Assembly (NCBI RefSeq): GCF_031624635.1
Contig: NZ_JAMQOQ010000006.1
Span: 124,001-188,000, forward strand
Direction of reading: 5' to 3'
Length of the DNA stretch: 64,000 nucleotides
DNA from: Halogeometricum sp. S3BR5-2
GTDB lineage: Archaea; Halobacteriota; Halobacteria; Halobacteriales; Haloferacaceae
The first letter of the stretch is position 1, and every line of letters begins with the position of its first letter. A program made the translations under genes and the position numbers. Below the pieces are notes generated by a model. It was given only the letters and a program-made list of their open reading frames with translations. It did no database searches and was not told the origin of the DNA. This document shows positions 1 to 64,000 of the stretch, piece by piece.

Positions 1-588
1 GCCGACGCCGAAGACGCCGAGTCGCGGGAGGCCGGCGAGTCCGAACCCGAGGCCGACGGACAGCGAGACGTTGAGCACGTTGGCGACGACGTTGACGTAC
101 ATCGGGGTGCGGGTGTCGCCGAGGCCCTGCAGGGCGCGCGCGGCGACGAGGACGACGAGTCGGGCGGGCGCGGTGGCGAAGATGACCGCGAGGTACGTGC
201 CGCCGAGTTCGACCGCCCGGTCGCTGGCGGGGAACAGACCGACGAGGACGTCGCCGGCGAGGAAGCCGGCGAGGACGAACGGCAGGCCGACGAGGAGGGC
301 GACGAGTATCGCTTGCGTCACCGCCTCGTTGCGGTTGGCGTCGGCGCCGCTTCCGGTGTCCTGACTGGAGAGGGCGATGGCGGCGCCGCCGAGGCCGAGG
401 CCGATGCGGAGCGGAAAGCGGGCGAACAGGTCCGCGAGGCCGATGGCCACGACGGCGGCGGGCGACAGCGCCGCGGTCACCAGCACGTCGACGGTGCGCA
501 TGAGCGTCCGCGTCGTCTGCTCGGCCATGACGGGCCACGCCAGCGAGAACACGCGTCGCCAGACGCCGCGGAGTCGCCCCCAGTTCAT
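1..588 (-). CDS. MATE family efflux transporter, N-terminal part (cut by window edge)
   Basis: The minus strand is open from an ATG at 588 to the window edge, giving the first 196 residues. The product begins MNWGRLRGVWRRVFSLAWP and continues with alternating hydrophobic helices. It carries MATE-like stretches such as the AEQTTRTLMRTVDVLV segment near residues 22-37 and a LQGLGDTRTPMYV segment near 150-165. MATE proteins export drugs or organic cations in exchange for Na+ or H+ across the cell membrane. The C-terminal half lies outside the window, so the substrate class cannot be judged. The gene is divergent from the next one, with a 71 nt gap. Confidence 0.85.
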   Translation of the reverse strand, partial: MNWGRLRGVWRRVFSLAWPVMAEQTTRTLMRTVDVLVTAALSPAAVVAIGLADLFARFPLRIGLGLGGAAIALSSQDTGSGADANRNEAVTQAILVALLVGLPFVLAGFLAGDVLVGLFPASDRAVELGGTYLAVIFATAPARLVVLVAARALQGLGDTRTPMYVNVVANVLNVSLSVGLGFGLAGLPRLGVFGVG

Positions 589-659
589 GCGGCCACGAGT
601 CGCGGGGCGCGCTTGACGATACCGGAAACGGAAGGTGTCTCGGCGCCGAACGGCCGCCC

Positions 660-1052
660 ATGCCGTCGTTCTTCGTCTACGGTACGCTGACCGACCGCGT
701 ACAGGTGGACCGTCTCCTCGACGAGTGGTCGTTCGGACCCGACGCGCGCGTCGACGGACTTCACCGCGCCGAGGGGCGCTACCCGACGCTGGCGCCCGGC
801 GGGTCCGTCTCCGGGCGCCTGCTCGAAACCGACGACGCGGCGACGCTGGACGCCTACGAGGGCGTCGACTCCGGCCTGTACGTCCGCGTCGAACTCCCGC
901 GTACGGACGGCGAGCACGCCTTCGCCTACGTCGGCGACGCCGCCCGCCTGAACGCGGACGCCGAGTGGCCCGGCGACGGCGACCTGCGGACCCGCGTCGA
1001 GCAGTATTTGTCAGAGAACAGAGTTGTGGTCGAAACGGGAGAATCAGGATAA
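660..1052 (+). CDS. gamma-glutamylcyclotransferase-like (AIG2 fold) protein
   Basis: A 130-residue protein starting MPSFFVYGTL. The YGTL motif at residues 7-10 is the substrate-binding loop of the gamma-glutamylcyclotransferase/AIG2 family. The LDAYEGVDSGLY segment near residues 63-74 supplies the usual catalytic Glu, here E67. Family members release 5-oxoproline from gamma-glutamyl compounds, but many archaeal members have unknown substrates, so the reaction is only inferred. Length matches a single compact domain with no signal peptide or membrane segment. The gene stands alone, divergent from the MATE exporter. Confidence 0.82.
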   Translation: MPSFFVYGTLTDRVQVDRLLDEWSFGPDARVDGLHRAEGRYPTLAPGGSVSGRLLETDDAATLDAYEGVDSGLYVRVELPRTDGEHAFAYVGDAARLNADAEWPGDGDLRTRVEQYLSENRVVVETGESG

Positions 1053-1312
1053 GACGGACGAACGACGGCCGTCAGACGCGGAGTTCAGGGCGCCTCCGTC
1101 TCCCGATTTTACTTTCACCGCGCCTGGGGGACGTTTATGTAGCAGCCGGTCGGTAGAACAACTGCACGTCACGCGCGTGCATTCCCCCTTACACTTCTCC
1201 GAGCCGCCGCGCCCGGGAGCGCACGCCGGGTTGAGTTCCCGCCGGCGCACAAATTGTCGCCTCCGAAAGCGTAATGCGAACGCTTACCCGGTGGGCCGCG
1301 GAACCGCGGCGT
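1053..1312. other. 260 nt gap before ilvA with a TATA-like element and a small inverted repeat
   Basis: No convincing gene is seen here. A TATA-like GTTTATGT lies at 1131-1138, which would start a transcript near 1160, about 150 nt before the chosen ilvA start. An inverted repeat, TGCACG at 1163-1168 and CGTGCA at 1176-1181, sits right at that predicted start. The gap may therefore hold a long leader for ilvA or a small RNA; neither is proven. Confidence 0.4.
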
Positions 1313-2524
1313 ATGATTTCGCTTGCCGACATCGAGGCGGCGCGCGACCGGGTCGAGGAGGTCGCGAAGCGCACGCCCCTGGACTACTCGTACACGTTCT
1401 CGGAGATGACCGGGGCGGCGGTCCACCTGAAGTTGGAGAACAACCAGCGGACGGGGTCGTTCAAGATACGCGGCGCGATGAACCGTATCGCGACGCTCTC
1501 CGAGGAGGAGAAGGAGGCGGGCGTCGTGACCGCCAGCGCCGGCAACCACGCGCAGGGCGTCGCCCTCGCGGCGACCCGGACGGGCGTGGACTCGACGGTG
1601 GTGATGCCCGAGCACGCCCCCATCTCGAAGGTGAAGGCGACGCGCCGGTACGGCGGACGGGCGGTGCTGCACGGCGCGGACTACGACGAGGCGCAGGCGC
1701 GGGCGCACGAGATAGAGGCCGAGGAGGGCCGCACCTACGTCCACGCGTTCGACGACGACTACGTGATGGCCGGGCAGGGCACCATCGGCCTCGAAATCGT
1801 CGAGGACTGCCCCGACCTGGACACCGTCGTCGTCCCCATCGGCGGCGGCGGCCTCATCTCCGGCATCGCCACCGCGGTGAAGGCGCAACTGCCCGACGCG
1901 CGCGTCGTCGGCGTGCAGGCGGAGGGCGCCTCCAGCGTGGCCGAGTCGCTCCGGAAGGGGTCGGTCCACGAACTCGACAGCGTCAACACCATCGCCGACG
2001 GCATCGCCACGCGCCGCGTCGGCGACAAGCCGTTCGAGGTCATCCGAGAGCGCGTCGACGAGGTGGTCACCGTCTCCGACGAGGAGATAGCCGTGGCGCT
2101 CACCTACCTGCTCGAACGCTCGAAGACGCTGGTCGAGGGGGCGGGCGCCGTCGCCCTCGCCGCCCTGGTCTTCGAGAAGTTCGACTACGAGGAGGGAGAG
2201 GTGGTCGTGCCGGCCCTCTGCGGCGGCAACATCGACATGAACCAACTCACCACCGTCGTCATGCGCGGCCTCGTCGAGACGGGCCGATATCTGAAGGTGC
2301 GGACGGTGCTCCGGGACCGACCGGGCGCCCTCCACGACCTGCTGTCGGTCATCGCCGACGCACAGGCGAACATCTACGCCATCCGCCACGACCGGACCTC
2401 CCGGGAGATAGGCATGAACGAGACGGACGTGGAACTCGACTTGGAGACGCGCGGGCACGACCACGTCGAGGACCTGCTGTCGGCCCTCCGCGAACGGGGC
2501 TACGCGGTCGAAGTTCTCGTCTGA
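1313..2524 (+). CDS. ilvA: threonine ammonia-lyase (threonine deaminase) with C-terminal ACT domain
   Basis: PLP enzyme converting threonine to 2-oxobutanoate and ammonia, the first step towards isoleucine. With the ATG at 1313 the protein has 403 residues. K51 in the TGSFKIRGA motif is the PLP-binding lysine, SAGNHAQGVA binds the cofactor ring, and the PIGGGGLISGIA loop holds the phosphate. From about residue 325 an ACT-type regulatory domain begins (LRDRPGALHDLLSVIADAQ), typical of allosterically controlled enzymes. An in-frame ATG at 1274 would add 13 Arg/Trp-rich residues that look unlike the family. A ridA gene follows and very likely cleans up the reactive enamine product. Confidence 0.93.
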   Translation: MISLADIEAARDRVEEVAKRTPLDYSYTFSEMTGAAVHLKLENNQRTGSFKIRGAMNRIATLSEEEKEAGVVTASAGNHAQGVALAATRTGVDSTVVMPEHAPISKVKATRRYGGRAVLHGADYDEAQARAHEIEAEEGRTYVHAFDDDYVMAGQGTIGLEIVEDCPDLDTVVVPIGGGGLISGIATAVKAQLPDARVVGVQAEGASSVAESLRKGSVHELDSVNTIADGIATRRVGDKPFEVIRERVDEVVTVSDEEIAVALTYLLERSKTLVEGAGAVALAALVFEKFDYEEGEVVVPALCGGNIDMNQLTTVVMRGLVETGRYLKVRTVLRDRPGALHDLLSVIADAQANIYAIRHDRTSREIGMNETDVELDLETRGHDHVEDLLSALRERGYAVEVLV

Positions 2525-2578
2525 GTCGCGGCCGGGGTCCGCCGAGACGACGCGGAAAGTAAACCCGCAGTTCTCTCG

Positions 2579-2588
2579 GTTTTAAGTC
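2579..2588 (+). promoter_or_regulatory. TATA-like promoter of the ridA gene
   Basis: GGTTTTAAGT lies 24-32 nt before the GTG start at 2611. That is the spacing for a leaderless haloarchaeal transcript and it supports the GTG as the true start. Confidence 0.6.
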
Positions 2589-2610
2589 CGACGAGGGTAA
2601 GACAGCGCGT

Positions 2611-2997
2611 GTGAAGCGAACTATCAGCACGGACGACGCCCCCGCGGCGGTGGGCGCGTACAGTCAGGCGACGACGAACGGTTCTATTCTGTTCACGGCC
2701 GGGCAGATTCCGCTCACGCCGGACGGAGAACTCCTCGACGACGAGGACGTCGCCACGCAGACCGAGCGGTCGCTCGACAACGTGATGGCCATCCTCGAAT
2801 CGGAGGGCGCGGACGCCTCGGACGTGCTCAAGGTGAACGTCTACCTCGACGACATCGACGACTTCGAGGAGATGAACGAGACGTACGCGACGTACTTCGA
2901 GGAGGAACCGCCGGCCCGGAGCGCCCTCGAAGTCGGCGCCCTGCCGAAGGGGGCGAGCGTCGAGATAGAGGCCATCGCCGACGTGTCGGAGGAGTGA
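2611..2997 (+). CDS. ridA: RidA family reactive enamine/imine deaminase
   Basis: A 128-residue YjgF/YER057c/UK114 protein. RidA hydrolyses the unstable 2-aminoacrylate and 2-aminocrotonate enamines released by PLP dehydratases, protecting PLP enzymes from damage. The signature Arg is R103 in PPARSALEVGALPKGASVEIE, and E120 completes the active pocket. The N-terminal segment VGAYSQA and the GQIPLTPDGE loop are family hallmarks. It lies 86 nt downstream of threonine deaminase, whose product is its classic substrate. The GTG start is supported by a well-placed TATA-like box. The next gene overlaps its stop by 4 nt, so the two are probably co-transcribed. Confidence 0.93.
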   Translation: MKRTISTDDAPAAVGAYSQATTNGSILFTAGQIPLTPDGELLDDEDVATQTERSLDNVMAILESEGADASDVLKVNVYLDDIDDFEEMNETYATYFEEEPPARSALEVGALPKGASVEIEAIADVSEE

Positions 2998-3200
2998 CAC
3001 CGCGCGCCCGGTCGGCGGCGCTGTGGGGTCTCGTGGGGACGCTGTCGTTTCTCGTCCTCGTACAGGGCTACCGCCTCCTCGTCGGACCGTTGGGCATCGG
3101 GTTCGGCGCGACGGCCGCCGTCGCCGTCCTCGTCGGACTCGTGGTCACCGCCGCGACGTACGCCACCGAGCACCGTCTCAGCGCGAAAGGAAGGACTTAA
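2994..3200 (+). CDS. small membrane protein, two predicted helices
   Basis: 68 residues beginning with a GTG that overlaps the ridA stop codon in a GTGA arrangement, which implies translational coupling. Two hydrophobic stretches are visible, near residues 8-27 and 32-57, joined by a short Gly/Pro turn, and both ends are basic. I do not recognise a characterised family; it looks like one of the many haloarchaeal two-helix membrane proteins of unknown role. The stop codon lies inside the TATA-like element of the downstream tRNA gene. Confidence 0.65.
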   Translation: MTPRARSAALWGLVGTLSFLVLVQGYRLLVGPLGIGFGATAAVAVLVGLVVTAATYATEHRLSAKGRT

Positions 3201-3202
3201 AC
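3194..3202 (+). promoter_or_regulatory. TATA-like promoter of tRNA-Ser
   Basis: GACTTAAAC lies 26-34 nt before the first base of the tRNA and overlaps the stop codon of the upstream small membrane-protein gene. Confidence 0.55.
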
Positions 3203-3227
3203 GCATCACCGGGCTACCTCGAATCGA

Positions 3228-3308
3228 GCCGGGATGGCCGAGTGGTAAGGCGCACGCCTGGAAAGCGTGTTCCCTTTGGGATCCAGGGTTCAAATCCCTG
3301 TCCCGGCG
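3228..3308 (+). tRNA. tRNA-Ser(GGA)
   Basis: 81 nt fold into a class II tRNA. The acceptor arm pairs GCCGGGA (3228-3234) with TCCCGGC (3301-3307), and G3308 is the discriminator base expected for tRNA-Ser. The anticodon loop CTGGAAA gives anticodon GGA, which reads UCC/UCU. The long variable arm GTTCCCTTTGGGATC is the serine hallmark, and the T-arm is AGGGTTCAAATCCCT. No CCA is encoded. Several partial copies of its 3' end follow downstream. Confidence 0.95.
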
Positions 3309-3310
3309 TT
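3287..3310 (+). repeat. tRNA-Ser 3' end, copy 1 of a three-copy repeat (within the tRNA)
   Basis: The 24 nt running from the T-arm through the acceptor 3' strand and two bases beyond recur exactly at 3411-3434 and in part at 3544-3561. This end of tRNA genes is the usual attachment core for archaeal tyrosine-integrase elements. Confidence 0.8.
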
Positions 3311-3326
3311 TCTGACGCGACTACCC

Positions 3327-3354
3327 GACGAGCACCGCGTAGCGTGTGCTCGTC
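3327..3354. repeat. stem-loop downstream of tRNA-Ser
   Basis: GACGAGCAC (3327-3335) pairs with GTGCTCGTC (3346-3354) around a 10 nt loop. There is no T-run directly after the stem, so a classical terminator role is uncertain. The GAGCACCGCG in its left arm and loop recurs at 3519-3528, before the third tRNA-end copy. Confidence 0.6.
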
Positions 3355-3380
3355 GCCGCGAGCGTCGAAGCGACGCCGAG

Positions 3381-3422
3381 GGGATTTGAATCAGGGAGCG
3401 AAGCGACCGTGGTTCAAATCCC
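3381..3422. repeat. inverted T-arm sequence paired with tRNA-end copy 2
   Basis: GGGATTTGAA (3381-3390) is the exact reverse complement of TTCAAATCCC (3413-3422) in the second tRNA-end copy. The two could form a 10 bp stem with a 22 nt loop. An inverted piece of a tRNA T-arm beside a direct copy suggests a recombination scar. Confidence 0.65.
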
Positions 3423-3434
3423 TGTCCCGGCGTT
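3411..3434 (+). repeat. partial copy 2 of tRNA-Ser 3' end (putative att remnant)
   Basis: 24 nt identical to 3287-3310 of the tRNA gene. There are no anticodon or D-arm sequences upstream, so it is not a tRNA gene. It is best explained as an attachment-site remnant or a local duplication. Confidence 0.75.
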
Positions 3435-3543
3435 CTATTGACTCTACCCTCCGGCGAAGCGTTTCATCGCCGAGCGACAGCGATGGAGTCTAGACAGGTA
3501 CGAAGGGGTTTGTGCAGCGAGCACCGCGAAGCGGTACGAGTGA

Positions 3544-3561
3544 GTTCAAATCCCTGTCCCG
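3544..3561 (+). repeat. partial copy 3 of tRNA-Ser 3' end (diverged att remnant)
   Basis: 18 nt, GTTCAAATCCCTGTCCCG, match the tRNA T-arm and acceptor; the sequence then diverges (ACC instead of GCG). The lead-in GAGCACCGCG at 3519-3528 is shared with the segment after copy 1. Confidence 0.7.
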
Positions 3562-3675
3562 ACCTCCCCTGCTGCTCGGACGAGAACGACACGAGTCGGA
3601 CAGCGAGCCGCCGACTTCACCGTGCGAACCTATCCCAAAGATTGATGTTCACACCGCGAGTACGTGTGTTTGACA

Positions 3676-3855
3676 ATGCCAGACACAAAGAACGGCAGGG
3701 AGCGCAAAGGTCGTAACAAGCAGAGTCAGCTCCAAGAGAGCCTCTATACCGAAGAGATGGACGCTCTCGACACGGAGGACGAGCTTCCACCGTTCGAGTC
3801 CGACCGGTCCCGCGAATCGGAGTTCCTCGCGGACGAGCTTCCCGACAGACGCTGA
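3676..3855 (+). CDS. small charged haloarchaeal protein of unknown function
   Basis: 59 residues from ATG 3676 (MPDTKNGRERKGRNKQ). The N-terminal third is rich in Lys/Arg/Gln and the C-terminal two thirds are acidic (Asp/Glu/Ser), so the protein is bipolar and probably unstructured. I see no membrane segment, metal-binding motif or known domain. A GTG at 3664 in the same frame would add four residues. Such basic-then-acidic microproteins are common in haloarchaea but I cannot assign a role. It is the first gene after the tRNA-Ser repeat region. Confidence 0.65.
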   Translation: MPDTKNGRERKGRNKQSQLQESLYTEEMDALDTEDELPPFESDRSRESEFLADELPDRR

Positions 3856-4177
3856 CCGTCCGCCGACCTCCACGACACCCTTTCTTCGCGTCCCGACGCC
3901 CGAGCGACGGCGTCGCTCCGTTCGGTGGGCGAGCGTCCCTTCGCTAGCGACTGCGGCGTTCGGGCCGCGGGTTCGTTCCACCGTTCGAGAGTATATAAAC
4001 AACCCCGCACATCGCGTTTCGACACCGCGTTCGCACGCGCGACGGGCGGACGGCGGCGACGACGGAAACGCGACACGCGGGCTGATTTTCGGGAGGTTCC
4101 CTGATTCGTGGTGACACCCCTCACGAGCGACCGTAGCGAAGCTTTTATATAGAATCACAAACAATCCTGCGGTGACT
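3856..4177. other. 322 nt intergenic region with an unassigned strong TATA-like element
   Basis: No protein gene is supported here. TATATAAA at 3992-3999 is a near-perfect archaeal TATA box but lies about 180 nt from the thermosome start and reads well in either direction. A second box at 4143-4150 fits the thermosome gene. The first may serve an upstream start site of the thermosome gene or a small RNA. Confidence 0.45.
4143..4150 (+). promoter_or_regulatory. TATA box of the thermosome gene
   Basis: TTTTATAT is preceded by a CGAAG stretch and lies 28-35 nt before ATG 4178. Haloarchaeal chaperonin promoters are known to be heat-inducible with control centred on the TATA region; heat control here is inferred. 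Confidence 0.65.
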
Positions 4178-5842
<1,665 letters not shown>

Positions 5843-5984
5843 AGTAGGGAACAACCCGACTCACACCCCGTTCCGACCTCGAATCGCCGCGCAACCGTCG
5901 GCCCGCAGGCCGAACCCGATTTTCTTTCGACGCCGACCCGAGAGCGACCGCTCCGTCACCTGTACAAAAAGCCGAGCGGCGCGG

Positions 5985-6992
5985 TTACTCGCTCTCCTCG
6001 TCGGTCGAGCAGGGCGGGAACCCCTCGACGCGGAGGAACAACTGCTTGCTCTCGGCGGCGAGGTCGTCCCAGTGGACCTCGCCGTCGGCGACGATGTTCT
6101 CCGGGTCGAGAGCGGGGTCGCGCAGGACGGTCAGTCCGGTGAACAGGGGGAGGCGCAGTTCGGGTTCGCCGCCCTCGACCTCACCTCCGTCCTCGGTCGG
6201 CATCTCCGTCGGGGTCGGCGTCCCGTACTCCGTCGACGTCTCCGTGGCGGTCTCCGTCGACGTCTCGGTCATCGTCGCCGTCGGCGTCTCCGTCTCGGTC
6301 GGCACTTCGGTCTCAGTTTCCGTCTCCTCGGGCGGCGCCGCGCAGGGGTCCGGGAGCGGTTCGTACCCCTCCGTGGTCCCCACGACGACGCGCATCACGT
6401 GGCCGAACGCCTCGTGCGGGCCGCAGTAGAGGTCGTACACGCCGGGTATCTCGAACGTGTACAGCCAGTACGCCCCGGCGTTCAGCACGGGCGACGAGAA
6501 GGGCGGGACGCCCTCGGGGACGCGGCGCATCTCGCCGCGGGCGGGGTGGTACGCCGTGATGGTGTGGTGCGGCGTCGTGTACGAGAACTTCACCGTGTCG
6601 CCGGGGTCGACGTACAGACCGCAGGGGTCGTAGTAGAACTCGGGTATCTCCCGTCCCTCGGCCGGCCGGACCAGCAACTCGACCTCGTGGTCGGGTTCGA
6701 CGGGCGGGGTCACGTCCGGCGAGATGGACGCGTATCCGAACACCGGGTCGGCCGAGGGGGGTTGGTTCGTCCCGTCGTCGGTGTCGTCTTCGGCGTCCCC
6801 CTCGTACTCCTCGCCACCGTCCTCGTCGTCGGCCGCCGCGGCCATCCCCCACGCGCCGACGCCGCCGGCGGCGACGGCGCCGATACCAGCCGCGCGCACG
6901 AGGGTCCGGCGCCGGAGGGCGAACCCGTCCCGCGGGTCGGGCGTCGTCTCAGCGTCTGTCCGGCCGTCCGAGGCGGTGTCTGGATCTGACAT
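5985..6992 (-). CDS. Tat-exported cupredoxin (halocyanin/plastocyanin-like) with Thr/Glu-rich stalk
   Basis: 335 residues. A twin-Arg signal (RRRTLVRAAGIGAVAAG, about residues 27-43) is followed by an acidic linker. The type I copper domain spans about residues 105-206, with likely ligands His142/143, Cys190, His193 and Met200 in the PHHTITAYH and YCGPHEAFGHVM segments. Next come a Thr/Glu repeat stalk (about 222-268) and an unassigned 60-residue C-terminal part. No C-terminal anchor is visible. It probably carries electrons on the outer cell surface. An in-frame ATG at 7004 would add four residues. It converges on the thermosome gene and diverges from the cyclodeaminase gene. Confidence 0.85.
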   Translation of the reverse strand: MSDPDTASDGRTDAETTPDPRDGFALRRRTLVRAAGIGAVAAGGVGAWGMAAAADDEDGGEEYEGDAEDDTDDGTNQPPSADPVFGYASISPDVTPPVEPDHEVELLVRPAEGREIPEFYYDPCGLYVDPGDTVKFSYTTPHHTITAYHPARGEMRRVPEGVPPFSSPVLNAGAYWLYTFEIPGVYDLYCGPHEAFGHVMRVVVGTTEGYEPLPDPCAAPPEETETETEVPTETETPTATMTETSTETATETSTEYGTPTPTEMPTEDGGEVEGGEPELRLPLFTGLTVLRDPALDPENIVADGEVHWDDLAAESKQLFLRVEGFPPCSTDEESE

Positions 6993-7088
6993 CGAAGTAC
7001 ACATTACGGGGAGCGTAGAAAACCGCTTCTGCGTATTTCGGGAGTGTCAGACCGCCGAGACGCTCTAATTCGCAAAAATGAAAAGTGG

Positions 7089-7200
7089 TTGAAATTATTC
7101 CATGGTCTCTCGACCAGTTCGGTTCGGACAACCGGCGGCGGACGGGGATGTTCGAATATTATTTCAATTTTCGCTCTGTAAAGAGAAGTTATTCGAATAT
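7089..7200. promoter_or_regulatory. AT-rich divergent control region with direct and inverted repeats
   Basis: TTCGAATAT occurs at 7151-7159 and again at 7192-7200, 41 bp apart; each contains the palindrome TTCGAA. TTGAAAT at 7089-7095 and ATTTCAA at 7161-7167 form an outer inverted pair. The stretch is much more AT-rich than its surroundings and lies between divergent genes, so it is a likely regulator-binding region. Confidence 0.5.
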
Positions 7201-7270
7201 CTGGTTCGGTGTGGGAGTTCGTTCTGATTCACCATGAACTAAGTAATGTACCGCGGAACAGGACGGTAAG

Positions 7271-8281
7271 ATGCAAACGCTGCTCTTGAACGGTGACGAC
7301 GTCCACGAGAACGCGAACATGGGTGACCTCGTCCCCGCAATCGAGGAGGCGTTCGCCGCCTTCGAACGCGGCGACGCGCAGATGCCGCCGAAGTCCTACA
7401 TCGACCTGCCGCAGTACAACGGCGACTTCCGGTCGATGCCGGCGTACATGGACGCCGGCGACTGGGACGCCGCGGGCATCAAGTGGGTGAACGTCCACCC
7501 CGACAACGACGACCGGTTCGACCTGCCCACCGTGATGGGAACGATGGTGTACTCCTCGCCGGAGACGGCGTTCCCCCTCGCGGTCATGGACGGCACCGAG
7601 TTGACGATGAAGCGGACGGGCGCGGCCGCCGCCGTCGCCACCGACCACCTCGCCGTCGAGGACGCGACGTCCCTCGGCATCGTCGGCGCGGGCGTCCAGT
7701 CGTACACGCAGTTGGAGGCCATCTCCACCGTCCGCGACATCCGAGAGGTCGTCGTCTCGGACCTCGACGAGGAACGCGTCGCGCGCTTTCTCGACGCCTT
7801 CGAGGACGAGTTCGACGTGCGGGCAGGGTCCGTCGAGGAGGCCGCCGCCTGCGACGTGCTCTCGACGGTGACGCCCGTCGAGAGCCCCATCGTCCCGCGC
7901 GAGGCCGTCGGCGAGCACACCCACATCAACGCGATGGGCGCGGACGCGGAGGGGAAACACGAACTCGCCGACGAGGTGCTCCTCGATTCGAAACTCGTCA
8001 TCGACGACCACGAACAGACCACCCACTCGGGCGAGATAAACGTCCCCTACGGAGCGGGGACGCTCACCGACGAGGACATCTACGGCGCCATCGGCGAGAT
8101 AGTCGTCGGGGAGAAGGCGGGCCGCACCGCCGAGGACGGCATCACCGTCTTCGACTCGACGGGCCTCGCGATTCAGGACGTGGCCGCGGCGCACGTCGTC
8201 TACGAACACGCCGACGAGAACGACAACGGCTACGAGTTCGACCTGCTCGGCCTCGCCGGTCGGGGTCGGAACGAGCGCTGA
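7271..8281 (+). CDS. ornithine cyclodeaminase / alanine dehydrogenase family protein
   Basis: 336-residue NAD(P)-dependent enzyme of the OCD/mu-crystallin family. K73 in AGIKWVNVHPDN and the DGTELTMKRTGAAAAVAT segment are the substrate-site hallmarks, and LGIVGAGVQSYTQLEA is the Rossmann dinucleotide loop (about residues 136-151). Family members convert ornithine to proline or interconvert alanine and pyruvate, so the exact reaction cannot be fixed from sequence. The full family length is present. The promoter region upstream is AT-rich with repeated TTCGAATAT sites, suggesting regulated expression. Confidence 0.88.
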   Translation: MQTLLLNGDDVHENANMGDLVPAIEEAFAAFERGDAQMPPKSYIDLPQYNGDFRSMPAYMDAGDWDAAGIKWVNVHPDNDDRFDLPTVMGTMVYSSPETAFPLAVMDGTELTMKRTGAAAAVATDHLAVEDATSLGIVGAGVQSYTQLEAISTVRDIREVVVSDLDEERVARFLDAFEDEFDVRAGSVEEAAACDVLSTVTPVESPIVPREAVGEHTHINAMGADAEGKHELADEVLLDSKLVIDDHEQTTHSGEINVPYGAGTLTDEDIYGAIGEIVVGEKAGRTAEDGITVFDSTGLAIQDVAAAHVVYEHADENDNGYEFDLLGLAGRGRNER

Positions 8282-8294
8282 ATCGGTCGGCTGT

Positions 8295-8528
8295 CTACGT
8301 CTCGTCCTCTTCGCTCTGTCCCCGCTGCGCCGCGAGGAACTCGAGCAGTTTCGTCAGGGCCCAGACGGCGAGGAAGAACGGGAGCAGGGGGAGAAACAGC
8401 GCGAGGAGGACCAGGAAGATGATCCAGCCCACGGAGTTCATTTCCCTGTCGGTGTGCGATTTGTACCCCGGCGTCACCGTCCGGTAGGCGCGTCGCAGTG
8501 CGCCCGGAGATTCTTCTTCGTCTGCCAT
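8295..8528 (-). CDS. small membrane protein of unknown function
   Basis: 77 residues from ATG 8528 (MADEEESPGALRRAY). After a basic stretch (RTVTPGYKSHTDREMN) there is one long hydrophobic region near residues 33-58 (WIIFLVLLALFLPLLPFFLA), enough for one or two tight helices, then an acidic tail. I do not recognise a characterised family. It converges on the cyclodeaminase gene and diverges from the TVP38-type gene. Confidence 0.65.
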   Translation of the reverse strand: MADEEESPGALRRAYRTVTPGYKSHTDREMNSVGWIIFLVLLALFLPLLPFFLAVWALTKLLEFLAAQRGQSEEDET

Positions 8529-8673
8529 GGTCGGACCAACGCCCGCCGGCACGAAAATACGTTCGCTCCGCGGCGCGTCGATGGCGGGCGAAAAGGAGAC
8601 GAGCGGTTCGCGGCCACGACGGTCGGATCGCAAACCTAAGTTCCGGGGCGCCGTCCGAACCGATGACAGAGAG

Positions 8674-9438
8674 ATGAGGGGACAGTTGGAACTGGTTCGC
8701 TCGCGGGTCGACGAGGTTCGGGTGTTCGCGTCCGCCAGAGAGCGGCGGCGATTCCTCGTCCACGCGGCGGCGGCCGCCCTCGTCCTCGTCGTCGCCGTCG
8801 CCCTCGCCCGACGGCACCTCGCGTTTCTGGCCGACCCGGGGGCGGTGCGCGCGTTCGTCCGCGGGTACGGCGTCTGGGGGCCGGCGGCGCTCGTCGCCCT
8901 GCAGGCGCTTCAGGTCGTCGTCGCCCCCCTCCCCGGGCAGGTGCTCGCCGTCGTCGCCGGCTACCTCTTCGGCGCCTGGTGGGGCACCGTCTACAGTCTG
9001 GTCGGGGTGACCCTCGGCAGCACCGTCGCCTTCTGGCTCTCGCGGCGGTTCGGCCGCGCGTACGTCGACCGGATGGTTCACGCCGACGCCCTCGCGCGGT
9101 TCGACGCCCTCGGCGACGGCTACGGACGGACGGTGCTGTTCGTCTTCTTTCTCTTCCCCGGCCTGCCGGACGACGTGCTCTGCTTCGCCGGCGGCCTCAC
9201 CCGGATTCCGCTGTGGCAACTCGTCGTCATCGCCGCGGTCGGACGGGCGCCGGCGTTCTTCCTCGTCAACGTGGTCGGCGACTTCCTCGGGACCGAGCGA
9301 TACTGGGCCGCAATCGCGCTGGTCGCCGCCGTCGTCGTCGTCTCCGCCGTCGGCTACCTGAACCGCGAGCGGTTGTTCGACCTGTCCGGCGGACCCGATG
9401 AATCGGAGGCGTCCGACGAGTCCGGCGAGGAGGAGTGA
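8674..9438 (+). CDS. TVP38/TMEM64 (DedA-like) family membrane protein
   Basis: 254 residues with about six hydrophobic segments. The family core is clear: VVVAPLPGQVLAVVAGYLFGAWWGTVYSL followed by a re-entrant-type GSTVAFWLSRRFGR, then FLFPGLPDDVLCFAGGLTRIPLW. VTT-domain proteins of this type are linked to lipid scrambling or membrane homeostasis; the archaeal role is unknown. The start at 8674 (MRGQLELVRSRV) is preferred because upstream in-frame residues are Arg-rich and unlike the family. The C-terminus is acidic. The gene ends 4 nt before the convergent LeuRS stop. Confidence 0.85.
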   Translation: MRGQLELVRSRVDEVRVFASARERRRFLVHAAAAALVLVVAVALARRHLAFLADPGAVRAFVRGYGVWGPAALVALQALQVVVAPLPGQVLAVVAGYLFGAWWGTVYSLVGVTLGSTVAFWLSRRFGRAYVDRMVHADALARFDALGDGYGRTVLFVFFLFPGLPDDVLCFAGGLTRIPLWQLVVIAAVGRAPAFFLVNVVGDFLGTERYWAAIALVAAVVVVSAVGYLNRERLFDLSGGPDESEASDESGEEE

Positions 9439-9442
9439 GTCG

Positions 9443-12310
9443 TTACTCGACTTCGAGTTCGACGGCCGGGCGGAACGGAATCGCCCGTTTGGTCGCCTCG
9501 GCGTCGTCGCCCTCGAGTCGAATCTCCACCGCGGCGTCGAACTCCCGCGAGAGGAACTCGGTCGCCGCCTCGTACGTCTCGTACTCGTCGAGTTCCGCGA
9601 GGGCGGTCACCTCCTCGTCGTCGTGGCCGCGGGCGAACTCCACGAGTTCGCCCACGAGGTCGTTGACCTCGTTTCCGCGTTCGCGCAGGTCGGGCTTTTG
9701 CATCACCGTTCCCATCACGGCGCCCTGGTCCGCCCCCTCCTCGGCGACGGCGGCGAACACCTCGCGCTTCCAGTCGGCGGCGACGGTGACGACGATTCGG
9801 TCGGGGTCGGCCTCGGGCACGTCCTCGTCGGCGTTCGCCAGCGACTGCTGGATGCCCTTGATGTCCTCGGTCAGCCGCGCTATCTGGGACTCGCTCGCCT
9901 CGACGGCGTCGCTCTCGACGGACTCGTCGGCCTCGGGCCACGGCGCGTCCTCGGCGGGCGTGCCGGTCAACCGCTCGTGGAGTTCGTTCGTCATGAACGG
10001 GACGAACGGCGCGAGGAGGCGCAGACGCGTCTCCAAGACCTCCCGGAGGGTCCACCGCGCGGCCGGGCGGTCGGTGTCGGTGCGGCGGCGGTACCAGCGC
10101 AGTTGCTCCTCGAAGTCGTAGAACGCCGCCTGACTGGCGCTTCTGGTTTCCGAGGACTCCATCGCTTCGGTCACTTTCCGAACCGTCGCCTGCAGTTTCG
10201 ACAGGAGCCAGCGGTCCTCCTGCGCCAGTTCGGGTCGCTCCGCGGGTGCGTCCGACTCGATTATCTCGTCGGCGCGGTTCCAGAAGCGCTCCAGTTGGGT
10301 GCGGACCGACTCGACCTGGTCGTCCCGCCAGTCGTAGTCCTGCCACGGTTCCGCCGAGTTGAGTAGGAAGAAGCGCACCGTGTCGGCGCCGTAGTCGTCG
10401 ATGGCGGCGCCGGGGAGGACGACGTGGCCCTTCGAGGAGGACATCTTCTCGCCCTCCAACAGCCCCATCCCCATGATGACGACGCCCTGCGGCCAGTTCG
10501 GCCGGTCGAACAGTTCGGCGTGGTGGAACAGGTAGAACGTCAGGTGGTTCGAGATGAGGTCGTTCGCCGAGAAGCGGTAGTCGACGGGGTACCAGTAGTC
10601 CCACTCCTCGCGCAGTTCGACCGCGCGTTCGGGCGCGTCGTCGACGGCCTCCGGTCCGTAGAAGAGCGTATCGAAGAACTCCCGGTCTAACTCCTCCACC
10701 GGCACGTCCCGCAGGCGGTGCGCGATGGTGTAGTAGGCCATGTAGATGGTGGAGTCCGACAGCGGTTCGATGACGAAGTCCTCGTCCCACGGCAGGCGGG
10801 TCCCCAGTCCGTAGTTGCGGATGCACGGCCACTCGTTCAACCAGTCGATGGTGTGGTCGTACTCCCCGCGGGTGTTCTCGGGGATGGCGTCCATCTCCGA
10901 GACCACCTCGTGGGCCTTCGCCTTCCAGTCCTCGTCGTCGTAGCGCAGGAACCACGTGTCCTGTTCGGCGACGACGACGTCGCCGCCGCACCGGCAGACG
11001 ACGTCCTCGGAGAACTCCTGCATCGTCCCGAAGGCGCCCTCCTCGCGGTGGGCGTCGCGGAATCTCGTTCGCACGTCCTCGACGAGTTCGCCGGCGAACT
11101 CGCCGTAGTCGTCGTTCATGCGGCCCGCGTGGAACTCCTTGTTGTAGAGGTCCTTCGTCGCCTTCTCCAGGGCGGGGTCGTCGGAACTCGTGACGCCCGC
11201 CTCCTCGACGGCGGACCGCGCGGGAATCTCGCCGTAGCCCTCGACGGTCAGAATCGGAATCGGCTCGATGGCCGCCACGTCGGCCGGGTCGATGCCGTAC
11301 TCCTCCATCCGGGCGTCGTCGTCCTTCGCCTCCTGAAGCGCCACGTAGTCGTCGGGCGAGTGCGCCGGAACCGACATCACGACGCCCGTCGCGTTCTCGG
11401 GGTCGACGAACTCCGCGGGCAGAACCAACACGTCGTCGCCCGTGACGGGGTTGGTGACGCGTTCGCCGACCAACTCGGCGCCGGTGACCTCCTCGCGGAC
11501 CTCGACGTCGTGGGCCTGCAGGCGCAGTTTCTCGGCCGCCTTCGCCGAGACGAACCACTCCTCGCCGTCGACGTCGGCGTAGACGTAGTCGCCGTCGGGG
11601 TTGACGTAGGCGTTCGTCACGCCGCGGACCGTCTCGGGGCGCAGCGTCGCCATCGGGACGACGGTGTCGCCGCGGCCGAAGCGGACGAGCGTGTACTCCT
11701 GGAACTCGGCCTCTTCGCCTTCGAGCAGGTCGTGCGTGGTGACGGGTTGCTCCTCGTTCGTACAGTACTTGACCGGGTGGAGGCCCTTCTCCAGCAGTTC
11801 GCGCTCCCGCAGCGTCTCGTACTGCCACGTGATGAACTTCGAGTAGCGCTCGTCGTTCGTCGTGAACTCGCGGCGCCAGTCGACCGAGAGGCCGAGCGAC
11901 TTCATCCCGCGCTTGTAGTGTTCCTCGATGAAGTAGCGGGCGAAGCCCATCGGCGTCTCCAGGTCGGTCAGCGTCTCCTCGGGGACGTTGTACGTGTCGC
12001 GCAGGACCGAGAGCTGCTTTTCCTCCCCTTTCTTCAGGCGCTCGACGGCGCCGATGATGGGCGTGCCGGTGACGTGCCACGCGATGGGGAACAGGACGTT
12101 GTCCCCCCGCTGTCGCCGGTATCGGGCGTACACGTCGGGGACGGTGTACGTCCGCGCGTGGCCGATGTGCATCCCGCCGCTGGGGTACGGGTAGGGCACC
12201 GTGATGAACGTCGGGTCCTCGTCGGCGTCCGAGGGGTCGGCCTCATACCGACCGGTCTCGGCCCACCGCTCCCGCCAGCGCTCCTCGAGTTCCTGCGGGT
12301 CGTATTCCAT
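9443..12310 (-). CDS. leuS: leucyl-tRNA synthetase (archaeal type)
   Basis: 955-residue class Ia synthetase charging tRNA-Leu. The ATP-site HIGH motif appears in PYPSGGMHIGHARTY near residues 43-57, and the KMSKS motif as GEKMSSSKGH near residues 620-630. Between them lie the CP1 editing domain (THDLLEGEEAEFQEYTLVRF; TLRPETVRGVTNAYV) and a Cys pair (CRCGGDVV). An anticodon-binding helical domain and an archaeal C-terminal extension follow. The start at MEYDPQELEERW (ATG 12310) is supported by a TATA-like element 23-30 nt upstream. It is monocistronic as far as seen. Confidence 0.97.
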   Translation of the reverse strand: MEYDPQELEERWRERWAETGRYEADPSDADEDPTFITVPYPYPSGGMHIGHARTYTVPDVYARYRRQRGDNVLFPIAWHVTGTPIIGAVERLKKGEEKQLSVLRDTYNVPEETLTDLETPMGFARYFIEEHYKRGMKSLGLSVDWRREFTTNDERYSKFITWQYETLRERELLEKGLHPVKYCTNEEQPVTTHDLLEGEEAEFQEYTLVRFGRGDTVVPMATLRPETVRGVTNAYVNPDGDYVYADVDGEEWFVSAKAAEKLRLQAHDVEVREEVTGAELVGERVTNPVTGDDVLVLPAEFVDPENATGVVMSVPAHSPDDYVALQEAKDDDARMEEYGIDPADVAAIEPIPILTVEGYGEIPARSAVEEAGVTSSDDPALEKATKDLYNKEFHAGRMNDDYGEFAGELVEDVRTRFRDAHREEGAFGTMQEFSEDVVCRCGGDVVVAEQDTWFLRYDDEDWKAKAHEVVSEMDAIPENTRGEYDHTIDWLNEWPCIRNYGLGTRLPWDEDFVIEPLSDSTIYMAYYTIAHRLRDVPVEELDREFFDTLFYGPEAVDDAPERAVELREEWDYWYPVDYRFSANDLISNHLTFYLFHHAELFDRPNWPQGVVIMGMGLLEGEKMSSSKGHVVLPGAAIDDYGADTVRFFLLNSAEPWQDYDWRDDQVESVRTQLERFWNRADEIIESDAPAERPELAQEDRWLLSKLQATVRKVTEAMESSETRSASQAAFYDFEEQLRWYRRRTDTDRPAARWTLREVLETRLRLLAPFVPFMTNELHERLTGTPAEDAPWPEADESVESDAVEASESQIARLTEDIKGIQQSLANADEDVPEADPDRIVVTVAADWKREVFAAVAEEGADQGAVMGTVMQKPDLRERGNEVNDLVGELVEFARGHDDEEVTALAELDEYETYEAATEFLSREFDAAVEIRLEGDDAEATKRAIPFRPAVELEVE

Positions 12311-12332
12311 GTCTGTTGGGACAGGATGCGCG

Positions 12333-12340
12333 CATAAATT
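12333..12340 (-). promoter_or_regulatory. TATA box of leuS
   Basis: Read on the minus strand, AATTTATG lies 23-30 nt before the leuS ATG, fitting a leaderless transcript. The remaining gap up to the hsp20 stop (12341-12568) shows no gene. Confidence 0.6.
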
Positions 12341-12568
12341 AACTCCTATACCCGACTTTCGGAGCCGTCGATTCGGACGCCGCGGCGACGCAGGAACAGT
12401 GAGTCGAGAGAGAAAACACCGCACGGGCGAAACGGCCGGCGTCGTCCGAGTCCGACCGGTAGGCGGGGCGGACGGTCGAACGACGCGGAGAAACGAAGCG
12501 AAGCGTCGAGACCCGGAGGCCTCAGCGGCGGCGGTACGTCTTCGAGGTGTGCGGGCCCGGTCGACCGC

Positions 12569-13024
12569 TCACTCGATGTCGATGTGACGGGAGTCCTCGC
12601 GGTCGATGGTCACCTTCGGGAGGGTGACGGTGAGGACGCCGTTCTTGTAGGAGGCGGAGGCGTCGTCGGCCGTCACGTCGCCGGGGAGGCGGAAGGTGCG
12701 GCGCATCGACTCGTGGCGCCGTTCGCGGCGGAGGTACTCGCCGTCGGCGTCACCGTCGGAGTCCGTCTCCGTCGCCGTCTCGCGGGAGGCGGAGATGGTC
12801 AGCGCGCGTTCGGTGATGGAGAGGTCGATGTCCTCCTTCTCGAACCCGGGCAGGTCGGCCACGACGACGAACTCGTCCTCGCCGTCGCGGACGTCGACTT
12901 CCATGCCCCGGGTCGAGGAACCGGTCCAGTGGGAGTCGTCGAACTGACGGCTCATCTCGTCGAACTGTCGGGACATTCGTTCGAACATCGATTCCATGTT
13001 TTCGAAGGGGTTGGAACGTCGCAT
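12569..13024 (-). CDS. Hsp20/alpha-crystallin small heat-shock protein (with acidic insert)
   Basis: 151-residue ATP-independent holdase. The alpha-crystallin domain begins near residue 45 (VDVRDGEDEFVVVADLPGFEKEDIDLSI) and ends with the family A-x-x-x-n-GVLT motif (ASYKNGVLTVTLPK). The C-terminal HIDIE contains the I-x-I anchor used for oligomer assembly. An acidic insert (ATETDSDGDADG, about residues 92-103) lengthens the loop before the swapped strand. A second ATG one codon upstream (13027) is equally possible. The minus-strand sequence before it has two TATA-like boxes. It follows another Hsp20 gene in the same direction. Confidence 0.93.
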   Translation of the reverse strand: MRRSNPFENMESMFERMSRQFDEMSRQFDDSHWTGSSTRGMEVDVRDGEDEFVVVADLPGFEKEDIDLSITERALTISASRETATETDSDGDADGEYLRRERRHESMRRTFRLPGDVTADDASASYKNGVLTVTLPKVTIDREDSRHIDIE

Positions 13025-13166
13025 CATTGGTAATTCACCGAGCGCTATAACGCCGTTCGAGGAGATAAATATCGCGGGACGCGAGACGACAGTTCGCACG
13101 GCAGGAGTCCCGAGCCGTCCGAATTAGTCGTTTGAACGAATCGAACCTCGGGCGTTCGCCGCCCGT

Positions 13167-13583
13167 TCAGATGACGTCGATATCCGTCGACTCGTCGTCC
13201 TCGTCGGCCGACTCCTTCGGGAGTGTGACGGTGAGGACGCCGTTGTTGTACGTGGCGGACGCCTCCTCCTCGACGACTTCCTCGGGGAGCGTCAGCGAGC
13301 GCTCGACGCTGCTTCGGGTTCGCTCGCGGCGGATGTACCGGTCGCCCGACTCCTCGTCGGCGGCGCTTCGCTCCGCGCTGATGGTCAGTTCGCGCCCGGA
13401 CGCGGAGATGTCGATATCCTCCTTCTCGTAGCCGGGCAGGTCCGCGGTGACGACGATGGTGTCGTCCGTCTCGGAGACGTCCACCGAGACGTCCCGGAGC
13501 GAGGCGAGGCCGGACTCCTCGAACTCGCGTCCCATCCGCTTGAAGAACTGTTCTATCTCGTCGAAGGGGTTCTGACGCGTCAT
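13167..13583 (-). CDS. Hsp20/alpha-crystallin small heat-shock protein
   Basis: 138-residue small heat-shock protein opening MTRQNPFDEIEQFFKRM. The alpha-crystallin domain (VDVSETDDTIVVTADLPGYEKEDIDIS) ends in ATYNNGVLTVTLPKE, and the tail TDIDVI carries the I-x-V anchor. It is clearly paralogous to the gene 140 nt downstream, with the same NPFDEIE/NPFENME N-terminal signature, but lacks its acidic loop insert. The two probably arose by tandem duplication and may form mixed oligomers. The 139 nt spacer holds TATA-like boxes for the downstream copy, so the two can be expressed separately. Confidence 0.93.
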   Translation of the reverse strand: MTRQNPFDEIEQFFKRMGREFEESGLASLRDVSVDVSETDDTIVVTADLPGYEKEDIDISASGRELTISAERSAADEESGDRYIRRERTRSSVERSLTLPEEVVEEEASATYNNGVLTVTLPKESADEDDESTDIDVI

Positions 13584-13666
13584 GATCGCGTTGGAGTTCG
13601 TCCCGTCCCGGCATCAAGGTTTTTGCGGGCGCGAGCGCGGTTCGACCGGCGTCCGTTCGCCGCCGC

Positions 13667-14473
13667 TCAGTAGAGGACGTGCTGTGTGTCGTACGAGCCG
13701 AGGCGCTTGACCCACCCGCGCGAGGCTATCTCCTCGACGGCGTCGAGCGCCTCCTGCGCGCGTTCCTCGTACAGTCCGGCCTCGAAGTCGACGTGGAACA
13801 GGTAGTCGCCGAGGCGGTTGCCGCTGGGGCGGGACTCGATGCGCGAGAGGTTGATGTTCCGCTCCGCGAACGCCTCGAGCAGTTCGAGCAGCAATCCGGG
13901 GTAGTTGGCGTTCGGGTAGACGACGACGGTGGACTTCCCGCCGGCGTCCGAGCGGGCGGACTCGGGCGCGATGACGAAAAACCGCGTCGCGTTCGAGGAC
14001 TGGTCCTGGATGTCCTCCGCGACGACGGAGAGACCCTCGCCGGCGTTGTCGGGGTGGCCGATGCCGGCGATGGAGGAGTCCTCGCGGGCGCGTTCGACGC
14101 CGCGGGCCGTGCTGGCGACGGCCTCCAGTTTCACCTCGGGGTAGTTGGTCTCCAAGTAAGTTCGACACTGCGCGAGGGCCTGCGAGTGGGAGGCGACGAC
14201 GGAGAATTCCTCGGACTGCGCGAGGAGGGCGTGTCTGATGGGCGTCACTATCTCGCGGGTGACGGCGATGTTCGCGGAGGCGATGGCGTCCAGCGTCTCC
14301 GTGACGCTGCCTTCGATGCTGTTCTCGATGGGGACGACGCCGCGTTCGTACTCGCCGGCGTCGACGGCGTCGACGATGGCGGACACCGACTCGCGGAACG
14401 CCACGTCGTCGGCGACGGCGCGCGCCGCGCGGTGCGAGTACGTCCCGGCCGGACCCAGCGTGACTGCCTGCAT
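13667..14473 (-). CDS. pheA: prephenate dehydratase
   Basis: 268-residue enzyme converting prephenate to phenylpyruvate in phenylalanine synthesis. It starts MQAVTLGPAGTYSHRAA. The catalytic domain carries GVVPIENSIEGSVTETLD and the essential Thr in SNATRFFVI near residue 170. A C-terminal ACT domain from about residue 185 (GLLLELLEAFAERNINLSRIESRPSG) includes the ESRP motif that binds phenylalanine for feedback inhibition. There is no chorismate mutase domain, as is usual for haloarchaea. Upstream in-frame sequence is low-complexity and not part of the protein. Confidence 0.95.
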   Translation of the reverse strand: MQAVTLGPAGTYSHRAARAVADDVAFRESVSAIVDAVDAGEYERGVVPIENSIEGSVTETLDAIASANIAVTREIVTPIRHALLAQSEEFSVVASHSQALAQCRTYLETNYPEVKLEAVASTARGVERAREDSSIAGIGHPDNAGEGLSVVAEDIQDQSSNATRFFVIAPESARSDAGGKSTVVVYPNANYPGLLLELLEAFAERNINLSRIESRPSGNRLGDYLFHVDFEAGLYEERAQEALDAVEEIASRGWVKRLGSYDTQHVLY

Positions 14474-14558
14474 GGACCGACGTTCTCCAGCCCCCTGTAA
14501 AAGGCTCTCGGGTGTACTCGCGCCCGTCGCGCTTCCTCGCACGTCCCGTCGTCGTGGG

Positions 14559-14566
14559 GTATATCG
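14559..14566 (+). promoter_or_regulatory. TATA-like element of the Tat lipoprotein gene
   Basis: GTATATCG is centred about 28 nt before GTG 14591 and helps choose that start over the GTG at 14576. Confidence 0.5.
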
Positions 14567-14590
14567 TCTCGCCCCGTGTGGCGGGTACTC

Positions 14591-15172
14591 GTGAACCGAA
14601 GACGCTACCTCGCCGCCTGCGGCACCGGTCTCGCCGCCCTCGCGGGATGCAACGCGCCCGTCGTCGACGACGGGACGACGGACCCGAGCGCACAGATAGT
14701 GAACCCGGGATTCGAGTCGGGGCTCCGGGGGTGGCTGATCGGCCGCGACCTGCCGACGGACCCGAACACGGGCCTTCCGGTCGAATCGGCCGCGCGGGTC
14801 GTCGACGACCCCGTCGCCTCCGGCGACGCCGCCCTCCAGTTGTTCATCAACGGCCTGCAGGACGACGGCGTCATCTGGGCTCAGCAGGCCGCTCGTTTCG
14901 ACGAAGTGGACACGCTCTCGGTGTCCGTCCACTCGCCCGAGGAGTCGTTCAACACCATCACCAGACTCGCCGTCTACGCCGGGCCGCGGCCCGAGCGGGG
15001 GTGGTTGCGCGAGGCCGACTTCGACACCGAACGGGCGATAGAGGACCGCGCGGGGTGGAACCGATACGAGTACGAGGTGGACGCCGAGGACGTCGGCATC
15101 GTCGCCGTCGGCGTCAGCGTCGTCTGGGAGACGGAAGTGGCGCGGGCGATAGACGACGTGACGCTGTCCTGA
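14591..15172 (+). CDS. Tat-type lipoprotein with a carbohydrate-binding-like jelly-roll domain
   Basis: 193 residues from GTG 14591. The N-terminus has an RRRYL twin-Arg motif at residues 3-7 and a lipobox LAGC ending at Cys20, so it is exported folded and lipid-anchored outside the cell. After a short linker, IVNPGFESGLRGWLI near residues 36-50 is typical of the first strand of galactose-binding/CBM-like beta-sandwiches, and the closing RAIDDVTLS matches such domains. The ligand is unknown. A GTG at 14576 would add five residues but fits the TATA-like box less well. It is flanked by pheA (divergent) and hisH (convergent). Confidence 0.75.
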   Translation: MNRRRYLAACGTGLAALAGCNAPVVDDGTTDPSAQIVNPGFESGLRGWLIGRDLPTDPNTGLPVESAARVVDDPVASGDAALQLFINGLQDDGVIWAQQAARFDEVDTLSVSVHSPEESFNTITRLAVYAGPRPERGWLREADFDTERAIEDRAGWNRYEYEVDAEDVGIVAVGVSVVWETEVARAIDDVTLS

Positions 15173-15179
15173 CGGGGTC

Positions 15180-15842
15180 CTACCGCTCCGCGCAGAAGTC
15201 GACGAAGTTCCGGAGGATTCGGAGTCCGGTCTCGCCGGACTTCTCGGGGTGGAACTGCGTGCCGAACACGTTGCCCGCCTCGTTCGCGACGATGGCCGGG
15301 AACTCGACGCCGTAGTCGGTGGTCGCCACGACGGCGTCCGCGTTTTCGGGGACGGCGTAGTAGGAGTGGACGAAGTAGGCGTACTGTCCGTCCACGCCCT
15401 CGACGAGGGGGTGGTCACGCTCGACGTCCAGTTCGTTCCAGCCCATGTGCGGCACCTTCTGCCCCTCGTCGAAGCGGACGTTGCGTCCGGGTATCAGGTC
15501 GAGTCCCTCCACCTCGCCCTCGCCGGCGTGGGCGGCCTCCTCCGAGGAGGTCAGAAGCATCTGCATCCCGAGGCAGATGCCGAAAATCGGCTGACCGCGG
15601 TCGGCCGCCTCGGCGAGGGCCTCGCGGAACGGGCCCGCGTTCTCCATCCCCTCGGAGAACGCCCCGACTCCCGGGAGGACGATTCCGTCGGCGTCGGCGA
15701 ACGTCTCGGGGTCGTCCGAGACGGTCACGTCCGCGCCCGCGCGTTCGAGGCCGCGCCGCGCGCTCCGGAGGTTGCCGAGGCCGTAGTCGACCATGACCAC
15801 AGAGGCCACCGTCTCGCGCGTCTCGGCCGTCGTCGTGCTCAT
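15180..15842 (-). CDS. hisH: imidazole glycerol phosphate synthase, glutaminase subunit
   Basis: 220-residue class I glutamine amidotransferase that feeds ammonia to HisF for imidazole glycerol phosphate and AICAR formation in histidine synthesis. The catalytic triad is visible: Cys90 in GICLGMQM, His198 and Glu200 in GTQFHPEKSG. The oxyanion-strand region is PGVGAFSEGM. The start at ATG 15842 gives a short N-terminal extension before VMVDYGLGNL. hisF is not in the window, and hisE lies separately at 20.3 kb, so the pathway genes are dispersed here. Confidence 0.95.
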   Translation of the reverse strand: MSTTTAETRETVASVVMVDYGLGNLRSARRGLERAGADVTVSDDPETFADADGIVLPGVGAFSEGMENAGPFREALAEAADRGQPIFGICLGMQMLLTSSEEAAHAGEGEVEGLDLIPGRNVRFDEGQKVPHMGWNELDVERDHPLVEGVDGQYAYFVHSYYAVPENADAVVATTDYGVEFPAIVANEAGNVFGTQFHPEKSGETGLRILRNFVDFCAER

Positions 15843-16059
15843 ATCGGAGATGGGAGGAGGGCGGTCAAGTGGCTTTCCCTCGGGGTAGATTCGGCCGCCG
15901 GGGCGTTCGCCGTCGGGCGTCTCCCGGTGCTCGCCGCTCGGATAGTCGCTCCGAAAACGGGGTTCGGCGCGGTCGCACACCTACAGGAGCATCGCTGCAC
16001 GTGGCGTCCGGCCGCATCAAGATCGAAGATGGGGATGCGGACGCCGCTCCGGACCGGGT
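15843..16059. other. 217 nt gap upstream of hisH, no gene seen
   Basis: No convincing coding or RNA gene lies here. It should hold the hisH promoter on the minus strand. Confidence 0.4.
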
Positions 16060-16386
16060 TCAGAACGGCGGCGAGTAATCCCGGTACTCCTCCATCGACT
16101 CCATCTCGGCCGTCTTCGTCGGCATGACCGCCGCCCGCGGGCCGCCCGCGCGGACCACTTTCACCGACGAGACGCCGTCCATCTCGTCGGGCAGGCGGTG
16201 CTCGATGGCGTTCATCGTCATCGGGGCGATGCCGCACCCCGAGCAGGCGCCGCCGATGGCGACTGTCACCTCGCCCGTCTCGTCGTCGACGTCCTGCACC
16301 TCGAAGAACCCGCCGTGCTCCTGTATCTGCGGGACGTTGTTGCTCAGGTAGTTCCGCGTTCGTCGTTCGAGGCCTTCGGCGCTCAT
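16060..16386 (-). CDS. NifU C-terminal-like Fe-S scaffold protein
   Basis: 108 residues with a NifU/NFU domain. The CxxC pair is Cys48 and Cys51 in GGACSGCGIAPMTMNAIEH, which bridges a [4Fe-4S] cluster between two subunits for delivery to apoproteins. The segment VPQIQEHGGFFEV is the usual first helix and strand. A C-terminal extension (PTKTAEMESMEEYRDYSPPF) beyond the domain is not part of the core fold. A second NifU-like gene lies at 47.5 kb. A possible client close by is the Fe-S uracil-DNA glycosylase 100 nt upstream on the same strand. Confidence 0.88.
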   Translation of the reverse strand: MSAEGLERRTRNYLSNNVPQIQEHGGFFEVQDVDDETGEVTVAIGGACSGCGIAPMTMNAIEHRLPDEMDGVSSVKVVRAGGPRAAVMPTKTAEMESMEEYRDYSPPF

Positions 16387-16485
16387 ATCTCGACATACGT
16401 TAACATATGTTATATCAATTGCCGTTTCGGGGGGCCGAACAACGGCGTTCGGGGGAAATCAGAGAAAACAGCGAGAACGCAGAAC

Positions 16486-17088
16486 TCAGAAGTCGCCGAG
16501 GCTGGACTGGCCGTCGCCGCCGTCGGCGAGGCCCGAGAGGTCGGCCGCCTTCGCGACGGCGTCGAAGAACGTCTCCTTCTGGCTCCCGTCGTACAGCGTC
16601 GCGGCCGGGTGGACGCAGACGAGGGTGCGCTGGGAGCGGTCGCCGAGGCGCACGTCCGCCACGTCGCCCGCCTCCTTCGTCACCGCGACGGAGCGGTCGA
16701 GCAGGTGTTCGGAGGGCACCTTCCCGAGGGTGACGACGAGGTCCGGGTCGACGAGTTCGAGTTCTCGTTCGAGGTAGCCGCGGCAGTTGCCCAGTTCCTC
16801 CTTCGTCGGGTCGCGGTTCTCCGGCGGCCGACACCGGACGCAGTTCGTGATGCGCACGTCGGCGCGGGCCAACCCCACCTCGCGGAGGGCGTCGTCGAGG
16901 ACGCTCCCCGACCGGCCGACGAACGGTTCGCCCTCCTCGTCCTCGTTCGCGCCGGGCGCCTCGCCGAGGAACAGGAGGTCCGCCTCGTCGGGGCCGACGC
17001 CGTTGACGATTCGGCTCCGGGACTCGACGAGGGCGGGGCACCGCTCGCACTCGCGGACGCAGAGGCCGTCCATCGCGTCGTCGCTCAT
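16486..17088 (-). CDS. uracil-DNA glycosylase, family 4 (Fe-S type)
   Basis: 200-residue base-excision repair enzyme removing uracil from DNA. The four [4Fe-4S] ligands match the family spacing: Cys14, Cys17, Cys86 and Cys102. Motif A is GEAPGANEDEEGEPFVGRSG (residues 42-61), with the catalytic pocket built on GEAPG and E49/D50. The second motif is VHPAATL with His160. Removal of uracil matters in haloarchaea, where GC-rich DNA yields frequent cytosine deamination. A second Met at residue 6 is an alternative start. It lies beside a DUF99 gene on the same strand, a family with an endonuclease V-like fold. Confidence 0.94.
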   Translation of the reverse strand: MSDDAMDGLCVRECERCPALVESRSRIVNGVGPDEADLLFLGEAPGANEDEEGEPFVGRSGSVLDDALREVGLARADVRITNCVRCRPPENRDPTKEELGNCRGYLERELELVDPDLVVTLGKVPSEHLLDRSVAVTKEAGDVADVRLGDRSQRTLVCVHPAATLYDGSQKETFFDAVAKAADLSGLADGGDGQSSLGDF

Positions 17089-17153
17089 ACCGGAGGGGCG
17101 GGCCGGGGCGACTTAGCGGCGGCGGTCGGTCGGCGCGCCTCGCTCGTCTCTCC

Positions 17154-17759
17154 CTACCGCTCTCCCTCGCGCCACCGCCGGCCGGACCGGGCGAGGAGGC
17201 GCGCCACGCGGAGGGGTTCGGGGCGTCCGCTCCCCTCGGGCGTGTACGCGCGGACGGCGCGCGCCGCCGCCTCGTCGCCGACGCCGACGGCGCGGACGAA
17301 CACGGTGTCGTCGCCGACGTCGACGGGTCGCCGCGGCGGCAGCGACTCGTACGTCGCGAGGCGGGCGTCGAGTGCGTCGCCGGAGAACTGCTCGCGAAGC
17401 GCCGACGCCAGCCCCGAACTCCCCTCGAAGGAGACCGAGAGAACGGGTCGCTCGACGGCGTCGGCGAGTCGTTCGAGGTCGACGAGGTTGAACCACGCGG
17501 GTGCGACGCCCGCGACGAACAGCAAGCGCACGTCCTCGCGGCCGAGGTCCGAGAACAGTCGGCGTATCGCGTCCGTCGCGTCCGTTCCGCCGACGGCGCA
17601 GGTATCGAAGGCGGCGCCGTCGACGACGCGGTCCGCGCGGACGACCGCACCGCACAGCACGCTCTCCGCGTCGGGACGGGCGCTCGCGTCGGATCGTCGG
17701 TCCGCGTACGACTCCGCGACGCCGAGCGCCCGCGTTCCCGGCTTCGGCGTCGGCGTCAC
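17154..17759 (-). CDS. DUF99 / UPF0215 family protein (endonuclease V-like fold)
   Basis: 201 residues of the archaeal DUF99 (UPF0215) family. Typical stretches are GVAESY near residues 13-18, VVRADRVVDGAAF near 39-51, and VAGVAPAWFNLVDLERLADAVERPVLSVSFE near 82-112. The family is predicted to share the RNase H-like fold of endonuclease V, but its activity is not established. It sits 66 nt upstream of the uracil-DNA glycosylase on the same strand, hinting at a nucleic-acid repair or processing role. The 58-residue gene upstream is only 9 nt away, so the three may be one transcript. Confidence 0.85.
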   Translation of the reverse strand: MTPTPKPGTRALGVAESYADRRSDASARPDAESVLCGAVVRADRVVDGAAFDTCAVGGTDATDAIRRLFSDLGREDVRLLFVAGVAPAWFNLVDLERLADAVERPVLSVSFEGSSGLASALREQFSGDALDARLATYESLPPRRPVDVGDDTVFVRAVGVGDEAAARAVRAYTPEGSGRPEPLRVARLLARSGRRWREGER

Positions 17760-17768
17760 GACGGGTCG

Positions 17769-17945
17769 TCAGTCGTCCTTGATCTCTTTGAGGCGGTCCA
17801 GCAGTTCGTCGTTCGACGCGCCGTTCTCGAAGTTCACCTCACCCTTGTGGTCGCTCTCCGAGGTCGCAACGCCGTCGTTCTCGTCGAGATCTTGGTCGTA
17901 GTCCTGACTCTCTTGTTCTGACTCGTCGTAGCTCCCAAATCCCAT
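17769..17945 (-). CDS. 58-residue acidic protein, DUF5786-like
   Basis: A short gene with ATG at 17945 and TGA at 17769-17771. The product opens MGFGSYDESEQESQDYDQDL and ends in an amphipathic DELLDRLKEIKDD helix. The middle (GVATSESDHKGEVNFENG) is strongly conserved-looking and matches my memory of the haloarchaeal DUF5786 family. It is very acidic, with no Cys or membrane segment. The function is unknown. It lies 9 nt upstream of the DUF99 gene and diverges from the MBL-fold gene across a 165 nt AT-rich promoter region. Confidence 0.82.
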   Translation of the reverse strand: MGFGSYDESEQESQDYDQDLDENDGVATSESDHKGEVNFENGASNDELLDRLKEIKDD

Positions 17946-18110
17946 ACACTCTCACATAGCGGGTTCGGACGGAAAAGTGATACGCTAATTCGGATTATAT
18001 TCGTCCTACGAACGTAAGAAAGATACGATTCTGCCCGATTCGTGGGGTTCGACCGCCCGGTGCGTTGCCGACTCGGGGGACTTTTTCCCGTCGCGGAGCA
18101 CACCGGACGT
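17946..18110. promoter_or_regulatory. divergent promoter region with TATA-like box and small inverted repeat
   Basis: Read on the minus strand, the TATA-like ATATAATCC at 17992-18000 faces the 58-residue gene. TTCG-N5-CGAA at 18000-18012 forms an operator-like inverted repeat touching that box. The plus-strand promoter of the MBL gene is not clear. Confidence 0.4.
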
Positions 18111-18737
18111 ATGGAGATATTCACGGTGACCGAGGGGGCCGAGCAGTTCACCTGCAACGCGTACCTCGTGGTCGGCGACCGGAACGTGCTCGTCGACGCC
18201 GGCGCGATGCCCGGCGTCGAGGACGTCGTCGCGGAGTACGTCGACGAACTGGACGCCGTCGTCCTCACCCACCAGCACACCGACCACGTCGCGGAACTCG
18301 ACGCCGTGTTGGACCGGTTCGACGCCGACCTGTACGCCTACGCGGAGCATCCGCGCCGCGACGGCGCCCTCGAAGACGGCGACGAGGTGACGATGGGCGA
18401 GGAGACGTTCGAGGTGGTGTACACGCCGGGACACGCCTCCGACCACGTCTCGTTCGCGAGCGAGACGCGCCTGTTCAGCGGCGACGTGGTGGTGTACAAC
18501 GACGGCGCGTTCGACGACGGCAGTTTCGGCCGCACGGACATGTCCGGTCAGTCGCGCGAGCGACTCATCGAGAGCCTGAACTCGCTTCTCGAACGGACGC
18601 CCGAATCCGTCGCGGAACTGTACGCGGGCCACGGCGACGTGTTCCGAAACGAACCGGAGGGCGACACGGTGCGCGAGGTGATACGGCGGGCGCTGACGCG
18701 CGCCGAGCGTCGCGAACCGAAGTATCCCGAGGAGTAG
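18111..18737 (+). CDS. metallo-beta-lactamase fold hydrolase
   Basis: 208 residues from ATG 18111 (MEIFTVTEGAEQFTCNAYLV). The metal motif THQHTDHV gives His54, His56, Asp58 and His59; further ligands are expected in TPGHASDH and FSGDVVV, and in AGHGDVF near residue 178. The arrangement resembles glyoxalase II-like hydrolases of thioesters or lactones. The substrate is unknown, and no extra domain is fused. It is the only gene between the divergent promoter and the convergent L40e gene. Confidence 0.88.
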   Translation: MEIFTVTEGAEQFTCNAYLVVGDRNVLVDAGAMPGVEDVVAEYVDELDAVVLTHQHTDHVAELDAVLDRFDADLYAYAEHPRRDGALEDGDEVTMGEETFEVVYTPGHASDHVSFASETRLFSGDVVVYNDGAFDDGSFGRTDMSGQSRERLIESLNSLLERTPESVAELYAGHGDVFRNEPEGDTVREVIRRALTRAERREPKYPEE

Positions 18738-18758
18738 CGGAGCGGCGAGGCCGCCCGA

Positions 18759-18908
18759 TTACGCGGCGCGGCGTTCCTTCGACTTCGGGCGGAGGTTCTT
18801 GTAGCCGCACTTGCGACAACTGTCCGCTCGCGGCGGGTTCCGCGCGTTACAGCGCATGCAGACCTGTTTCTCGAGCGTTCGCTTCGTCGCGGCTTCGTTG
18901 CTGGGCAT
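18759..18908 (-). CDS. ribosomal protein eL40 (L40e)
   Basis: A 49-residue zinc-ribbon protein of the large ribosomal subunit ([18 protein letters not shown]...). The four zinc ligands are Cys17, Cys20, Cys31 and Cys34 in the [20 protein letters not shown] segment, followed by the conserved basic tail [12 protein letters not shown]. The eukaryotic homologue is made as a ubiquitin fusion; the archaeal one stands alone, as here. It is shorter than common gene-calling cut-offs. It converges on the MBL-fold gene, 21 nt apart. Confidence 0.96.
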
Positions 18909-19017
18909 ACGGGACGTTTCCCCAGCCGTCCGTATAACGCTTGCGAGACGGTGAACGGCGGTACCGGCGCCGTCGCTCCGGAGGGAGCGGAACCGTCGGA
19001 AAGAGCCGCGTCGCCGT

Positions 19018-19284
19018 TCAGGCGCCCGCCTTCTGCAGCGCCGACTCGATGTCTTCGCGCTGAGTGACGCCGACGAAGCGGTCCACGATGCCGTCGTCGT
19101 TCTCGACGATGAGCGTCGGGAGCGAGCGCACCTGGTACTCGTTGGCCACGTCCTGTTCGTCGTCCACGTCGACTTTCTCGAACTCGACGTCCGCGTAGTC
19201 GGCCTCTAACTCCTCCAGGATGGGGTCCTGCGTCTTACACGGGCCGCACCAATCGGCGTAGAAATCCTTGAGTCGAACGGTCAT
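19018..19284 (-). CDS. thioredoxin-fold protein
   Basis: 88 residues from ATG 19284. The active-site DWCGPC motif (Cys13, Cys16) is the classical thioredoxin redox centre, and the cis-proline loop is RSLPTLIV near residues 53-60. Full thioredoxins are about 105 residues; this one starts right at the strand before the active site, so it is a minimal or N-terminally trimmed form common in haloarchaea. It acts in the cytosol as a disulfide reductant. It is divergent from secG, with about 106 nt between. Confidence 0.9.
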
Positions 19285-19360
19285 GGTGTCCGCCGTGTGA
19301 TAACCTGTCCCCGCGCATAAGGGTTTCTCAACCCCGCCGGGTTCGCGCGGAGTCGAAACG

Positions 19361-19366
19361 TTTAGG
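19361..19366 (+). promoter_or_regulatory. TATA-like box of the secG gene
   Basis: TTTAGG, preceded by a CGAAACG stretch, lies 25-30 nt before ATG 19391, matching a leaderless start. Confidence 0.55.
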
Positions 19367-19390
19367 CCGGGGGCACTCACAGAAGGTGAC

Positions 19391-19555
19391 ATGAGCAGCG
19401 GACAGAACAGCGGCGGCTTGATGTCTAGTGCGGGTCTCGTTCGGTACTTCGACGCGGAGGACCGCAACGCCATCCGCATCGACCCCAAGACCATCGTCGC
19501 CTTCGGCCTCCTCTTCGGCGTCCTCGTCATCGTCCTGAACTCGGTCGCCTTCTGA
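19391..19555 (+). CDS. secG: preprotein translocase subunit SecG / Sec61-beta
   Basis: 54 residues, starting [22 protein letters not shown] hydrophilic cytosolic part (with [18 protein letters not shown], the conserved archaeal Sec61-beta signature) is followed by a single C-terminal membrane helix, about residues 36-53. It is the small subunit of the SecYE translocation channel. The gene is too short for standard length filters. Its start is fixed by the TATA-like box and the typical [10 protein letters not shown]-terminus. pdxT follows 54 nt downstream. Confidence 0.95.
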
Positions 19556-19609
19556 GGACGGGTCCTCCCGAACGCTCGGTTTTTCACCCCGGCCCACCGA
19601 CGGGTACGT

Positions 19610-20212
19610 ATGCTACGCGCAGGCGTCGTCGCCGTTCAGGGCGACGTGTCCGAACACGCCGAGGCCATCCGCCGCGCGGCGGCCGCCCACGGCGAGGAGG
19701 TCGAAGTGGTCGAGATTCGCCAGTCGGGCCACGTCCCCGACTGTGACGTGCTTCTCGTCCCCGGCGGCGAGTCGACGGCCATCTCCCGCCTCCTGAGGGG
19801 CGAGGGTATCGACGCGGAGATACGCGAACACGTCGCCGCCGGAAAGCCCGTGCTGGCGACGTGCGCCGGCCTCATCGTGGCGTCCACGGACGCGAAGGAC
19901 GAACGGGTCGAGACGCTCGACCTGATAGACGTGACCGTCGACCGCAACGCGTTCGGCCGGCAGGTCGACAGCTTCGAAGCACCGCTCGATATCACCGGCA
20001 TGGACGACCCGTTCCCGGCGGTGTTCATCCGCGCGCCCCTCATCGACGAGGTGGGCGAGGGCGTCGAGGTGCTGGCCGAGTGGGAGGGGACGCCCGTCGC
20101 CGTCCGGCAGGGTCCGGTCGTCGGCACCTCCTTTCACCCCGAGTTGACCACCGACAGTCGCCTGCACGACTTGGCGTTCTTCGACCGCGTGGAGGCCGAC
20201 GCCGCCGACTGA
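19610..20212 (+). CDS. pdxT: pyridoxal 5'-phosphate synthase, glutaminase subunit
   Basis: 200-residue glutaminase that supplies ammonia to PdxS for direct synthesis of PLP from glyceraldehyde-3-phosphate, ribose-5-phosphate and glutamine. The catalytic Cys85 is in LATCAGLIV; His176 and Glu178 are in GTSFHPEL. The oxyanion region is the PGGESTAISRLL segment (residues 51-62). pdxS is not in the window. PLP made by this route is the cofactor of threonine deaminase elsewhere in the window. Confidence 0.95.
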   Translation: MLRAGVVAVQGDVSEHAEAIRRAAAAHGEEVEVVEIRQSGHVPDCDVLLVPGGESTAISRLLRGEGIDAEIREHVAAGKPVLATCAGLIVASTDAKDERVETLDLIDVTVDRNAFGRQVDSFEAPLDITGMDDPFPAVFIRAPLIDEVGEGVEVLAEWEGTPVAVRQGPVVGTSFHPELTTDSRLHDLAFFDRVEADAAD

Positions 20213-20297
20213 GGCCGCGCCGGGTGCCGGCCCGTCGAGGAGGCGAACCCGCGACCGAACCGGGCGTGTTTTGGCCCGCCTCGTTCGAGAGGGCGGT

Positions 20298-20600
20298 ATG
20301 GACGCCGACACGCCCGACGACGAGGTGCTGGACGAACTGTTCTCGACCGTCGAGTCGCGGAAGGCGGAGTTGCCCGAGGACTCCTACACGACGACGCTGT
20401 TCACCCACGAGAAGGGCGAGAACTACGTGTTGGAGAAGATCGGCGAGGAGGCGACCGAGACGATTCTGGCCGCCAAGGACGACGACCGCGAGGAGTTGCT
20501 GGCCGAGAGCGCCGATTTGGTGTATCACCTCCTCGTCCTCCTCTCGATGAAGGGCGCCTCGCTCGACGACCTGCGCGCGGAACTGCGCGAGCGGTTCTGA
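20298..20600 (+). CDS. hisE: phosphoribosyl-ATP pyrophosphatase
   Basis: 100-residue all-alpha NTP-PPase carrying out the second step of histidine synthesis, hydrolysis of phosphoribosyl-ATP to phosphoribosyl-AMP. The motif EKIGEEATETILAAKD near residues 46-61 and the ESADLVYHLLVLL segment near 69-81 supply the Mg-binding Glu and Asp residues. The start at ATG 20298 (MDADTPDDEVLDEL) gives the usual length. The stand-alone domain is not fused to HisI. Confidence 0.94.
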   Translation: MDADTPDDEVLDELFSTVESRKAELPEDSYTTTLFTHEKGENYVLEKIGEEATETILAAKDDDREELLAESADLVYHLLVLLSMKGASLDDLRAELRERF

Positions 20601-20660
20601 GCGGGGACGGCGCGGACCGGCGGCACAAGAGCTTTGCCGACGTGTCTGTCATCCGAACCT

Positions 20661-21194
20661 ATGCCGCCCTCCAGACGCGCGACGCTCGGACTGCTCGGAA
20701 GCGCGACGGTCGCCCTCCTCGCCGGGTGCACCGCCGGAAGCGGCGGAACCGACGCGGCGGTGACCTCCGAGTCGGGGGCGGAGACGGACTCGGAGCCGTC
20801 GGGGACGACCGACGCGTCCGAAACGGCCGGCGCGCCCGCGTCCGTGGAGATGCGACTCGTCGGTCCCGAGACGGAGCAGGTGCTGTTCACCGGCGAGGAC
20901 GTGGCGCGCGTCGGCGAGGCGCAGCGCTATCAGACGTCGTACGGCCTCCCGATAACGCTCGACGACGACGCGACGGAGCGCATCAGCGACACGGTGAGCG
21001 CGGCCGGGGTCGACGAGAACCCCGAGGAGTTCGAGTTCGTCCTGCGGCGCGGCGGCGAGGAGGCGAACCGGTTCGGTATCGCGCAGGACCTCGCGACGGC
21101 TATGGCCGAAGGCGAGTGGGACGGGGAGTTCGTCCTGACGACGGAGGACGAGGCGGCGGCCGAGAGTCTCCGGGAGACGCTCCGGTCGGAGTAG
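20661..21194 (+). CDS. Tat lipoprotein with a SecD P1-head-like domain
   Basis: 177 residues. The N-terminus has a SRRATLG twin-Arg signal and a lipobox LLAGC ending at Cys23, then an acidic Ser/Thr/Glu linker to about residue 60. The domain from about 62 to 175 (RLVGPETEQVLFTGEDVARV, YGLPITLDDDATERISD, EFEFVLRRGGEEANRF) resembles the head of the first periplasmic domain of SecD, including the TGEDV and L-D-x-x-A-x-E-R pattern. Unlike SecD it has no membrane helices. It may assist late stages of secretion outside the membrane, but this is inference; the domain match needs a profile search. Confidence 0.72.
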   Translation: MPPSRRATLGLLGSATVALLAGCTAGSGGTDAAVTSESGAETDSEPSGTTDASETAGAPASVEMRLVGPETEQVLFTGEDVARVGEAQRYQTSYGLPITLDDDATERISDTVSAAGVDENPEEFEFVLRRGGEEANRFGIAQDLATAMAEGEWDGEFVLTTEDEAAAESLRETLRSE

Positions 21195-21351
21195 CGGCGT
21201 CGACCGCCGTTTCCGGCCGAGAACGCCCGATTGCAAAGCGCCAAGGACGTGCGCTCACGACAGCGTACCCGTCCGTGAACGCCCCACGAATCCGGCCGTC
21301 GTCTGCTCTCTCCGCCCGCGGCCGACCGTCCGACCGTCGGAGCCCCGCCGC

Positions 21352-22602
21352 GTGAGTCGGCTGTTCGGCGGCGACGAACCGTCCACGGAGTTCGTCGCCG
21401 GCAGCCTCATCGCCGGCGTGTTCTTCGGCGGCGTCGGCGCCGGCGTCGCCTTCCCGACGCTGCCGACGCTCGGACCCATCCTCGGAATCTCGCCGTTTCT
21501 GGTCGGTCTCATCCTCTCGACGAACCGGTTCACCCGACTGGTGATGAACACGCCCGCCGGGCAGGTGCTCGACACGATGGGGACGCGCCGGCCGATGATA
21601 GCCGGGTTCCTCGTCCAAGGGTTGGCGCCGTTCGGCTACGTCCTCGGACTCGACCCCGGTCCGCTCCCCCTCGACAGCGCCACGGTGTTCCTGCTGTCGC
21701 GCGCCTGCTGGGGTCTCGGGTCGGCGTTCGTGTTCGTCGGCGCGTTCAGCACCATCACGCACGTCACGACGGCCGAAAACAGAGGAAGATGGGTCGGCTA
21801 CATGCGCGGCGGACAGAGCCTCGGCTTCCCCGCCGGATTGGTCGTCGGCGGACTCGTCACCGACGCGTTCGGCTACGCGACGGCGTTCGTCGTCGCCGGT
21901 TGCGCGGGCCTGTTCGCCGCCCTCGTCGCCGTCTCCGTCCTGCCGGACGTTCACACCGACGTCGGCGCGTCGAGTTCGCTGCGCGACGTGCCGCGGTTGG
22001 TCGCCGCCGACGCGCGCATCTTCACCGTCGGCGCCGTCAACTTCACCGTCCGCTTCCTGTTCGCGGGCGTCCTGCTCTCGACGGCGGTGCTGTACGCGCG
22101 GGCGAACGACATCACCATCGGCCTGCTGTCGGAGACGGGCGTCAGCGGCGTCGTGATGGCCGTCGGCGTCGTCGCCTCCAGCGTCACGACGCTCGTCGTC
22201 GGGCGCTACTCCGACCGCCTGTCGAACCGCGCGGCGCTGACGCTGCCCGCTCTGGGCGTGCTCGCCGCCGGGTACGCACTGTTGGCCCTCGTGCCGACGC
22301 TCCCGTCGGCGCTGGCGGGCGTCGCCCTCATCGGCGTCGGCGTCGGCGGGTCGAACCCGCCGCTGCTCGCCTACCTCGGCGACCTCAGCCCCGCGGACGA
22401 CGTGGGGAAACTCGGCGGCGTCTACAACGTGTTCGGCGACACGGGGTCGACGCTCGGTCCCCTCGTCGCCGTCCCGATGGCGGAAATCGTCGGCTTCCGC
22501 GTCGAGTACCTCGCCTGCGTCGCCCTCGTCGTCCTCGTCGGGATGCTCGCCGCGCGGACGCTGTACGGCGAGGGGGCGACGGCGCCGCGCTCGGAGCTGT
22601 GA
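21352..22602 (+). CDS. major facilitator superfamily transporter
   Basis: 416 residues with about twelve hydrophobic helices. The loop 2-3 signature appears as GQVLDTMGTRRPMI near residues 76-89, and its counterpart in the second half as VGRYSDRLSNRAALTLP. Two six-helix halves are separated by a short charged loop (PDVHTDVGASSSLRDVPR). The GTG start at 21352 precedes a conserved-looking SRLFGGDEPSTEFVAGSL. The drug/H+ antiporter branch is plausible but the substrate is unknown. It ends 12 nt before the convergent F420-dependent reductase gene. Confidence 0.88.
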   Translation: MSRLFGGDEPSTEFVAGSLIAGVFFGGVGAGVAFPTLPTLGPILGISPFLVGLILSTNRFTRLVMNTPAGQVLDTMGTRRPMIAGFLVQGLAPFGYVLGLDPGPLPLDSATVFLLSRACWGLGSAFVFVGAFSTITHVTTAENRGRWVGYMRGGQSLGFPAGLVVGGLVTDAFGYATAFVVAGCAGLFAALVAVSVLPDVHTDVGASSSLRDVPRLVAADARIFTVGAVNFTVRFLFAGVLLSTAVLYARANDITIGLLSETGVSGVVMAVGVVASSVTTLVVGRYSDRLSNRAALTLPALGVLAAGYALLALVPTLPSALAGVALIGVGVGGSNPPLLAYLGDLSPADDVGKLGGVYNVFGDTGSTLGPLVAVPMAEIVGFRVEYLACVALVVLVGMLAARTLYGEGATAPRSEL

Positions 22603-22614
22603 GGAGAGACCGAC

Positions 22615-23283
22615 TCAGCGGAACTGAATCCCGAGGTCGTGCATCCCCTCGTTGTTCTGCGCGACGTTGATGAGAAGCGGCGTCACCGACTCCACCTCCG
22701 CGGCGTTGGAGATGCCGCCGGCGTCGAGGGCGCGGAGGCCGTCGATGTCCTCGGCGAGTCGCCACACGATGTCCTTGGCGTCGTAGTCGTCGGCGACCAG
22801 CAGCGTGTCGATGTCCAACTCGGCGTCGAGGTTGGCGAGGCGGCCCGCCGCGAGGTTGTGGAACGCGCCGACGACGGGGACGCCGTCGGGGGCGGCGTCG
22901 TCGACCAACTGCGTGACGCTGCCGACGTTCGGCGGGTGGTAGTGGAAGCCGTCGTCCTCGCGCTTGATGCCGGCGGCGGGCGTGACGAGGATGTCCTCGC
23001 CGTCGAGTCCGTCGGCGACGGCGTCGACCGTATCGGAGACGTGGTACGGCGGCACCGCGAGGACGACGACGCTGGCGCGGTCGGCCGCCATCTCGTTGGT
23101 GAAGCCGTTGACCTTCACCTCACGGCCGCGGCTCTCGAGTTCGGTCTCGTACTCGTCGGCCTTCGCCCGCGCTTTCTCGGGGTCGCGCGACCCGACGACG
23201 ACCTCGTGGTCGGTGTGGTAGGCCCAGCGCAGGGCGAGTCCCTCGCCGATGTCGCCGGTCCCACCGAGGAGTGCGATTCGCAT
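22615..23283 (-). CDS. npdG: F420H2:NADP oxidoreductase (NADPH-dependent F420 reductase)
   Basis: 222 residues. The dinucleotide fold opens MRIALLGGTGDIGEGLALRWA, with VVVGSRDPEKARAKADEY selecting the phosphate of NADP. VVLAVPPYHVSDTV and GAFHNLAAGRL are segments that pack near the deazaflavin F420 in this family. It transfers hydride between coenzyme F420 and NADP, linking the two cytosolic redox pools. Haloarchaea use F420 in several reactions. The protein has family length and a clear C-terminal Asn/Ala-rich helix. Confidence 0.92.
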   Translation of the reverse strand: MRIALLGGTGDIGEGLALRWAYHTDHEVVVGSRDPEKARAKADEYETELESRGREVKVNGFTNEMAADRASVVVLAVPPYHVSDTVDAVADGLDGEDILVTPAAGIKREDDGFHYHPPNVGSVTQLVDDAAPDGVPVVGAFHNLAAGRLANLDAELDIDTLLVADDYDAKDIVWRLAEDIDGLRALDAGGISNAAEVESVTPLLINVAQNNEGMHDLGIQFR

Positions 23284-23364
23284 GCTACCGCGTGCGGCCG
23301 GCGGGGGGTAAAGCGTTGCGTGACCGCGAACGCCTGCCGCGGTCGGGGACGCGGGTGCGGCCGG

Positions 23365-23556
23365 TCACGCGTCCGCGAACTCCGGGCCGTAGGTGACGAG
23401 AAAGGCGATGAGCGGCGCGACGACGAGCGTCCCCAGGAGAACGTACTGTCTGAACCCCGCCGACGCCGGCAGGATGACCCAAACGCCGAGGCCGAGGAAG
23501 TCGACGAGCAGCATCACCGTGAGGAACCGCGAGAGGTGTTGCAGGGTGTCTCTCAC
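23365..23556 (-). CDS. small membrane protein (third gene of a membrane cassette)
   Basis: 63 residues from a GTG at 23556 that overlaps the stop codon of the upstream gene in a GTGA arrangement. After VRDTLQHLSRF there are two hydrophobic stretches, near residues 12-30 and 36-56. I recognise no family. The overlap indicates translational coupling with the 127-residue membrane protein before it, so the two may act together in the membrane. Confidence 0.68.
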   Translation of the reverse strand: MRDTLQHLSRFLTVMLLVDFLGLGVWVILPASAGFRQYVLLGTLVVAPLIAFLVTYGPEFADA

Positions 23557-23936
23557 GGGGCGACACCTCCGCTTCCCCACCGACGGGGATTCAGCCGCGT
23601 CGACGCGTAGTGGGCCGCCACCCACCCGCCCGCGAACCCGGCCACCCGTCCCACCAAGCCGTCGAACCCGACGGCCGCGAGGCCGAACTGGAGGGCGGTG
23701 GCGGCGAGGAGGAAGGCGACGAACCGGACGCTCATGTCGCCCGCCTCGGCCGTCGGCGACTCGGAGAACGCGAAGACGCGGAACGCGACGGCGGCCGAGG
23801 CGGCGAAGACGACGGCCGCGAGGGCGAACGCGACGAGGCCCGTCGGGTCCGGAGCGAAGAGGAGCGCCGTCGTGGTCCCGACGAACAGGCCGAACAGGAC
23901 GGACCAGACGAGTCGTTCGAGTCGGAGCGCGTCCAT
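23553..23936 (-). CDS. four-helix membrane protein, paralogue B of a tandem pair
   Basis: 127 residues opening MDALRLERLVWSVLFGLFVG. Four hydrophobic helices are visible. The N-terminus, the length and several internal positions (PDPTG, FAFSESPT, TRL) match the next gene upstream, so the two are tandem paralogues. No characterised family is recognised, and there are no catalytic-looking polar clusters in the helices. Translation is coupled to the following 63-residue gene. Confidence 0.75.
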   Translation of the reverse strand: MDALRLERLVWSVLFGLFVGTTTALLFAPDPTGLVAFALAAVVFAASAAVAFRVFAFSESPTAEAGDMSVRFVAFLLAATALQFGLAAVGFDGLVGRVAGFAGGWVAAHYASTRLNPRRWGSGGVAP

Positions 23937-24001
23937 GGGGTGCGATTTCGAGCGCGGGCGACCTAAGCGTGTTCCTCGACCGCCGAGCGTCGCCGAGGGA
24001 G

Positions 24002-24385
24002 TCACGACGAGAGCGGACCGTCGTCGCGGCGGGAGGCGACGAGTCGGGTAGCGACCCGGCCGCCCACCCAGTAGCCGACGGCGATGGAGACGAACGTCGC
24101 GACGGTGCCGCCGACTCCGACGAAGTTCAGTACCGCGTGGAGTCCGAGGACGGTGCCGCCGACCGCCGCGAACCACACGGTCGAATCGCCCGGCCGGTCC
24201 GTCTCCGACTCGGCGAATGCGAGGGCGCGAGCGACCAGGAGGGAGGTGACGAGGAATCCCAGCGCGGCGAGCGCGAGGTACACCGGCCCCGAAGCGTCGG
24301 GCGTGAGACGGAGAGCCAGCGGAACGCCGAGCCAGTAGCCGAAGGCGGCGGACCAGACGAGGCGTTCGAGTCGGTGCGCGTCCAC
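24002..24385 (-). CDS. four-helix membrane protein, paralogue A of a tandem pair
   Basis: 127 residues opening MDAHRLERLVWSAAFGYWLG, the same length as and clearly related to the gene 65 nt downstream. Shared features are the RLERLVWS N-terminus, a PD(A/P)(S/T)G turn after helix 1, an A-F-(A/S)-E-S loop, and a TRL C-terminal motif. It ends in a charged tail (RRDDGPLSS). Function unknown. A HAD-family gene follows upstream on the same strand, 30 nt away. Confidence 0.75.
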   Translation of the reverse strand: MDAHRLERLVWSAAFGYWLGVPLALRLTPDASGPVYLALAALGFLVTSLLVARALAFAESETDRPGDSTVWFAAVGGTVLGLHAVLNFVGVGGTVATFVSIAVGYWVGGRVATRLVASRRDDGPLSS

Positions 24386-24415
24386 GCGAGAGAGTCTGTG
24401 CGCCGTCGACTAAAC

Positions 24416-25288
24416 CTATTCGTCGTCCGACAGGAGTTCGGGCAGGTCGTTCACCGAGTCGAGGACGGCCGACGCGCCCGCGGACTCGAACTTCTCGCGG
24501 CCCGCCTCACCCGTCAGACCGCCGGTGAGGACGCCGATTCCTCGATAGGTCCGCGACCCGTCCTCCTCGGCGGCGTTGACCGCCGTCCGCACGTCGTCGA
24601 GCGTGTCGCCCACGAAGGCGACGGTGTCGGCGTCCAGACGCTCGGCGAGCGTCACGAGCGCGCGGGGGTGGGGTTTCCCCTCCTCCCAGTCGTCCATCGT
24701 GAACCGGTGGTCCTCGGGGACGGCGAGGTGCGCCCGCGAGAGGGCGATGTCGGCCTCGGCGGCCGGGCGGCCGGTGAGGACGCCGACGCGGTGCCGCGAG
24801 GTGAGGTAGTCCAGGGTCTCTTCTGTCACCAAGACGGGTTCGTCGTGGATGTAGCCCGGCGCCTCGAACGGCGGGTCGCCGCCCTCTAACTCCCGGAAGA
24901 GGTCCGCGCCGAGGTAGAGCGCTTGGAAGACGCTTCGGAGCCGTTCGGGGTCCCACGCCTCGCGGACCGCGTCGTGGTCGGCGGCGGAGAGGTGGTCCTC
25001 GGCGACGGCTTCGGCGGCCGACAGGCCGCCGCCCCGTTCGGCGATTCGGTCGGTGAACGCGGCGATATCGAGCGGTTCGCGGTCGTCCGCGAGGACGTAC
25101 AGCGCGGCGGCGTACGTCAGTTCCCAGTCGTTGTTGAAGCCGCCGGCGTCCTTGAACAGTTGAACCTCCGAGCGGTCGACGGTCCGGTCGTACAGGCGCG
25201 CGACGGACTCCACGATGGCGCGCCGGTAGGAGTCGGCCACGTCGACAAGGACGCCGTCCACGTCGAGGACGACTGCGTCTGCGTGCAT
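24416..25288 (-). CDS. HAD-superfamily hydrolase, TIGR01548-like
   Basis: 290 residues. HAD motif I is [17 protein letters not shown] (nucleophile Asp9-type DxD), motif II is [11 protein letters not shown], and motifs III/IV are GKPHPRAL and [18 protein letters not shown] long helical cap (about residues 20-150) matches the TIGR01548 group found in haloarchaea and some bacteria. The substrate is a phosphorylated small molecule, unknown. The start at ATG 25288 removes six non-conserved residues. It is followed by the membrane-protein pair and preceded by a UPF0146 gene on the same strand. Confidence 0.85.
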
Positions 25289-25313
25289 ACCGGGAGACGG
25301 CGGCACGGCACCG

Positions 25314-25778
25314 TTAGCGTTGTCCTTCGGAGCGGCGACCCGCGGGGCCGCGGCGGTCGGACGGGGTCCCGGACGCCGCGACGACGTACAGCGTCTCCCT
25401 CCCGCCGGCCAACGACTCGGACTCGCAGGGGACCGTCGGGGAGTCGAAGCCGAGCGTCGTGAAGAGGAAGTCGGCGCCGACGGCGGCGGCCACGTCGCGG
25501 ACCGGGCGGTGGAGTTCCCCGGGGAGGTTCAGCGCGTAGACGGCGTCGGAACGATACGCGTCGCCGGGGTCGGCGCGTTCGCTCGCGGCCACCACGTCGT
25601 CCTCGACGAAGCGGAGTTCCGAGGGGAGGTCGACGGCGCGAACGTCCGTGACGGTCACGTCCCGTCCGGCGTCTCGGAGCGCCAAGGCGACCGCCGGGCG
25701 CCGACCCACGCCGACCTCTGTCAGCGCCTTGTAACGTCCGAGACGCGAAGCGAGAGCCGCCGTAATTTCGGATTCCAC
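25314..25778 (-). CDS. UPF0146 family protein (methyltransferase-like fold)
   Basis: 154 residues. The segment [30 protein letters not shown] resembles the SAM-binding GxGxxPxVA loop plus acidic strand end of Rossmann-fold methyltransferases, but the later catalytic regions are short. UPF0146 is an archaeal family without an established reaction. The C-terminal 30 residues are Arg/Gly-rich and poorly conserved. The gene is divergent from archaemetzincin (39 nt between starts) and 25 nt upstream of the HAD gene. Confidence 0.83.
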
Positions 25779-25783
25779 GGCGG

Positions 25784-25791
25784 GATATTTA
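25784..25791 (+). promoter_or_regulatory. TATA box of the archaemetzincin gene
   Basis: GATATTTA lies 27-34 nt before ATG 25818, which supports that start over the in-frame ATG at 25791. Confidence 0.6.
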
Positions 25792-25817
25792 TGGCACCGC
25801 CCCGCTTAACAACTTTC

Positions 25818-26339
25818 ATGCTTGTCGACATCGTGCCCATCGGGGACCTTCCCGCGCAGGTCAAGCGCGAGGCATCTGCGGCCCTCCGCGGCGTCTACGA
25901 CTGCGACGTCACGGTTCACAACGAGCAGTCGATTCCCGAGGGCGCGTTCGACCGCGGGCGCAACCAGTACCGTGCCGAGCAGTTCATCGAGCTCGCGAGT
26001 CGGGTCGGCAGCGGCGAGAAGAACATCGGTATCACCGCCCAGGACCTCTACTACCGCCGGCGGAACTACGTCTTCGGTCTCGCCTACCTCAACGGCAACG
26101 GCTCCGTCATCTCCACGTACCGCCTCCAGACCTCTTCGGACGGCGGAATCACGACCAAGCCCCAATCGGAAGTGTTCGCCGACCGCGTCCGCAAGGAAGT
26201 CGTCCACGAAATCGGCCACACGCTCGGTCTGGAGCACTGCGACAACTCGAAGTGCGTGATGTCGTTCTCCCCCACGGTCCGCGAAGTCGACGTCAAAGAG
26301 GAGAACCTCTGTGGCACCTGCAGTCGGCTGGTCCACTGA
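25818..26339 (+). CDS. amzA: archaemetzincin, zinc metallopeptidase
   Basis: 173 residues. The metzincin zinc-binding site is VHEIGHTLGLEHC, followed by the extra Cys pattern CVMSFS and CGTC that binds a second structural zinc, diagnostic of archaemetzincins. Earlier segments VPIGDLP and YDCDVTVHNEQSIPEGAFD match the family N-terminus. It is a cytosolic peptidase with poorly known substrates. The ATG at 25818 is chosen from its TATA-like box. It faces UPF0146 across a very short divergent promoter and is 39 nt upstream of the RNA cyclase gene. Confidence 0.94.
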   Translation: MLVDIVPIGDLPAQVKREASAALRGVYDCDVTVHNEQSIPEGAFDRGRNQYRAEQFIELASRVGSGEKNIGITAQDLYYRRRNYVFGLAYLNGNGSVISTYRLQTSSDGGITTKPQSEVFADRVRKEVVHEIGHTLGLEHCDNSKCVMSFSPTVREVDVKEENLCGTCSRLVH

Positions 26340-26378
26340 GAGCGAGGACACGATTCGAACTCGGCTACGATTCATCGA

Positions 26379-27386
26379 ATGCTCGAACTCGACGGCGGCG
26401 CCGGCGGCGGCCAGCAGGTCAGGACCGCCCTCTCCTTGGCCGCCGTCGAGGGGCGGTCGATACGCGTCGAGAACGTCCGCGCCGAGCGACCGGACCCCGG
26501 GCTGAAAGCCCAGCACGTCGCCGCTATCGAGGCCGTGGCGGCGGCGACGGAGGCGACCGTCGAGGGCGTCGAAGAGGGCGGCGACGCCTTCACCTTCGAA
26601 CCGACCGCGCCGCCCGGCGGCGAGTTCGCCGTCGACGTGGGGACGGCCGGGAGCGCGACCCTCGTCTGCGACGCCCTCCTGCCCCTCGCCGTCGCCCTCG
26701 ACGAACCGCTGTCGGTCCGGATTCGCGGCGGCACGGACGTGAAGTGGTCGCCGCCGGCGGACTACCTCCTGCACGCGAAACTGCCGCTTCTGCGCGGTCT
26801 CGGCGTCGACGCCGACGTCGCGGTCGAGCGCCGCGGCTTCTACCCGACGGGCGGCGGAACGCTCTCTTTGACGCTCCGACCGTCGACGCTCTCGGCGGTC
26901 GACCTCCGGGAGCGCGGCCCGGTGGAGGGGCTCTCGGCCCGCGCCGTCGCCTCCGACTCCCTCGAATCCGCGTCGGTGGCCGAGCGCATGTGCGAGACCG
27001 TCGACGACCGGACCGCGGTGCCGACGGAGACGGCCGCGGCGTACGCCGAGACGTCGTCGCCGGGGGCCGTCCTCACCCTCGTCGCCGACTGCTGTGACTC
27101 GCGGGCGGGGTTCGGCGTCCTCGGGGAGCGCGGCGTCCCGAGCGAATCGGTGGCCGAACGGGCCGTCGAGGCGTTCCGCGAGTGGCGGGCGACGGGCGCG
27201 GCGGTGGACGAGCACCTCGGCGACCAACTGCTCCCGTGGGTCGCCCTCGCCGGCGGCGCGGTGCGGACGCCGCGCGTCACCGACCACGTGCGGACGAACG
27301 CCGCGGTGATACGGGCGTTCGGCTACGAACTGGAGATAACGGAGACGGACCGGGGCGCGGTGGCGTCCGCGCCGCTGGAGCGGTAG
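26379..27386 (+). CDS. rtcA: RNA 3'-terminal phosphate cyclase
   Basis: 335-residue enzyme converting an RNA 3'-phosphate to a 2',3'-cyclic phosphate through an AMP-enzyme intermediate. It opens LELDGGAGGGQQVRTALSLA, the family signature. The catalytic His lies in AAVDEHLGDQLLPWVALAGG near the C-terminus. GGTDVKWSPPADYL and RRGFYPTGGGTLSL are conserved substrate segments. Role: RNA repair or tRNA/rRNA maturation. It follows archaemetzincin in the same direction and may share its transcript. Confidence 0.95.
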   Translation: MLELDGGAGGGQQVRTALSLAAVEGRSIRVENVRAERPDPGLKAQHVAAIEAVAAATEATVEGVEEGGDAFTFEPTAPPGGEFAVDVGTAGSATLVCDALLPLAVALDEPLSVRIRGGTDVKWSPPADYLLHAKLPLLRGLGVDADVAVERRGFYPTGGGTLSLTLRPSTLSAVDLRERGPVEGLSARAVASDSLESASVAERMCETVDDRTAVPTETAAAYAETSSPGAVLTLVADCCDSRAGFGVLGERGVPSESVAERAVEAFREWRATGAAVDEHLGDQLLPWVALAGGAVRTPRVTDHVRTNAAVIRAFGYELEITETDRGAVASAPLER

Positions 27387-27434
27387 CGGGCGTCTCGAAA
27401 AGTCGGAGCCGTCGGAGTCGTCGGACCGCCCGAA

Positions 27435-27653
27435 TCAGGCGTCGATGCGGCGGCCGAAGACCTTGAGCAGAACCTGCGCGACGGTTCCGAGTTTCGTCGA
27501 CCTGCTCGACACGAGGGCGACGCCGACGAGGAGCAGCGCCCGCTTGGGCTTCTTCTTGAGGAGCGCCATCGCCGCCTGAACGAGCGGGATGACGACGCCG
27601 AGTTGGCGGGACCGCTTCGAACCGAGGAACTGCTTCAGCACTTGCTGTTTCAT
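27435..27653 (-). CDS. small basic protein with hydrophobic segment, unknown function
   Basis: 72 residues from ATG 27653 (MKQQVLKQFLGSKRSRQLG). The protein is unusually basic for this genome, with KKKPKR in the middle and two hydrophobic stretches near residues 17-33 and 38-50. It could be a short membrane protein with a positive loop. No family is recognised. It lies between ABCE1 (87 nt upstream, same strand) and rtcA (convergent). Confidence 0.6.
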   Translation of the reverse strand: MKQQVLKQFLGSKRSRQLGVVIPLVQAAMALLKKKPKRALLLVGVALVSSRSTKLGTVAQVLLKVFGRRIDA

Positions 27654-27740
27654 GTACTCCGTATCGAGCGCCAACCCCGTTAACGTTTGAGGCCGAATCG
27701 GCGAATCGGACGGGAGAACGGGCGGCGCCTCGGGCGTCCG

Positions 27741-29573
27741 TTACTCCGAGGAGTAGTAGTACTCGCCCGAGCGCTTCTGCTTGCTGTCGAGTTGCGAGCC
27801 CGGCTTGTTGATGCGGGGCCGTTGGGTGCGCTCGTCGCGGCGGAACGTGATGTCGAGGTCCGAGAGGAAGTCGTTCATCCCGGCGCGCATCTCCTGGGGC
27901 GTCCCGGCGTGCCCGTGCTCCGAGGGTTCGCCGTCGAACACCATCAGGCGGTCCGCCAGGAGGTCGATCATGTAGATGTCGTGGTCGATGACCATCACCG
28001 TCGCGTCGTGGTTCTCCGCGTAGCGGCGGATGGCCGTCGTCGCCTGCACTCGCTGTTCGACGTCGAGGTGGGCCGACGGTTCGTCGAGCACGTACAGGTC
28101 GGCGTCCTCCGAGAGGCAGGCCGCGATGGCGACTCGCTGGCGCTCCCCGCCCGAGAGGTCGTCGAGGTTGCGCTCCATGATGCGGCCGAGTTGGAGCGGG
28201 TTGGCGACTTCGGTCTTCCAGTAGGAGGTGCCGAAGTCCTCGGTGATAGAGGAGAGGAACGCGTCGACGCGCATCGGCTGGTCGATGTCGATGTACTGCG
28301 GTTTGTACGCGATGTCGAGGCGGAAGTCGAGTTCGCCCTCGTCGGGTTCGAGCGACCCCGCGAACATCTGGGCTAAGGTGGACTTCCCGATGCCGTTCGG
28401 GCCGACGATGCCGAGCACCTCCGACTGGTAGATGGTGCCGCCCTCGACGTCGAGGGAGAACTCCCCGTCGCCGTAGGACTTCGAGAGGTCCGGGTAGTCG
28501 ACGAGGGGGGCGCTCTTGGTCGTCTCGCGCGGCGCGTGCTCGTGGAACTGTATCTCGTCGGGCCGGATGCGCATGTTCTCGTTCGAGAGGTACCCCTTGA
28601 GATACTCGTTGATGCCGTTTCTGACCGACTTGGGGTCCGTGACGACGCCGTAGGCGCCGGGTTCGCCGTAGGCGATGTGGAGCGTGTCGGCGAGGAGGTC
28701 CAAGATGGCGAGGTCGTGTTCGACGGCGAGGACGGCCTTGTCCTCCTCCTCGGCGAGTTCGCGGATGAGTCGCGCCGCGGTGACGCGCTGACCGATGTCG
28801 AGGTACGGCGTTATCTCGTCGAGGAAGTAGAAGTCCCGGTCGCGGGCCAGCGTCGCCGCGAGGGCGACGCGCTGGAGCTCTCCTCCAGAAAGGGTGTCGA
28901 GCGGTTGGTCGACGACGGGGGCGATGCCGAGTCGCTCGACGTACTCGTCGAGTTTGCCTCGCTCGTCGGTCGCCGCCAGCAGTTCGCTCGTGACGCCGTC
29001 GAACTGCTTGGGAATCTGGTCGACGTACTGCGGCTTGCGCGCGATGGTGACTTTCTCCTCGCGGACGCGTTCGATGTAGTTCTGAAGCTCCGTTCCGCGA
29101 TACCGTTCGAGGACGGCCTCCCACGTCGCCTCGTCGTCGTAGTTGCCGAGGTTCGGCACCATCTCGCCCGCCAGGGCGCGGACGGCCGTCGTCTTCCCGA
29201 TACCGTTCGGGCCGAGGATGCCCGTCACCGCGCCCGACTCGGGCACGGGAAGACCGTAGAGGGCGAAGGCGTTCTCGCCGTAGCGGTGGACCGGGTCCTC
29301 CTGCAACTCTGTCGGGAGGTTGATAATCTCGATGGCGTCGAACGGACATTTCTCGACGCAGATGCCGCAGGTCTCGCCGAGGCAGACCTCCTCGGAGATG
29401 CGTATCTGGTCGGGGCCGCCGTCGTACGGTTCGTCCTCCTCGTAGTGCTCCCCGCGCGTGACGATGCACTCCTTGCCCGTCCGGTTCGGCGGGCAGTAGT
29501 TGGCGCACTCGTAGCTACAGCGGTCGGGCTGACACCGGTCGAGGTCGACGACCGCGATGCTGTCGTCCGCCAT
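27741..29573 (-). CDS. ribosome-recycling ATPase ABCE1 (RNase L inhibitor homologue)
   Basis: 610 residues. Two N-terminal [4Fe-4S] clusters are bound by the CQPDRCSYECANYCPP region and by CLGETCGICVEKCPFDA. Two ABC ATPase domains follow, each with Walker A (GPNGIGKTT and GPNGIGKST), signature (LSGGELQR and LSGGERQR) and Walker B (DFYFLDEITPYLD and [12 protein letters not shown]). ABCE1 splits ribosomes into subunits after termination and is essential in archaea. The gene is full-length and starts 3 nt after the stop of the upstream EMC6-like gene, so the two form one transcription unit. Confidence 0.97.
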   Translation of the reverse strand: MADDSIAVVDLDRCQPDRCSYECANYCPPNRTGKECIVTRGEHYEEDEPYDGGPDQIRISEEVCLGETCGICVEKCPFDAIEIINLPTELQEDPVHRYGENAFALYGLPVPESGAVTGILGPNGIGKTTAVRALAGEMVPNLGNYDDEATWEAVLERYRGTELQNYIERVREEKVTIARKPQYVDQIPKQFDGVTSELLAATDERGKLDEYVERLGIAPVVDQPLDTLSGGELQRVALAATLARDRDFYFLDEITPYLDIGQRVTAARLIRELAEEEDKAVLAVEHDLAILDLLADTLHIAYGEPGAYGVVTDPKSVRNGINEYLKGYLSNENMRIRPDEIQFHEHAPRETTKSAPLVDYPDLSKSYGDGEFSLDVEGGTIYQSEVLGIVGPNGIGKSTLAQMFAGSLEPDEGELDFRLDIAYKPQYIDIDQPMRVDAFLSSITEDFGTSYWKTEVANPLQLGRIMERNLDDLSGGERQRVAIAACLSEDADLYVLDEPSAHLDVEQRVQATTAIRRYAENHDATVMVIDHDIYMIDLLADRLMVFDGEPSEHGHAGTPQEMRAGMNDFLSDLDITFRRDERTQRPRINKPGSQLDSKQKRSGEYYYSSE

Positions 29574-29576
29574 GGA

Positions 29577-29903
29577 TTACAGTGCCGCTCCGGAGGTCAG
29601 CAGGATGCCGAACGAGATGAACCACAGCGTGAACGTCATGAAGCCGATGTAGAGGTAGTCCTTCGCGCCGAAGTCGGAGACGTCGACGCCGACGACCTTC
29701 AGGACGGGAAACTGCGCGAGGATGGCCGCCCCCAGCACGGCCAACGCCTGCTGGTTCGTCGCCGCCTCGGAGACGGGGACCGACCCCAATCCGACGAGCG
29801 CGCCCGACGCGAGCGCCGCCGCGACGCCGGCGAGGCAGGCGAGCGTGGTGACCGTGACCCCCCGCATGTGACCCGAGAGGCCCGTCTGCGTTTCCGTTGC
29901 CAT
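29577..29903 (-). CDS. EMC6-like (Rab5ip family) membrane protein
   Basis: 108 residues from ATG 29903. Three hydrophobic helices lie near residues 14-36, 51-66 and 82-105, with a conserved-looking GVDVSDFGAKDYLYIGFMTFTLWFI segment before and within the last. Length, helix count and the acidic loop fit archaeal homologues of EMC6, a subunit of the ER membrane protein complex that aids insertion of membrane proteins. This is a family-level inference. It is immediately upstream of and probably co-transcribed with ABCE1. Confidence 0.7.
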   Translation of the reverse strand: MATETQTGLSGHMRGVTVTTLACLAGVAAALASGALVGLGSVPVSEAATNQQALAVLGAAILAQFPVLKVVGVDVSDFGAKDYLYIGFMTFTLWFISFGILLTSGAAL

Positions 29904-30016
29904 GGGTACGACTCCGATACCCGGCGTCAAAAGGCGTTCGTTCCCGCACGCGGGCGGCGCGCCGCGCCGCGACACCTAGCGAACCGGGACCGTTCGACCG
30001 TGCCCGTCCACGAAGG

Positions 30017-30022
30017 TTTATG
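30017..30022 (+). promoter_or_regulatory. TATA box of the HTH regulator gene
   Basis: TTTATG lies 27-32 nt before ATG 30049, consistent with a leaderless transcript. Confidence 0.6.
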
Positions 30023-30048
30023 CCGATTGGACGTTTCGATTCGTAACG

Positions 30049-30345
30049 ATGGCTGAGGCAGAACAAGAACAGGAGAGTCTCGACGACCTCCCTCCGAGTG
30101 CGAAGTTAGTTTTCAAAGTACTCGAATACAACGGCCCGCTCACGCAGAAGGGAATCGTCCAGGAGTCGATGCTGTCGGCCCGGACGGTTCGCTACGCGCT
30201 CGAACGGCTGGAGGGAATCGGCGTCGTCGACGAGGACGTCTACTTCGCGGACGCACGGCAGAATCTCTACCAACTCACCGACGCGGCCCCGAAGCGGCCC
30301 TCGGAGGGCGACGCCGACGAGGCGGAAGCCTGCTGCGCGGAATAG
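30049..30345 (+). CDS. MarR-like winged helix-turn-helix regulator
   Basis: 98 residues. The segment LPPSAKLVFKVLEYNGPLTQKGIVQESMLSARTVRYALERLEGIGVV (about residues 14-60) forms the three-helix winged HTH core with the recognition helix at MLSARTVRYALERL, followed by a wing (VYFADARQNLYQL). The C-terminus has a vicinal ACCAE Cys pair that could sense metals or redox state. Target genes are unknown. It stands alone, divergent from the EMC6-ABCE1 unit, and is a candidate regulator of neighbours. Confidence 0.85.
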   Translation: MAEAEQEQESLDDLPPSAKLVFKVLEYNGPLTQKGIVQESMLSARTVRYALERLEGIGVVDEDVYFADARQNLYQLTDAAPKRPSEGDADEAEACCAE

Positions 30346-30484
30346 CTCCGTCACGACGTCACCGGCTCACCCCACGGCGCGCACCGACACACGACCACTC
30401 CGCGACGACGTGGAAACCGATCTTCTCCCTTTCCGCCCGGCGAGCGACGGCGCTCGGCGCGGCGAAGCGGAGTGAGGACGCTCC

Positions 30485-30682
30485 TCAGCGACGGGTCGTT
30501 CCCGAGCGACGAACGGACCACAGTTGCCACCCCGATGCGAGAGCGACCAGCGAGAAACCGACGAGAGCGACGAGCGCCCAGGCACCGCCCTCGCCGAGGA
30601 AGAGCCTGTACGCCTGCGCAATCGCCGCGACACCGACCGCGGCGGCGACGAGTAGCAGTCGGCGGGGTGACTCGCTCGACAT
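30485..30682 (-). CDS. small two-helix membrane protein
   Basis: 65 residues from ATG 30682 (MSSESPRRLLLVAAAVG). Two hydrophobic helices are seen near residues 8-27 and 35-54, with a short Gly-rich loop between and a basic SVRRSGTTRR end. There is no recognised family. It converges on the HTH regulator gene. The real-gene call rests on the haloarchaeal-style N-terminus and helix pattern. Confidence 0.55.
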   Translation of the reverse strand: MSSESPRRLLLVAAAVGVAAIAQAYRLFLGEGGAWALVALVGFSLVALASGWQLWSVRRSGTTRR

Positions 30683-30820
30683 CGTACTCCGGCCCACGAC
30701 CGCCGCCTGTTTGTATCACACGCTTTAGGTGTGGCTACCACTCTGAGTGTGTGACTACCACGCGCGAGGAGCGAAACTCCGGGGACGGCGAAGCGGACGG
30801 AGACGACGGAGGAGAGCGGT

Positions 30821-32662
30821 CTACGCCGGGTGGACCGTGATCTTCTGCTTCCGGTCGATGGCCTGTTCGAGTTCGTCGGCGATGGCGCTCCCCCGTGAGA
30901 CCTGGATGTCGCCGCCGCGGCCGACCGTCGCGGTGAAGAGGTAGTCGCCGTCGGCGCGCACTTCGACGGTTTCGCCGACGTGGTCGTCCATCCGGACGAC
31001 GACGTGCCGGGAGGTCACCTCGGGGGTGACGACGTCGCCGTCCTCGTCGCCGGACCCGCCGGACGCCGACGACTGCGCCGGGTTGTCCTCGTGGGTCCGC
31101 ACGTCGATGTCGATGCCGAGTCGGTCCTCGATGTCGGAGATTCTCCCGCCGCCCTTCCCGATGACGTAGGAGATGTCGTCCTCGTCGACGTAGACGGTCG
31201 CCTTCTCCTGTCCCTGCAGTTCCACCTCGACGTGGCCGCGGGCGATGGAGCGAATCTCCCGCTCTATCTCCTGTCGCGCGAGTCGGCTCACGCCCGTCTC
31301 GTCGCGTCCCTCCGCCTCGTCGCCGAGGGGGACGGTGACGACCTGCCGGTTGAACGTGTAAATCTCGTAGGCGGGCGTGTCCGTCTCGAAGTCGGTGACC
31401 TGGATGACGGGGCGGGCGAGGTCCTCGGCGGTGAGGCCCTCGGGCACCTTCACCTCCGTCCGCACGTCGTAGACGGTGTCGACGCGGCCGTCCTCGATGT
31501 AGACGACGGTGTCGACGACCTGCGGAATCATCCCGAGTTCGACGCGGCCGACGAGTCGCTGGAGGGCGTCGATGGCGCGCGTGGCGTGGACGACGCCGAC
31601 CATGCCGACGCCGGCCAGACGCATGTCGGAGAACACCTCGAAGTCGTCCGTCTTGCGCACCTCGTCGTAGATGGTGTAGTCGGGGCGGACGAGGAGGAGG
31701 GAGTCGGCCGTCTTCGCCATCTGCCCGTCGAGGGCGGTGTACTGCGTTATCTCGGGGCCGACCTGCAGGTCGCGCGGTTTCTCCATCGTCTTCACCGCGT
31801 AGTCGCTGTCGTTGAGGAACTCCGCGACGGCCTGCGCGAACGTGGACTTGCCGGCGCCGGGCGCCCCCGAGATGAGGACGCCGCGCTGGCGTTCGCTGAG
31901 TCGGTCGCGGAGTTCGTCGGCGAACTCGTACTCGTCGAGTTCCGTCTTGACGATGGGCCGGACGGCGGTTATCTCGATGCCGTCGGCGAACGGCGGGCGG
32001 GCGAGGGCGATGCGGTAGTCGCGGAACTGCACGATTTGCATCCCCGGTTCGGAGAGTTCGACGAAGCCGTCCGGACTCGCGCGGGCGGAGTTCTCGATGT
32101 CGTCGGCCCACGCCTTCATCGTCTCCTCGTCGGACACCTCCTCGCTGATAGTCTGGTAGTGCATCTCGCCGATGGCGCCGCGCTTGGCCTTCGGTTTCGT
32201 GCCGGTCTTGAGGTGGACGGACATCGTCTCGTCGTCGAAGAACTCCTCGATGACGAGGCCGCCGGACCCGCGGACGCGCGCCTCGACGAACTCCACGTCG
32301 ATGCCCTTCGCGCGGGCGACTTCGGCCTGCACCTGGTCGCTCGTCAGGAGCGTCGCCTCGCGCTCCTCGGCGATGTCGCGGATGAGGGCGTCGATGTCGC
32401 CCTCGTGGGCGCCGGTGGCCTCGCTGGGCTTCGTCCGCCGGCCGACGTACTCGACGGTCACCGACCCCTTGTCGGCGAGTTCGGTGAGTCGCTGGAGTTC
32501 GGAGAGACCCTCCCAGCCCGTGTCGTAACCGCTGTTCGCCTGCGATTCGAGTTCGCCGACGACGGCTTCGGGCACGCACACCGTCTCCGCGTCGCCGCCC
32601 GACTCGACTCGCTCGGACACGCGACCGTCGATGACCGCGCTCGTGTCCGGCACTAGCTTCAT
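30821..32662 (-). CDS. PIN-domain / secretion-ATPase-like / KH-domain protein (PINc-ATPase)
   Basis: 613 residues. An N-terminal PIN nuclease domain (MKLVPDTSAVIDGRV with Asp6, Glu in VVGELESQ, Asp residues in GDIDALIRD and LLTSDQVQ) is followed by a GspE/VirB11-like ATPase with Walker A GAPGAGKST and a LVRPDYTIYDEVRK segment. A KH RNA-binding domain follows (VIGKGGGRISDIEDRLGIDIDV), and a short beta-rich tail. This architecture is widely conserved in archaea; its RNA target and the use of the ATPase are not established. It is an RNA-binding, probably RNA-cleaving motor, with no toxin-antitoxin partner gene beside it. Confidence 0.93.
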   Translation of the reverse strand: MKLVPDTSAVIDGRVSERVESGGDAETVCVPEAVVGELESQANSGYDTGWEGLSELQRLTELADKGSVTVEYVGRRTKPSEATGAHEGDIDALIRDIAEEREATLLTSDQVQAEVARAKGIDVEFVEARVRGSGGLVIEEFFDDETMSVHLKTGTKPKAKRGAIGEMHYQTISEEVSDEETMKAWADDIENSARASPDGFVELSEPGMQIVQFRDYRIALARPPFADGIEITAVRPIVKTELDEYEFADELRDRLSERQRGVLISGAPGAGKSTFAQAVAEFLNDSDYAVKTMEKPRDLQVGPEITQYTALDGQMAKTADSLLLVRPDYTIYDEVRKTDDFEVFSDMRLAGVGMVGVVHATRAIDALQRLVGRVELGMIPQVVDTVVYIEDGRVDTVYDVRTEVKVPEGLTAEDLARPVIQVTDFETDTPAYEIYTFNRQVVTVPLGDEAEGRDETGVSRLARQEIEREIRSIARGHVEVELQGQEKATVYVDEDDISYVIGKGGGRISDIEDRLGIDIDVRTHEDNPAQSSASGGSGDEDGDVVTPEVTSRHVVVRMDDHVGETVEVRADGDYLFTATVGRGGDIQVSRGSAIADELEQAIDRKQKITVHPA

Positions 32663-32803
32663 GGCCCCGGCTTGGCGTGGGAGACGGATAAAAGAACGTA
32701 TCACGGCGGACCGGCGACCGGCCGTCCCCGACGACGTGACGGCTCGGTGAATAGTATCGGAGCGCCGGAATGACGGTCGAATGAGACTTTGTTTTTGAAG
32801 TTT

Positions 32804-32816
32804 ACGGGACTCCCGT
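32804..32816. promoter_or_regulatory. 13 nt inverted repeat upstream of Mn catalase
   Basis: ACGGGA-C-TCCCGT is a perfect 6 bp inverted repeat about 40 nt upstream of the catalase TATA box. It could be an operator; the T-run after it could alternatively mark a transcript end, but the flanking genes diverge, which favours an operator. Confidence 0.45.
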
Positions 32817-32829
32817 TTTCTGCATCGGT

Positions 32830-32844
32830 ACAGAACTTGTCTGT
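32830..32844. promoter_or_regulatory. 15 nt inverted repeat next to the catalase BRE/TATA
   Basis: ACAGA-N5-TCTGT lies about 10 nt upstream of the TATA box, the usual place for an activator or repressor to touch TFB. It may mediate a peroxide or metal response. Confidence 0.45.
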
Positions 32845-32854
32845 CGGCAAAAAA

Positions 32855-32862
32855 TTATTTTA
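32855..32862 (+). promoter_or_regulatory. TATA box of the Mn catalase gene
   Basis: TTATTTTA, within an A/T tract, lies 30-37 nt before ATG 32892. It is one of the strongest-looking promoters in the window. Confidence 0.65.
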
Positions 32863-32891
32863 GTACACCGCGTGTCGGAGATATTGTAACG

Positions 32892-33704
32892 ATGTTCTAC
32901 CACGAAAACGGCCTCCAGTACGAGGTCGAAGTCGAGGACCCGAACCCGCAGTTCGCGAAGATGCTCCAGCAAGCCATCGGCGGTGCGGAGGGCGAGATGC
33001 GCGTCGCCCTGCAGTACATGTTCCAGTCCTTCGCCGTCCCCAGTGAGATGAGCGAGTACAAGACGCTCCTCATGGAGACGGCGATGGAGGAGATGGGCCA
33101 CATCGAGATGCTGGCGACGGCCGTCGCCAAGAACCTCGAAGGCGCTTCCCCCGAGGCCCGCGAGTCGGCCCGCGAGGACGCCGTCATCGACGAGATGATG
33201 CGCAGCGGCCAGCCCCGACAGGCGCTCTCGGCCGGCCTGCACGCGATGCCCGTCGACAGCAACGGCGTGCCGTTCACCGGCAACTACGTCGTCGCCAGCG
33301 GCAACCTCGCCGCCGACATGTACGCCAACGTGATGGCCGAGTCCACCGGCCGCACGCTGGCGACGCGGCTCTACGAGTTCACCGACGACCCCGGCATGGA
33401 GGACATGCTGGAGTACCTCATCGCCCGCGACACGATGCACCAGAACCAGTGGCACTCGGTCATCGACTCCTTCGACGAGCACCTCCCCGTCCCGGCGAGT
33501 TTCCCGCAGGAGAAGGAGAACCAGGACTACAACTACACGTTCATGTCCACGATGCGCGAGGAGCGCGCGGACCCCGAACAGCCGTGGACGACTGGCCCCT
33601 CGCACGACGGCAAATCGGAGTACTCGTACACCTCCGAGCAACCCGACGGCGGCCCGCCGAACGTCGAGAAGGTCATCGACGAGATGTACAACGAAGTGAA
33701 CTGA
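32892..33704 (+). CDS. manganese catalase
   Basis: 270-residue di-manganese catalase of the ferritin-like four-helix fold, dismutating hydrogen peroxide. The ligands expected from characterised enzymes are all present with matching spacing: Glu35, Glu67, His70, Glu150 and His183. The C-terminal 60 residues (MREERADPEQPWTTGPSHDG onward) form the usual extended tail that wraps the hexamer. The upstream region has a strong TATA box and two inverted repeats, so expression is probably stress-regulated. A T-rich terminator follows. Confidence 0.95.
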   Translation: MFYHENGLQYEVEVEDPNPQFAKMLQQAIGGAEGEMRVALQYMFQSFAVPSEMSEYKTLLMETAMEEMGHIEMLATAVAKNLEGASPEARESAREDAVIDEMMRSGQPRQALSAGLHAMPVDSNGVPFTGNYVVASGNLAADMYANVMAESTGRTLATRLYEFTDDPGMEDMLEYLIARDTMHQNQWHSVIDSFDEHLPVPASFPQEKENQDYNYTFMSTMREERADPEQPWTTGPSHDGKSEYSYTSEQPDGGPPNVEKVIDEMYNEVN

Positions 33705-33723
33705 GCGGACGGAGCGTCGCCGA

Positions 33724-33733
33724 TTTCTTTTTT
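33724..33733 (+). terminator. T-rich terminator of the catalase gene
   Basis: TTTCTTTTTT lies 20 nt after the stop codon. Oligo-T tracts without a required hairpin are the main intrinsic archaeal terminators. Confidence 0.6.
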
Positions 33734-33817
33734 GGCCGGACTCGCCGCTCGTCTCGGAGTCGACTTCCGGAAGAAGCGTCGCCGCGAGGACCGCTCCCCG
33801 CGGCCGAATCTCGGTCG

Positions 33818-34006
33818 TCAGTCGTCGTCCGAGTCCGCGTCCGCGTCGGAGTCAGAGTCCGAATCCGAATCCGAATCCGTGTCCGCGTCGGAATCCGAAT
33901 CCGCGTCCCCGACGGCCTCCGTCTGCTCGACGGCGTCGACGTCGCCCTCGCCGCCGCCGTACTGTTCCTGCCGTTCCTCCTCGGCGTCGGTATCGTCGTC
34001 CGTCAT
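33818..34006 (-). CDS. small Ser-Asp repeat acidic protein
   Basis: 62 residues from ATG 34006 (MTDDDTDAEEERQEQYGGGE). The C-terminal third is a Ser/Ala/Thr-Asp dipeptide repeat ending SDADADSDDD, encoded by an imperfect GGATTC-type DNA repeat. There are almost no basic or hydrophobic residues, so the protein is disordered. No function can be assigned. It converges on the catalase gene and is divergent from the M20 peptidase gene; repeat expansion may vary its length between strains. Confidence 0.55.
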   Translation of the reverse strand: MTDDDTDAEEERQEQYGGGEGDVDAVEQTEAVGDADSDSDADTDSDSDSDSDSDADADSDDD

Positions 34007-34131
34007 ACGGTCGACCGTAGCGTCGGCCGACGGAAGGGTCCTCCGGCCGGGAGTCCGTCCCACCCCTTCAGTCCGCTCCCCGGCGTTACCGGGGAGCCGA
34101 GACTTATGCCGGCCGCGGGATATCTCCGCGC

Positions 34132-35208
34132 ATGCGAGAACTGCGCGAACTCACCCGGAAACTCGTCTCGACGCCGAGCCACGAGGACGAGTCGGCCTGC
34201 GGCGACGCCATCGAGTCGTGGCTCCGCGGGGAGACGGACGCCGACGTGACGCGGGACGAACACGGGAACGTCGTCGCCCGGAAGGGCGAGGGGACGTCGC
34301 TCGCCCTCGTGGGGCACCACGACGTGGTGCCGCCGGACGACTCCCAGATAGACGACGGCGAGTACGTCGTCGAGGAACGCGACGGCCGCCTGTACGGCCG
34401 CGGGACGGCGGACATGAAAGGCGCCGTCGCGGCGTCGATGCTCGCCTTCCGCGACGCCGACCCGGCGGGCGAACTCGTCTTCGCCTCGTTCGTCGGCGAG
34501 GAGGTGGGCGGCGAGGGCGCCCGCGGCGCCATCGCGGACGGGTTCGCGCCCGACCACGCAATCGTCGGCGAGGGGTCGACGAACTATTCTGGAGCCGATG
34601 TGACCGATGTGGTCGTCGCGCACAAGGGACGGCGCGCCTCCACCGTCGTCGCGCGCGGCACCGCCTCGCACGCGAGCGAACCCGAGGCGGGCGAGAACGC
34701 CGTCTACCGCGCCTGCGACGCCGTCGACGTGATCCGCGACCTCGACGCCCCCGAGGCCGACGTGTTCGGCGAGCGGTTGTCCGGGAGCGTCGTCGTCACC
34801 GAGGTTGACGGCGGGTCGGCGTGGAACGTCGTCCCCGAGCGCTGCGAGGTGACCGTGGACGAGCGAACCGTCCCCGGCGACTACGCCGACTTGGAACGGG
34901 TGGAGTCCGTCGAGGGCGTCGAGTGGGTGGTCGAACAGGACCTGCCGCCGATGGGATGCGACGACGAGGCGTTCGCGGAGGCCGTCCTCGGCGCGGCCGC
35001 GCGGGCGCAGGCGGGCGACCCGGAACTGGTGACGAAGCCGCACGCCACGGACGCCGGATGGCTGGCGGAGGCGGGGACGACGTGCGTCGTCTGCGGCGCC
35101 TCCGAACCGGGCGAGGCGCACACGAAGACCGAGAGCGTCTCGCTGTCGGTGGTCGAGCGGTGTTACGAGATATACCGCGACGCGGCCGAGTCGTGGCCGA
35201 CGACGTAG
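34132..35208 (+). CDS. M20 family metallopeptidase / amidohydrolase
   Basis: 358 residues. The di-zinc ligands are visible: His in VGHHDVVPP, bridging Asp in YGRGTADMKG, the catalytic Glu pair in GEEVGGEG, a later Asp/Glu region (VGEGSTNY) and the final His in GEAHTKTESV. A dimerisation/lid domain (VVAHKGRRASTVVARGTASHAS) lies in the middle. The subgroup includes succinyl-diaminopimelate desuccinylase and LysK-like lysine/ornithine deacylases; which reaction applies cannot be told from this window. A TATA-like ACTTATGCC lies at about -30. Confidence 0.87.
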   Translation: MRELRELTRKLVSTPSHEDESACGDAIESWLRGETDADVTRDEHGNVVARKGEGTSLALVGHHDVVPPDDSQIDDGEYVVEERDGRLYGRGTADMKGAVAASMLAFRDADPAGELVFASFVGEEVGGEGARGAIADGFAPDHAIVGEGSTNYSGADVTDVVVAHKGRRASTVVARGTASHASEPEAGENAVYRACDAVDVIRDLDAPEADVFGERLSGSVVVTEVDGGSAWNVVPERCEVTVDERTVPGDYADLERVESVEGVEWVVEQDLPPMGCDDEAFAEAVLGAAARAQAGDPELVTKPHATDAGWLAEAGTTCVVCGASEPGEAHTKTESVSLSVVERCYEIYRDAAESWPTT

Positions 35209-35270
35209 CCCCTCGGTACGGCGGCCTCGGCATGCAATAGTTGATAACGCGGGAGGTGTTTCGATTCGAT

Positions 35271-36809
35271 ATGGCCACTGACGCCGCCGGGGCCGACGCC
35301 GAGTCGGCGCCAGACGCTTACGCGGAACTCCTCGAAACGTACAAGCGGGTCTCGAACGTCCGGAACGCGGCCGGACTGCTCTCGTGGGACCAGCAGGTGA
35401 TGATGCCGGAGGGCGGCACCCCCGCGCGCTCCCAGCAGTTGTCGACGCTCTCGTCGCTGTCGCACGAACTGCTCACCGACGACGAGGTGGGCGAGGCGCT
35501 GGAGGAACTCGAAGACGCCGACCTGACCGACGAGCAGGCCGCCGTCGTCAGGGAGATTCGGCGCGCGTACGACCGCGCCGTGAGCGTCCCCTCCGAGTTG
35601 GTCGAGGAGATATCCACCGCCTCCTCGGAGGCGCTCCCGGCGTGGGAGAAGGCGAAGGCCGAGGACGACTTCTCGGCGTTCGCGCCCCACCTGGAGAAAC
35701 ACATCGAACTCAAGCGGGAGTACGCCGAGCACATCGACCCCGACCGGGACCCCTACGAGGTGCTGTTCGAGGACTTCGAGCCGTGTCTCCCCTTGGAGCA
35801 GGCCGAGTCCATCCTCGAAGAACTCCGCGACACGCTCGTCCCCATGATAGCGGAGATACGCAAGTCGGGCGACGACATCGCCACCGACGCGTTCACGAGG
35901 GAGGGCGAGTACCCCGAGGACGCACAGGAGGAACTCTGCCGCGACGTGCTCTCGACGCTCGGCTACCCGTGGGAGCGCGGCCGCCTCGACACCTCCTCGC
36001 ATCCGTTCTCCACGGGGACGACGTTCGACGCGCGCGTGACGACGCGCTTCGACGAGTCCGACCCGCTCGGGTCGCTGCTCTCGACGGTCCACGAGTTCGG
36101 CCACGCGACGTACACCCACGGCCTGCCGGACGAGCACTACGCGACGCCGCTGGGCGAGTCGCGTGACCTGTCGGTCCACGAGTCCCAATCGCGCCTCTGG
36201 GAGAATCACGTCGGCCGCTCGGAGGCGTTCTGGAACGTGCTGCTCCCGACGTTCAAAGAGCAGTTCCCGAAGGCCGAGGACGTGACGCCGGAGGAGGCCT
36301 ACGAGGCGGCGAATCAGGTGTACGAGGACAACCTCATCCGCGTCGAGGCGGACGAACTCACCTACCACCTGCACATCATCGTCCGCTTCGAGATAGAGCG
36401 GGCGCTCATCGCGGGCGACATCGACGTCGAGGAGGTGCCCGAGGTGTGGAACGACAAGTACGAGGAGTACCTCGGCGTCCGCCCCGAGACGGACTCGGAA
36501 GGCTGCCTGCAGGACATCCACTGGAGCCACGGCAACTTCGGCTACTTCCCGACGTACTCGCTCGGGTCGGTGATGGCCGCGCAGTTGTACGACGCCGCCG
36601 AGGACGACATCGACGGCTTGGAGGACCGAATCGGGGAGGGCGACTTCGAACCGCTGCACGAGTGGCTGACCGAGAACGTCCACCGGCACGGCGCGCGCTA
36701 CGAGACGAACGAACTCGTGGTTGGTGCGACGGGCGAGGACTTCACCGCCGAGGCGTTCACCGACTACGTCACCGAGAAGTACGGCGACCTGTACGGCATC
36801 GACGCGTAG
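35271..36809 (+). CDS. M32 family carboxypeptidase (thermostable carboxypeptidase Taq type)
   Basis: 512-residue zinc carboxypeptidase with broad specificity that removes C-terminal residues. The zinc site HEFGH is in LSTVHEFGHATYTHGLP, with a downstream Glu ligand expected in SQSRLWENHVGRS (the HESQSRLWEN motif of M32). Further family motifs are HPFSTGTTFDARVTTRFDE and VEADELTYHLHIIVRFEIE. Full length, with no signal peptide, so cytosolic peptide turnover is likely. It follows the M20 gene by 62 nt in the same direction. Confidence 0.95.
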   Translation: MATDAAGADAESAPDAYAELLETYKRVSNVRNAAGLLSWDQQVMMPEGGTPARSQQLSTLSSLSHELLTDDEVGEALEELEDADLTDEQAAVVREIRRAYDRAVSVPSELVEEISTASSEALPAWEKAKAEDDFSAFAPHLEKHIELKREYAEHIDPDRDPYEVLFEDFEPCLPLEQAESILEELRDTLVPMIAEIRKSGDDIATDAFTREGEYPEDAQEELCRDVLSTLGYPWERGRLDTSSHPFSTGTTFDARVTTRFDESDPLGSLLSTVHEFGHATYTHGLPDEHYATPLGESRDLSVHESQSRLWENHVGRSEAFWNVLLPTFKEQFPKAEDVTPEEAYEAANQVYEDNLIRVEADELTYHLHIIVRFEIERALIAGDIDVEEVPEVWNDKYEEYLGVRPETDSEGCLQDIHWSHGNFGYFPTYSLGSVMAAQLYDAAEDDIDGLEDRIGEGDFEPLHEWLTENVHRHGARYETNELVVGATGEDFTAEAFTDYVTEKYGDLYGIDA

Positions 36810-36914
36810 CGAACGAGCGCTCCGCGCTCCTCTGGTCCAATTCGACCCGAAACGACGCCCGTCCGTCTCCGGAAACTATCGACCGCTCCCGAGGCGTGGG
36901 TACCGGCAACAAGC

Positions 36915-36922
36915 CTAAGTAA
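36915..36922 (+). promoter_or_regulatory. TATA-like box of the zinc-finger microprotein
   Basis: CTAAGTAA lies 24-31 nt before ATG 36946 and fits a leaderless start. Confidence 0.55.
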
Positions 36923-36945
36923 TGGTACGGCGTAGCACACCATGT

Positions 36946-37131
36946 ATGGCCTCAGCACCCGACTCCGACGAGGCGCTGTTCGACCAGTTCTTGGACGACC
37001 GCGGTCACGACGTATCCGAACCGCAGGACTGGGAGACATCCTATAACAAGAAGCAGTGTCCGGACTGCGGTGCACTCCACGACGAGGCGGCGGTCGACTG
37101 TACCGTCTGCGGATGGGACCCGCGCGCCTGA
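36946..37131 (+). CDS. HVO_0416-like small zinc-finger protein
   Basis: 61 residues. A zinc ribbon is formed by Cys38, Cys41, Cys52 and Cys55 in the QCPDCGALHD and CTVCGW segments, after an acidic N-terminus with DEALFDQFLDDRGHD. The SYNKKQCPDCG signature matches my memory of the HVO_0416 family of haloarchaeal microproteins. Such proteins probably act through protein or nucleic-acid contacts, but the specific role is unknown. An out-of-frame ATG at 36942 is rejected because it does not open this frame. Confidence 0.82.
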   Translation: MASAPDSDEALFDQFLDDRGHDVSEPQDWETSYNKKQCPDCGALHDEAAVDCTVCGWDPRA

Positions 37132-37240
37132 CGGCCCCCGCTCGACCTCCGCGAATCGACTTCTGACTCGCGTTTTCCGACGATGAGAGCGGTCTCCAAA
37201 AGCAGGCAGTTTATCAGGGACTAGGGCGTGAACGGGTACA

Positions 37241-39097
37241 ATGAGCGACTCCGACGCGACAGTCACCCGTCTGTTCGGGGGTCCGGGGAGCGGGAAGACG
37301 ACGGCGCTCCTCGACCGAGTCGAGGAGATTCTCGAAGACGACGACGTGACGATTCGGGACATCCTCGTCGTCTCCTACACCCGCGCCGCGGCCGCGGAGA
37401 TACGAGAGCGACTCGCGGAGCGACTCGACGTCTCCCCGCGGGCGTTGCAGGGGAACGTCGCCACGATGCACGCGAAGGCGTACGAACTGCTCGACCTCTC
37501 GCGCAACGACGTGGTCGGCGAGAAGGACAAAGAGGAGTTCTGCGAGGACTTCGGCGTCGAGTTCGAAGACGAGTACGGCGGCGCCGGCCGCCGCACCGCC
37601 CGGTCGACGACCATCGGGAACAAGATCATCGCCACGAGCCAGTGGCTCCAGCGGACCCGCCGCGACGTCTCCGAGTGGTACGACGTGCCGTTCAACTGGG
37701 ACGTCGAGGAGGTCCGACTCCCGCCGGAGGTCGACCCCAACGCGCAGGAGGGCAACAAGTACACGCCGACGTGGCCCTCCGACGACGACCGCATCGACGT
37801 GCCGAGCGTCATCCGCGGGTGGCGCAAGTACAAGGGCGACAACGGCCTCGTCGGCTTCGCGGACATGCTCGAACGGGTGAAGCAGCGCTCGCTCGTCCCG
37901 AACGTCGACTACCTCGTCATCGACGAGTTCCAGGACATCACGACGCTGCAGTACGACGTGTACCAGGAGTGGCTCCCGCACCTGAAGGGCGTGCTCATCG
38001 CCGGCGACGACGACCAGGTCGTCTACGCGTGGCAGGGCGCGGACCCGAACCTCCTCCTCGACACCGAACGCGACGAGGACGTGGTGCTGCCGAACTCCTA
38101 CCGCCTTCCCTCGAAGATTCTGGACGTGGTGAATCAGGAGATTCGCCACATCGAGAAGCGCCAGGAGAAGGACCTCCACCCGCGCAAGGAGGGCGGCGTC
38201 GTCGAGGGCGTCGCCAATCCGTCGATGCTGGACCTCGCGCGGAACGTGCGCTACACCATCGAGAACGACGACGACGAGGAGAGCATCATGGTGCTGTTCC
38301 GGGCGCGCTACCAGATGTTCCAGTTCATCGACGAGTTCCTGCCGCTCGGCGTCCCGTTCTCCGTCCTCACGGACCAGCGGATGTGGACCGACCGCCTCAC
38401 CCAGTACGTCGAAGCCATCGAGAAACTCGACCAGGGCGAGAACATCACCGGACTGGAGGCGCGGCGTCTCGCCGACATGCTGCAGGAGTCGGCGTTCGGG
38501 TCGAACGAGCGCGACGACCTGTTCGACTACATCGACGACCTGCAGGAACTCGAAGGCGTCGAGGACCTGACCGACCTCGAAGTGACGCCGGAGACCATCA
38601 AGGACCACGCGCCGTTCGTCCCCGACGGCGCCGCCGCCGGCGACATGGTCCGCAAGGTCACCTCGTTCCAGCGCAAGTCCGTCGAGGCGTACTTCGAGGG
38701 CGAGTATCGGGGCATGGACCCCAACCGCGTCCGCGTCGGCACCATCCACTCCGCGAAGGGCCGCGAGGCCGACCACGTGTTCGTCTCCACGGACCTGACC
38801 GAGAAGGTGGTCGAGCAGATGGCCGCCTCCGTCGACGACGAAGAAGTGGAGGGCGTCGAGGAGTTCACCTCCACGACGGACCCCGTCCCCATCCTCACGG
38901 ACAACGAGCGCCGCGTGTTCTACGTCGGGATGTCGCGGGCCCGCGAGCGCCTCGTCATCCTGGAGAACCTCGTGAAGGGAGCGCCGACGCTCCCCGTGAG
39001 CGTCCTCCTGCACAACGAGGTGCGCGACACGCCGCTGGAGGAACTGCTCGAAGAGGCGCAGACGGGCGACGCGCCGGCGCCCGAACCGGACCCGTAA
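37241..39097 (+). CDS. UvrD/Rep-like SF1A DNA helicase
   Basis: 618-residue ATP-dependent helicase. Walker A is GGPGSGKTTALL near residues 13-24. Motif Ia lies in SYTRAAAAEIRERL, Walker B in YLVIDEFQDITTLQ, motif III in IAGDDDQVVYAWQGA, motif IV in LPNSYRLPSKIL, motif V in GTIHSAKGREADHVFV, and motif VI in FYVGMSRARERL. All core motifs are intact. Haloarchaeal members of this type are shorter than bacterial UvrD. It probably acts in repair or replication restart; UvrA lies 20 kb away. Confidence 0.93.
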   Translation: MSDSDATVTRLFGGPGSGKTTALLDRVEEILEDDDVTIRDILVVSYTRAAAAEIRERLAERLDVSPRALQGNVATMHAKAYELLDLSRNDVVGEKDKEEFCEDFGVEFEDEYGGAGRRTARSTTIGNKIIATSQWLQRTRRDVSEWYDVPFNWDVEEVRLPPEVDPNAQEGNKYTPTWPSDDDRIDVPSVIRGWRKYKGDNGLVGFADMLERVKQRSLVPNVDYLVIDEFQDITTLQYDVYQEWLPHLKGVLIAGDDDQVVYAWQGADPNLLLDTERDEDVVLPNSYRLPSKILDVVNQEIRHIEKRQEKDLHPRKEGGVVEGVANPSMLDLARNVRYTIENDDDEESIMVLFRARYQMFQFIDEFLPLGVPFSVLTDQRMWTDRLTQYVEAIEKLDQGENITGLEARRLADMLQESAFGSNERDDLFDYIDDLQELEGVEDLTDLEVTPETIKDHAPFVPDGAAAGDMVRKVTSFQRKSVEAYFEGEYRGMDPNRVRVGTIHSAKGREADHVFVSTDLTEKVVEQMAASVDDEEVEGVEEFTSTTDPVPILTDNERRVFYVGMSRARERLVILENLVKGAPTLPVSVLLHNEVRDTPLEELLEEAQTGDAPAPEPDP

Positions 39098-39107
39098 CCG
39101 AGACGGC

Positions 39108-40271
39108 ATGGAGGCATCCGACCCCCTCCCCGCCCCGTCGACGGACGCCTCGTTCCTCGACGTGGCGCTCTCGGAGTCCGACGCCGCGGCGTTCGTCGCC
39201 GTCGGCGACCGCTCCGACGACGACCTGCGGTATCTCACCCGCTTCTCGGGGCCGGACCGCGACTACGCGTTCGTCCGCGCGGCGGGCGAGTCCGCCCTCT
39301 GCGCGCCGAGCCTGTTCGCCGAGCAGGCCGAACGGGAGTTCGACGGGACGGTGCGAACGGAAGACGCGACCGACCCCGCGGGCGTCCGCGCGGCGGCCGC
39401 ACTCTCGGCGCTCGGCGTCGACTCGGGGACGGTGCTCGTCCCGCAGCGAATCCCGCACGACGCCGCGGTCCACCTCGAACGCGCGGGCTACGACCTCGAA
39501 TCGACGACGGCCGTCGCCGACGCGCGTCGCGTGAAGACCGAGGAGGAGGTCGACTGCCTCCGCCGGGTCCAACGCGCCGCCGTCCGGGGGATGGCGCGCG
39601 CCGAGGAGATTCTGGCCGCGGCCGACCCCGACGGCGACAAACTGCTGTGGGAGGGGGCGCCGCTGTCGACCGAGCGCCTCCGGAGGCGGGTGAACGCCGA
39701 GTTCGCCGCCTACGGCGTCCGCGACGCGGGCAACACCGTCGTCGGCGCGGGGCCGTCCGCGGCCGACTTACACTACACCGGCACCGACGTCCTCCGGCCC
39801 GGCGAGACCGTTCTGTTGGACCTCTCGCCGCGCGGCCCGCACGGCTACTACGGCGACCTCTCGCGCACCTACGTCGTCGACAGCGACGGCGGGTGGGAGC
39901 GCCGCGCCTACGTCGCCGTGGAGGCGGCGCTGAGCGCCGCGCTGGACGAGATAGCGCCCGGGGCCCGCGCGAACGACGTGCACCGCGAGGCCGCCGCCGA
40001 ACTCACCGCCCACGGGTTCGACCCGAACGCCGAGGAGGGCGCGGCCGGGTTCACCCACGGCACGGGCCACGGCGTCGGCGTCTCCCTCCACGAGGCGCCG
40101 TCGCTCCGCGATTCGGTCGAACTGGAAGAAGGGATGGTGTTCACCGTCGAACCGGGCGTCTACGACCCCGAACAGGGCGGCGTTCGCCTGGAGGAGTTGG
40201 TCGCCGTCACGGAGGAGGGGTACGAGATTCTCCACGAGTACCCCCGGTCGTTCGCGCCGCGGGCGGAGTAG
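39108..40271 (+). CDS. M24 family peptidase (Xaa-Pro aminopeptidase-like)
   Basis: 387 residues with a non-catalytic creatinase-type N-terminal domain (to about 145) and a C-terminal pita-bread domain. The five metal ligands are seen: Asp in LLDLSPRGP, Asp in YYGDLSRTY, His in THGTGHGVG, Glu in FTVEPGVYD and Glu in RLEELVAV. Members cleave Xaa-Pro dipeptides or peptides. It starts 10 nt after the helicase stop, so the two are probably co-transcribed, though a functional tie is not obvious. Confidence 0.92.
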   Translation: MEASDPLPAPSTDASFLDVALSESDAAAFVAVGDRSDDDLRYLTRFSGPDRDYAFVRAAGESALCAPSLFAEQAEREFDGTVRTEDATDPAGVRAAAALSALGVDSGTVLVPQRIPHDAAVHLERAGYDLESTTAVADARRVKTEEEVDCLRRVQRAAVRGMARAEEILAAADPDGDKLLWEGAPLSTERLRRRVNAEFAAYGVRDAGNTVVGAGPSAADLHYTGTDVLRPGETVLLDLSPRGPHGYYGDLSRTYVVDSDGGWERRAYVAVEAALSAALDEIAPGARANDVHREAAAELTAHGFDPNAEEGAAGFTHGTGHGVGVSLHEAPSLRDSVELEEGMVFTVEPGVYDPEQGGVRLEELVAVTEEGYEILHEYPRSFAPRAE

Positions 40272-40307
40272 CGGAATCGAACGCGGGGCCGGCGCCCCCG
40301 GCCGCGT

Positions 40308-40553
40308 CTACTTCTCCTCGTCGTCCGGCGTCTTCACGGCCTTTCCGACGACCGATTCGGCCACCTTCGAGGGGATGTCGCCGGGCGTCGTCACCATGCG
40401 CGGGAGGACGACCATCAGCACCGCGACGGCGAGGAGGCCGCCGCCGAGCAGTCGCTGCCCGTCGAGGAACGCGTTCAGCCCGAAGATACCGAGGGGGACG
40501 GCGAATATCAGCGTCGCCGCGAGCTGAATCGTCCCGATGATTCCCAGTCGCAT
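40308..40553 (-). CDS. small membrane protein (DUF7533-like)
   Basis: 81 residues opening MRLGIIGTIQLAATLIFAVP. Two hydrophobic helices lie near residues 4-26 and 33-50, followed by a conserved-looking TTPGDIPSKVAESVVGKAVKTP tail. The pattern resembles a haloarchaeal family I recall as DUF7533; no function is known. It converges on the M24 gene and diverges from the SLC13 carrier. Confidence 0.65.
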   Translation of the reverse strand: MRLGIIGTIQLAATLIFAVPLGIFGLNAFLDGQRLLGGGLLAVAVLMVVLPRMVTTPGDIPSKVAESVVGKAVKTPDDEEK

Positions 40554-40705
40554 CGTCCGTGCGATGGCCGGCCGGGGGAAAAAGCGTCTCGGTGCGCGCG
40601 AGGGGGGTCGGCGCCGGGAGCGACCGAGGGGCGGACGGGGGCGAGAGCCGGAACCGACCGGCGACCCGGCGACACGGCTAACCCGGCGGACGGAGAGGGG
40701 GAGGT

Positions 40706-42568
40706 ATGGTACCGACGGCGCCCCCGGTCGGACTCCTCGGCGCGGACCTCCCTCTCGGCGTCCTCGTCGTCGCCGCCGTCGTCCTCGGCACCGTCGTCCT
40801 GTTCGTCACCGAGGCGATACCGCCGGACGTGACGGCTCTCGCCGTCATCGTCGTCCTCGTCGCCCTCGAACCGTACACCGGCGTGTCGGCGGCGGAGGGG
40901 CTGTCGGGGTTCTCGAGTCCCGCGACGGTGACCGTCATGGCGATGTACGTCCTGAGCGACGGCATCCGGCGCACGAGCGTCATCCGCCGACTCGGGGTCG
41001 AAGTCGCCCAGTCGGCGCGCGGGAGCGAGAACCGACTCCTCGCCGCCGTCATCGGCCTCACCGGTCCCATCGCCGGCGTCGTCAACAACACGCCCGTCGT
41101 CGCCGTCTTCGTCCCGATGGTGACCGACCTGGCGAACGAGGCGGGCGTCTCCCCGTCGAAACTGCTCATCCCCCTCTCCTACGCGTCGATGCTCGCGGGG
41201 ACGCTCACCCTGTTCGGCACCGCGACGAACCTCGTCGCCTCCGAGTTGTCGGCCGACCTCCTCGGCCGGCCGTTCGGCGTCTTCGAGTTGACGCCGGTGG
41301 GCGTCGTCGTCTTCCTCGTCGGCGCGGCGTACCTGCTCACCGTCGGGAAGTGGCTGTTGCCCGCCCGCGTCCCGCCGGGGTCGCGAACCGAGCGATACGA
41401 GGTGCAACCGTACCTCGCGCGCGTCCTCGTCACCGCCCGGTCGCCGCTGGCGGGCGCGTTCGCGCAGGCGGTCGTCGAGGACGCCCGCCGCGACTTGGGG
41501 TTGGACGTGTTGGACGTGGTGCGGGGCGGAGAGCACTTCGTCGCCGCCGACTCCGACCGGGAACTGCGGGCCAGAGACGTTCTCACGGTCCGGGGCGACC
41601 CGGCGACGATACAGCGGTTCGTCGAGTTGGCCTCGCTGCGCCGACTGCCGCGGGCGACGGTGACCGACGCCGAACTCGACAACCCCGAGCGGAGCACGCT
41701 GGTCGAACTCGTCGTCCCGTCGGAGTCGGCGCTCGCGGGCGAGACGGTCGAGAGCGCCCGCCTCCGCGAGCGGTACGACGCCACCGTCCTCGCCGTGCGG
41801 CGGGCCGGCGGCGAACTCGTCCGCAACGGCGTCGGCGCGACGAAACTGCGCGGGGGCGACGCCCTGCTGCTGCGGACGACCGAGCAGGCCGCGGAGTTCC
41901 TCGCGGAGAACGACGACTTCGTCGTGACGAACGAGGCGTTCGACGAGGTGATGGAACGGGCGCGGGCGGGCGGCGTGAGTCGGACCGCCGCCGTCGCGTT
42001 CGCCGTCCTGTTCGGCGTCGTCGGCCTCGCCGCCCTCGACGTGCTGCCCATCGCCGTCGCCGCCCTCGCGGGCGTCGTCGCCATGGTCGTCTCGGGCGTC
42101 CTCTCGCCGAACGAGGCGTACGACGCGGTGAACTGGAACGTCGTCTTCCTCCTCGCGGGCGTCGTCCCCCTCGGCATCGCCCTCCGGGAGACGGGGGCGG
42201 TGGCGCTCGTCGCCGACTCGCTCGTCGCCGCGACGGCGGGCCTCCCGCCCGTCGCCGTCCTCGCCCTGTTCTACCTGTTGACGGGCGCGTTCGCCAACGT
42301 CATCACGCCCGTCGCCAGCGTCGTGCTCTTCCTCCCCGTCGCCGTCTCGACGGCCGCCGAAGCCGGTTCGGACCCGTTCTCCTTCGCCCTCGCGGTGACG
42401 TTCGCGGCGTCGACGGCGTTCACGACGCCCGTGGGCTACCAGACGAACCTCATGGTGTACGGCCCCGGCGGCTACCGCTTCTCCGATTACGTCCGCGTCG
42501 GCGCGCCCCTGCAACTGCTGCTCGCCGTCGTCACGTCCGCCGCCATCGCGCTGTACTGGGGACTCTGA
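40706..42568 (+). CDS. SLC13/DASS-type transporter with two central TrkA-C domains
   Basis: 620 residues. The membrane domain begins at once and includes the family motif GVVNNTPVVAVFVPM and, in the second half, FANVITPVASVVLFLPVAV. A cytosolic insert of about 160 residues (approx. 225-385, with DLGLDVLDVVRGGEHF...LRARDVLTVRGDPATI) shows two TrkA-C/RCK-C regulatory domains. Related bacterial proteins import sulfate, silicate or dicarboxylates with Na+. The ion is not determinable here. It ends 14 nt before the convergent DUF502 stop. Confidence 0.9.
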   Translation: MVPTAPPVGLLGADLPLGVLVVAAVVLGTVVLFVTEAIPPDVTALAVIVVLVALEPYTGVSAAEGLSGFSSPATVTVMAMYVLSDGIRRTSVIRRLGVEVAQSARGSENRLLAAVIGLTGPIAGVVNNTPVVAVFVPMVTDLANEAGVSPSKLLIPLSYASMLAGTLTLFGTATNLVASELSADLLGRPFGVFELTPVGVVVFLVGAAYLLTVGKWLLPARVPPGSRTERYEVQPYLARVLVTARSPLAGAFAQAVVEDARRDLGLDVLDVVRGGEHFVAADSDRELRARDVLTVRGDPATIQRFVELASLRRLPRATVTDAELDNPERSTLVELVVPSESALAGETVESARLRERYDATVLAVRRAGGELVRNGVGATKLRGGDALLLRTTEQAAEFLAENDDFVVTNEAFDEVMERARAGGVSRTAAVAFAVLFGVVGLAALDVLPIAVAALAGVVAMVVSGVLSPNEAYDAVNWNVVFLLAGVVPLGIALRETGAVALVADSLVAATAGLPPVAVLALFYLLTGAFANVITPVASVVLFLPVAVSTAAEAGSDPFSFALAVTFAASTAFTTPVGYQTNLMVYGPGGYRFSDYVRVGAPLQLLLAVVTSAAIALYWGL

Positions 42569-42581
42569 GTCGAGCCGTGAG

Positions 42582-43229
42582 TCATCTGACGACGCCCTCG
42601 GGCAACTCCTCGAGGTCGTCGACGCCGAGACCCGTCGTGACGACGAGACGGAGGCCGCGCCGGACGGACATATCCACCTCGAACACCTCCTCGGGCGCCG
42701 CCATCACCAGCGTCCCTGCCGTCGGGTTGGGGCTGTGCGGGACGAACACCGTGAGCAGTTCCTCGGAGTCGGTCGCCGTCTCGGCCGAACGGGGCCCGTC
42801 GTTCGTCACGAAGCCGATGGCGTACAGGCCCTTGCGGGGGTACTCCACGAGGACGACGTGGTCGAAGCCGTCGGTCTGTCTGGCCAGCGACTCCGAGACC
42901 TGTCGGACGCCGAAGTAGACGGTCCGGACGAGGGGGATGAGGCTGACGCCGCGCTCGAACCCCCCGAACAGGCGGCGGCCGAGTTCGCGGGAGGCGACGT
43001 GGCCGACGACGGTGAGCGAGACGGCGAGCAGCACCGCCGCCAGCAGTTGCGCGAGCAGTATCTCGTCGCCGGTCACGCTCGCAAGCCCCGCCGTGTTCAC
43101 AATGGGGTCGAGGATGATTCCCGTGAGACGGTCGAAGACGAAATCGAGGATGAACACCGTCACCGCCAGCGGCGCGACGAGGAACAGCCCCGCGATGAAA
43201 CTGGTCCGGAGCCGTGAGAGGAGCGTCAT
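42582..43229 (-). CDS. DUF502 family membrane protein
   Basis: 215 residues. Two membrane helices lie near residues 12-34 and 58-84, with DFVFDRLTGIILDPIVN between. A soluble C-terminal domain carries the family motifs LIPLVRTVYFGVRQVSESL and VVLVEYPRKGLYAIGFVTND, then VFVPHSPNPTAGTLVMAAPEEV. DUF502 proteins occur across bacteria, plants and archaea; in plants they are linked to membrane trafficking, but the archaeal role is unknown. The length is normal for the family. Confidence 0.92.
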   Translation of the reverse strand: MTLLSRLRTSFIAGLFLVAPLAVTVFILDFVFDRLTGIILDPIVNTAGLASVTGDEILLAQLLAAVLLAVSLTVVGHVASRELGRRLFGGFERGVSLIPLVRTVYFGVRQVSESLARQTDGFDHVVLVEYPRKGLYAIGFVTNDGPRSAETATDSEELLTVFVPHSPNPTAGTLVMAAPEEVFEVDMSVRRGLRLVVTTGLGVDDLEELPEGVVR

Positions 43230-43371
43230 CGTGGACTGTGTTAGCGAGCGACGATAAAAGCGTATCTCGCCCTGAGAGTGTCGGGACTCGAAACGTCTGG
43301 GAGTTCGTACTCACGGGGTCGCGGCGGACCAGACTCGTGATGCTTTTCACGTGCGAGATGCGACGGGAGGT

Positions 43372-43992
43372 ATGTTCACGGGAATCGTCGAGTGCACCGG
43401 CACCGTCGTCGCCGCGACGGACGACGAGGGCGGCCGGCGCCTCCGTCTCGCCCCCGACGCGACGTTCGAGGACCTCCACCACGGCCAGTCTATCGCCGTC
43501 AGCGGCGTCTGTCTCACCGTCGAGGAGTACTCCGTCGGGGCGGACGGCGAGGGGGGGTGGTTCGAGGTGTTCCTCGCGCGGGAGACGGTCGAGAAGACGT
43601 ATCTCGGGGACGTGGGCGAGGGCGACCGGGTCAACCTCGAACGCGCTCTCAGGGCCGACGGCCGCCTCGACGGCCACATCGTGCAGGGCCACGTCGACAC
43701 GACGACGACGGTGACCGGAATCGAACGCGTGGGCGACGACTGGTACTTCGAGTTCGACCTGCCCGCCTCGGTGGCCAAGTACGTCGTCGGAAAGGGGTCC
43801 GTCTGTCTCGACGGCATCAGCCTCACCGTCGCGGACCGCCGCGAGGGGGACTTCGCCGTCGCCGTCGTCCCGACGACGTACGAGGTGACGACGCTCTCGG
43901 AGAAGTCGATGGGCGACCCCGTCCACGTCGAGGTGGACGTGGTGGCGAAGTACGTCGAGAACATGGTGTCCGGCTACGCCGACGCGCTCTGA
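43372..43992 (+). CDS. ribE: riboflavin synthase, alpha-subunit type
   Basis: 206 residues opening MFTGIVECTGTVV, the hallmark N-terminus. Two lumazine-binding repeats are visible: the first with HGQSIAVSGVCLTVEEY, the second with GSVCLDGISLTVADRREG. The trimeric enzyme joins two molecules of 6,7-dimethyl-8-ribityllumazine to give riboflavin. This is the bacterial/eukaryal type rather than the archaeal RibC type, a known feature of haloarchaea. The start at ATG 43372 is fixed by the signature. Confidence 0.95.
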   Translation: MFTGIVECTGTVVAATDDEGGRRLRLAPDATFEDLHHGQSIAVSGVCLTVEEYSVGADGEGGWFEVFLARETVEKTYLGDVGEGDRVNLERALRADGRLDGHIVQGHVDTTTTVTGIERVGDDWYFEFDLPASVAKYVVGKGSVCLDGISLTVADRREGDFAVAVVPTTYEVTTLSEKSMGDPVHVEVDVVAKYVENMVSGYADAL

Positions 43993-44055
43993 AGCGCCGG
44001 AGAAGCGGAGTGGCGGCGGACGGCCCGCCGGAGCGACGACCCGCGACCGACCCGA

Positions 44056-45066
44056 CTACTCGAACTCGGTCTGCTCCGATTGGATGGACCCGTCGTCGTG
44101 CATCGGCGTGTGCGCCCGCCGGTAGGCCTGCCGATAGCGCCGAATCTTCCGGATGAGGTAGAGGCCGAAGATGCTGTCGTAGATGAGGACGTACGCGAGG
44201 AACGCCCACAGACCGCTCAGCGGTGTGAACGTCTGGATGAGTCCCGCGCCGATGCTCACGGTGGCGTTGTACGTCGCGTGGACGAACGCCGCGATGAGGA
44301 GGCCTTTGACGACGATGGGGCCGCGGTTCTCGCGGTTGAACTTCGCCAGTCCGAGGTAGTAACCCGCGATGGCGGAGTAGATGACGTGCCCCGGGCCCGC
44401 GAGGGCACGGACGGCCGTGATGCCGCCGCCGGCGCCGATGAGGCCGAGACCGACCTCCAGTCCGTCGCCGCCCTGCGGGAGTTGACGGGTGATGTAGAGG
44501 GCGTTCTCGATGACCGCGAAGCCGAGACCCGCCATCGCGCCGTAGACGGCGCCGTCGACGACGGCGTCGAACCGGTCGTCGGTGTAGGCGTACAGGCGCA
44601 CCGCGAGGAGTTTCACCGTCTCCTCGACGGGACCGACGACGATGTAGAAGAACAGTATCATGCCGAGGCCGCCGAGCGCCTGGAAGTACTGCTGAAGGGC
44701 GCCGTTGAGGACGGCGGCGAAGTTGGCGGTCAGCACGCCGAGGAGGAACGTTCCGACGAGGAGCGAGAGCGGTTCGTTCGTCGTCGCGTCGGAGTAGTAG
44801 ACGTAGCCGGCGAGTCCCAGGGCGGGAACCGCCGAGAGGGCGGTGAGGAGCCCTATCTCGGGGGTGGTGAGCGCCGCGAACCCGCCGATGGCGAGGAGGA
44901 GTATCAGGGCGAGGAGGACGACGACGATACGGGCGGACGCGGTGAACAGGCGATACAGCGCCACGGAGAGACCGTCGACGGACGTCCGCTCCTCCCACGT
45001 GGAGATGTCGTAGAGGTCCGTCGAGGACTCCGATGCTCGCTCGACTGGGTCTCGTCTCTCTGCCAT
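44056..45066 (-). CDS. PrsW-family intramembrane glutamic protease
   Basis: 336 residues. A soluble N-terminus (MAERRDPVERA..., about 60 residues) is followed by about eight membrane helices. The catalytic-type motif is VVGPVEETVKLLAVRLYAY (Glu-Glu pair); later conserved segments are AVIENALYIT and FVHATYNATVS, which carry the His of the family. PrsW cleaves membrane anchors of regulatory proteins by site-1 cleavage in Bacillus; substrates in archaea are unknown. The protein converges on riboflavin synthase and diverges from the next gene. Confidence 0.92.
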   Translation of the reverse strand: MAERRDPVERASESSTDLYDISTWEERTSVDGLSVALYRLFTASARIVVVLLALILLLAIGGFAALTTPEIGLLTALSAVPALGLAGYVYYSDATTNEPLSLLVGTFLLGVLTANFAAVLNGALQQYFQALGGLGMILFFYIVVGPVEETVKLLAVRLYAYTDDRFDAVVDGAVYGAMAGLGFAVIENALYITRQLPQGGDGLEVGLGLIGAGGGITAVRALAGPGHVIYSAIAGYYLGLAKFNRENRGPIVVKGLLIAAFVHATYNATVSIGAGLIQTFTPLSGLWAFLAYVLIYDSIFGLYLIRKIRRYRQAYRRAHTPMHDDGSIQSEQTEFE

Positions 45067-45171
45067 CGCCTTGACAATACAACGGGACCCCCGGTAATAT
45101 CTTCGGCCGAGCGTGAACGTCGGCGGCGGAAACGGGCGCTTGAAAGGGTGTGAGAACCAACTCCCGACGAG

Positions 45172-45549
45172 ATGCACTTCGACCAACGCACGCAGGCCGC
45201 CCTCCGCGACGTCGGCCTCACGACAGAGGAGATCCGAACCGCCTCCGACGCCGTCGCCGACGCGGTCGAACGCGACGCCGAGACCATCCGCGCGTTCTTC
45301 GAGGGCGAGGAGACGGTGTACTCCGACATGGAGATGGCCCACAGCGCCGACGAGATACAGGAGCACGAGGTGGCGTTCGTCGACCTGTTCACGCACGGCA
45401 GCGACCTGCGAGGGTATCTCCGCTTCGACTCGTGGGGCGTCCCCGTCGAGGGCGGCAGAGTGCTGGGAGACGAGAAGGTGGAACTGTCGCTCGGGCCGAC
45501 CGTCGACGCCCGCGTCCGGTTCGCCCGCGACCGCGACCTGCTGCGATGA
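45172..45549 (+). CDS. haloarchaeal protein of unknown function, coupled to FAU-1
   Basis: 125 residues (MHFDQRTQAALRDVGLTTEE). The N-terminal half is helical, with amphipathic segments; the centre has EIQEHEVAFVDLFTHGSDLRGYLRFDSWGVPVEGG. It is soluble and acidic, without Cys. No family is recognised. The stop overlaps the ATG of the FAU-1-like RNA-binding protein (ATGA), indicating coupled translation and a likely shared process. Confidence 0.75.
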   Translation: MHFDQRTQAALRDVGLTTEEIRTASDAVADAVERDAETIRAFFEGEETVYSDMEMAHSADEIQEHEVAFVDLFTHGSDLRGYLRFDSWGVPVEGGRVLGDEKVELSLGPTVDARVRFARDRDLLR

Positions 45550-46994
45550 GCGAGGGAGCGTCGGCGTCCGAACCGGAAGCCGAACCCGCGCGCGTTCGCG
45601 TCCGCGGCATCTACACCACGGCGCTGACGCGCCTCCTCCTCGACGCCGGCCACGAGGTGGTGCAGGCCTCGGACCCCATCCGCGACCGCTTCGACGCGGA
45701 GTTCGCCGACGGCCACCACGAGGTGACGGCGGCGACCACGGACGACCGGCAGGGCGTCGGCGTCCACGGCGACGCGGACGCCGTCGACTCGGTGACGGAC
45801 CGCCTCTCCGGGGTGGGAATCGACGCGTTCGTCTGGACCGACCCCGCGCCGCCGGGCGCCGTCTTCGACGCCCGCGTGACGGAGACGAAGGGTTCCGGGG
45901 CGGTCTGTTCGCTCGGAGAATCCGAGGGGTTCCTCCCGTTCCGCGAGACCGACGACCGAATCGAGGAGGGCGACGCCGTCCGCGTGCAGGTCCGCGACCC
46001 GGAACCGCCGTGGAGCGACCGCCGGGCGTCGCTCGGCACCGGCGTGCGCGCCGACGCGGGACTCGCGACGCTGGTCCGCGGACGCGACGGCGTCACCGTC
46101 GACACCCGCGACGACGCCGCCGGGCGCGAACTCGCCGGCATGACGGAGTTCCTCTCCGTCGACCTCCCGGAAGGATGGGGTATCGAGTGGTCCCACGCGG
46201 CGACGAGGGCGGATATGGACGCCCTCGGCGCGGCCCTCGAACGCGCCGCCGACCGCGCCGCGGCGATGGACGACGCCCTCGCGGACGCGGCCGACCCGGA
46301 ACCGCTCCGGCGACTCACCGCCCCCGGCGCGGGTCGGTGGGTCTGGTTCGGCCGCGAGTCGCGTTTCTCGCTGGACGAGCACCGGCGGGAGGTGGAGACG
46401 ACGATGCCGGGGCACCACCGGACGAAGGCGTCCTGCGAGGCGGCCAGCGCCGGCGTGGACTTCGTGGAGGCGATGTGCCAACCGTCCGGAGAGTTCCCGT
46501 TCGGCGTGGTGACGCGGCAGTTCGGCCCCGTCGAGGGCGACAGGGTCGGCATCGGCCACGGAAAGCCGGACGGCCGGGCGTTCGCCCTCGGCCGCGGCGA
46601 GGTGGTCGAGTGGGACGCCGACGGAACGCTGTCGGTCGAGCGGTCCCTCTCCGGCGGCGGCGTCTACGACGCCCTCGGGACGCCGCGGGAGTCGGGCGAC
46701 ACCGCCCTCACGAAGTTCCGCGAGGGTCGGTGGTGGTATCCGACCGTCTACCGGAGCGCCGACGGCGACCTGAAGGGGACGTACGTGAACGTCTGCACGC
46801 CCGTCGAGTGCTTCCCCGACGAGGTGCGCTACGTCGACCTGCACGTCGACGTGATAAAACACCCCGACGGGACGGTCGAACGCGTCGACGACGACGAACT
46901 GGACGCGGCGGTCGAGGCGGGGCACGTCGACGAAAACCTCGCCGAGAAGGCCCGGTCGGTGGCGTCGAGTCTGGAGCGCGCGCTCTCGAAGTGA
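45546..46994 (+). CDS. FAU-1 family RNA-binding protein / probable ribonuclease
   Basis: 482 residues. The middle shows an S1-like segment (PGAVFDARVTETKGSGAVCSLGESEGFLPFRE) related to the RNase E/G N-terminal domain. The C-terminal third is a DUF402 domain (GDTALTKFREGRWWYPTVYRS; YVNVCTPVECFPDEVRYVDLHVDVIKHPDG). This is the layout of FAU-1, an archaeal AU-rich RNA-binding protein implicated in rRNA processing. The acidic N-terminus (ASEPEAEPARVRVRG) is haloarchaeal. It overlaps the upstream gene by four bases. Confidence 0.88.
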   Translation: MSEGASASEPEAEPARVRVRGIYTTALTRLLLDAGHEVVQASDPIRDRFDAEFADGHHEVTAATTDDRQGVGVHGDADAVDSVTDRLSGVGIDAFVWTDPAPPGAVFDARVTETKGSGAVCSLGESEGFLPFRETDDRIEEGDAVRVQVRDPEPPWSDRRASLGTGVRADAGLATLVRGRDGVTVDTRDDAAGRELAGMTEFLSVDLPEGWGIEWSHAATRADMDALGAALERAADRAAAMDDALADAADPEPLRRLTAPGAGRWVWFGRESRFSLDEHRREVETTMPGHHRTKASCEAASAGVDFVEAMCQPSGEFPFGVVTRQFGPVEGDRVGIGHGKPDGRAFALGRGEVVEWDADGTLSVERSLSGGGVYDALGTPRESGDTALTKFREGRWWYPTVYRSADGDLKGTYVNVCTPVECFPDEVRYVDLHVDVIKHPDGTVERVDDDELDAAVEAGHVDENLAEKARSVASSLERALSK

Positions 46995-47060
46995 GAGTCG
47001 GTCGCGGGAACGACGAACGGGCGCGAGTTATTTGTCCGGCGATTGCGACGGGGCAGTGGG

Positions 47061-47330
47061 ATGGATGAGACGCCGGACGATGCGATAGTTCAGCGACAGC
47101 TACAGACGAGCGCCGGGGAGCCGGCGGTGCAGGTGGCCGAAATCGTCGCGGAGTTAGAGGGAACCGCCGCGGACCGACTCGACCCGACGTACCTCCACGT
47201 CGGTCACATCCTCGACCATCTGTTCTCGAACCCGCCCGCCCCGGAGGCGCAAGTGGAGATAACGTTCACCTACGAGGGCTACCGCATCACGGTCGGACAG
47301 AGCGGGCGAGCGCAGTTCGTGAAGGTATAG
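47061..47330 (+). CDS. HalOD1 output-domain protein
   Basis: 89 residues from ATG 47061. After a short N-terminus, VQVAEIVAELEGTAADRLDPTYLHVGHILDHLFSNP and VEITFTYEGYRITV make up the HalOD1 domain, a haloarchaeal module usually found as the output end of signal-transduction proteins. Here it stands alone, as many paralogues do. The function is unsettled. Downstream comes a hairpin followed by a T-run that looks like its terminator. Confidence 0.85.
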   Translation: MDETPDDAIVQRQLQTSAGEPAVQVAEIVAELEGTAADRLDPTYLHVGHILDHLFSNPPAPEAQVEITFTYEGYRITVGQSGRAQFVKV

Positions 47331-47389
47331 AGGAGAGAGTCAGTCGTCTCGCAAGGCGGCGGCTGAAGTGGTAGCTCCGAGCAGTTGTA

Positions 47390-47422
47390 CCGCGACGAGC
47401 GAAGTGAGTCGCGGGAGGTTTT
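47390..47422 (+). terminator. hairpin plus T-run after the HalOD1 gene
   Basis: CCGCGAC (47390-47396) pairs with GTCGCGG (47408-47414), and five T follow at 47418-47422 after a short purine spacer. This is a terminator-like arrangement, though archaea depend mainly on the T-run. Confidence 0.5.
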
Positions 47423-47426
47423 TGTC

Positions 47427-47449
47427 GCCAGAACGCGGCGCGTTCTGGC
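47427..47449. repeat. perfect stem-loop A (10 bp stem, 3 nt loop)
   Basis: GCCAGAACGC pairs with GCGTTCTGGC around GGC. The GCCAGAA half-site recurs in stem-loop B. Confidence 0.8.
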
Positions 47450-47455
47450 TGAACA

Positions 47456-47478
47456 GCCAGAAGTCGAAGACTTCTGGC
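47456..47478. repeat. perfect stem-loop B (10 bp stem, 3 nt loop)
   Basis: GCCAGAAGTC pairs with GACTTCTGGC around GAA. It shares the outer GCCAGAA/TTCTGGC arms with stem-loop A, so A and B can also pair with each other. Confidence 0.8.
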
Positions 47479-47484
47479 GATGGT

Positions 47485-47541
47485 CGAGCTTTTTACGGCG
47501 AGCGGTCTCGCTTCGCGCGACCCGAGCGTGTAAAAAGCTCG
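47485..47541. terminator. bidirectional terminator-like stem-loop C
   Basis: CGAGCTTTTTAC (47485-47496) pairs perfectly with GTAAAAAGCTCG (47530-47541) across a 33 nt loop that itself contains GCGAG/CTCGC. T5 tracts appear on both strands, and the stem ends one base before the stop codon of the convergent NifU-like gene. Confidence 0.6.
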
Positions 47542-47874
47542 TTAGAAGTGCCCGGGGTCTTCCTCGCCGTACTGGAGTTCGCCCCCGCGGCCGCCCTCGA
47601 CGGTGCTGGCGCCGTGGTCGCCGGAACTCGGGACCTTCACCTGCACGTCGGTCACGTCGTCGAAGTCCATGATGAGGTCGGATTTGATGTTGTTGGCGGT
47701 GATGTTCGAGATGCCGCACCCCGCGCAGGCGCCGCCGAGTTCGACGACGACTTCGCCGGACTCGGGGTCGGCCTTGCGGACGACGCTGTCGCCGCCGTGC
47801 ATCTGGATGATGGGCATCTGGCCGACCATCCAGTCCTCGATACGCCGTTTCAGCGAGTCCCCGTCGTCGCTCAT
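47542..47874 (-). CDS. NifU C-terminal-like Fe-S scaffold protein (second copy)
   Basis: 110 residues. The NFU domain has its cluster-binding CxxC as Cys50 and Cys53 in [21 protein letters not shown]. The preceding [17 protein letters not shown] is the standard first helix and strand. The C-terminal tail ([27 protein letters not shown]) is Gly-rich. It differs from the NifU-like gene at 16 kb in both tails, so the two may serve different clients. Its 3' end abuts a bidirectional stem-loop. Confidence 0.88.
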
Positions 47875-47981
47875 ACCTCCCCTTTCGCGCCCCACACTTT
47901 GATGCCTTCCGGTTGGCCTCAGGCGCTCGGAACGCGAACGGATGTCTCTCACGGTCTATCGCTCGGATTCGGGCGTCGGGG

Positions 47982-49460
47982 TCACTCGCGGCGGGCGCGC
48001 CGGCGGAGTCGCCACGCGGCGAGGCCGAGTGCGCCCGCGGCGGCGCCCACGCCGAACCCGGGCGCCGACGCCGACGCACCGTCGTCCGTCTCGGCAGTGC
48101 GTCCGTCCGCCGCCGTCTCGGTTCCCGTCACCACGAGCGATTCGGTCCCCGTCGAGTCCTCGGGGAGAAGCGACGGCGGCGACGCCTGCTGTCCCGCGTG
48201 GTCGGGGAAGGTGTACAGGCGGCCCGGCACGTCGCCGACGCCGCGACTCGCTCCGACGAAAAATCCCTCCTGCGCGCCGGGTTTCGCGAGGCGGGCGGTC
48301 CAAAAAGACGCCTCGTCGGGCATCCGCCACCACGACAGTTGTTCGGGATTTCGCGGGTCCGAGACGTCGTGGCGCTTGACCCCGCCGCGGTACCACGAGG
48401 AGTAGAGGCGGCCGCCGGCGAACTCGAAGTTGTGCGCGGTGGTCCAGACGCCGCCGTACGTCGGGTCCGGCGACGGCGGCGGGTCGATGGTCGAGAGTCG
48501 CTCCGGGGCGGCGGGGTCCGAGACGTCCCAGAGGTCGATGCCCGAGGGGCCGCCGACGAGGCGCGCGCCGGACCCGTCGCCCCCATCGCCGTTCCCGCCG
48601 ATTCGCTGCGCCCACGACTCCTTGCCGACGCCGAGGAGCGACCCCGACTCGTCGGTGGCGACGTAGTGGTGGTTGCCGGGCGGGAGGACGCCCTCGCGTC
48701 GGCCCTCGGCGCTCGACGCCGCGAGGTCCGTCGGGTCGGGCACCTCGACGCCGCCGACGCGGGTCGGATTCGCCGGGTCGGACACGTCTAGAATCCACGT
48801 GCCCGCGTCCCAGTGGGCGAGGTAGGCGGTCGTCTCGTGGACGTACACGTCGTGAACGGACCGACGCCCGTTGCGCACGTCCGCCCACGCGCCGTCGACG
48901 CTCGTGAGCGTCCACTCCGAGAGCGTCTCGCCCGATTCGAGGTCGAGTATCGCGAGGGCGTTCGTCTCGCCGTCGTTCTTCGTCAGGTACGCCAGGCCGT
49001 CGCGCGCGAAGCAGTTGTGGATCGGATAGTCGGTCTCGTGGAAGGCGACGCGTTCGGGCGCGGCGGGGTCGGAGACGTCGACGACGAGGACGCCCGCGAC
49101 GGCGCCGGGCAGGGGGTTCGCCGGGCCGACGACGACGAGCGTCTCGGGGTCCGTCGCGTCGAGTTTCGCGTCGTAGATGCCGCGGAGCGGACCCGCCTCG
49201 TGGTCCGAGAGCGGTTCCCGCACGTCGGCGAGGAGTTCCGGGCGGTCGGGAACGGAGACGTCGACCGTCGCGTATCCGGTGCTGGTGGCGAGGTAGGCGA
49301 CGTTCCCGTCGGGCGAGGTGACGGCCTCCTTCGTCCCCGGAACGTCGACGCGGCCGTACGGTTGGTACGGGCCGGGGTGGGCGGCCGTCGGCGTCGCGGC
49401 CGAGAGGAGAGCGGTCGCGCCGGCGAGGGCGCCGGTGCGGAGGAAGTCGCGGCGGCGCAT
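47982..49460 (-). CDS. Tat-exported LVIVD-repeat beta-propeller protein with PGF-CTERM-like anchor
   Basis: 492 residues. The signal is [21 protein letters not shown] (twin-Arg). The body contains repeated blades such as [49 protein letters not shown] and [16 protein letters not shown], typical of LVIVD/PQQ-like propellers on cell surfaces. A Thr/Gly stalk precedes [22 protein letters not shown], a PGF-CTERM-type sorting signal that archaeosortase would process. The role is unknown; it is probably an outer-surface binding protein. Confidence 0.87.
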
Positions 49461-49589
49461 ACGCACGTCTGAGAGTTCGAGCGGGATAAGTCGGCGGTTC
49501 GAACGACCGGAGTCGGACGAATCGTCGCGGCCCACATCCGCGACCGGTCGCCGGTCCCGCCTGCGAGTCCACTCGCGAACCTTCGCGCC

Positions 49590-50561
49590 CTACAGGCGCG
49601 AACGGTCGCCGGTGCCCCCGGTCAGCGCACTCGCCAACGCGCCCTGCACGACGACTTCGTCGCCGAGCGTCGTCAGTTCTATCTGCGGGACGTTCACCAT
49701 CACCATCTCGTCCATCCGCTCGCGGATGGGGTCGAGGATGAGGTCGGGGTTATTGAGGGCGACGGCGCCGCCGACGTAGATGGTGAGGGGGGCGTAGGCG
49801 TGGACGATGTTGGCGATGCCCATCGCGTTCCAGTGACCGACCTGGTCGACGACGTAGCGCGCGAACTCGTCGTCCTCGGCGTGTTCGAAGATGTCCACCG
49901 CCGAGAAGTCGGGGTCTTCGACCGGGAGGACGGTGTCGACGCTGCCGTCCTCCTCGTAGAGGAACTCGGCGTACCGGGGGATGTTGTTCCCCGAGCAGTA
50001 CGCCTCCCAGTGACCGTCGTGTCCGCACCCGCAGGTGAGTTCGCCCTGCGGGTCGAGCGTCATGTGACCGACTTCGCCGGCGTTGCCGTCCCACCCCGAG
50101 AGCACGTTGCCGTCGACGCAGACGCCCGCGCCGACGCCCGAGGAGATGGTGACGTACACCATGTCGTCGGGGTTGCGTTCGGAGTGGAACCGCTCGCCGA
50201 TGACGCCCGCGTTCGTGTCGTTGTGGAGGTAGACGCGGTCGGTGTCGAGGAGGACCGAGAGCGGTCCCGTGAGCGGGATTCTATCGATGGTGTCGGGGAG
50301 GTTCGCCGGGTTCTCGACGGCGCCCTCGGCCAAGTCCAGCGGACCGATGGAGGCGACGCCGGCGGCGACCGCCTCCTCGGGTTCGATGTCGGCGTCCGAG
50401 CACGCCTCGCGGACGATGCGGAGAATCGCCTCCGTGACGGCGATACCGGTCGGACCGCGAGGTGTCCCGTCGCTGCGACTGCTGAGGACCGTGCCGTCTT
50501 CGTCGGCTACGACCGCCCGGACGTTGGTCGCCCCGAGGTCGACACCCACGTAGTAGGCCAT
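49590..50561 (-). CDS. ROK family sugar kinase (glucokinase-like)
   Basis: 323 residues. The phosphate-1 loop is GVDLGATNVRAVVAD near residues 6-20; the ATP/sugar site includes VYLHNDTNAGVIGE and SSGVGAGVCVDGNVLSGWDGNAGEVGH. The zinc site reads CGCGHDGHWEAYC: the usual third Cys of the ROK CxCGxxGCxE motif is His here, with another Cys four residues later that may substitute. It likely phosphorylates glucose or a related hexose with ATP. It is preceded by a TATA-like CTTAGTTAAG. Confidence 0.9.
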   Translation of the reverse strand: MAYYVGVDLGATNVRAVVADEDGTVLSSRSDGTPRGPTGIAVTEAILRIVREACSDADIEPEEAVAAGVASIGPLDLAEGAVENPANLPDTIDRIPLTGPLSVLLDTDRVYLHNDTNAGVIGERFHSERNPDDMVYVTISSGVGAGVCVDGNVLSGWDGNAGEVGHMTLDPQGELTCGCGHDGHWEAYCSGNNIPRYAEFLYEEDGSVDTVLPVEDPDFSAVDIFEHAEDDEFARYVVDQVGHWNAMGIANIVHAYAPLTIYVGGAVALNNPDLILDPIRERMDEMVMVNVPQIELTTLGDEVVVQGALASALTGGTGDRSRL

Positions 50562-50586
50562 TGTACCGATACGCGTTTGCCCCGCA

Positions 50587-50596
50587 CTTAACTAAG
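50587..50596 (-). promoter_or_regulatory. TATA-like box of the ROK kinase gene
   Basis: On the minus strand CTTAGTTAAG lies 26-35 nt before the ATG. The core TAGTTAAG recurs before the adjacent UspA gene. Confidence 0.55.
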
Positions 50597-50674
50597 AGGT
50601 TTCTCACACGAATCCGAGTTCGATTGCACGCCCCGAAAGCGCCCGCGCGCCCGGAGAACGTCTCCGTCGAGCCG

Positions 50675-51133
50675 TCACTTCGTGTCCGCGCGGACGAACG
50701 TGACGGGACAGGGGGCCGAGAGCATGACTTCCTGTGCGACGCTGCCGAAGACGGCCTTCCCGGCCGGCGACCGGCGACGGCCGCCGACGACGATTCGGTC
50801 GGCGTCGACGTCCCGCGCCAGTCCGACGATGGACTCGCCGTGGTCGCCGACGCGCCCCCGTATCTCGTACTCGACGTCCGCCGCGTCGAGTTGCGCGACG
50901 AGTTCGCGGACCGTCGAGTGACGCGCCGCCACGTCGTCGGCCGATACCTCGTCGGCGTTCCTGTCGAACTCGAGGTTGTCGAGCGCCGAGTCGTACTCCT
51001 CGCGCGTGAACACGTGCCCGAGGACGACGCGCGCGCCGGCGGGACCGGCGACCTCTATCGTCTCTTCGGCGAGTCGGTCGAGTCGGTCCGCATCGCCCGG
51101 TCCGACGGCTAAGAGAATGGTTTCTATGGCCAT
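50675..51133 (-). CDS. universal stress protein (UspA family)
   Basis: 152 residues opening MAIETILLAVGPGDADRL. The ATP-binding UspA motif appears as IVVGGRRRSPAGKAVFGSVAQEVMLSAPCPVTFV near the C-terminus (G-2x-G-9x-G-S/T type). A central acidic helix follows the first strand. Members bind ATP and help survival under stress; the signal is unknown. Its TATA-like box (TAGTTAAG at 51158-51165, minus) matches that of the ROK kinase downstream. Confidence 0.92.
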   Translation of the reverse strand: MAIETILLAVGPGDADRLDRLAEETIEVAGPAGARVVLGHVFTREEYDSALDNLEFDRNADEVSADDVAARHSTVRELVAQLDAADVEYEIRGRVGDHGESIVGLARDVDADRIVVGGRRRSPAGKAVFGSVAQEVMLSAPCPVTFVRADTK

Positions 51134-51353
51134 GGCTACGGTATCAGCCGGCGAGAACTTAACTATGACGATTATTTACTCGGTTTCGAATTAAGAGTCG
51201 GGCAGGCTACCGGCGGGTGCGGCGGACGGTTCGGTGTCACGTGCTACCACCATGTAGTTTTCTCCGCTCCGCGCGTGAGACGGGTGGGTCAAGAGGCGGG
51301 CGGCGGCGTTCCGCGGACGACGGCGTAATGTGGCCTCCCGCCAAGGGGCGGAC
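51134..51353. other. 220 nt intergenic region between uspA and the SDR gene
   Basis: It holds the minus-strand uspA promoter (TAGTTAAG at 51158-51165). I see no supported gene in the remainder. Confidence 0.4.
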
Positions 51354-52094
51354 ATGCTCTCTCCAGAGTTGGACGGCCGCGTCGCGTTGGTCACCGGGAG
51401 TTCCGGCGGTATCGGTCGGGCGGTAGCGCTCCGCGCCGCCGCCGCCGGCGCGTCCGTGGCGATACACTACCACTCCAGCGAGGAGGCGGCCGAAGAGGCG
51501 GCCGAGGAGGCGCGCGAACTCGGCGCCCCCGCCGCGACGACGGTGCAGGGAGACGTGACGGACCCCGACGGCGTCGACGCGATGTTCGACGCCGCCGAGG
51601 CGGAACTGGGGACGGTCGACGTGTTGGTGAACAACGTCGGCGACTTCGCGCCCGCCCACTGGGAGGAGATAGCGTTCGAGACGTGGCGGCGGGTCGTCGA
51701 GACGAACTTCTACGGGACGGTGCTCTGCTCGAAGCGCGCGCTTCCGGGGATGCGCGAGGGGTCGTGGGGCCGCATCGTCAACGTCGGGTACGCCGGCAGC
51801 GAGAAGGCGCTCGTCCACCCGAAGAACTTCCCGTACTTCGTGGCGAAGACGGGCGTGCTGATGTTCACGCGGATGCTCGCGGCGGACACGCGGGACGACG
51901 GCGTGACGGTGAACGCCGTCTCGCCGTACGTCGTCGAGACGTCCGACGAGTTCCCCGAGGACGCCCCGCGGGGCCGGTGGGCGACGGTGGACGACGTCGC
52001 CCACGCCGTCTCCTTCTTCTGGGACGAGGGGTCGGAGTACCTCTCCGGGGAGAACGTCGAAGTCGACGGGGGATGGCTCCCCGAGCGGATGTGA
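51354..52094 (+). CDS. short-chain dehydrogenase/reductase (FabG-like)
   Basis: 246 residues. The NAD(P) loop is VTGSSGGIGRAVAL (about residues 11-24), NNVGDF gives the structural Asn motif, and the catalytic Tyr-Lys pair is in PYFVAKTGVL. The expected Ser is in GYAGSEKAL. The C-terminal VNAVSPYVVETS and YLSGENVEVDGGW complete the fold. The family reduces or oxidises many alcohols and ketones; here probably NADPH-dependent, from the basic residue pattern. It is monocistronic. Confidence 0.92.
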   Translation: MLSPELDGRVALVTGSSGGIGRAVALRAAAAGASVAIHYHSSEEAAEEAAEEARELGAPAATTVQGDVTDPDGVDAMFDAAEAELGTVDVLVNNVGDFAPAHWEEIAFETWRRVVETNFYGTVLCSKRALPGMREGSWGRIVNVGYAGSEKALVHPKNFPYFVAKTGVLMFTRMLAADTRDDGVTVNAVSPYVVETSDEFPEDAPRGRWATVDDVAHAVSFFWDEGSEYLSGENVEVDGGWLPERM

Positions 52095-52184
52095 ACGGCG
52101 TCGGCCGTTCGGGACGGAGCGCGGTCGCTCCGAGGCGACGTGCGGTGCGGGCGCGCGGCGTCGCCCGCGCGGAGAAGGGACCGC

Positions 52185-52565
52185 TCAGTAGTCGGGGGAC
52201 TCGTCCTCGACGGACCGCTTCAGCGAGTCGCGGCGCGACTTGGCGTCCCGGCCGGTCGCTTCGAGCAGGAACGTGTTCTTGGCGTCGACGGCGTCGCCGG
52301 CCGCCTCGAGTTCGTCGGGGCCGAGTTCCGTCGGGTCGCGTTCGTGGAACTCGACGGCGAGTTTGTCCTTCTTGCCGCTGTACTTCACCGCGCCGGCGAC
52401 GATTTTCTCGAAGACGGGGTTCGAGGGTTCGCCGACGACGTACAGGTCGCTGCCCTTGTAGTCCATCGTCTCGGTGATGGGACCGAACATCTCCTCGACG
52501 TACGACTCCATGTCGGGCACTCGCTCGTCGAGGGTCTCGCCGCGGCGCATCTTGTACTCCTTCAT
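52185..52565 (-). CDS. DUF5611-like haloarchaeal protein
   Basis: 126 residues opening MKEYKMRRGETLDERVPDMESYVEEMFG. It is soluble and acidic, with two helix-rich parts around a strand segment (GSDLYVVGEPSNPVFEKIVAGAVKYSGKKDKLAVEFHERDP). The sequence fits the haloarchaeal family I recall as DUF5611; no activity is known. TATA-like elements lie within 60 nt upstream on the minus strand. It converges on the SDR gene. Confidence 0.75.
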   Translation of the reverse strand: MKEYKMRRGETLDERVPDMESYVEEMFGPITETMDYKGSDLYVVGEPSNPVFEKIVAGAVKYSGKKDKLAVEFHERDPTELGPDELEAAGDAVDAKNTFLLEATGRDAKSRRDSLKRSVEDESPDY

Positions 52566-52689
52566 GGCCCGTCGTTTGACAGGGGACGGTTTACCTGTTT
52601 CGTCCCTCGCCGCTTCTTATGCCGTATAAAAGCGCCTCACGCCGCCTATAAGTCGGTTACGAGTGAAGGCGGCCGCGACGGAAAGCCGA

Positions 52690-53808
52690 CTACGCTCGGC
52701 GCTCGGCGATGTACCCCTGCCGACACTCGGGGCAGATGTCGCCCGCGCGCATCGAGGAGACGCCCGCCCCCCGGGCGTGCCCGCAGTTCGGGCAGTAGAA
52801 CTCGACTCGGTCGTCGGGCACGTCGGCCTGCCGTTCGCCCTGCGACTCCTCGCGGGCGAACCCGTCGTCGCCGGCGCCGGCGTCCGACCGGTCCGCCCCG
52901 TCGGACGACCGTCCGTTCGCCTGGGGCGCGAGACCGCCGAACGACACCTCCGCCGGCGTTCCGTCGGGCGATTCCGCGTCGAACCCTTCGTCCTCGCCCT
53001 CCTGGACGGGCCAGGAGGTCTGTCGCTCTTCGAGGTCGTTCCGCTCGGGCCACTCGCCGTGGCCGCGGTCGACCTCCGCGGCGTCGGCCGTCTCCTCGTC
53101 GGCGTCGATGAACTCCGCGTCGTCGGTGACCGGGGCGTCCCCCTCCGCGGGCGGGTCGGTCGGGACCGGTTGGCCGTCGGCGGACTCCGCCGCCGAACCC
53201 TCCGTCGTCGGGTCCCGCGCGGCCGACTCCTGGGCCGCCGCGGCGGGGTCGGCGCCCGCGTCTTCGGGCCACTGCGTCTCGTCGCGTTCGGCGTCCTCCT
53301 CACCGAGGATGACCGCGTCGTCCTCCTCGGGGTCCGACGGGGGTTCGAAGTCATCGTCGTTGAACGACTCCGAGTCGGCGCCGGCGTCGGCGTCGGTCTC
53401 GGGGGCCGGGGACGCATCGGACGCCCCGGCCGCGTCGGGAGCGGACTCGCTCGCGGCGTCGGGCGAGAACGAGTTCGGGGCGTCGGCCTCCGACTCCGAC
53501 TCCGCCTCGGGGATGCGGGCGCCCGGGTCGTCGACGGGCGAGGTCTCGGGACCGGCCGGGGCGTCGTCTGCGGCCGCGGGGTCGGCCGCCTCGGGCGCGG
53601 CGCCGGAGCGTTGGTCCAGTCCCACCTCCTGTGCGCTTCGGATGGCGGTGACCTCCTTGTTCTCGCTGACGACGTGTTCGGCCCCGCACTGCTGGCACAC
53701 CTGAATCTCCCGGATGGTGACGACGACCTCGTCGCCCTTCTCCTCGCGGTCGCGTTCTATCTCGGGGTCCCCGTACTGATGCCCGAGTAGACGACATTTG
53801 AGTCCCAT
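52690..53808 (-). CDS. protein with N- and C-terminal zinc ribbons joined by a long acidic disordered linker
   Basis: 372 residues. The N-terminal part (MGLKCRLLGHQYGDPEIERD...IQVCQQCGAEHVV) holds one Cys pair plus His/Cys, and the C-terminal part (FYCPNCGHARGAGVSSM...DICPECRQGYI) holds a four-Cys ribbon. Between them about 260 residues are Asp/Glu/Ala/Ser-rich with scattered Trp-Pro elements (TQWPEDAG, GEWPERND, TSWPVQEG), likely disordered. Related haloarchaeal proteins are annotated only as domains of unknown function. It may be a tether that joins two zinc-binding ends. Confidence 0.8.
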   Translation of the reverse strand: MGLKCRLLGHQYGDPEIERDREEKGDEVVVTIREIQVCQQCGAEHVVSENKEVTAIRSAQEVGLDQRSGAAPEAADPAAADDAPAGPETSPVDDPGARIPEAESESEADAPNSFSPDAASESAPDAAGASDASPAPETDADAGADSESFNDDDFEPPSDPEEDDAVILGEEDAERDETQWPEDAGADPAAAAQESAARDPTTEGSAAESADGQPVPTDPPAEGDAPVTDDAEFIDADEETADAAEVDRGHGEWPERNDLEERQTSWPVQEGEDEGFDAESPDGTPAEVSFGGLAPQANGRSSDGADRSDAGAGDDGFAREESQGERQADVPDDRVEFYCPNCGHARGAGVSSMRAGDICPECRQGYIAERRA

Positions 53809-53901
53809 TACCCGCTTTTCGGAAACTCAGCGACTAAAATGTACCCCCTCGCCGTCCGACGCCCGCGGCCGGCGTGCTACCGGGGCGCACGACCGGGGGA
53901 C

Positions 53902-53910
53902 AGTATAAAC
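53902..53910 (+). promoter_or_regulatory. TATA box of the winged-HTH gene
   Basis: AGTATAAAC lies 24-32 nt before ATG 53934. Confidence 0.6.
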
Positions 53911-53933
53911 CGACCGCGGACGATGTACCGGAC

Positions 53934-54233
53934 ATGAGAGCGCGGCGGGAGTTTCGAGACCGGCGGGATGTAGAGGTCGACCTCCTCGACGCACTCGTCG
54001 ACCGGGCGGAGGAGGGCATGACCGTCTTCGAGTTGCGCGCGGCCGTCGACGCCGACATCGACACCATCGAGGAGGCCCTGTCGGCGCTGAAGTCCGACGG
54101 ACTCATCTCGGTCGACAGCGGCGAGGACCGCGTCGTCATCCTCCCGGCCGACCGGGTCGTCCCGGACCCGACGGCGGAACCCGAGGACGAACAGAGCTTC
54201 ATCGACGCCGTCCGCGAGAAGTTCGGGTTCTGA
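53934..54233 (+). CDS. winged-helix protein (DUF6432-like)
   Basis: 99 residues from ATG 53934. The segment EVDLLDALVDRAEEGMTVFELRAAVDADIDTIEEALSALKSDGLISVDSGEDRVVILP is a winged helix-turn-helix with recognition helix IDTIEEALSALKSDG. A short acidic linker and ESFIDAVREKFGF-type helix end the protein. It matches my memory of DUF6432. It may be a DNA-binding regulator. It lies 78 nt upstream of the ygfZ-like gene in the same direction. Confidence 0.8.
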   Translation: MRARREFRDRRDVEVDLLDALVDRAEEGMTVFELRAAVDADIDTIEEALSALKSDGLISVDSGEDRVVILPADRVVPDPTAEPEDEQSFIDAVREKFGF

Positions 54234-54311
54234 CCCGAGAGGAGGGGCCGGCGTTCGTGCGCCGGCCGCGTGACGTGGACGTTTTCAGGCCCGAGCGCGG
54301 AGAGTGACGTA

Positions 54312-55406
54312 ATGACCGTCGTAGAGGAGATGCACGAGCGGTACGGGGCGACGTTCGAGACTCGCGCGGGCCGGCGCGTCGTCCGCGATTACGGCCGCCC
54401 GGAGCGGACCCACCGCGCGGTCCGCAACGGCGCGGCGGTGATGGAGATGGGCTACGGCGTCGTCGTCGTCGAGGGCGACGACAGAGTCGAGTTCGTCGAC
54501 AACGCGGTGTCGAACCGCGTGCCCGACGCGGACGGCGAGGGCGTCTACGCCCTCCTGCTCGACCCGCAGGGACGTATCGAGACGGACATGTACGTCTACA
54601 ACGCCGGCGAGCGCCTGCTCTGTTTCACGCCGCCCGAACGGGCCGAACCGCTGGTCGACGACTGGTCGGACAAGGTGTTCATCCAGGACGTGTCGATTCG
54701 GGACGCCTCCACCGACTTCGGCGTGTTCGGCGTCCACGGCCCGCAGTCGACCGAGAAGGTGGCGAGCGTGCTCAACGGCGCGGCCGCGCCGGAACCCGCG
54801 CTGACGTTCGTCCGCGGGTCGATGGGCGACGAGGGCGTCACCGTCATCGCCGGCGACGGCCTCGCGGGCGAGGAGGGGTACGAAGTCGTCTGCGCGGCCG
54901 ACGACGCCGCGCGCGTCTTCGAGACGCTCCTCACCAACGGGATGAACGCGCCGCCGTTCGGCTACGCGACGTGGGAGACGCTCACCGCCGAGGCGGGGAC
55001 GCCGCTGTTCGACACGGAGTTAGAGGGGAACGTCCCGAACGTCCTCGGCCTCCGCAACGCCCTCGACTTCGAGAAGGGCTGTTACGTCGGCCAGGAGGTC
55101 GTCTCGAAGGTCGAGAATCGAGGACAGCCGAGCAAGCGCCTCGTCGGCCTGCTCCCGGAGGCGGTCCCCGAGTCGGGCGCGGCCGTCTTCGCGGGCGACG
55201 CCTCCGTCGGCGAGGTGACGCGCGGCGTGACGAGTCCGTCGCTGGAAGAGCCGATTGCGCTGGCGCTCGTTGACTTCGATTTGAACACCGACGACGTGAC
55301 GGTCCGCGTCGACGGCGAGGAGGTGGACGCCGGGGTGACGGCGCTCCCGTTCGTGGAGGGCAGCGACACGTCGCGGCGGCTACCGACGTATCTGGAGCGC
55401 GAATAG
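54312..55406 (+). CDS. YgfZ/GcvT-like folate-dependent Fe-S protein
   Basis: 364 residues of the YgfZ/GcvT superfamily. The YgfZ signature KGCYVGQEVVSK (Cys in the K-G-C-Y-x-G-Q-E motif) is near residues 254-265, and GRIETDMYVY and GEEGYEVVC support the fold. YgfZ proteins bind tetrahydrofolate and support Fe-S cluster enzyme activity. It is not glycine-cleavage T protein, because the KGCYxGQE motif is diagnostic. Start at ATG 54312. Confidence 0.9.
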   Translation: MTVVEEMHERYGATFETRAGRRVVRDYGRPERTHRAVRNGAAVMEMGYGVVVVEGDDRVEFVDNAVSNRVPDADGEGVYALLLDPQGRIETDMYVYNAGERLLCFTPPERAEPLVDDWSDKVFIQDVSIRDASTDFGVFGVHGPQSTEKVASVLNGAAAPEPALTFVRGSMGDEGVTVIAGDGLAGEEGYEVVCAADDAARVFETLLTNGMNAPPFGYATWETLTAEAGTPLFDTELEGNVPNVLGLRNALDFEKGCYVGQEVVSKVENRGQPSKRLVGLLPEAVPESGAAVFAGDASVGEVTRGVTSPSLEEPIALALVDFDLNTDDVTVRVDGEEVDAGVTALPFVEGSDTSRRLPTYLERE

Positions 55407-55443
55407 ACGGGCGACGGGCGGAATCGGAACCGGCGACCGAACG

Positions 55444-55599
55444 CTACCAGACGTACAGCGCCGCCACGAAGACGACGAAGACGAGGACGACCGGGAGTAA
55501 GAACCAGAGCACGTCCCAACGACTCTCGGAGGACCCTCGCTCACCCTCGGGCACCTGCGGCACCGGCCACGGGTCGTCACCGCCGCCTATGTCGACCAT
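55444..55599 (-). CDS. 51-residue single-helix membrane protein
   Basis: A short gene from ATG 55599 to a TAG at 55444-55446. The product has a soluble N-terminus with Pro/Trp (DPWPVPQVPEGERG), then WDVLWFLLPVVLVFVVF and AALYVW as one long hydrophobic helix ending the protein. Tail-anchored topology is likely. No family is recognised. It converges on the ygfZ-like gene, with 37 nt between. Confidence 0.65.
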   Translation of the reverse strand: MVDIGGGDDPWPVPQVPEGERGSSESRWDVLWFLLPVVLVFVVFVAALYVW

Positions 55600-55703
55600 A
55601 CAGGTAAACAGTCAGCTAGCGAACAAATGCTTTTCGACGGGGGAAAATCGGTCAGCGAAGCGAGCGATGGGAAGTCAGAGTCCGACGGGGGACCTCAGAG
55701 GCC

Positions 55704-56786
55704 TCAGCGACCTAACAGCGTCCCGAGGTGCTCCCGCGAGAAGAACGACGTCGGCTTGTCCATGTGGACGGCGATTTCGCCCGAGAGCGACCGCAGGCCG
55801 AGGTGCTGAACTCGTTCCGGCAGCGAGTACGCCCGCCGGACCCAGCGACCCATCGAAATCTCCGTCGAGAGCTCCGTACGCCACGCGGACTCGTAGTCGC
55901 GGAGCGTCGCCGGGTCGTCGGGGTCGACGGCCTCCACCGCGCGGTCGGCGGCGGTCATGCCGTACAGGATGCCGCCGCCCGTGAACGGTTTCGTCTGCGC
56001 GGCGGCGTCTCCGAGGAGAAAGACGCGGCGCGTCGTGACGCGTTCGGGCGGACCGATGGGGATGCCACCCGAACAGAAGTGCGTCGTCTCCACGTCGTAC
56101 TGATCGGTGAGCACGTCGAACATCTCGTTGACCTCCGCGCCCGGCGGCGCGGCGAGGCCGTACTCGACGCCCGCCTCGCCGCGCGGGATGCGCCACGCGA
56201 AGAAGCGCGGGACCGTGAGGTGAACGTCGACGAAGTCGCCGTCGTCGTGCGCCTCGTCGAACGCGAGGACGCCGTGGAGTATCTCCTCGGGTTCGTCGAG
56301 GCCGACCTGCCGGCGGACGCGCGAGACGGGACCGTCGCATCCTGCGACCATCTTCGCCTCGATAGTCTCCTCCTCGCCGGCGGCCGAAACGGTGAGTTCC
56401 ACGCGGTCGTGGAACTCCTCGACGCTCGTGACGGTGTGTCGCTCGCGCACGTCGGCCCCGGCGTCGCGCGCGCAGTCGGCGAGCGTCCGGTCGAGTTCGA
56501 CGCGGTCGATGACGTTCGACACCTCCTCGGTCTTGTAGAACGGGTAGGAGTTCGAGTCCGCGCCGCCGACGTGGAAGTTCGCGCCGTAGACGCGGTTCTG
56601 GAGGAGGCGCTCTTTCGCCCCGTCGGGGACGTACTCCCAGATGTCGGTGCTGACGTGGCCCGAACAGGCCAGCGGGGTTCCGACCTCGCCCTTCTCGAAG
56701 GCGACGACGTCGTGGCCGGCCGCCGCGACCCGGCGGGCGAAGCGCGCGCCCGCGGGACCGACGCCGACCACGGCAAAGTCGTACAT
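55704..56786 (-). CDS. geranylgeranyl reductase family FAD-dependent oxidoreductase
   Basis: 360 residues. The FAD loop is VVGVGPAGARFARRVAAAG at the N-terminus; the product-release ACSGHVSTD segment and RRQVGLDEPEEILHGV follow. The FAD ribityl motif is RRVFLLGDAAAQTKPFTGGGILYGM near residues 257-281. Family members saturate the double bonds of archaeal isoprenoid lipid chains (digeranylgeranylglycerophospholipid reductase) or related quinone tails. Which substrate applies is unresolved, because haloarchaea have several paralogues. Confidence 0.9.
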   Translation of the reverse strand: MYDFAVVGVGPAGARFARRVAAAGHDVVAFEKGEVGTPLACSGHVSTDIWEYVPDGAKERLLQNRVYGANFHVGGADSNSYPFYKTEEVSNVIDRVELDRTLADCARDAGADVRERHTVTSVEEFHDRVELTVSAAGEEETIEAKMVAGCDGPVSRVRRQVGLDEPEEILHGVLAFDEAHDDGDFVDVHLTVPRFFAWRIPRGEAGVEYGLAAPPGAEVNEMFDVLTDQYDVETTHFCSGGIPIGPPERVTTRRVFLLGDAAAQTKPFTGGGILYGMTAADRAVEAVDPDDPATLRDYESAWRTELSTEISMGRWVRRAYSLPERVQHLGLRSLSGEIAVHMDKPTSFFSREHLGTLLGR

Positions 56787-56904
56787 TTGCTACGGATTCG
56801 GCCGCCGGCGAACAAATACCTTCGCCGTCTGCACGACCTCGGAGCGAGCGCAGAGACTGACACAGAGGCGTAGTGATAAATCAACGGAGTGAGAATAAGC
56901 GCGT

Positions 56905-57660
56905 ATGCGCCGGGACGCTCTCCTCGCCTCCGTCATCGCCCCCGTCGCGTTCACGAGCTATCTCCTCAGTCTGGGTGTCTCGGGCGCGATGGACGACGCT
57001 CGAACCGCCCTCCTGTTCGTCGTCCTACTCGCAGCCGTCGGCTTGGTCGTCGTCGTCGGACACCACTCGGGACTCCTCACCCCGCTCCCGGTCACCACGT
57101 CGCTGCTGCTGCTGGTGCCGTGGATCGGGTTCGGCCCGCGTCTCGGGACCGGACGCGGCGGCGTCGCCCCCGACTCGCTCGTCGCCCCCGACTTCCTCGT
57201 CGGCGTCGCCCTCGCGGAGGCGGTCATCGTCTCCCTCGCCGCCGTCGAGTACCTCGCGCTCAGACACCCGCGCGTGAACGACGCCCTCGACGGCGAGACG
57301 GGCGTCGGCGCCCTCGCCACCGGCGTCCTCCACGCCGCCGTCGTCGTCGGCTTTTCCGGCCTCCAGTTCCGGACGTTCGACCTCGAAACCGTCGGCCTCG
57401 CCGTCTGGGTCACGGTCGGTCTCGTCCTCGTCGGCTCCGTCCCCGTCTACGTCGCCGTCAAGACCAGTCGCCTCTCGCCCGCCGCCGTCGTCGGCGCGGG
57501 CCTCGGGTTCGTCCTCGTCGTCCCCGCCGGCGACGGCCTGTCGTTCGGCGCGCTGTACGCCATCGGCTGGCCCCTCCCGCTGGTTCTCGCCCTGCTGGCA
57601 GCCGAGGGGGAGGCGCGACTCCGCCGCATGCACGCCGGCGATTCGAGCATCAGGGCGTGA
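56905..57660 (+). CDS. multi-spanning membrane protein of unknown function
   Basis: 251 residues with seven or so hydrophobic helices and short loops, from MRRDALLASVIAPVAFTSYLL to a basic C-terminus (RLRRMHAGDSSIRA). No catalytic motif is seen; a HHSGLL segment near residues 52-57 is the only polar cluster that stands out. No characterised family is recognised. It is divergent from the geranylgeranyl reductase-like gene (about 118 nt) and converges on the propeller gene, 3 nt apart. Confidence 0.75.
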   Translation: MRRDALLASVIAPVAFTSYLLSLGVSGAMDDARTALLFVVLLAAVGLVVVVGHHSGLLTPLPVTTSLLLLVPWIGFGPRLGTGRGGVAPDSLVAPDFLVGVALAEAVIVSLAAVEYLALRHPRVNDALDGETGVGALATGVLHAAVVVGFSGLQFRTFDLETVGLAVWVTVGLVLVGSVPVYVAVKTSRLSPAAVVGAGLGFVLVVPAGDGLSFGALYAIGWPLPLVLALLAAEGEARLRRMHAGDSSIRA

Positions 57661-57663
57661 GCC

Positions 57664-58698
57664 TTACCGTTCCGTCTCCCCCACGGCGACCAGACCGGAC
57701 GGCGTCTGCCCCTCGTAGGCGTCCGGCCACGGCACGTCGAGGCGGTCGAACGAGTCGCCGCCGTCGGCGGTGCGGTAGAGGCCGCGGTTGGTGACCGCGT
57801 AGAATTCGCCGCCGTCGTCCCCGCGGGCGAGGACGGCGCGCACGACGCCCGAACCCGTCGGAATCCCGACGTCGTCGAGTCGCTCCCACGCGCCGCCGTC
57901 GTCGCCTCCGGCCCCGCTTTCGCGTCGGTAGAGGTACGACTCCGCGCTTCCGGCGCGGTGCGCCGAGCGCGGTCCGGACGCCGAGGAGAGGAGGACGCGC
58001 GAGGGGTCCGCCCGGTCCACGACGACGCTCCAGCAGTACCGGTGGTCGAGACCCTCCTGCGGGTGGGTCCACGTCTCGCCGCCGTCGCGCGTTTCGGCGT
58101 AGCCGTCGCCCGCGGCGACCCACGCGCGGCCCGGTTCGTCGGCGTGCGTCGTCATCGAGTGAGTGTCCCGGCGGGCCGAGGGAACGCGGTCCTCCCACGT
58201 CTCGCCGCCGTCGCGCGTCTGCACGAGGGCGCCCGCCTCGACGCCGACGTACAGATGGTCGGGGTCGTTCGGGTCGGGTTCGACCCACCGCGCGTGGTGG
58301 GTGTCCGGGCGCGGCGGGAACGACCACTCCGAGGCGGACGGCAGGTCCGTCAGGCCGTCGAGTTCCGTCCACGTCTCGCCGGCGTCGACGGACTCGAAGA
58401 CCGCACTCGGTTCCGTCCCCGCGTAGACGACGCCGGGGTCGTGCGGCGAGACGGCGACGCTCGTCACCGACTCGGGAAGCGCCTCGGCGCCGACCCGTTC
58501 CCACGTCTCGCCGGCGTCGTCGGTCCGGTGGAGACCCGACTCGAACGTCCCGCAGAAGGCGCGGGCCGGCGTGTCGGCGCCCGCGGCGAGACACTCCACC
58601 TCGTGGCCGTCGAACGTCCGCCGCGCCGTCGGCGAACCCGTCTCGGCGTCCTCGACGACGAGGACGTCCTCCGCCATCGCGACGTAGCACCTTGTCAT
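57664..58698 (-). CDS. BNR/sialidase-like beta-propeller protein (no signal peptide)
   Basis: 344 residues. The repeated SVDAGETWTELD, TRDGGETWEDR, TRDGGETWTHP and TADGGDSFDRLD blocks are BNR/Asp-box-type repeats, as in sialidase and VPS10-like propellers. In contrast to most family members it has no signal peptide and begins MTRCYVAMAEDVLVVED, so it is probably cytosolic or exported by an unknown route. No sialidase Arg triad can be assigned. Function unknown. Confidence 0.85.
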   Translation of the reverse strand: MTRCYVAMAEDVLVVEDAETGSPTARRTFDGHEVECLAAGADTPARAFCGTFESGLHRTDDAGETWERVGAEALPESVTSVAVSPHDPGVVYAGTEPSAVFESVDAGETWTELDGLTDLPSASEWSFPPRPDTHHARWVEPDPNDPDHLYVGVEAGALVQTRDGGETWEDRVPSARRDTHSMTTHADEPGRAWVAAGDGYAETRDGGETWTHPQEGLDHRYCWSVVVDRADPSRVLLSSASGPRSAHRAGSAESYLYRRESGAGGDDGGAWERLDDVGIPTGSGVVRAVLARGDDGGEFYAVTNRGLYRTADGGDSFDRLDVPWPDAYEGQTPSGLVAVGETER

Positions 58699-58823
58699 GC
58701 GCGCACCTAGCGCGCCGCCGACCTTGACCGTTGTGCGGGGTGCGGAAGGACGCCAACTGCTGTGGGAATCAATTCTGATAGTTCAGTCGGTGGTTTCTTT
58801 GCGGTCGACGCGAGAGTCGGTGT

Positions 58824-59027
58824 ATGCCCGCGAACTGGACGGCGAGATACGCGCTGGGGATGAGCGGTATCGCCGTCGGCGGCTTCTGGCTCGCGGGGTT
58901 CCTGCTATCGGTCGACGGCGCCGCGGCGGCGACGCCGAACGCCGCGACGGCGACCAAGAGCGTCGGTATCTTCGCCCTCGCCGTCTCGCTCGTCGCCGCG
59001 GCGACGCTGTTGGCGACGGTAGAGTGA
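58824..59027 (+). CDS. small two-helix membrane protein
   Basis: 67 residues opening MPANWTARYALGMSGIAVGGFW. Two hydrophobic helices lie near residues 9-29 and 45-65, with an Ala/Thr-rich loop between. There is no charged catalytic cluster, and no characterised family is recognised. It is divergent from the propeller gene and converges on uvrA. Confidence 0.6.
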   Translation: MPANWTARYALGMSGIAVGGFWLAGFLLSVDGAAAATPNAATATKSVGIFALAVSLVAAATLLATVE

Positions 59028-59123
59028 GTCCGCGGGGCGCTCGTCCGAATCGAAGAATCAGTACGGAAAATCGGAACGCGGCGTCGGTCGAACCGACGTC
59101 CCCCGCCCGCACGCGCTCGTCGC

Positions 59124-62072
59124 TCAGTCGTCGCTCGGCGCCTTCGCGGGTTTGCGGCGGTCCGACCGCGGCCCCTCGATGTCGACGTCGGGGAGCAGGT
59201 CGCGGAGGTACCGGCCCGTGTGGGAGTCGTCGACCCGCGCGACGTCCTCGGGCGTGCCGCTGGCGACTATCTCGCCGCCGTGTTCGCCGCCCTCGGGGCC
59301 GAGGTCGACGATGTTGTCGGCGTTCTTCACCAGGTCGAGTTCGTGTTCGACGACGACGACGGTGTTGCCGTTGTCGGTGAGTCGCTGGAGCACGTCGATG
59401 AGTTTCCGCTCGTCCTCTTTGTGCAGCCCCGTCGTGGGTTCGTCCAGCAGGTAGAGCGTCTCGCCGGTCTGTTTCTTCCCCAACTCCTCGGCGAGTTTGA
59501 CGCGCTGGGCCTCCCCGCCCGAGAGGGTTGTGGAGGGCTGACCGAGCGTCATGTAGCCGAGGCCGACGTCCTTCAGGAGTTGGAGTCGGCGGCGGATCTG
59601 TCTGTTCGACTCGAAGAACTCCAGGGCGTCCGCGACTTCCATGTCGAGGACGTCCGAGATGGTCTTCTCCTTGTACGTCACGTCCAGCGTCGCGTCGTTG
59701 TAGCGCGCGCCGCCGCACTCCTCGCAGGGGACGTACACGTCCGAGAGGAAGTTCATCTCTATCTTCACCGTCCCCTGCCCGCCGCAGGCCTCGCAGCGCC
59801 CGCCCTTCACGTTGAACGAGAAGCGGCCCTTCTCGTAGCCGCGCTGCTTCGACAGTTTCGTCTCCGCGAACAGTTCGCGGATGTAGTCGAACACGCCGGT
59901 GTACGTCGCGGGGTTCGACCGCGGCGTCCGACCGATGGGCGACTGGTCGATGAGGCGCACCGTCTCGATGTGCTCGGTGCCGTCGATGGCGTCGTGTTCG
60001 CCGGGGTGGACGGACGTGTTGTCGTTCATCGTCCGCGCGAGCCCCTTGTACAGAATCTCGTGCATCAGCGTCGACTTGCCCGACCCGGAGACGCCGGTGA
60101 CGGCGGTGAACTGCCCGATGGGAAAGTCGACGTCGAGGTTCTTCAGGTTGTGCTGGCGCGCGCCGCGGACGGTGAGCGCCCCCTCCGAGGTGCGGCGCTC
60201 CTCGGGGACGGGTATCTCCCGTCGGCCCGAGAGGTACTCGCCCGTGAGCGACTCCTCGGCCGCGCAGATGTCGTCGAAGTCGCCCTGCGCGACTACTTCG
60301 CCGCCACGTTTGCCGGGTCCGGGACCCATGTCCACGACGGTGTCCGCGCGGCGCATCGTCTCCTCGTCGTGTTCGACGACGATGAGCGTGTTACCCAGGT
60401 CGCGGAGGCCTTCGAGGGTGTTCAGCAGGCGGTCGTTGTCTCGCTGGTGGAGGCCGATGGACGGTTCGTCGAGGACGTAGAGGACGCCCACGAGACCCGA
60501 CCCTACCTGCGTGGCCAACCGAATACGCTGGCTCTCCCCGCCGGAGAGGGTGGCCGCCTCGCGGTCCAGCGTGAGATACTCCAGTCCGACTTCCTCCATG
60601 AAGCCGAGGCGGGCGCGTATCTCCTTGAGAATCTCCTCGGCGATGGTGAGTTCCCGTTCGCCGAGTTCGGCCTCCAGACCCTCGAAGTGTTCGAGGGCGT
60701 CGCCGATGCTCATCCGGTTGACCTCGGTGATGGCGGTGCCGGCGACGAGGACGTGCCGGGACTGCTCTTTCAGGCGCGTCCCGTCGCACTCGGGGCAGGT
60801 GGTCGTCGCCATGTACTTCTCGATGTGCTCGCGCGTCGACTCGGAATCCGTCTCGACGTGGCGGCGTTCGAGGTTCGGGATGACGCCCTCGAAGCGCTTC
60901 TCCTTCCTCCGCGTGCCGTTTCGGGTCTGTCGCTCGAAGACGACCTGTCGGTCGGTGCCGTAGAGGAACTGCCGGCGAACGTCCTCCTCTAACTCCTCGA
61001 ACGGCGTGTCGACGCTCACGTCGAAGTGCGACGCCACCGAGTCGAGGCGCGTGCGGTAGTACGAACGGTTGTACGACCAGGGCTCGAAGACGTCTTTGAT
61101 CGATTTGGAGGGGTCGACGACGACGAGTTCCTCGTCGACCTCTTTCGTCTGTCCGAGGCCCTCGCAGGCCGGGCAGGCGCCGTGCGGACTGTTGAACGAG
61201 AACGACCGCGTCTCTATCTCGGAGAACTGGAAGTCGGAGTTGGGGTTGCCCAACGCCTCGGAGAACTGCACGACGAGTCGGTCGTCGCCCTCGCCCGCTA
61301 AGTCGCCCGTCGACCGCGTGTTCGAGGCGAACGGCACGTCCTCCGGCGGGTCGGGGACGACGAGTTTCAGCACGCCGTCGGCCTCCTCTAAGGCCGTCTC
61401 GACGCTGTCGGCGATTCTGGATCTATCTTCGGGGCGTATCTTCACCCGGTCGACCACCACGTCCACCGTGTGGTCGTAGTTCTTGTCGAGGTCCGGCCGC
61501 TCCACCGTCAGGTCGAACTCCTCGCCGTCGACTTCGACGCGGGCGTAGCCGTCGGCGACCAAGTCGTCGAACAGGTCCTCGAACGCCCCCTTCTGGTCAC
61601 GGACGACGGGCGCGACTATCTTCGCGCGCGTCCCCTCCGGGAGCGAGAGCACCTGCGTCACCATGTCCTGTGCGGACTGCTCGCCGACCTCTTCTCCCGT
61701 GACGGGGTCGTACTGCGTACCGACGCGGGCGTACAGCAGGCGGAGGTAGTCGTGGAGTTCGGTCACCGTGCCGACGGTCGAACGCGGGTTGTTCGCCGCG
61801 TTCTTCTGGTCGATGGAGATGGCGGGCGAGAGACCCTCGACGGCCTCCACCTGCGGTTTGTCCATCTGTCCGAGGAAGTTCCGGGCGTACGCCGACAGCG
61901 ACTCGATGTACCGTCGTTGCCCCTCGGCGTAAATCGTCTCGAAGGCGAGCGACGACTTACCCGAACCCGAGAGGCCGGTGACGACGGTGAACGCTTCGCG
62001 GGGAATCCGGACGTCGAGGTCTTTGAGGTTGTGTTCTTCGGCGCCTCGAACCTCGATGAAGTCCTTGCTCAT
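59124..62072 (-). CDS. uvrA: excinuclease ABC subunit A
   Basis: 982-residue damage-recognition ATPase of nucleotide excision repair. Two ABC cassettes are complete: Walker [11 protein letters not shown] and [10 protein letters not shown], signatures LSGGESQR and LSGGEAQR, Walker B segments [11 protein letters not shown] and [11 protein letters not shown]. Zinc modules are seen in [22 protein letters not shown], and [29 protein letters not shown]. It binds UvrB and loads it at lesions. uvrB and uvrC are not in the window. SepF follows 108 nt upstream on the same strand, as in Haloferax volcanii. Confidence 0.97.
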
Positions 62073-62180
62073 CTACGCTCGGCTAAGGCGAGCGTACGGC
62101 TAAACCCATCGGTTGTGGTAGGATAGCACACCTCAGCGCGGCGGTTCGTGGTCGCGGCGAGGCGGGGTGCGGAAGGCGGA

Positions 62181-62534
62181 CTACGACAGTTTCTCGCGGG
62201 CGATGGTGACGCCGGTGGGAGCGATGATTATCTGGTCGTCGCCCTTCTGGACGATGTCGCCGTCCACCTCGTCGGCCACCTGTCGCAGGTCGTCGACGAT
62301 GTGTTCCATCGTGCTGTCGGAGGTGGTGTGCCGCGTGATGTCCGCGATGACGAGGTTGCCGTCGTAGACGGCGTCCTTGATGGCGACGACGTCCTGCTTG
62401 CCGCCGATAGTCGCGATGCGGACGCTCATCCCCGCTTCGCCGCGAGCGGTGTCGAAGTCGTCCAAGTCGAGTTCGACGTAGTCCTCGGTGGTGTGGCTCT
62501 CGCCGCCACTGAGGATTTTGCTCATGATTCCCAT
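62181..62534 (-). CDS. sepF: archaeal SepF, FtsZ membrane anchor
   Basis: 117 residues opening MGIMSKILSGGESHTTEDYVELDLDDF. The amphipathic N-terminal MGIMSKIL can bind the membrane, and the SepF core spans VRIATIGGKQDVVAIKDAVYDGNLVIADITRHT and DGDIVQKGDDQIIIAPTGV. In haloarchaea SepF tethers FtsZ1/FtsZ2 rings and is essential for division. The order uvrA-sepF matches H. volcanii HVO_0393-HVO_0392 as I recall it. An in-frame Met at residue 4 is the only alternative start. Confidence 0.93.
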   Translation of the reverse strand: MGIMSKILSGGESHTTEDYVELDLDDFDTARGEAGMSVRIATIGGKQDVVAIKDAVYDGNLVIADITRHTTSDSTMEHIVDDLRQVADEVDGDIVQKGDDQIIIAPTGVTIAREKLS

Positions 62535-62626
62535 GTCGGCTACAACCGCTACGGCCGGGTTAGTTCTTACGTCAGACGCTCGTCAGACGCCCGACAGAAC
62601 GGGCGCCACGCGCCGGGATACCGGGG

Positions 62627-62632
62627 TTTTTG
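62627..62632 (+). promoter_or_regulatory. T-rich promoter element of the DUF1028 gene
   Basis: TTTTTG within GGGTTTTTGCG is 24-29 nt before the GTG at 62656 and supports a leaderless GTG start. Confidence 0.45.
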
Positions 62633-62655
62633 CGCCGGGCGTCCGACCCGCGAAC

Positions 62656-63330
62656 GTGACTTTCAGCATCTGCGTCCGCGAGCGATACGAGGGCGAACTG
62701 GGCGAGGAGCAGACGCGGTTCGGCGTCGCCGTCACGACGCGCCTCCCCGGCGTCGGGACGCTCTGCCCGTTCGCCTCCGAGAGCGGCGCCGTGGCGACGC
62801 AGAGCCTCGTGAACGTCGAGTTGGGGCGGAAGGGCGTCGCGTACCTCGACGACGGACTCGCCGTCGAAGACGCCCTGGAAGCCCTCCTGAACGCCGACGA
62901 GGGGCGCGAGCAGCGACAGTTGCACGGCGTCGGCTCGGAGGGAGAGTTCGCCTTCTCCGGCGAGGAGTGTCAGGGCTGGTTCGGCCACCGGACGGGAGGG
63001 AACTACACCGTCGCCGGCAACCTCCTCACCGGCGAGTCCGTCGTCGACGCCACCGCGGCGGCGTACGAGGGGGGCGACCGGTCGGAACCGCTGGCGAAGC
63101 GACTGGTGGACGCCCTCGACGCGGGTTACGAGGAGGGCGGCGACAAGCGCGAGGACTTGGAGGTTCAGAGCGCCGCGCTGGTGGTGGAGACGACGGAGGA
63201 GGAGTCCCCCCGACCGTACTACGACGACCTGCGGGTGGACGCGACGCGGACGCCGATTTCGGACCTCCGGGAGACGTACGAGACGGCCAGAGAGGGGTAC
63301 GAGGCGGCCGTCGAGAAGTATCAGGAGTAG
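62656..63330 (+). CDS. DUF1028 family protein (Ntn-hydrolase-like)
   Basis: 224 residues from GTG 62656, opening VTFSICVRERYEGELGEEQT. The family core is clear: TRLPGVGTLCPFASESGAVATQSLVNVELGRKGVAYLDDG, EALLNADEGREQRQLHGV and FSGEECQGWFGHRTGGNYTVAGNLLTGESVV. DUF1028 proteins resemble Ntn hydrolases and occur near peptide and amino-acid metabolism genes; the substrate is unknown. No signal peptide is seen. The residue after the initiator is Thr, a possible nucleophile only if the initiator is removed. It is divergent from sepF. Confidence 0.88.
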   Translation: MTFSICVRERYEGELGEEQTRFGVAVTTRLPGVGTLCPFASESGAVATQSLVNVELGRKGVAYLDDGLAVEDALEALLNADEGREQRQLHGVGSEGEFAFSGEECQGWFGHRTGGNYTVAGNLLTGESVVDATAAAYEGGDRSEPLAKRLVDALDAGYEEGGDKREDLEVQSAALVVETTEEESPRPYYDDLRVDATRTPISDLRETYETAREGYEAAVEKYQE

Positions 63331-63350
63331 TCCGGTCCGAAGCTCGAAGC

Positions 63351-63833
63351 TCAGACGGAGAACTGGAACAGGTCGTCGCCGACGTGGTGGAGCGACTCGA
63401 CGACTTTCCCCGAGTCGCCGACCATCTCGGAACCCGGTTCGAGGGCGCGGCCGACGGCGAGCACCTTGCCGTGCGTCTCCTCGGCTATCAGGACCAGGTC
63501 GCCCGCCTCGATGCCGTCGTCGGCGTCGACGATGCCGGGGCGCATCACGTCGGCGCCGTCGCTGACGAACGAGACGGCGCCCGCGTCGACGGTGACGACG
63601 TTCGACGTCGGTTCGTAGCCGTTGGCGCCCGCGACGGTGAGGAACGGGCGTTCGCCGTCCATGTAGACGACCACCGGGTCGCCGTCGACGAGGACCACGT
63701 CGAAGTCGGCGTCGGCGAGTTCGACCATCTCGTAGGCGTCGCCGTCCAACTCCACGCCGGTCTGTTCGGCGATGGCGTCCTCCAACTCCGAAATCTCGTC
63801 CGAGCGAAGGTGGTGGCGGGACTTGACCTTCAT
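63351..63833 (-). CDS. PUA-domain RNA-binding protein (MCT-1/archaeal translation-factor-like)
   Basis: 160 residues from ATG 63833. The N-terminal MKVKSRHHLRSDEISELEDAIAEQTG and FDVVLVDGDPVVVYMDGERPFLTVAGANG form the pre-PUA domain; the PUA domain follows (NVVTVDAGAVSFVSDGADVMRPGIVDADDGIEAGDLVLIAEETHGKVLAVGRAL). This layout is that of MCT-1/DENR-associated proteins and of an archaeal family of RNA-binding proteins. It probably interacts with tRNA or the ribosome. A TATA-like element lies at 63857-63866 on the minus strand. Confidence 0.9.
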   Translation of the reverse strand: MKVKSRHHLRSDEISELEDAIAEQTGVELDGDAYEMVELADADFDVVLVDGDPVVVYMDGERPFLTVAGANGYEPTSNVVTVDAGAVSFVSDGADVMRPGIVDADDGIEAGDLVLIAEETHGKVLAVGRALEPGSEMVGDSGKVVESLHHVGDDLFQFSV

Positions 63834-63856
63834 ACCCCCGTCCACGGAACCGGCGT

Positions 63857-63866
63857 GAATAAATCG
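63857..63866 (-). promoter_or_regulatory. TATA box of the PUA protein gene
   Basis: On the minus strand GATTTATTCA lies 24-33 nt before ATG 63833. Confidence 0.6.
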
Positions 63867-63935
63867 ACCGCTATCCGGGGCGGCGTCGGGCGTCCGCGGA
63901 CGACGACGCTCCCGGATGCGAGCGCGGAACAAACG

Positions 63936-63943
63936 CTAAGTAA
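63936..63943 (+). promoter_or_regulatory. TATA-like box of the truncated last gene
   Basis: CTAAGTAA is 22-29 nt before ATG 63965, the same octamer and spacing as before the HVO_0416-like gene. Confidence 0.5.
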
Positions 63944-63964
63944 CGCGGGTTCTTGCTGGCTTCT

Positions 63965-64000
63965 ATGTGGCGTTCCCGGACCAACCGGGGTCAGAAGACG
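63965..64000 (+). CDS. unidentified gene, first 12 codons (cut by window edge)
   Basis: An ATG at 63965 opens a frame to the window edge: MWRSRTNRGQKT. The well-placed TATA-like element supports a real start. Too little is visible to name the product; the basic opening is unlike the acidic proteins around it. Confidence 0.5.
   Translation, partial: MWRSRTNRGQKT

Follow-up and report, generated by a model that had tools for sequence, protein, structure and literature searches.

The window, by which we mean the whole 64,000-nt stretch of DNA analysed here, contains a tRNA-Ser(GGA) gene with a threonine dehydratase/Rid-family block on one side and a thermosome gene on the other (ORFs named from sequence). 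The last part of this tRNA recurs downstream. A repeat search finds three copies in all of the tail repeat GGTTCAAATCCCTGTCCCGGCGTT: the tRNA's own (3287-3310), a second that is identical in 24/24 positions (3411-3434) and a third that is 83% identical (3543-3566) and includes 18 exact nt (3544-3561). Start to start, the copies are 124 nt and then 132 nt apart, and none of the window's ORFs between them is an integrase gene. In all of this the preliminary description, which had reported the exact 24-nt copy, the 18-nt copy and the missing integrase gene, was correct.

Both downstream copies close a unit of ~80-150 nt without genes (Table 1). In front of each lies the T-loop in inverted orientation, which the preliminary description had missed, as it had the hairpin directly behind the tRNA. 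In unit 1, GGGATTTGAA...TTCAAATCCC (3381-3422) thereby form a long imperfect hairpin. This hairpin B is made up of the inverted T-loop arm GGGATTTGAA, a conserved core CAGGGAGCG..CGACCGTGG and the T-loop arm TTCAAATCCC; its 3' strand is the T-loop plus the beginning of the copied tRNA tail. In unit 2 the inverted arm has decayed to GGGGTTTGTG. The motif GAGCACCGCG(T/A)AGCG, previously noticed in both spacers and read as a possible sign of spacer duplication, is indeed present, but it belongs to the hairpins. Single-strand folding gives z -4.2 (DNA) and -4.5 (RNA) for hairpin A of unit 1, and -5.7 / -6.4 for its hairpin B.

Table 1. Parts of the tRNA-Ser(GGA) locus, in window positions
Feature	Position	Strand	Basis
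tRNA-Ser(GGA), host site	3228-3308	+	ARAGORN; Rfam RF00005, 63.6 bits
Duplicated segment, tRNA-Ser(GGA) positions 53-73	3288-3308	+	repeat borders
Unit 1 hairpin A (trailer hairpin, TTTCTGACGC...GCGTCGAAG)	3309-3370	+	folding z; homologues
Unit 1 hairpin B	3380-3423	+	covariance model R1, 61.8 bits, E 8.4e-14; folding z; covariation
Copy 1 of tRNA positions 53-73, exact	3412-3432	+	repeat search, borders
Unit 2 hairpin A, second type, GACTC...GAGTC	3440-3490	+	sequence; spacer type also in G004
Unit 2 hairpin B, CAGCGAGCACC type	3504-3555	+	covariance model R1, 29.6 bits, E 2.4e-5
Copy 2 of tRNA positions 53-73; identical over the first 18 nt, altered in the last 3	3544-3564	+	repeat search

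Chance can be dismissed as the source of the hairpins at the tail copies, because the covariance model singles out exactly these two in 64 kb; beyond them, the only match with E<0.5 is the reverse strand of the first. Apart from the tRNA itself, no Rfam family exceeds its gathering score between 2500 and 4500. Hairpin A of unit 1 has homologues at tRNA-Asp(GTC), tRNA-Ser(TGA) and tRNA-Thr(CGT), and the spacer type of unit 2 stands first in the array of a related genome (G004). Further downstream lies a small ORF (MPDTKNGRERKGRNKQSQ..., 3676-3855) without a Pfam match; many loci of Halorubrum and Halobellus have an unnamed conserved counterpart of it 3' of tRNA-Ser(GGA).

The units follow a common plan. 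Hairpin A begins directly after the discriminator base and is followed by a short spacer, hairpin B and a copy of tRNA positions 53-73. Our collection, in which 117 of 241 tRNAs contribute 145 copies, was partly picked for carrying units; nearly all copies lie 70-190 nt from the previous tail (median about 106). The borders of the repeat are sharp. From position 51 to position 53 the identity of tRNA and copy rises from 0.33 to 0.99, and from position 73 to position 74 it falls from 0.92 to 0.63 (n=186); the repeat hence runs from position 53 to position 73, where the mature tRNA ends if CCA is not counted. The outer stem of hairpin B is the inverted T-loop paired with the T-loop of the tail copy, its foot carries inverted core sites (..GAAC / GTTC..), and the pairing of the arm reaches tRNA position 64 and stops before 65 (145 copies). 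Of 54 cases in which tRNA and copy have diverged, 53 show better pairing of the tRNA body with the native tail than with the copy, and for this reason we regard the distal copy as the decaying one. Purifying selection on the tRNA would equally yield a better-fitting native tail. The tail copies of several tRNAs also share one extra T-loop base at the same place (TTCACAATC, TTCACCATC, TTCGTAATC, TTCACACTC; loci L057, L060, L071, L226 and L295), perhaps a footprint or a result of selection against recombination with the tRNA.

The preliminary description saw the locus as a fossil integration hotspot; it is no one-off fossil. In the window's genome, the tail of about 12 of 46 tRNAs is repeated once or twice downstream, and further tRNAs have a hairpin B with a decayed tail copy. 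The covariance model detects 25 hairpins in this genome (E<=0.01) at about 20 of 48 tRNAs; it was built partly from the same genome, so these matches are not independent, but location is no part of the model. The location is almost exclusively the 3' end of tRNA genes: 23 of the 25 hairpins lie less than 1 kb 3' of a same-strand tRNA (18 of 48 tRNAs), and the remaining 2 follow the attR copy of a tRNA, in one case tRNA-Leu and in the other tRNA-His. In a second genome (G042), 20 of 25 matches adjoin a listed tRNA. One more, whose unusual arm matches (AATTTGAA/TTCAAATT), lies 3' of a tRNA-Pro missed by Rfam; another is downstream of an apparently intron-containing tRNA, and three are on the opposite strand close to tRNA-linked arrays.

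A search across the phylum finds the palindrome GATTTGAA-N(12-42)-TTCAAATC in 193 of the 244 Halobacteria genomes (one genome per species, with search patterns that cover the commonest T-loops only), and its reversed control in 0. In the rest of the phylum it occurs in 6 of 164 genomes with one match each, which is chance level, and the two of these matches that we inspected look unrelated. In a sample of 30 palindromes, 27 are in loci with a tRNA gene, where it should be borne in mind that our tRNA samples are enriched for carriers; in one of these loci (L089) an integrated element separates the tRNA from the hairpin. Another candidate (L090) was rejected as a chance palindrome inside a gene.

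The outer arm of hairpin B tracks the local T-loop. In the window's genome, the arm TTCGAATC accompanies GATTCGAA at Leu-TAA and Asp, TTCGACTC accompanies GAGTCGAA at Val-TAC, and TTCAAGTC accompanies GGCTTGAA at Lys-TTT. In a subset unselected on the arm, A57 of the T-loop goes with T in the arm (53:5) and G57 with C (23:3; p 8e-13). These counts are phylogenetically not fully independent, kinship having been handled by anticodon alone; by anticodon majority in the unbiased set, p is only 0.015.

When 41 B hairpins are aligned, they show the conserved core CAGGGA(G/A)(C/T)G...CGACCGNGG. Of its cells, 90.8% are paired, versus 84.9% in shuffled and 24-49% in slid controls. Double-sided changes occur in 9 of 18 pairs, and inner pairs change jointly from G-C to A-U and from C-G to U-A. 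The two strands are not equivalent. Tandem G-A mismatches and GNA-type loops appear on the tRNA-sense strand (GAGCGA-type core 89 times, its reverse complement once), as do the G-U pairs of the inner stem, and of 115 cases, 100 fold better as the tRNA-sense strand with RNA parameters and 99 with DNA parameters. The outer arms have no clear preference for G-U versus A-C, so the choice of strand rests on the inner stem and the asymmetry of the core. The predicted fold belongs to the tRNA-sense strand, and the strand data fit RNA and single-stranded DNA alike.

Units come and go. Among 79 named species, 39 carry 1-3 units at tRNA-Ser(GGA), and species of the same genus (Halorubrum) can be full or empty. 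As a comparison of an empty with a filled site, the empty H. yunnanense locus aligns with the flank that lies beyond the last copy of Halorubrum SD626R, equally far from the junction in both (68 and 68 nt). Inserts are also shared between different tRNAs, each with the local tail: we found 217 such homologous pairs in 63 anticodon combinations (E<=1e-8), the best being tRNA-Asp(GTC) of H. limi and tRNA-Ser(GGA) of the window (85% over 101 nt). The order of A and B types differs as well, namely Y-B1-X-B2 in G004 versus X-B1-Y-B2 in the window. From these full and empty sites and common inserts it follows that one part of the earlier reading as integration remnants holds: the units are insertions at the tRNA 3' end that duplicate its tail.

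Could the units result purely from local duplication or slippage at hairpins, without any mobility? The preliminary description had named local duplication as its rival explanation. Identical tandem units would be expected, and they exist: tRNA-Lys(TTT) of G066 is followed by four identical 111-nt units and tRNA-Leu(CAA) of G019 by a 4x87 nt array. Such perfect arrays are recent amplifications, and tandem identity can also come from slippage alone. Furthermore, deletions in Haloquadratum are often flanked by short direct repeats (PMC3119063). Yet homologous inserts at different tRNAs carry local tails, and units occur at many tRNAs throughout the class. Local duplication is thus contradicted as the origin of the units, for which we consider it extremely improbable, and is valid for changes in copy number.

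The other part of the earlier reading, that the copies are what integrase elements left behind, does not hold. Archaeal integrative elements that target tRNAs use the 3' end of the gene and leave a direct repeat (PMC8371274, PMC3119063), both of which they have in common with our units. The units could then be attR scars that persist after gene loss, the crossover having taken place in the T-loop (Williams sublocation II). A repeat that spans the T-loop to the tRNA end is what T-loop-crossing integrases predict, and the genome does contain integrases. One of them, a tyrosine integrase, belongs to a 10-kb element at tRNA-Leu(TAG) (L214, G000:C1:80001-100000, 782-11050), which also encodes a 1307-aa methylase/restriction-like protein and a DUF262-like protein (named from sequence) and is likely a defence island.

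This and other genuine elements make it possible to compare real attachment sites with the units. At tRNA-Leu(TAG), the attR core extends upstream of the T-loop and has no hairpin B, and an old A-B-tail unit follows. The same holds for the elements at tRNA-Gly(TCC) and, in the window's genome, at tRNA-His; for the 10.9-kb element at tRNA-Thr(CGT) of G004 the attR likewise lacks a B hairpin and the unit lies beyond. At all four tRNAs the flanks of attR differ from those of the units. Since the order is tRNA, element, attR, older unit, the integrases chose the tRNA itself as their site and not the units. Unlike the units, these elements have integrase genes, kilobases of length, no B hairpin and mostly longer cores.

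The reading as integrase fossils fails for further reasons. First, the size range of the units is narrow, and their structure is conserved with compensatory changes, hence they are no decayed debris. Second, the tail is local at each tRNA, whereas integrase exchange places the element's tail on the tRNA. Third, in the 79 tRNA-Ser(GGA) loci tail copies lie only 55-480 nt downstream, and the comparison with relatives that had been proposed earlier turned up no kilobase-sized element flanked by these tails, bar one weak match with 4 mismatches at 2.3 kb. The integrases of the window's genome are encoded elsewhere, none among the window's ORFs near the tail copies. We consider this origin quite improbable. 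A free virus or plasmid with the tail core, also anticipated earlier, was not found either: 18- and 16-nt cores give a handful of matches in IMG/VR, those inspected were chance matches in coding genes of unrelated contigs and not viral attP sites, and distant blastn searches of phage and plasmid records give no match of haloarchaeal origin.

The main rival explanation is that the units are host RNA modules, transcribed as read-through tRNA trailers. Hairpins A and B would then serve termination, 3' processing, protection or the sequestering of the duplicated tail from the tRNA body. Structural conservation of the units could reflect such a function. The folding, the tandem G-A mismatches and the inner-stem G-U pairs are on the tRNA-sense strand, as RNA predicts, and the distal border coincides with the mature tRNA 3' end, which is the RNase Z site. 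Termination at hairpins is possible in Haloferax (PMC7237163). Against this, half of the tRNA-Ser(GGA) loci, including those of sister species, manage without units, the type and number of units vary freely at one locus, A and B types are swapped between related genomes, and tandem amplification can be perfect. We take a host RNA role seriously, although we think it rather unlikely.

The explanation we favour, and which we consider somewhat probable, is that the units form a Halobacteria-wide family of gene-less, non-autonomous miniature mobile cassettes specific to tRNA 3' ends, two of which are in the window. Their properties suggest a miniature mobile element of a kind not described before, and not the scars of ordinary viruses or plasmids. 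Because folding is strand-asymmetric, we infer a single-strand intermediate: the element would insert at the tRNA end as a folded single strand, either single-stranded DNA or derived from RNA. The inverted arm of hairpin B may base-pair with the T-loop and thereby help to choose or remake the site, while the host tRNA would retain its native tail. The 21-nt direct repeats could then permit tandem gain and clean loss through recombination or slippage. The enzyme would presumably work in trans. Of this picture, the unit anatomy, the site specificity and the turnover are what the data show. A more far-reaching version, which we offer tentatively and regard as doubtful, is a class-wide system that inserts folded single-stranded cassettes (RNA-derived or ssDNA), picks its target by pairing between arm and T-loop and builds integron- or CRISPR-like arrays in which the repeat is the tRNA tail.

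We found no enzyme, free or circular form or autonomous relative of the cassettes, and the searches of phage, plasmid and viral collections gave none. Also speaking against mobility, some units seem to be old and vertically kept, for example at tRNA-Thr(CGT), where copies with an inserted T-loop base occur in two genera. Larger autonomous versions seemed conceivable where B hairpins are distant from a tRNA, but these are explained by integrated elements (L089, tRNA-Leu(TAG) and tRNA-His), by tRNAs that Rfam missed (tRNA-Pro and seemingly intron-containing tRNAs) or by the L295 pair described below. Y1 transposases are probably not the mover, at least not in all carriers. PF01797 and hairpins show no association in 28 genomes: the family is present in 22 of them and absent from G249 and G236, which have 7 hairpins each, and G009 has 10 PF01797 copies and no B hairpins.

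REP/REPIN doublets and miniature elements derived from IS200/IS605 are short, gene-less, dispersed imperfect hairpins that are presumed to be mobilised in trans. The cassettes resemble them in having two hairpins per unit, mismatches on one strand and a presumed movement in trans. Unlike them, the cassettes are confined to tRNA 3' ends, duplicate 21 nt of the tRNA and match the local T-loop with their outer arm, and Y1 transposase genes are missing from two hairpin-rich genomes. IS200/IS605 and REPIN/RAYT also insert without target duplication, whereas the cassettes carry a 21-nt direct repeat of the local target. In some archaea, casposons insert beside a tRNA and duplicate their target at its 3' end. 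The cassettes share this, with positions 53-73 duplicated, but the casposon repeat is about 14 nt rather than 21 nt, and we identified no terminal inverted repeats in the units.

Integron attC arrays stand in tandem beside a fixed site, and their units end in strand-specific folded hairpins with inverted core sites. All three properties recur here, the strand-specific folded site as the predicted fold of hairpin B. One could argue that a tyrosine recombinase joins folded single-stranded, attC-like B sites, with the tRNA T-loop as primary site. The array anatomy, the strand-specific imperfect hairpin, the inverted core sites at its foot and the existence of empty and filled sites are all in line with this. 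However, no integrase is linked to the window's array, the cassettes contain no genes, the core is tRNA sequence, and a unit is only about 100 nt long. The fourth base of the foot (GTTCAAA / TTTGAAC) is C and not R as in the attC core (GTTRRRY / RYYYAAC). In addition, exchange should leave the tRNA with the tail of the cassette, and this is not observed. We consider integron-like recombination very improbable.

More than one third of the tRNA genes in the window's archaeon carry cassettes, as do many tRNA genes across most Halobacteria. They are prone to be misannotated as attachment-site scars or tRNA pseudogenes, also in the search for proviruses. If the cassettes are mobile, they point to a new recombination activity that uses single strands in folded form and is matched to the T-loop of the tRNA. 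As functional RNAs, they would add a new layer to the biology of tRNA 3' ends. We found no earlier description of them in the open papers searched.

Two loci deserve mention for their internal arrangement. In the array at tRNA-Pro(TGG) of G154 (L281), the units hold an additional partial acceptor repeat GCGGTCCCAT in the spacer, which is why we think that sub-units can nest. In L295 (G019:C2:1324500-1329500), a segment of ~100 nt with hairpin B and tail is present twice (740-880 and 3690-3830). This 2.9-kb repeat pair flanks 2.8 kb that encode a DUF6895 protein but no recombinase, possibly a composite of two units.
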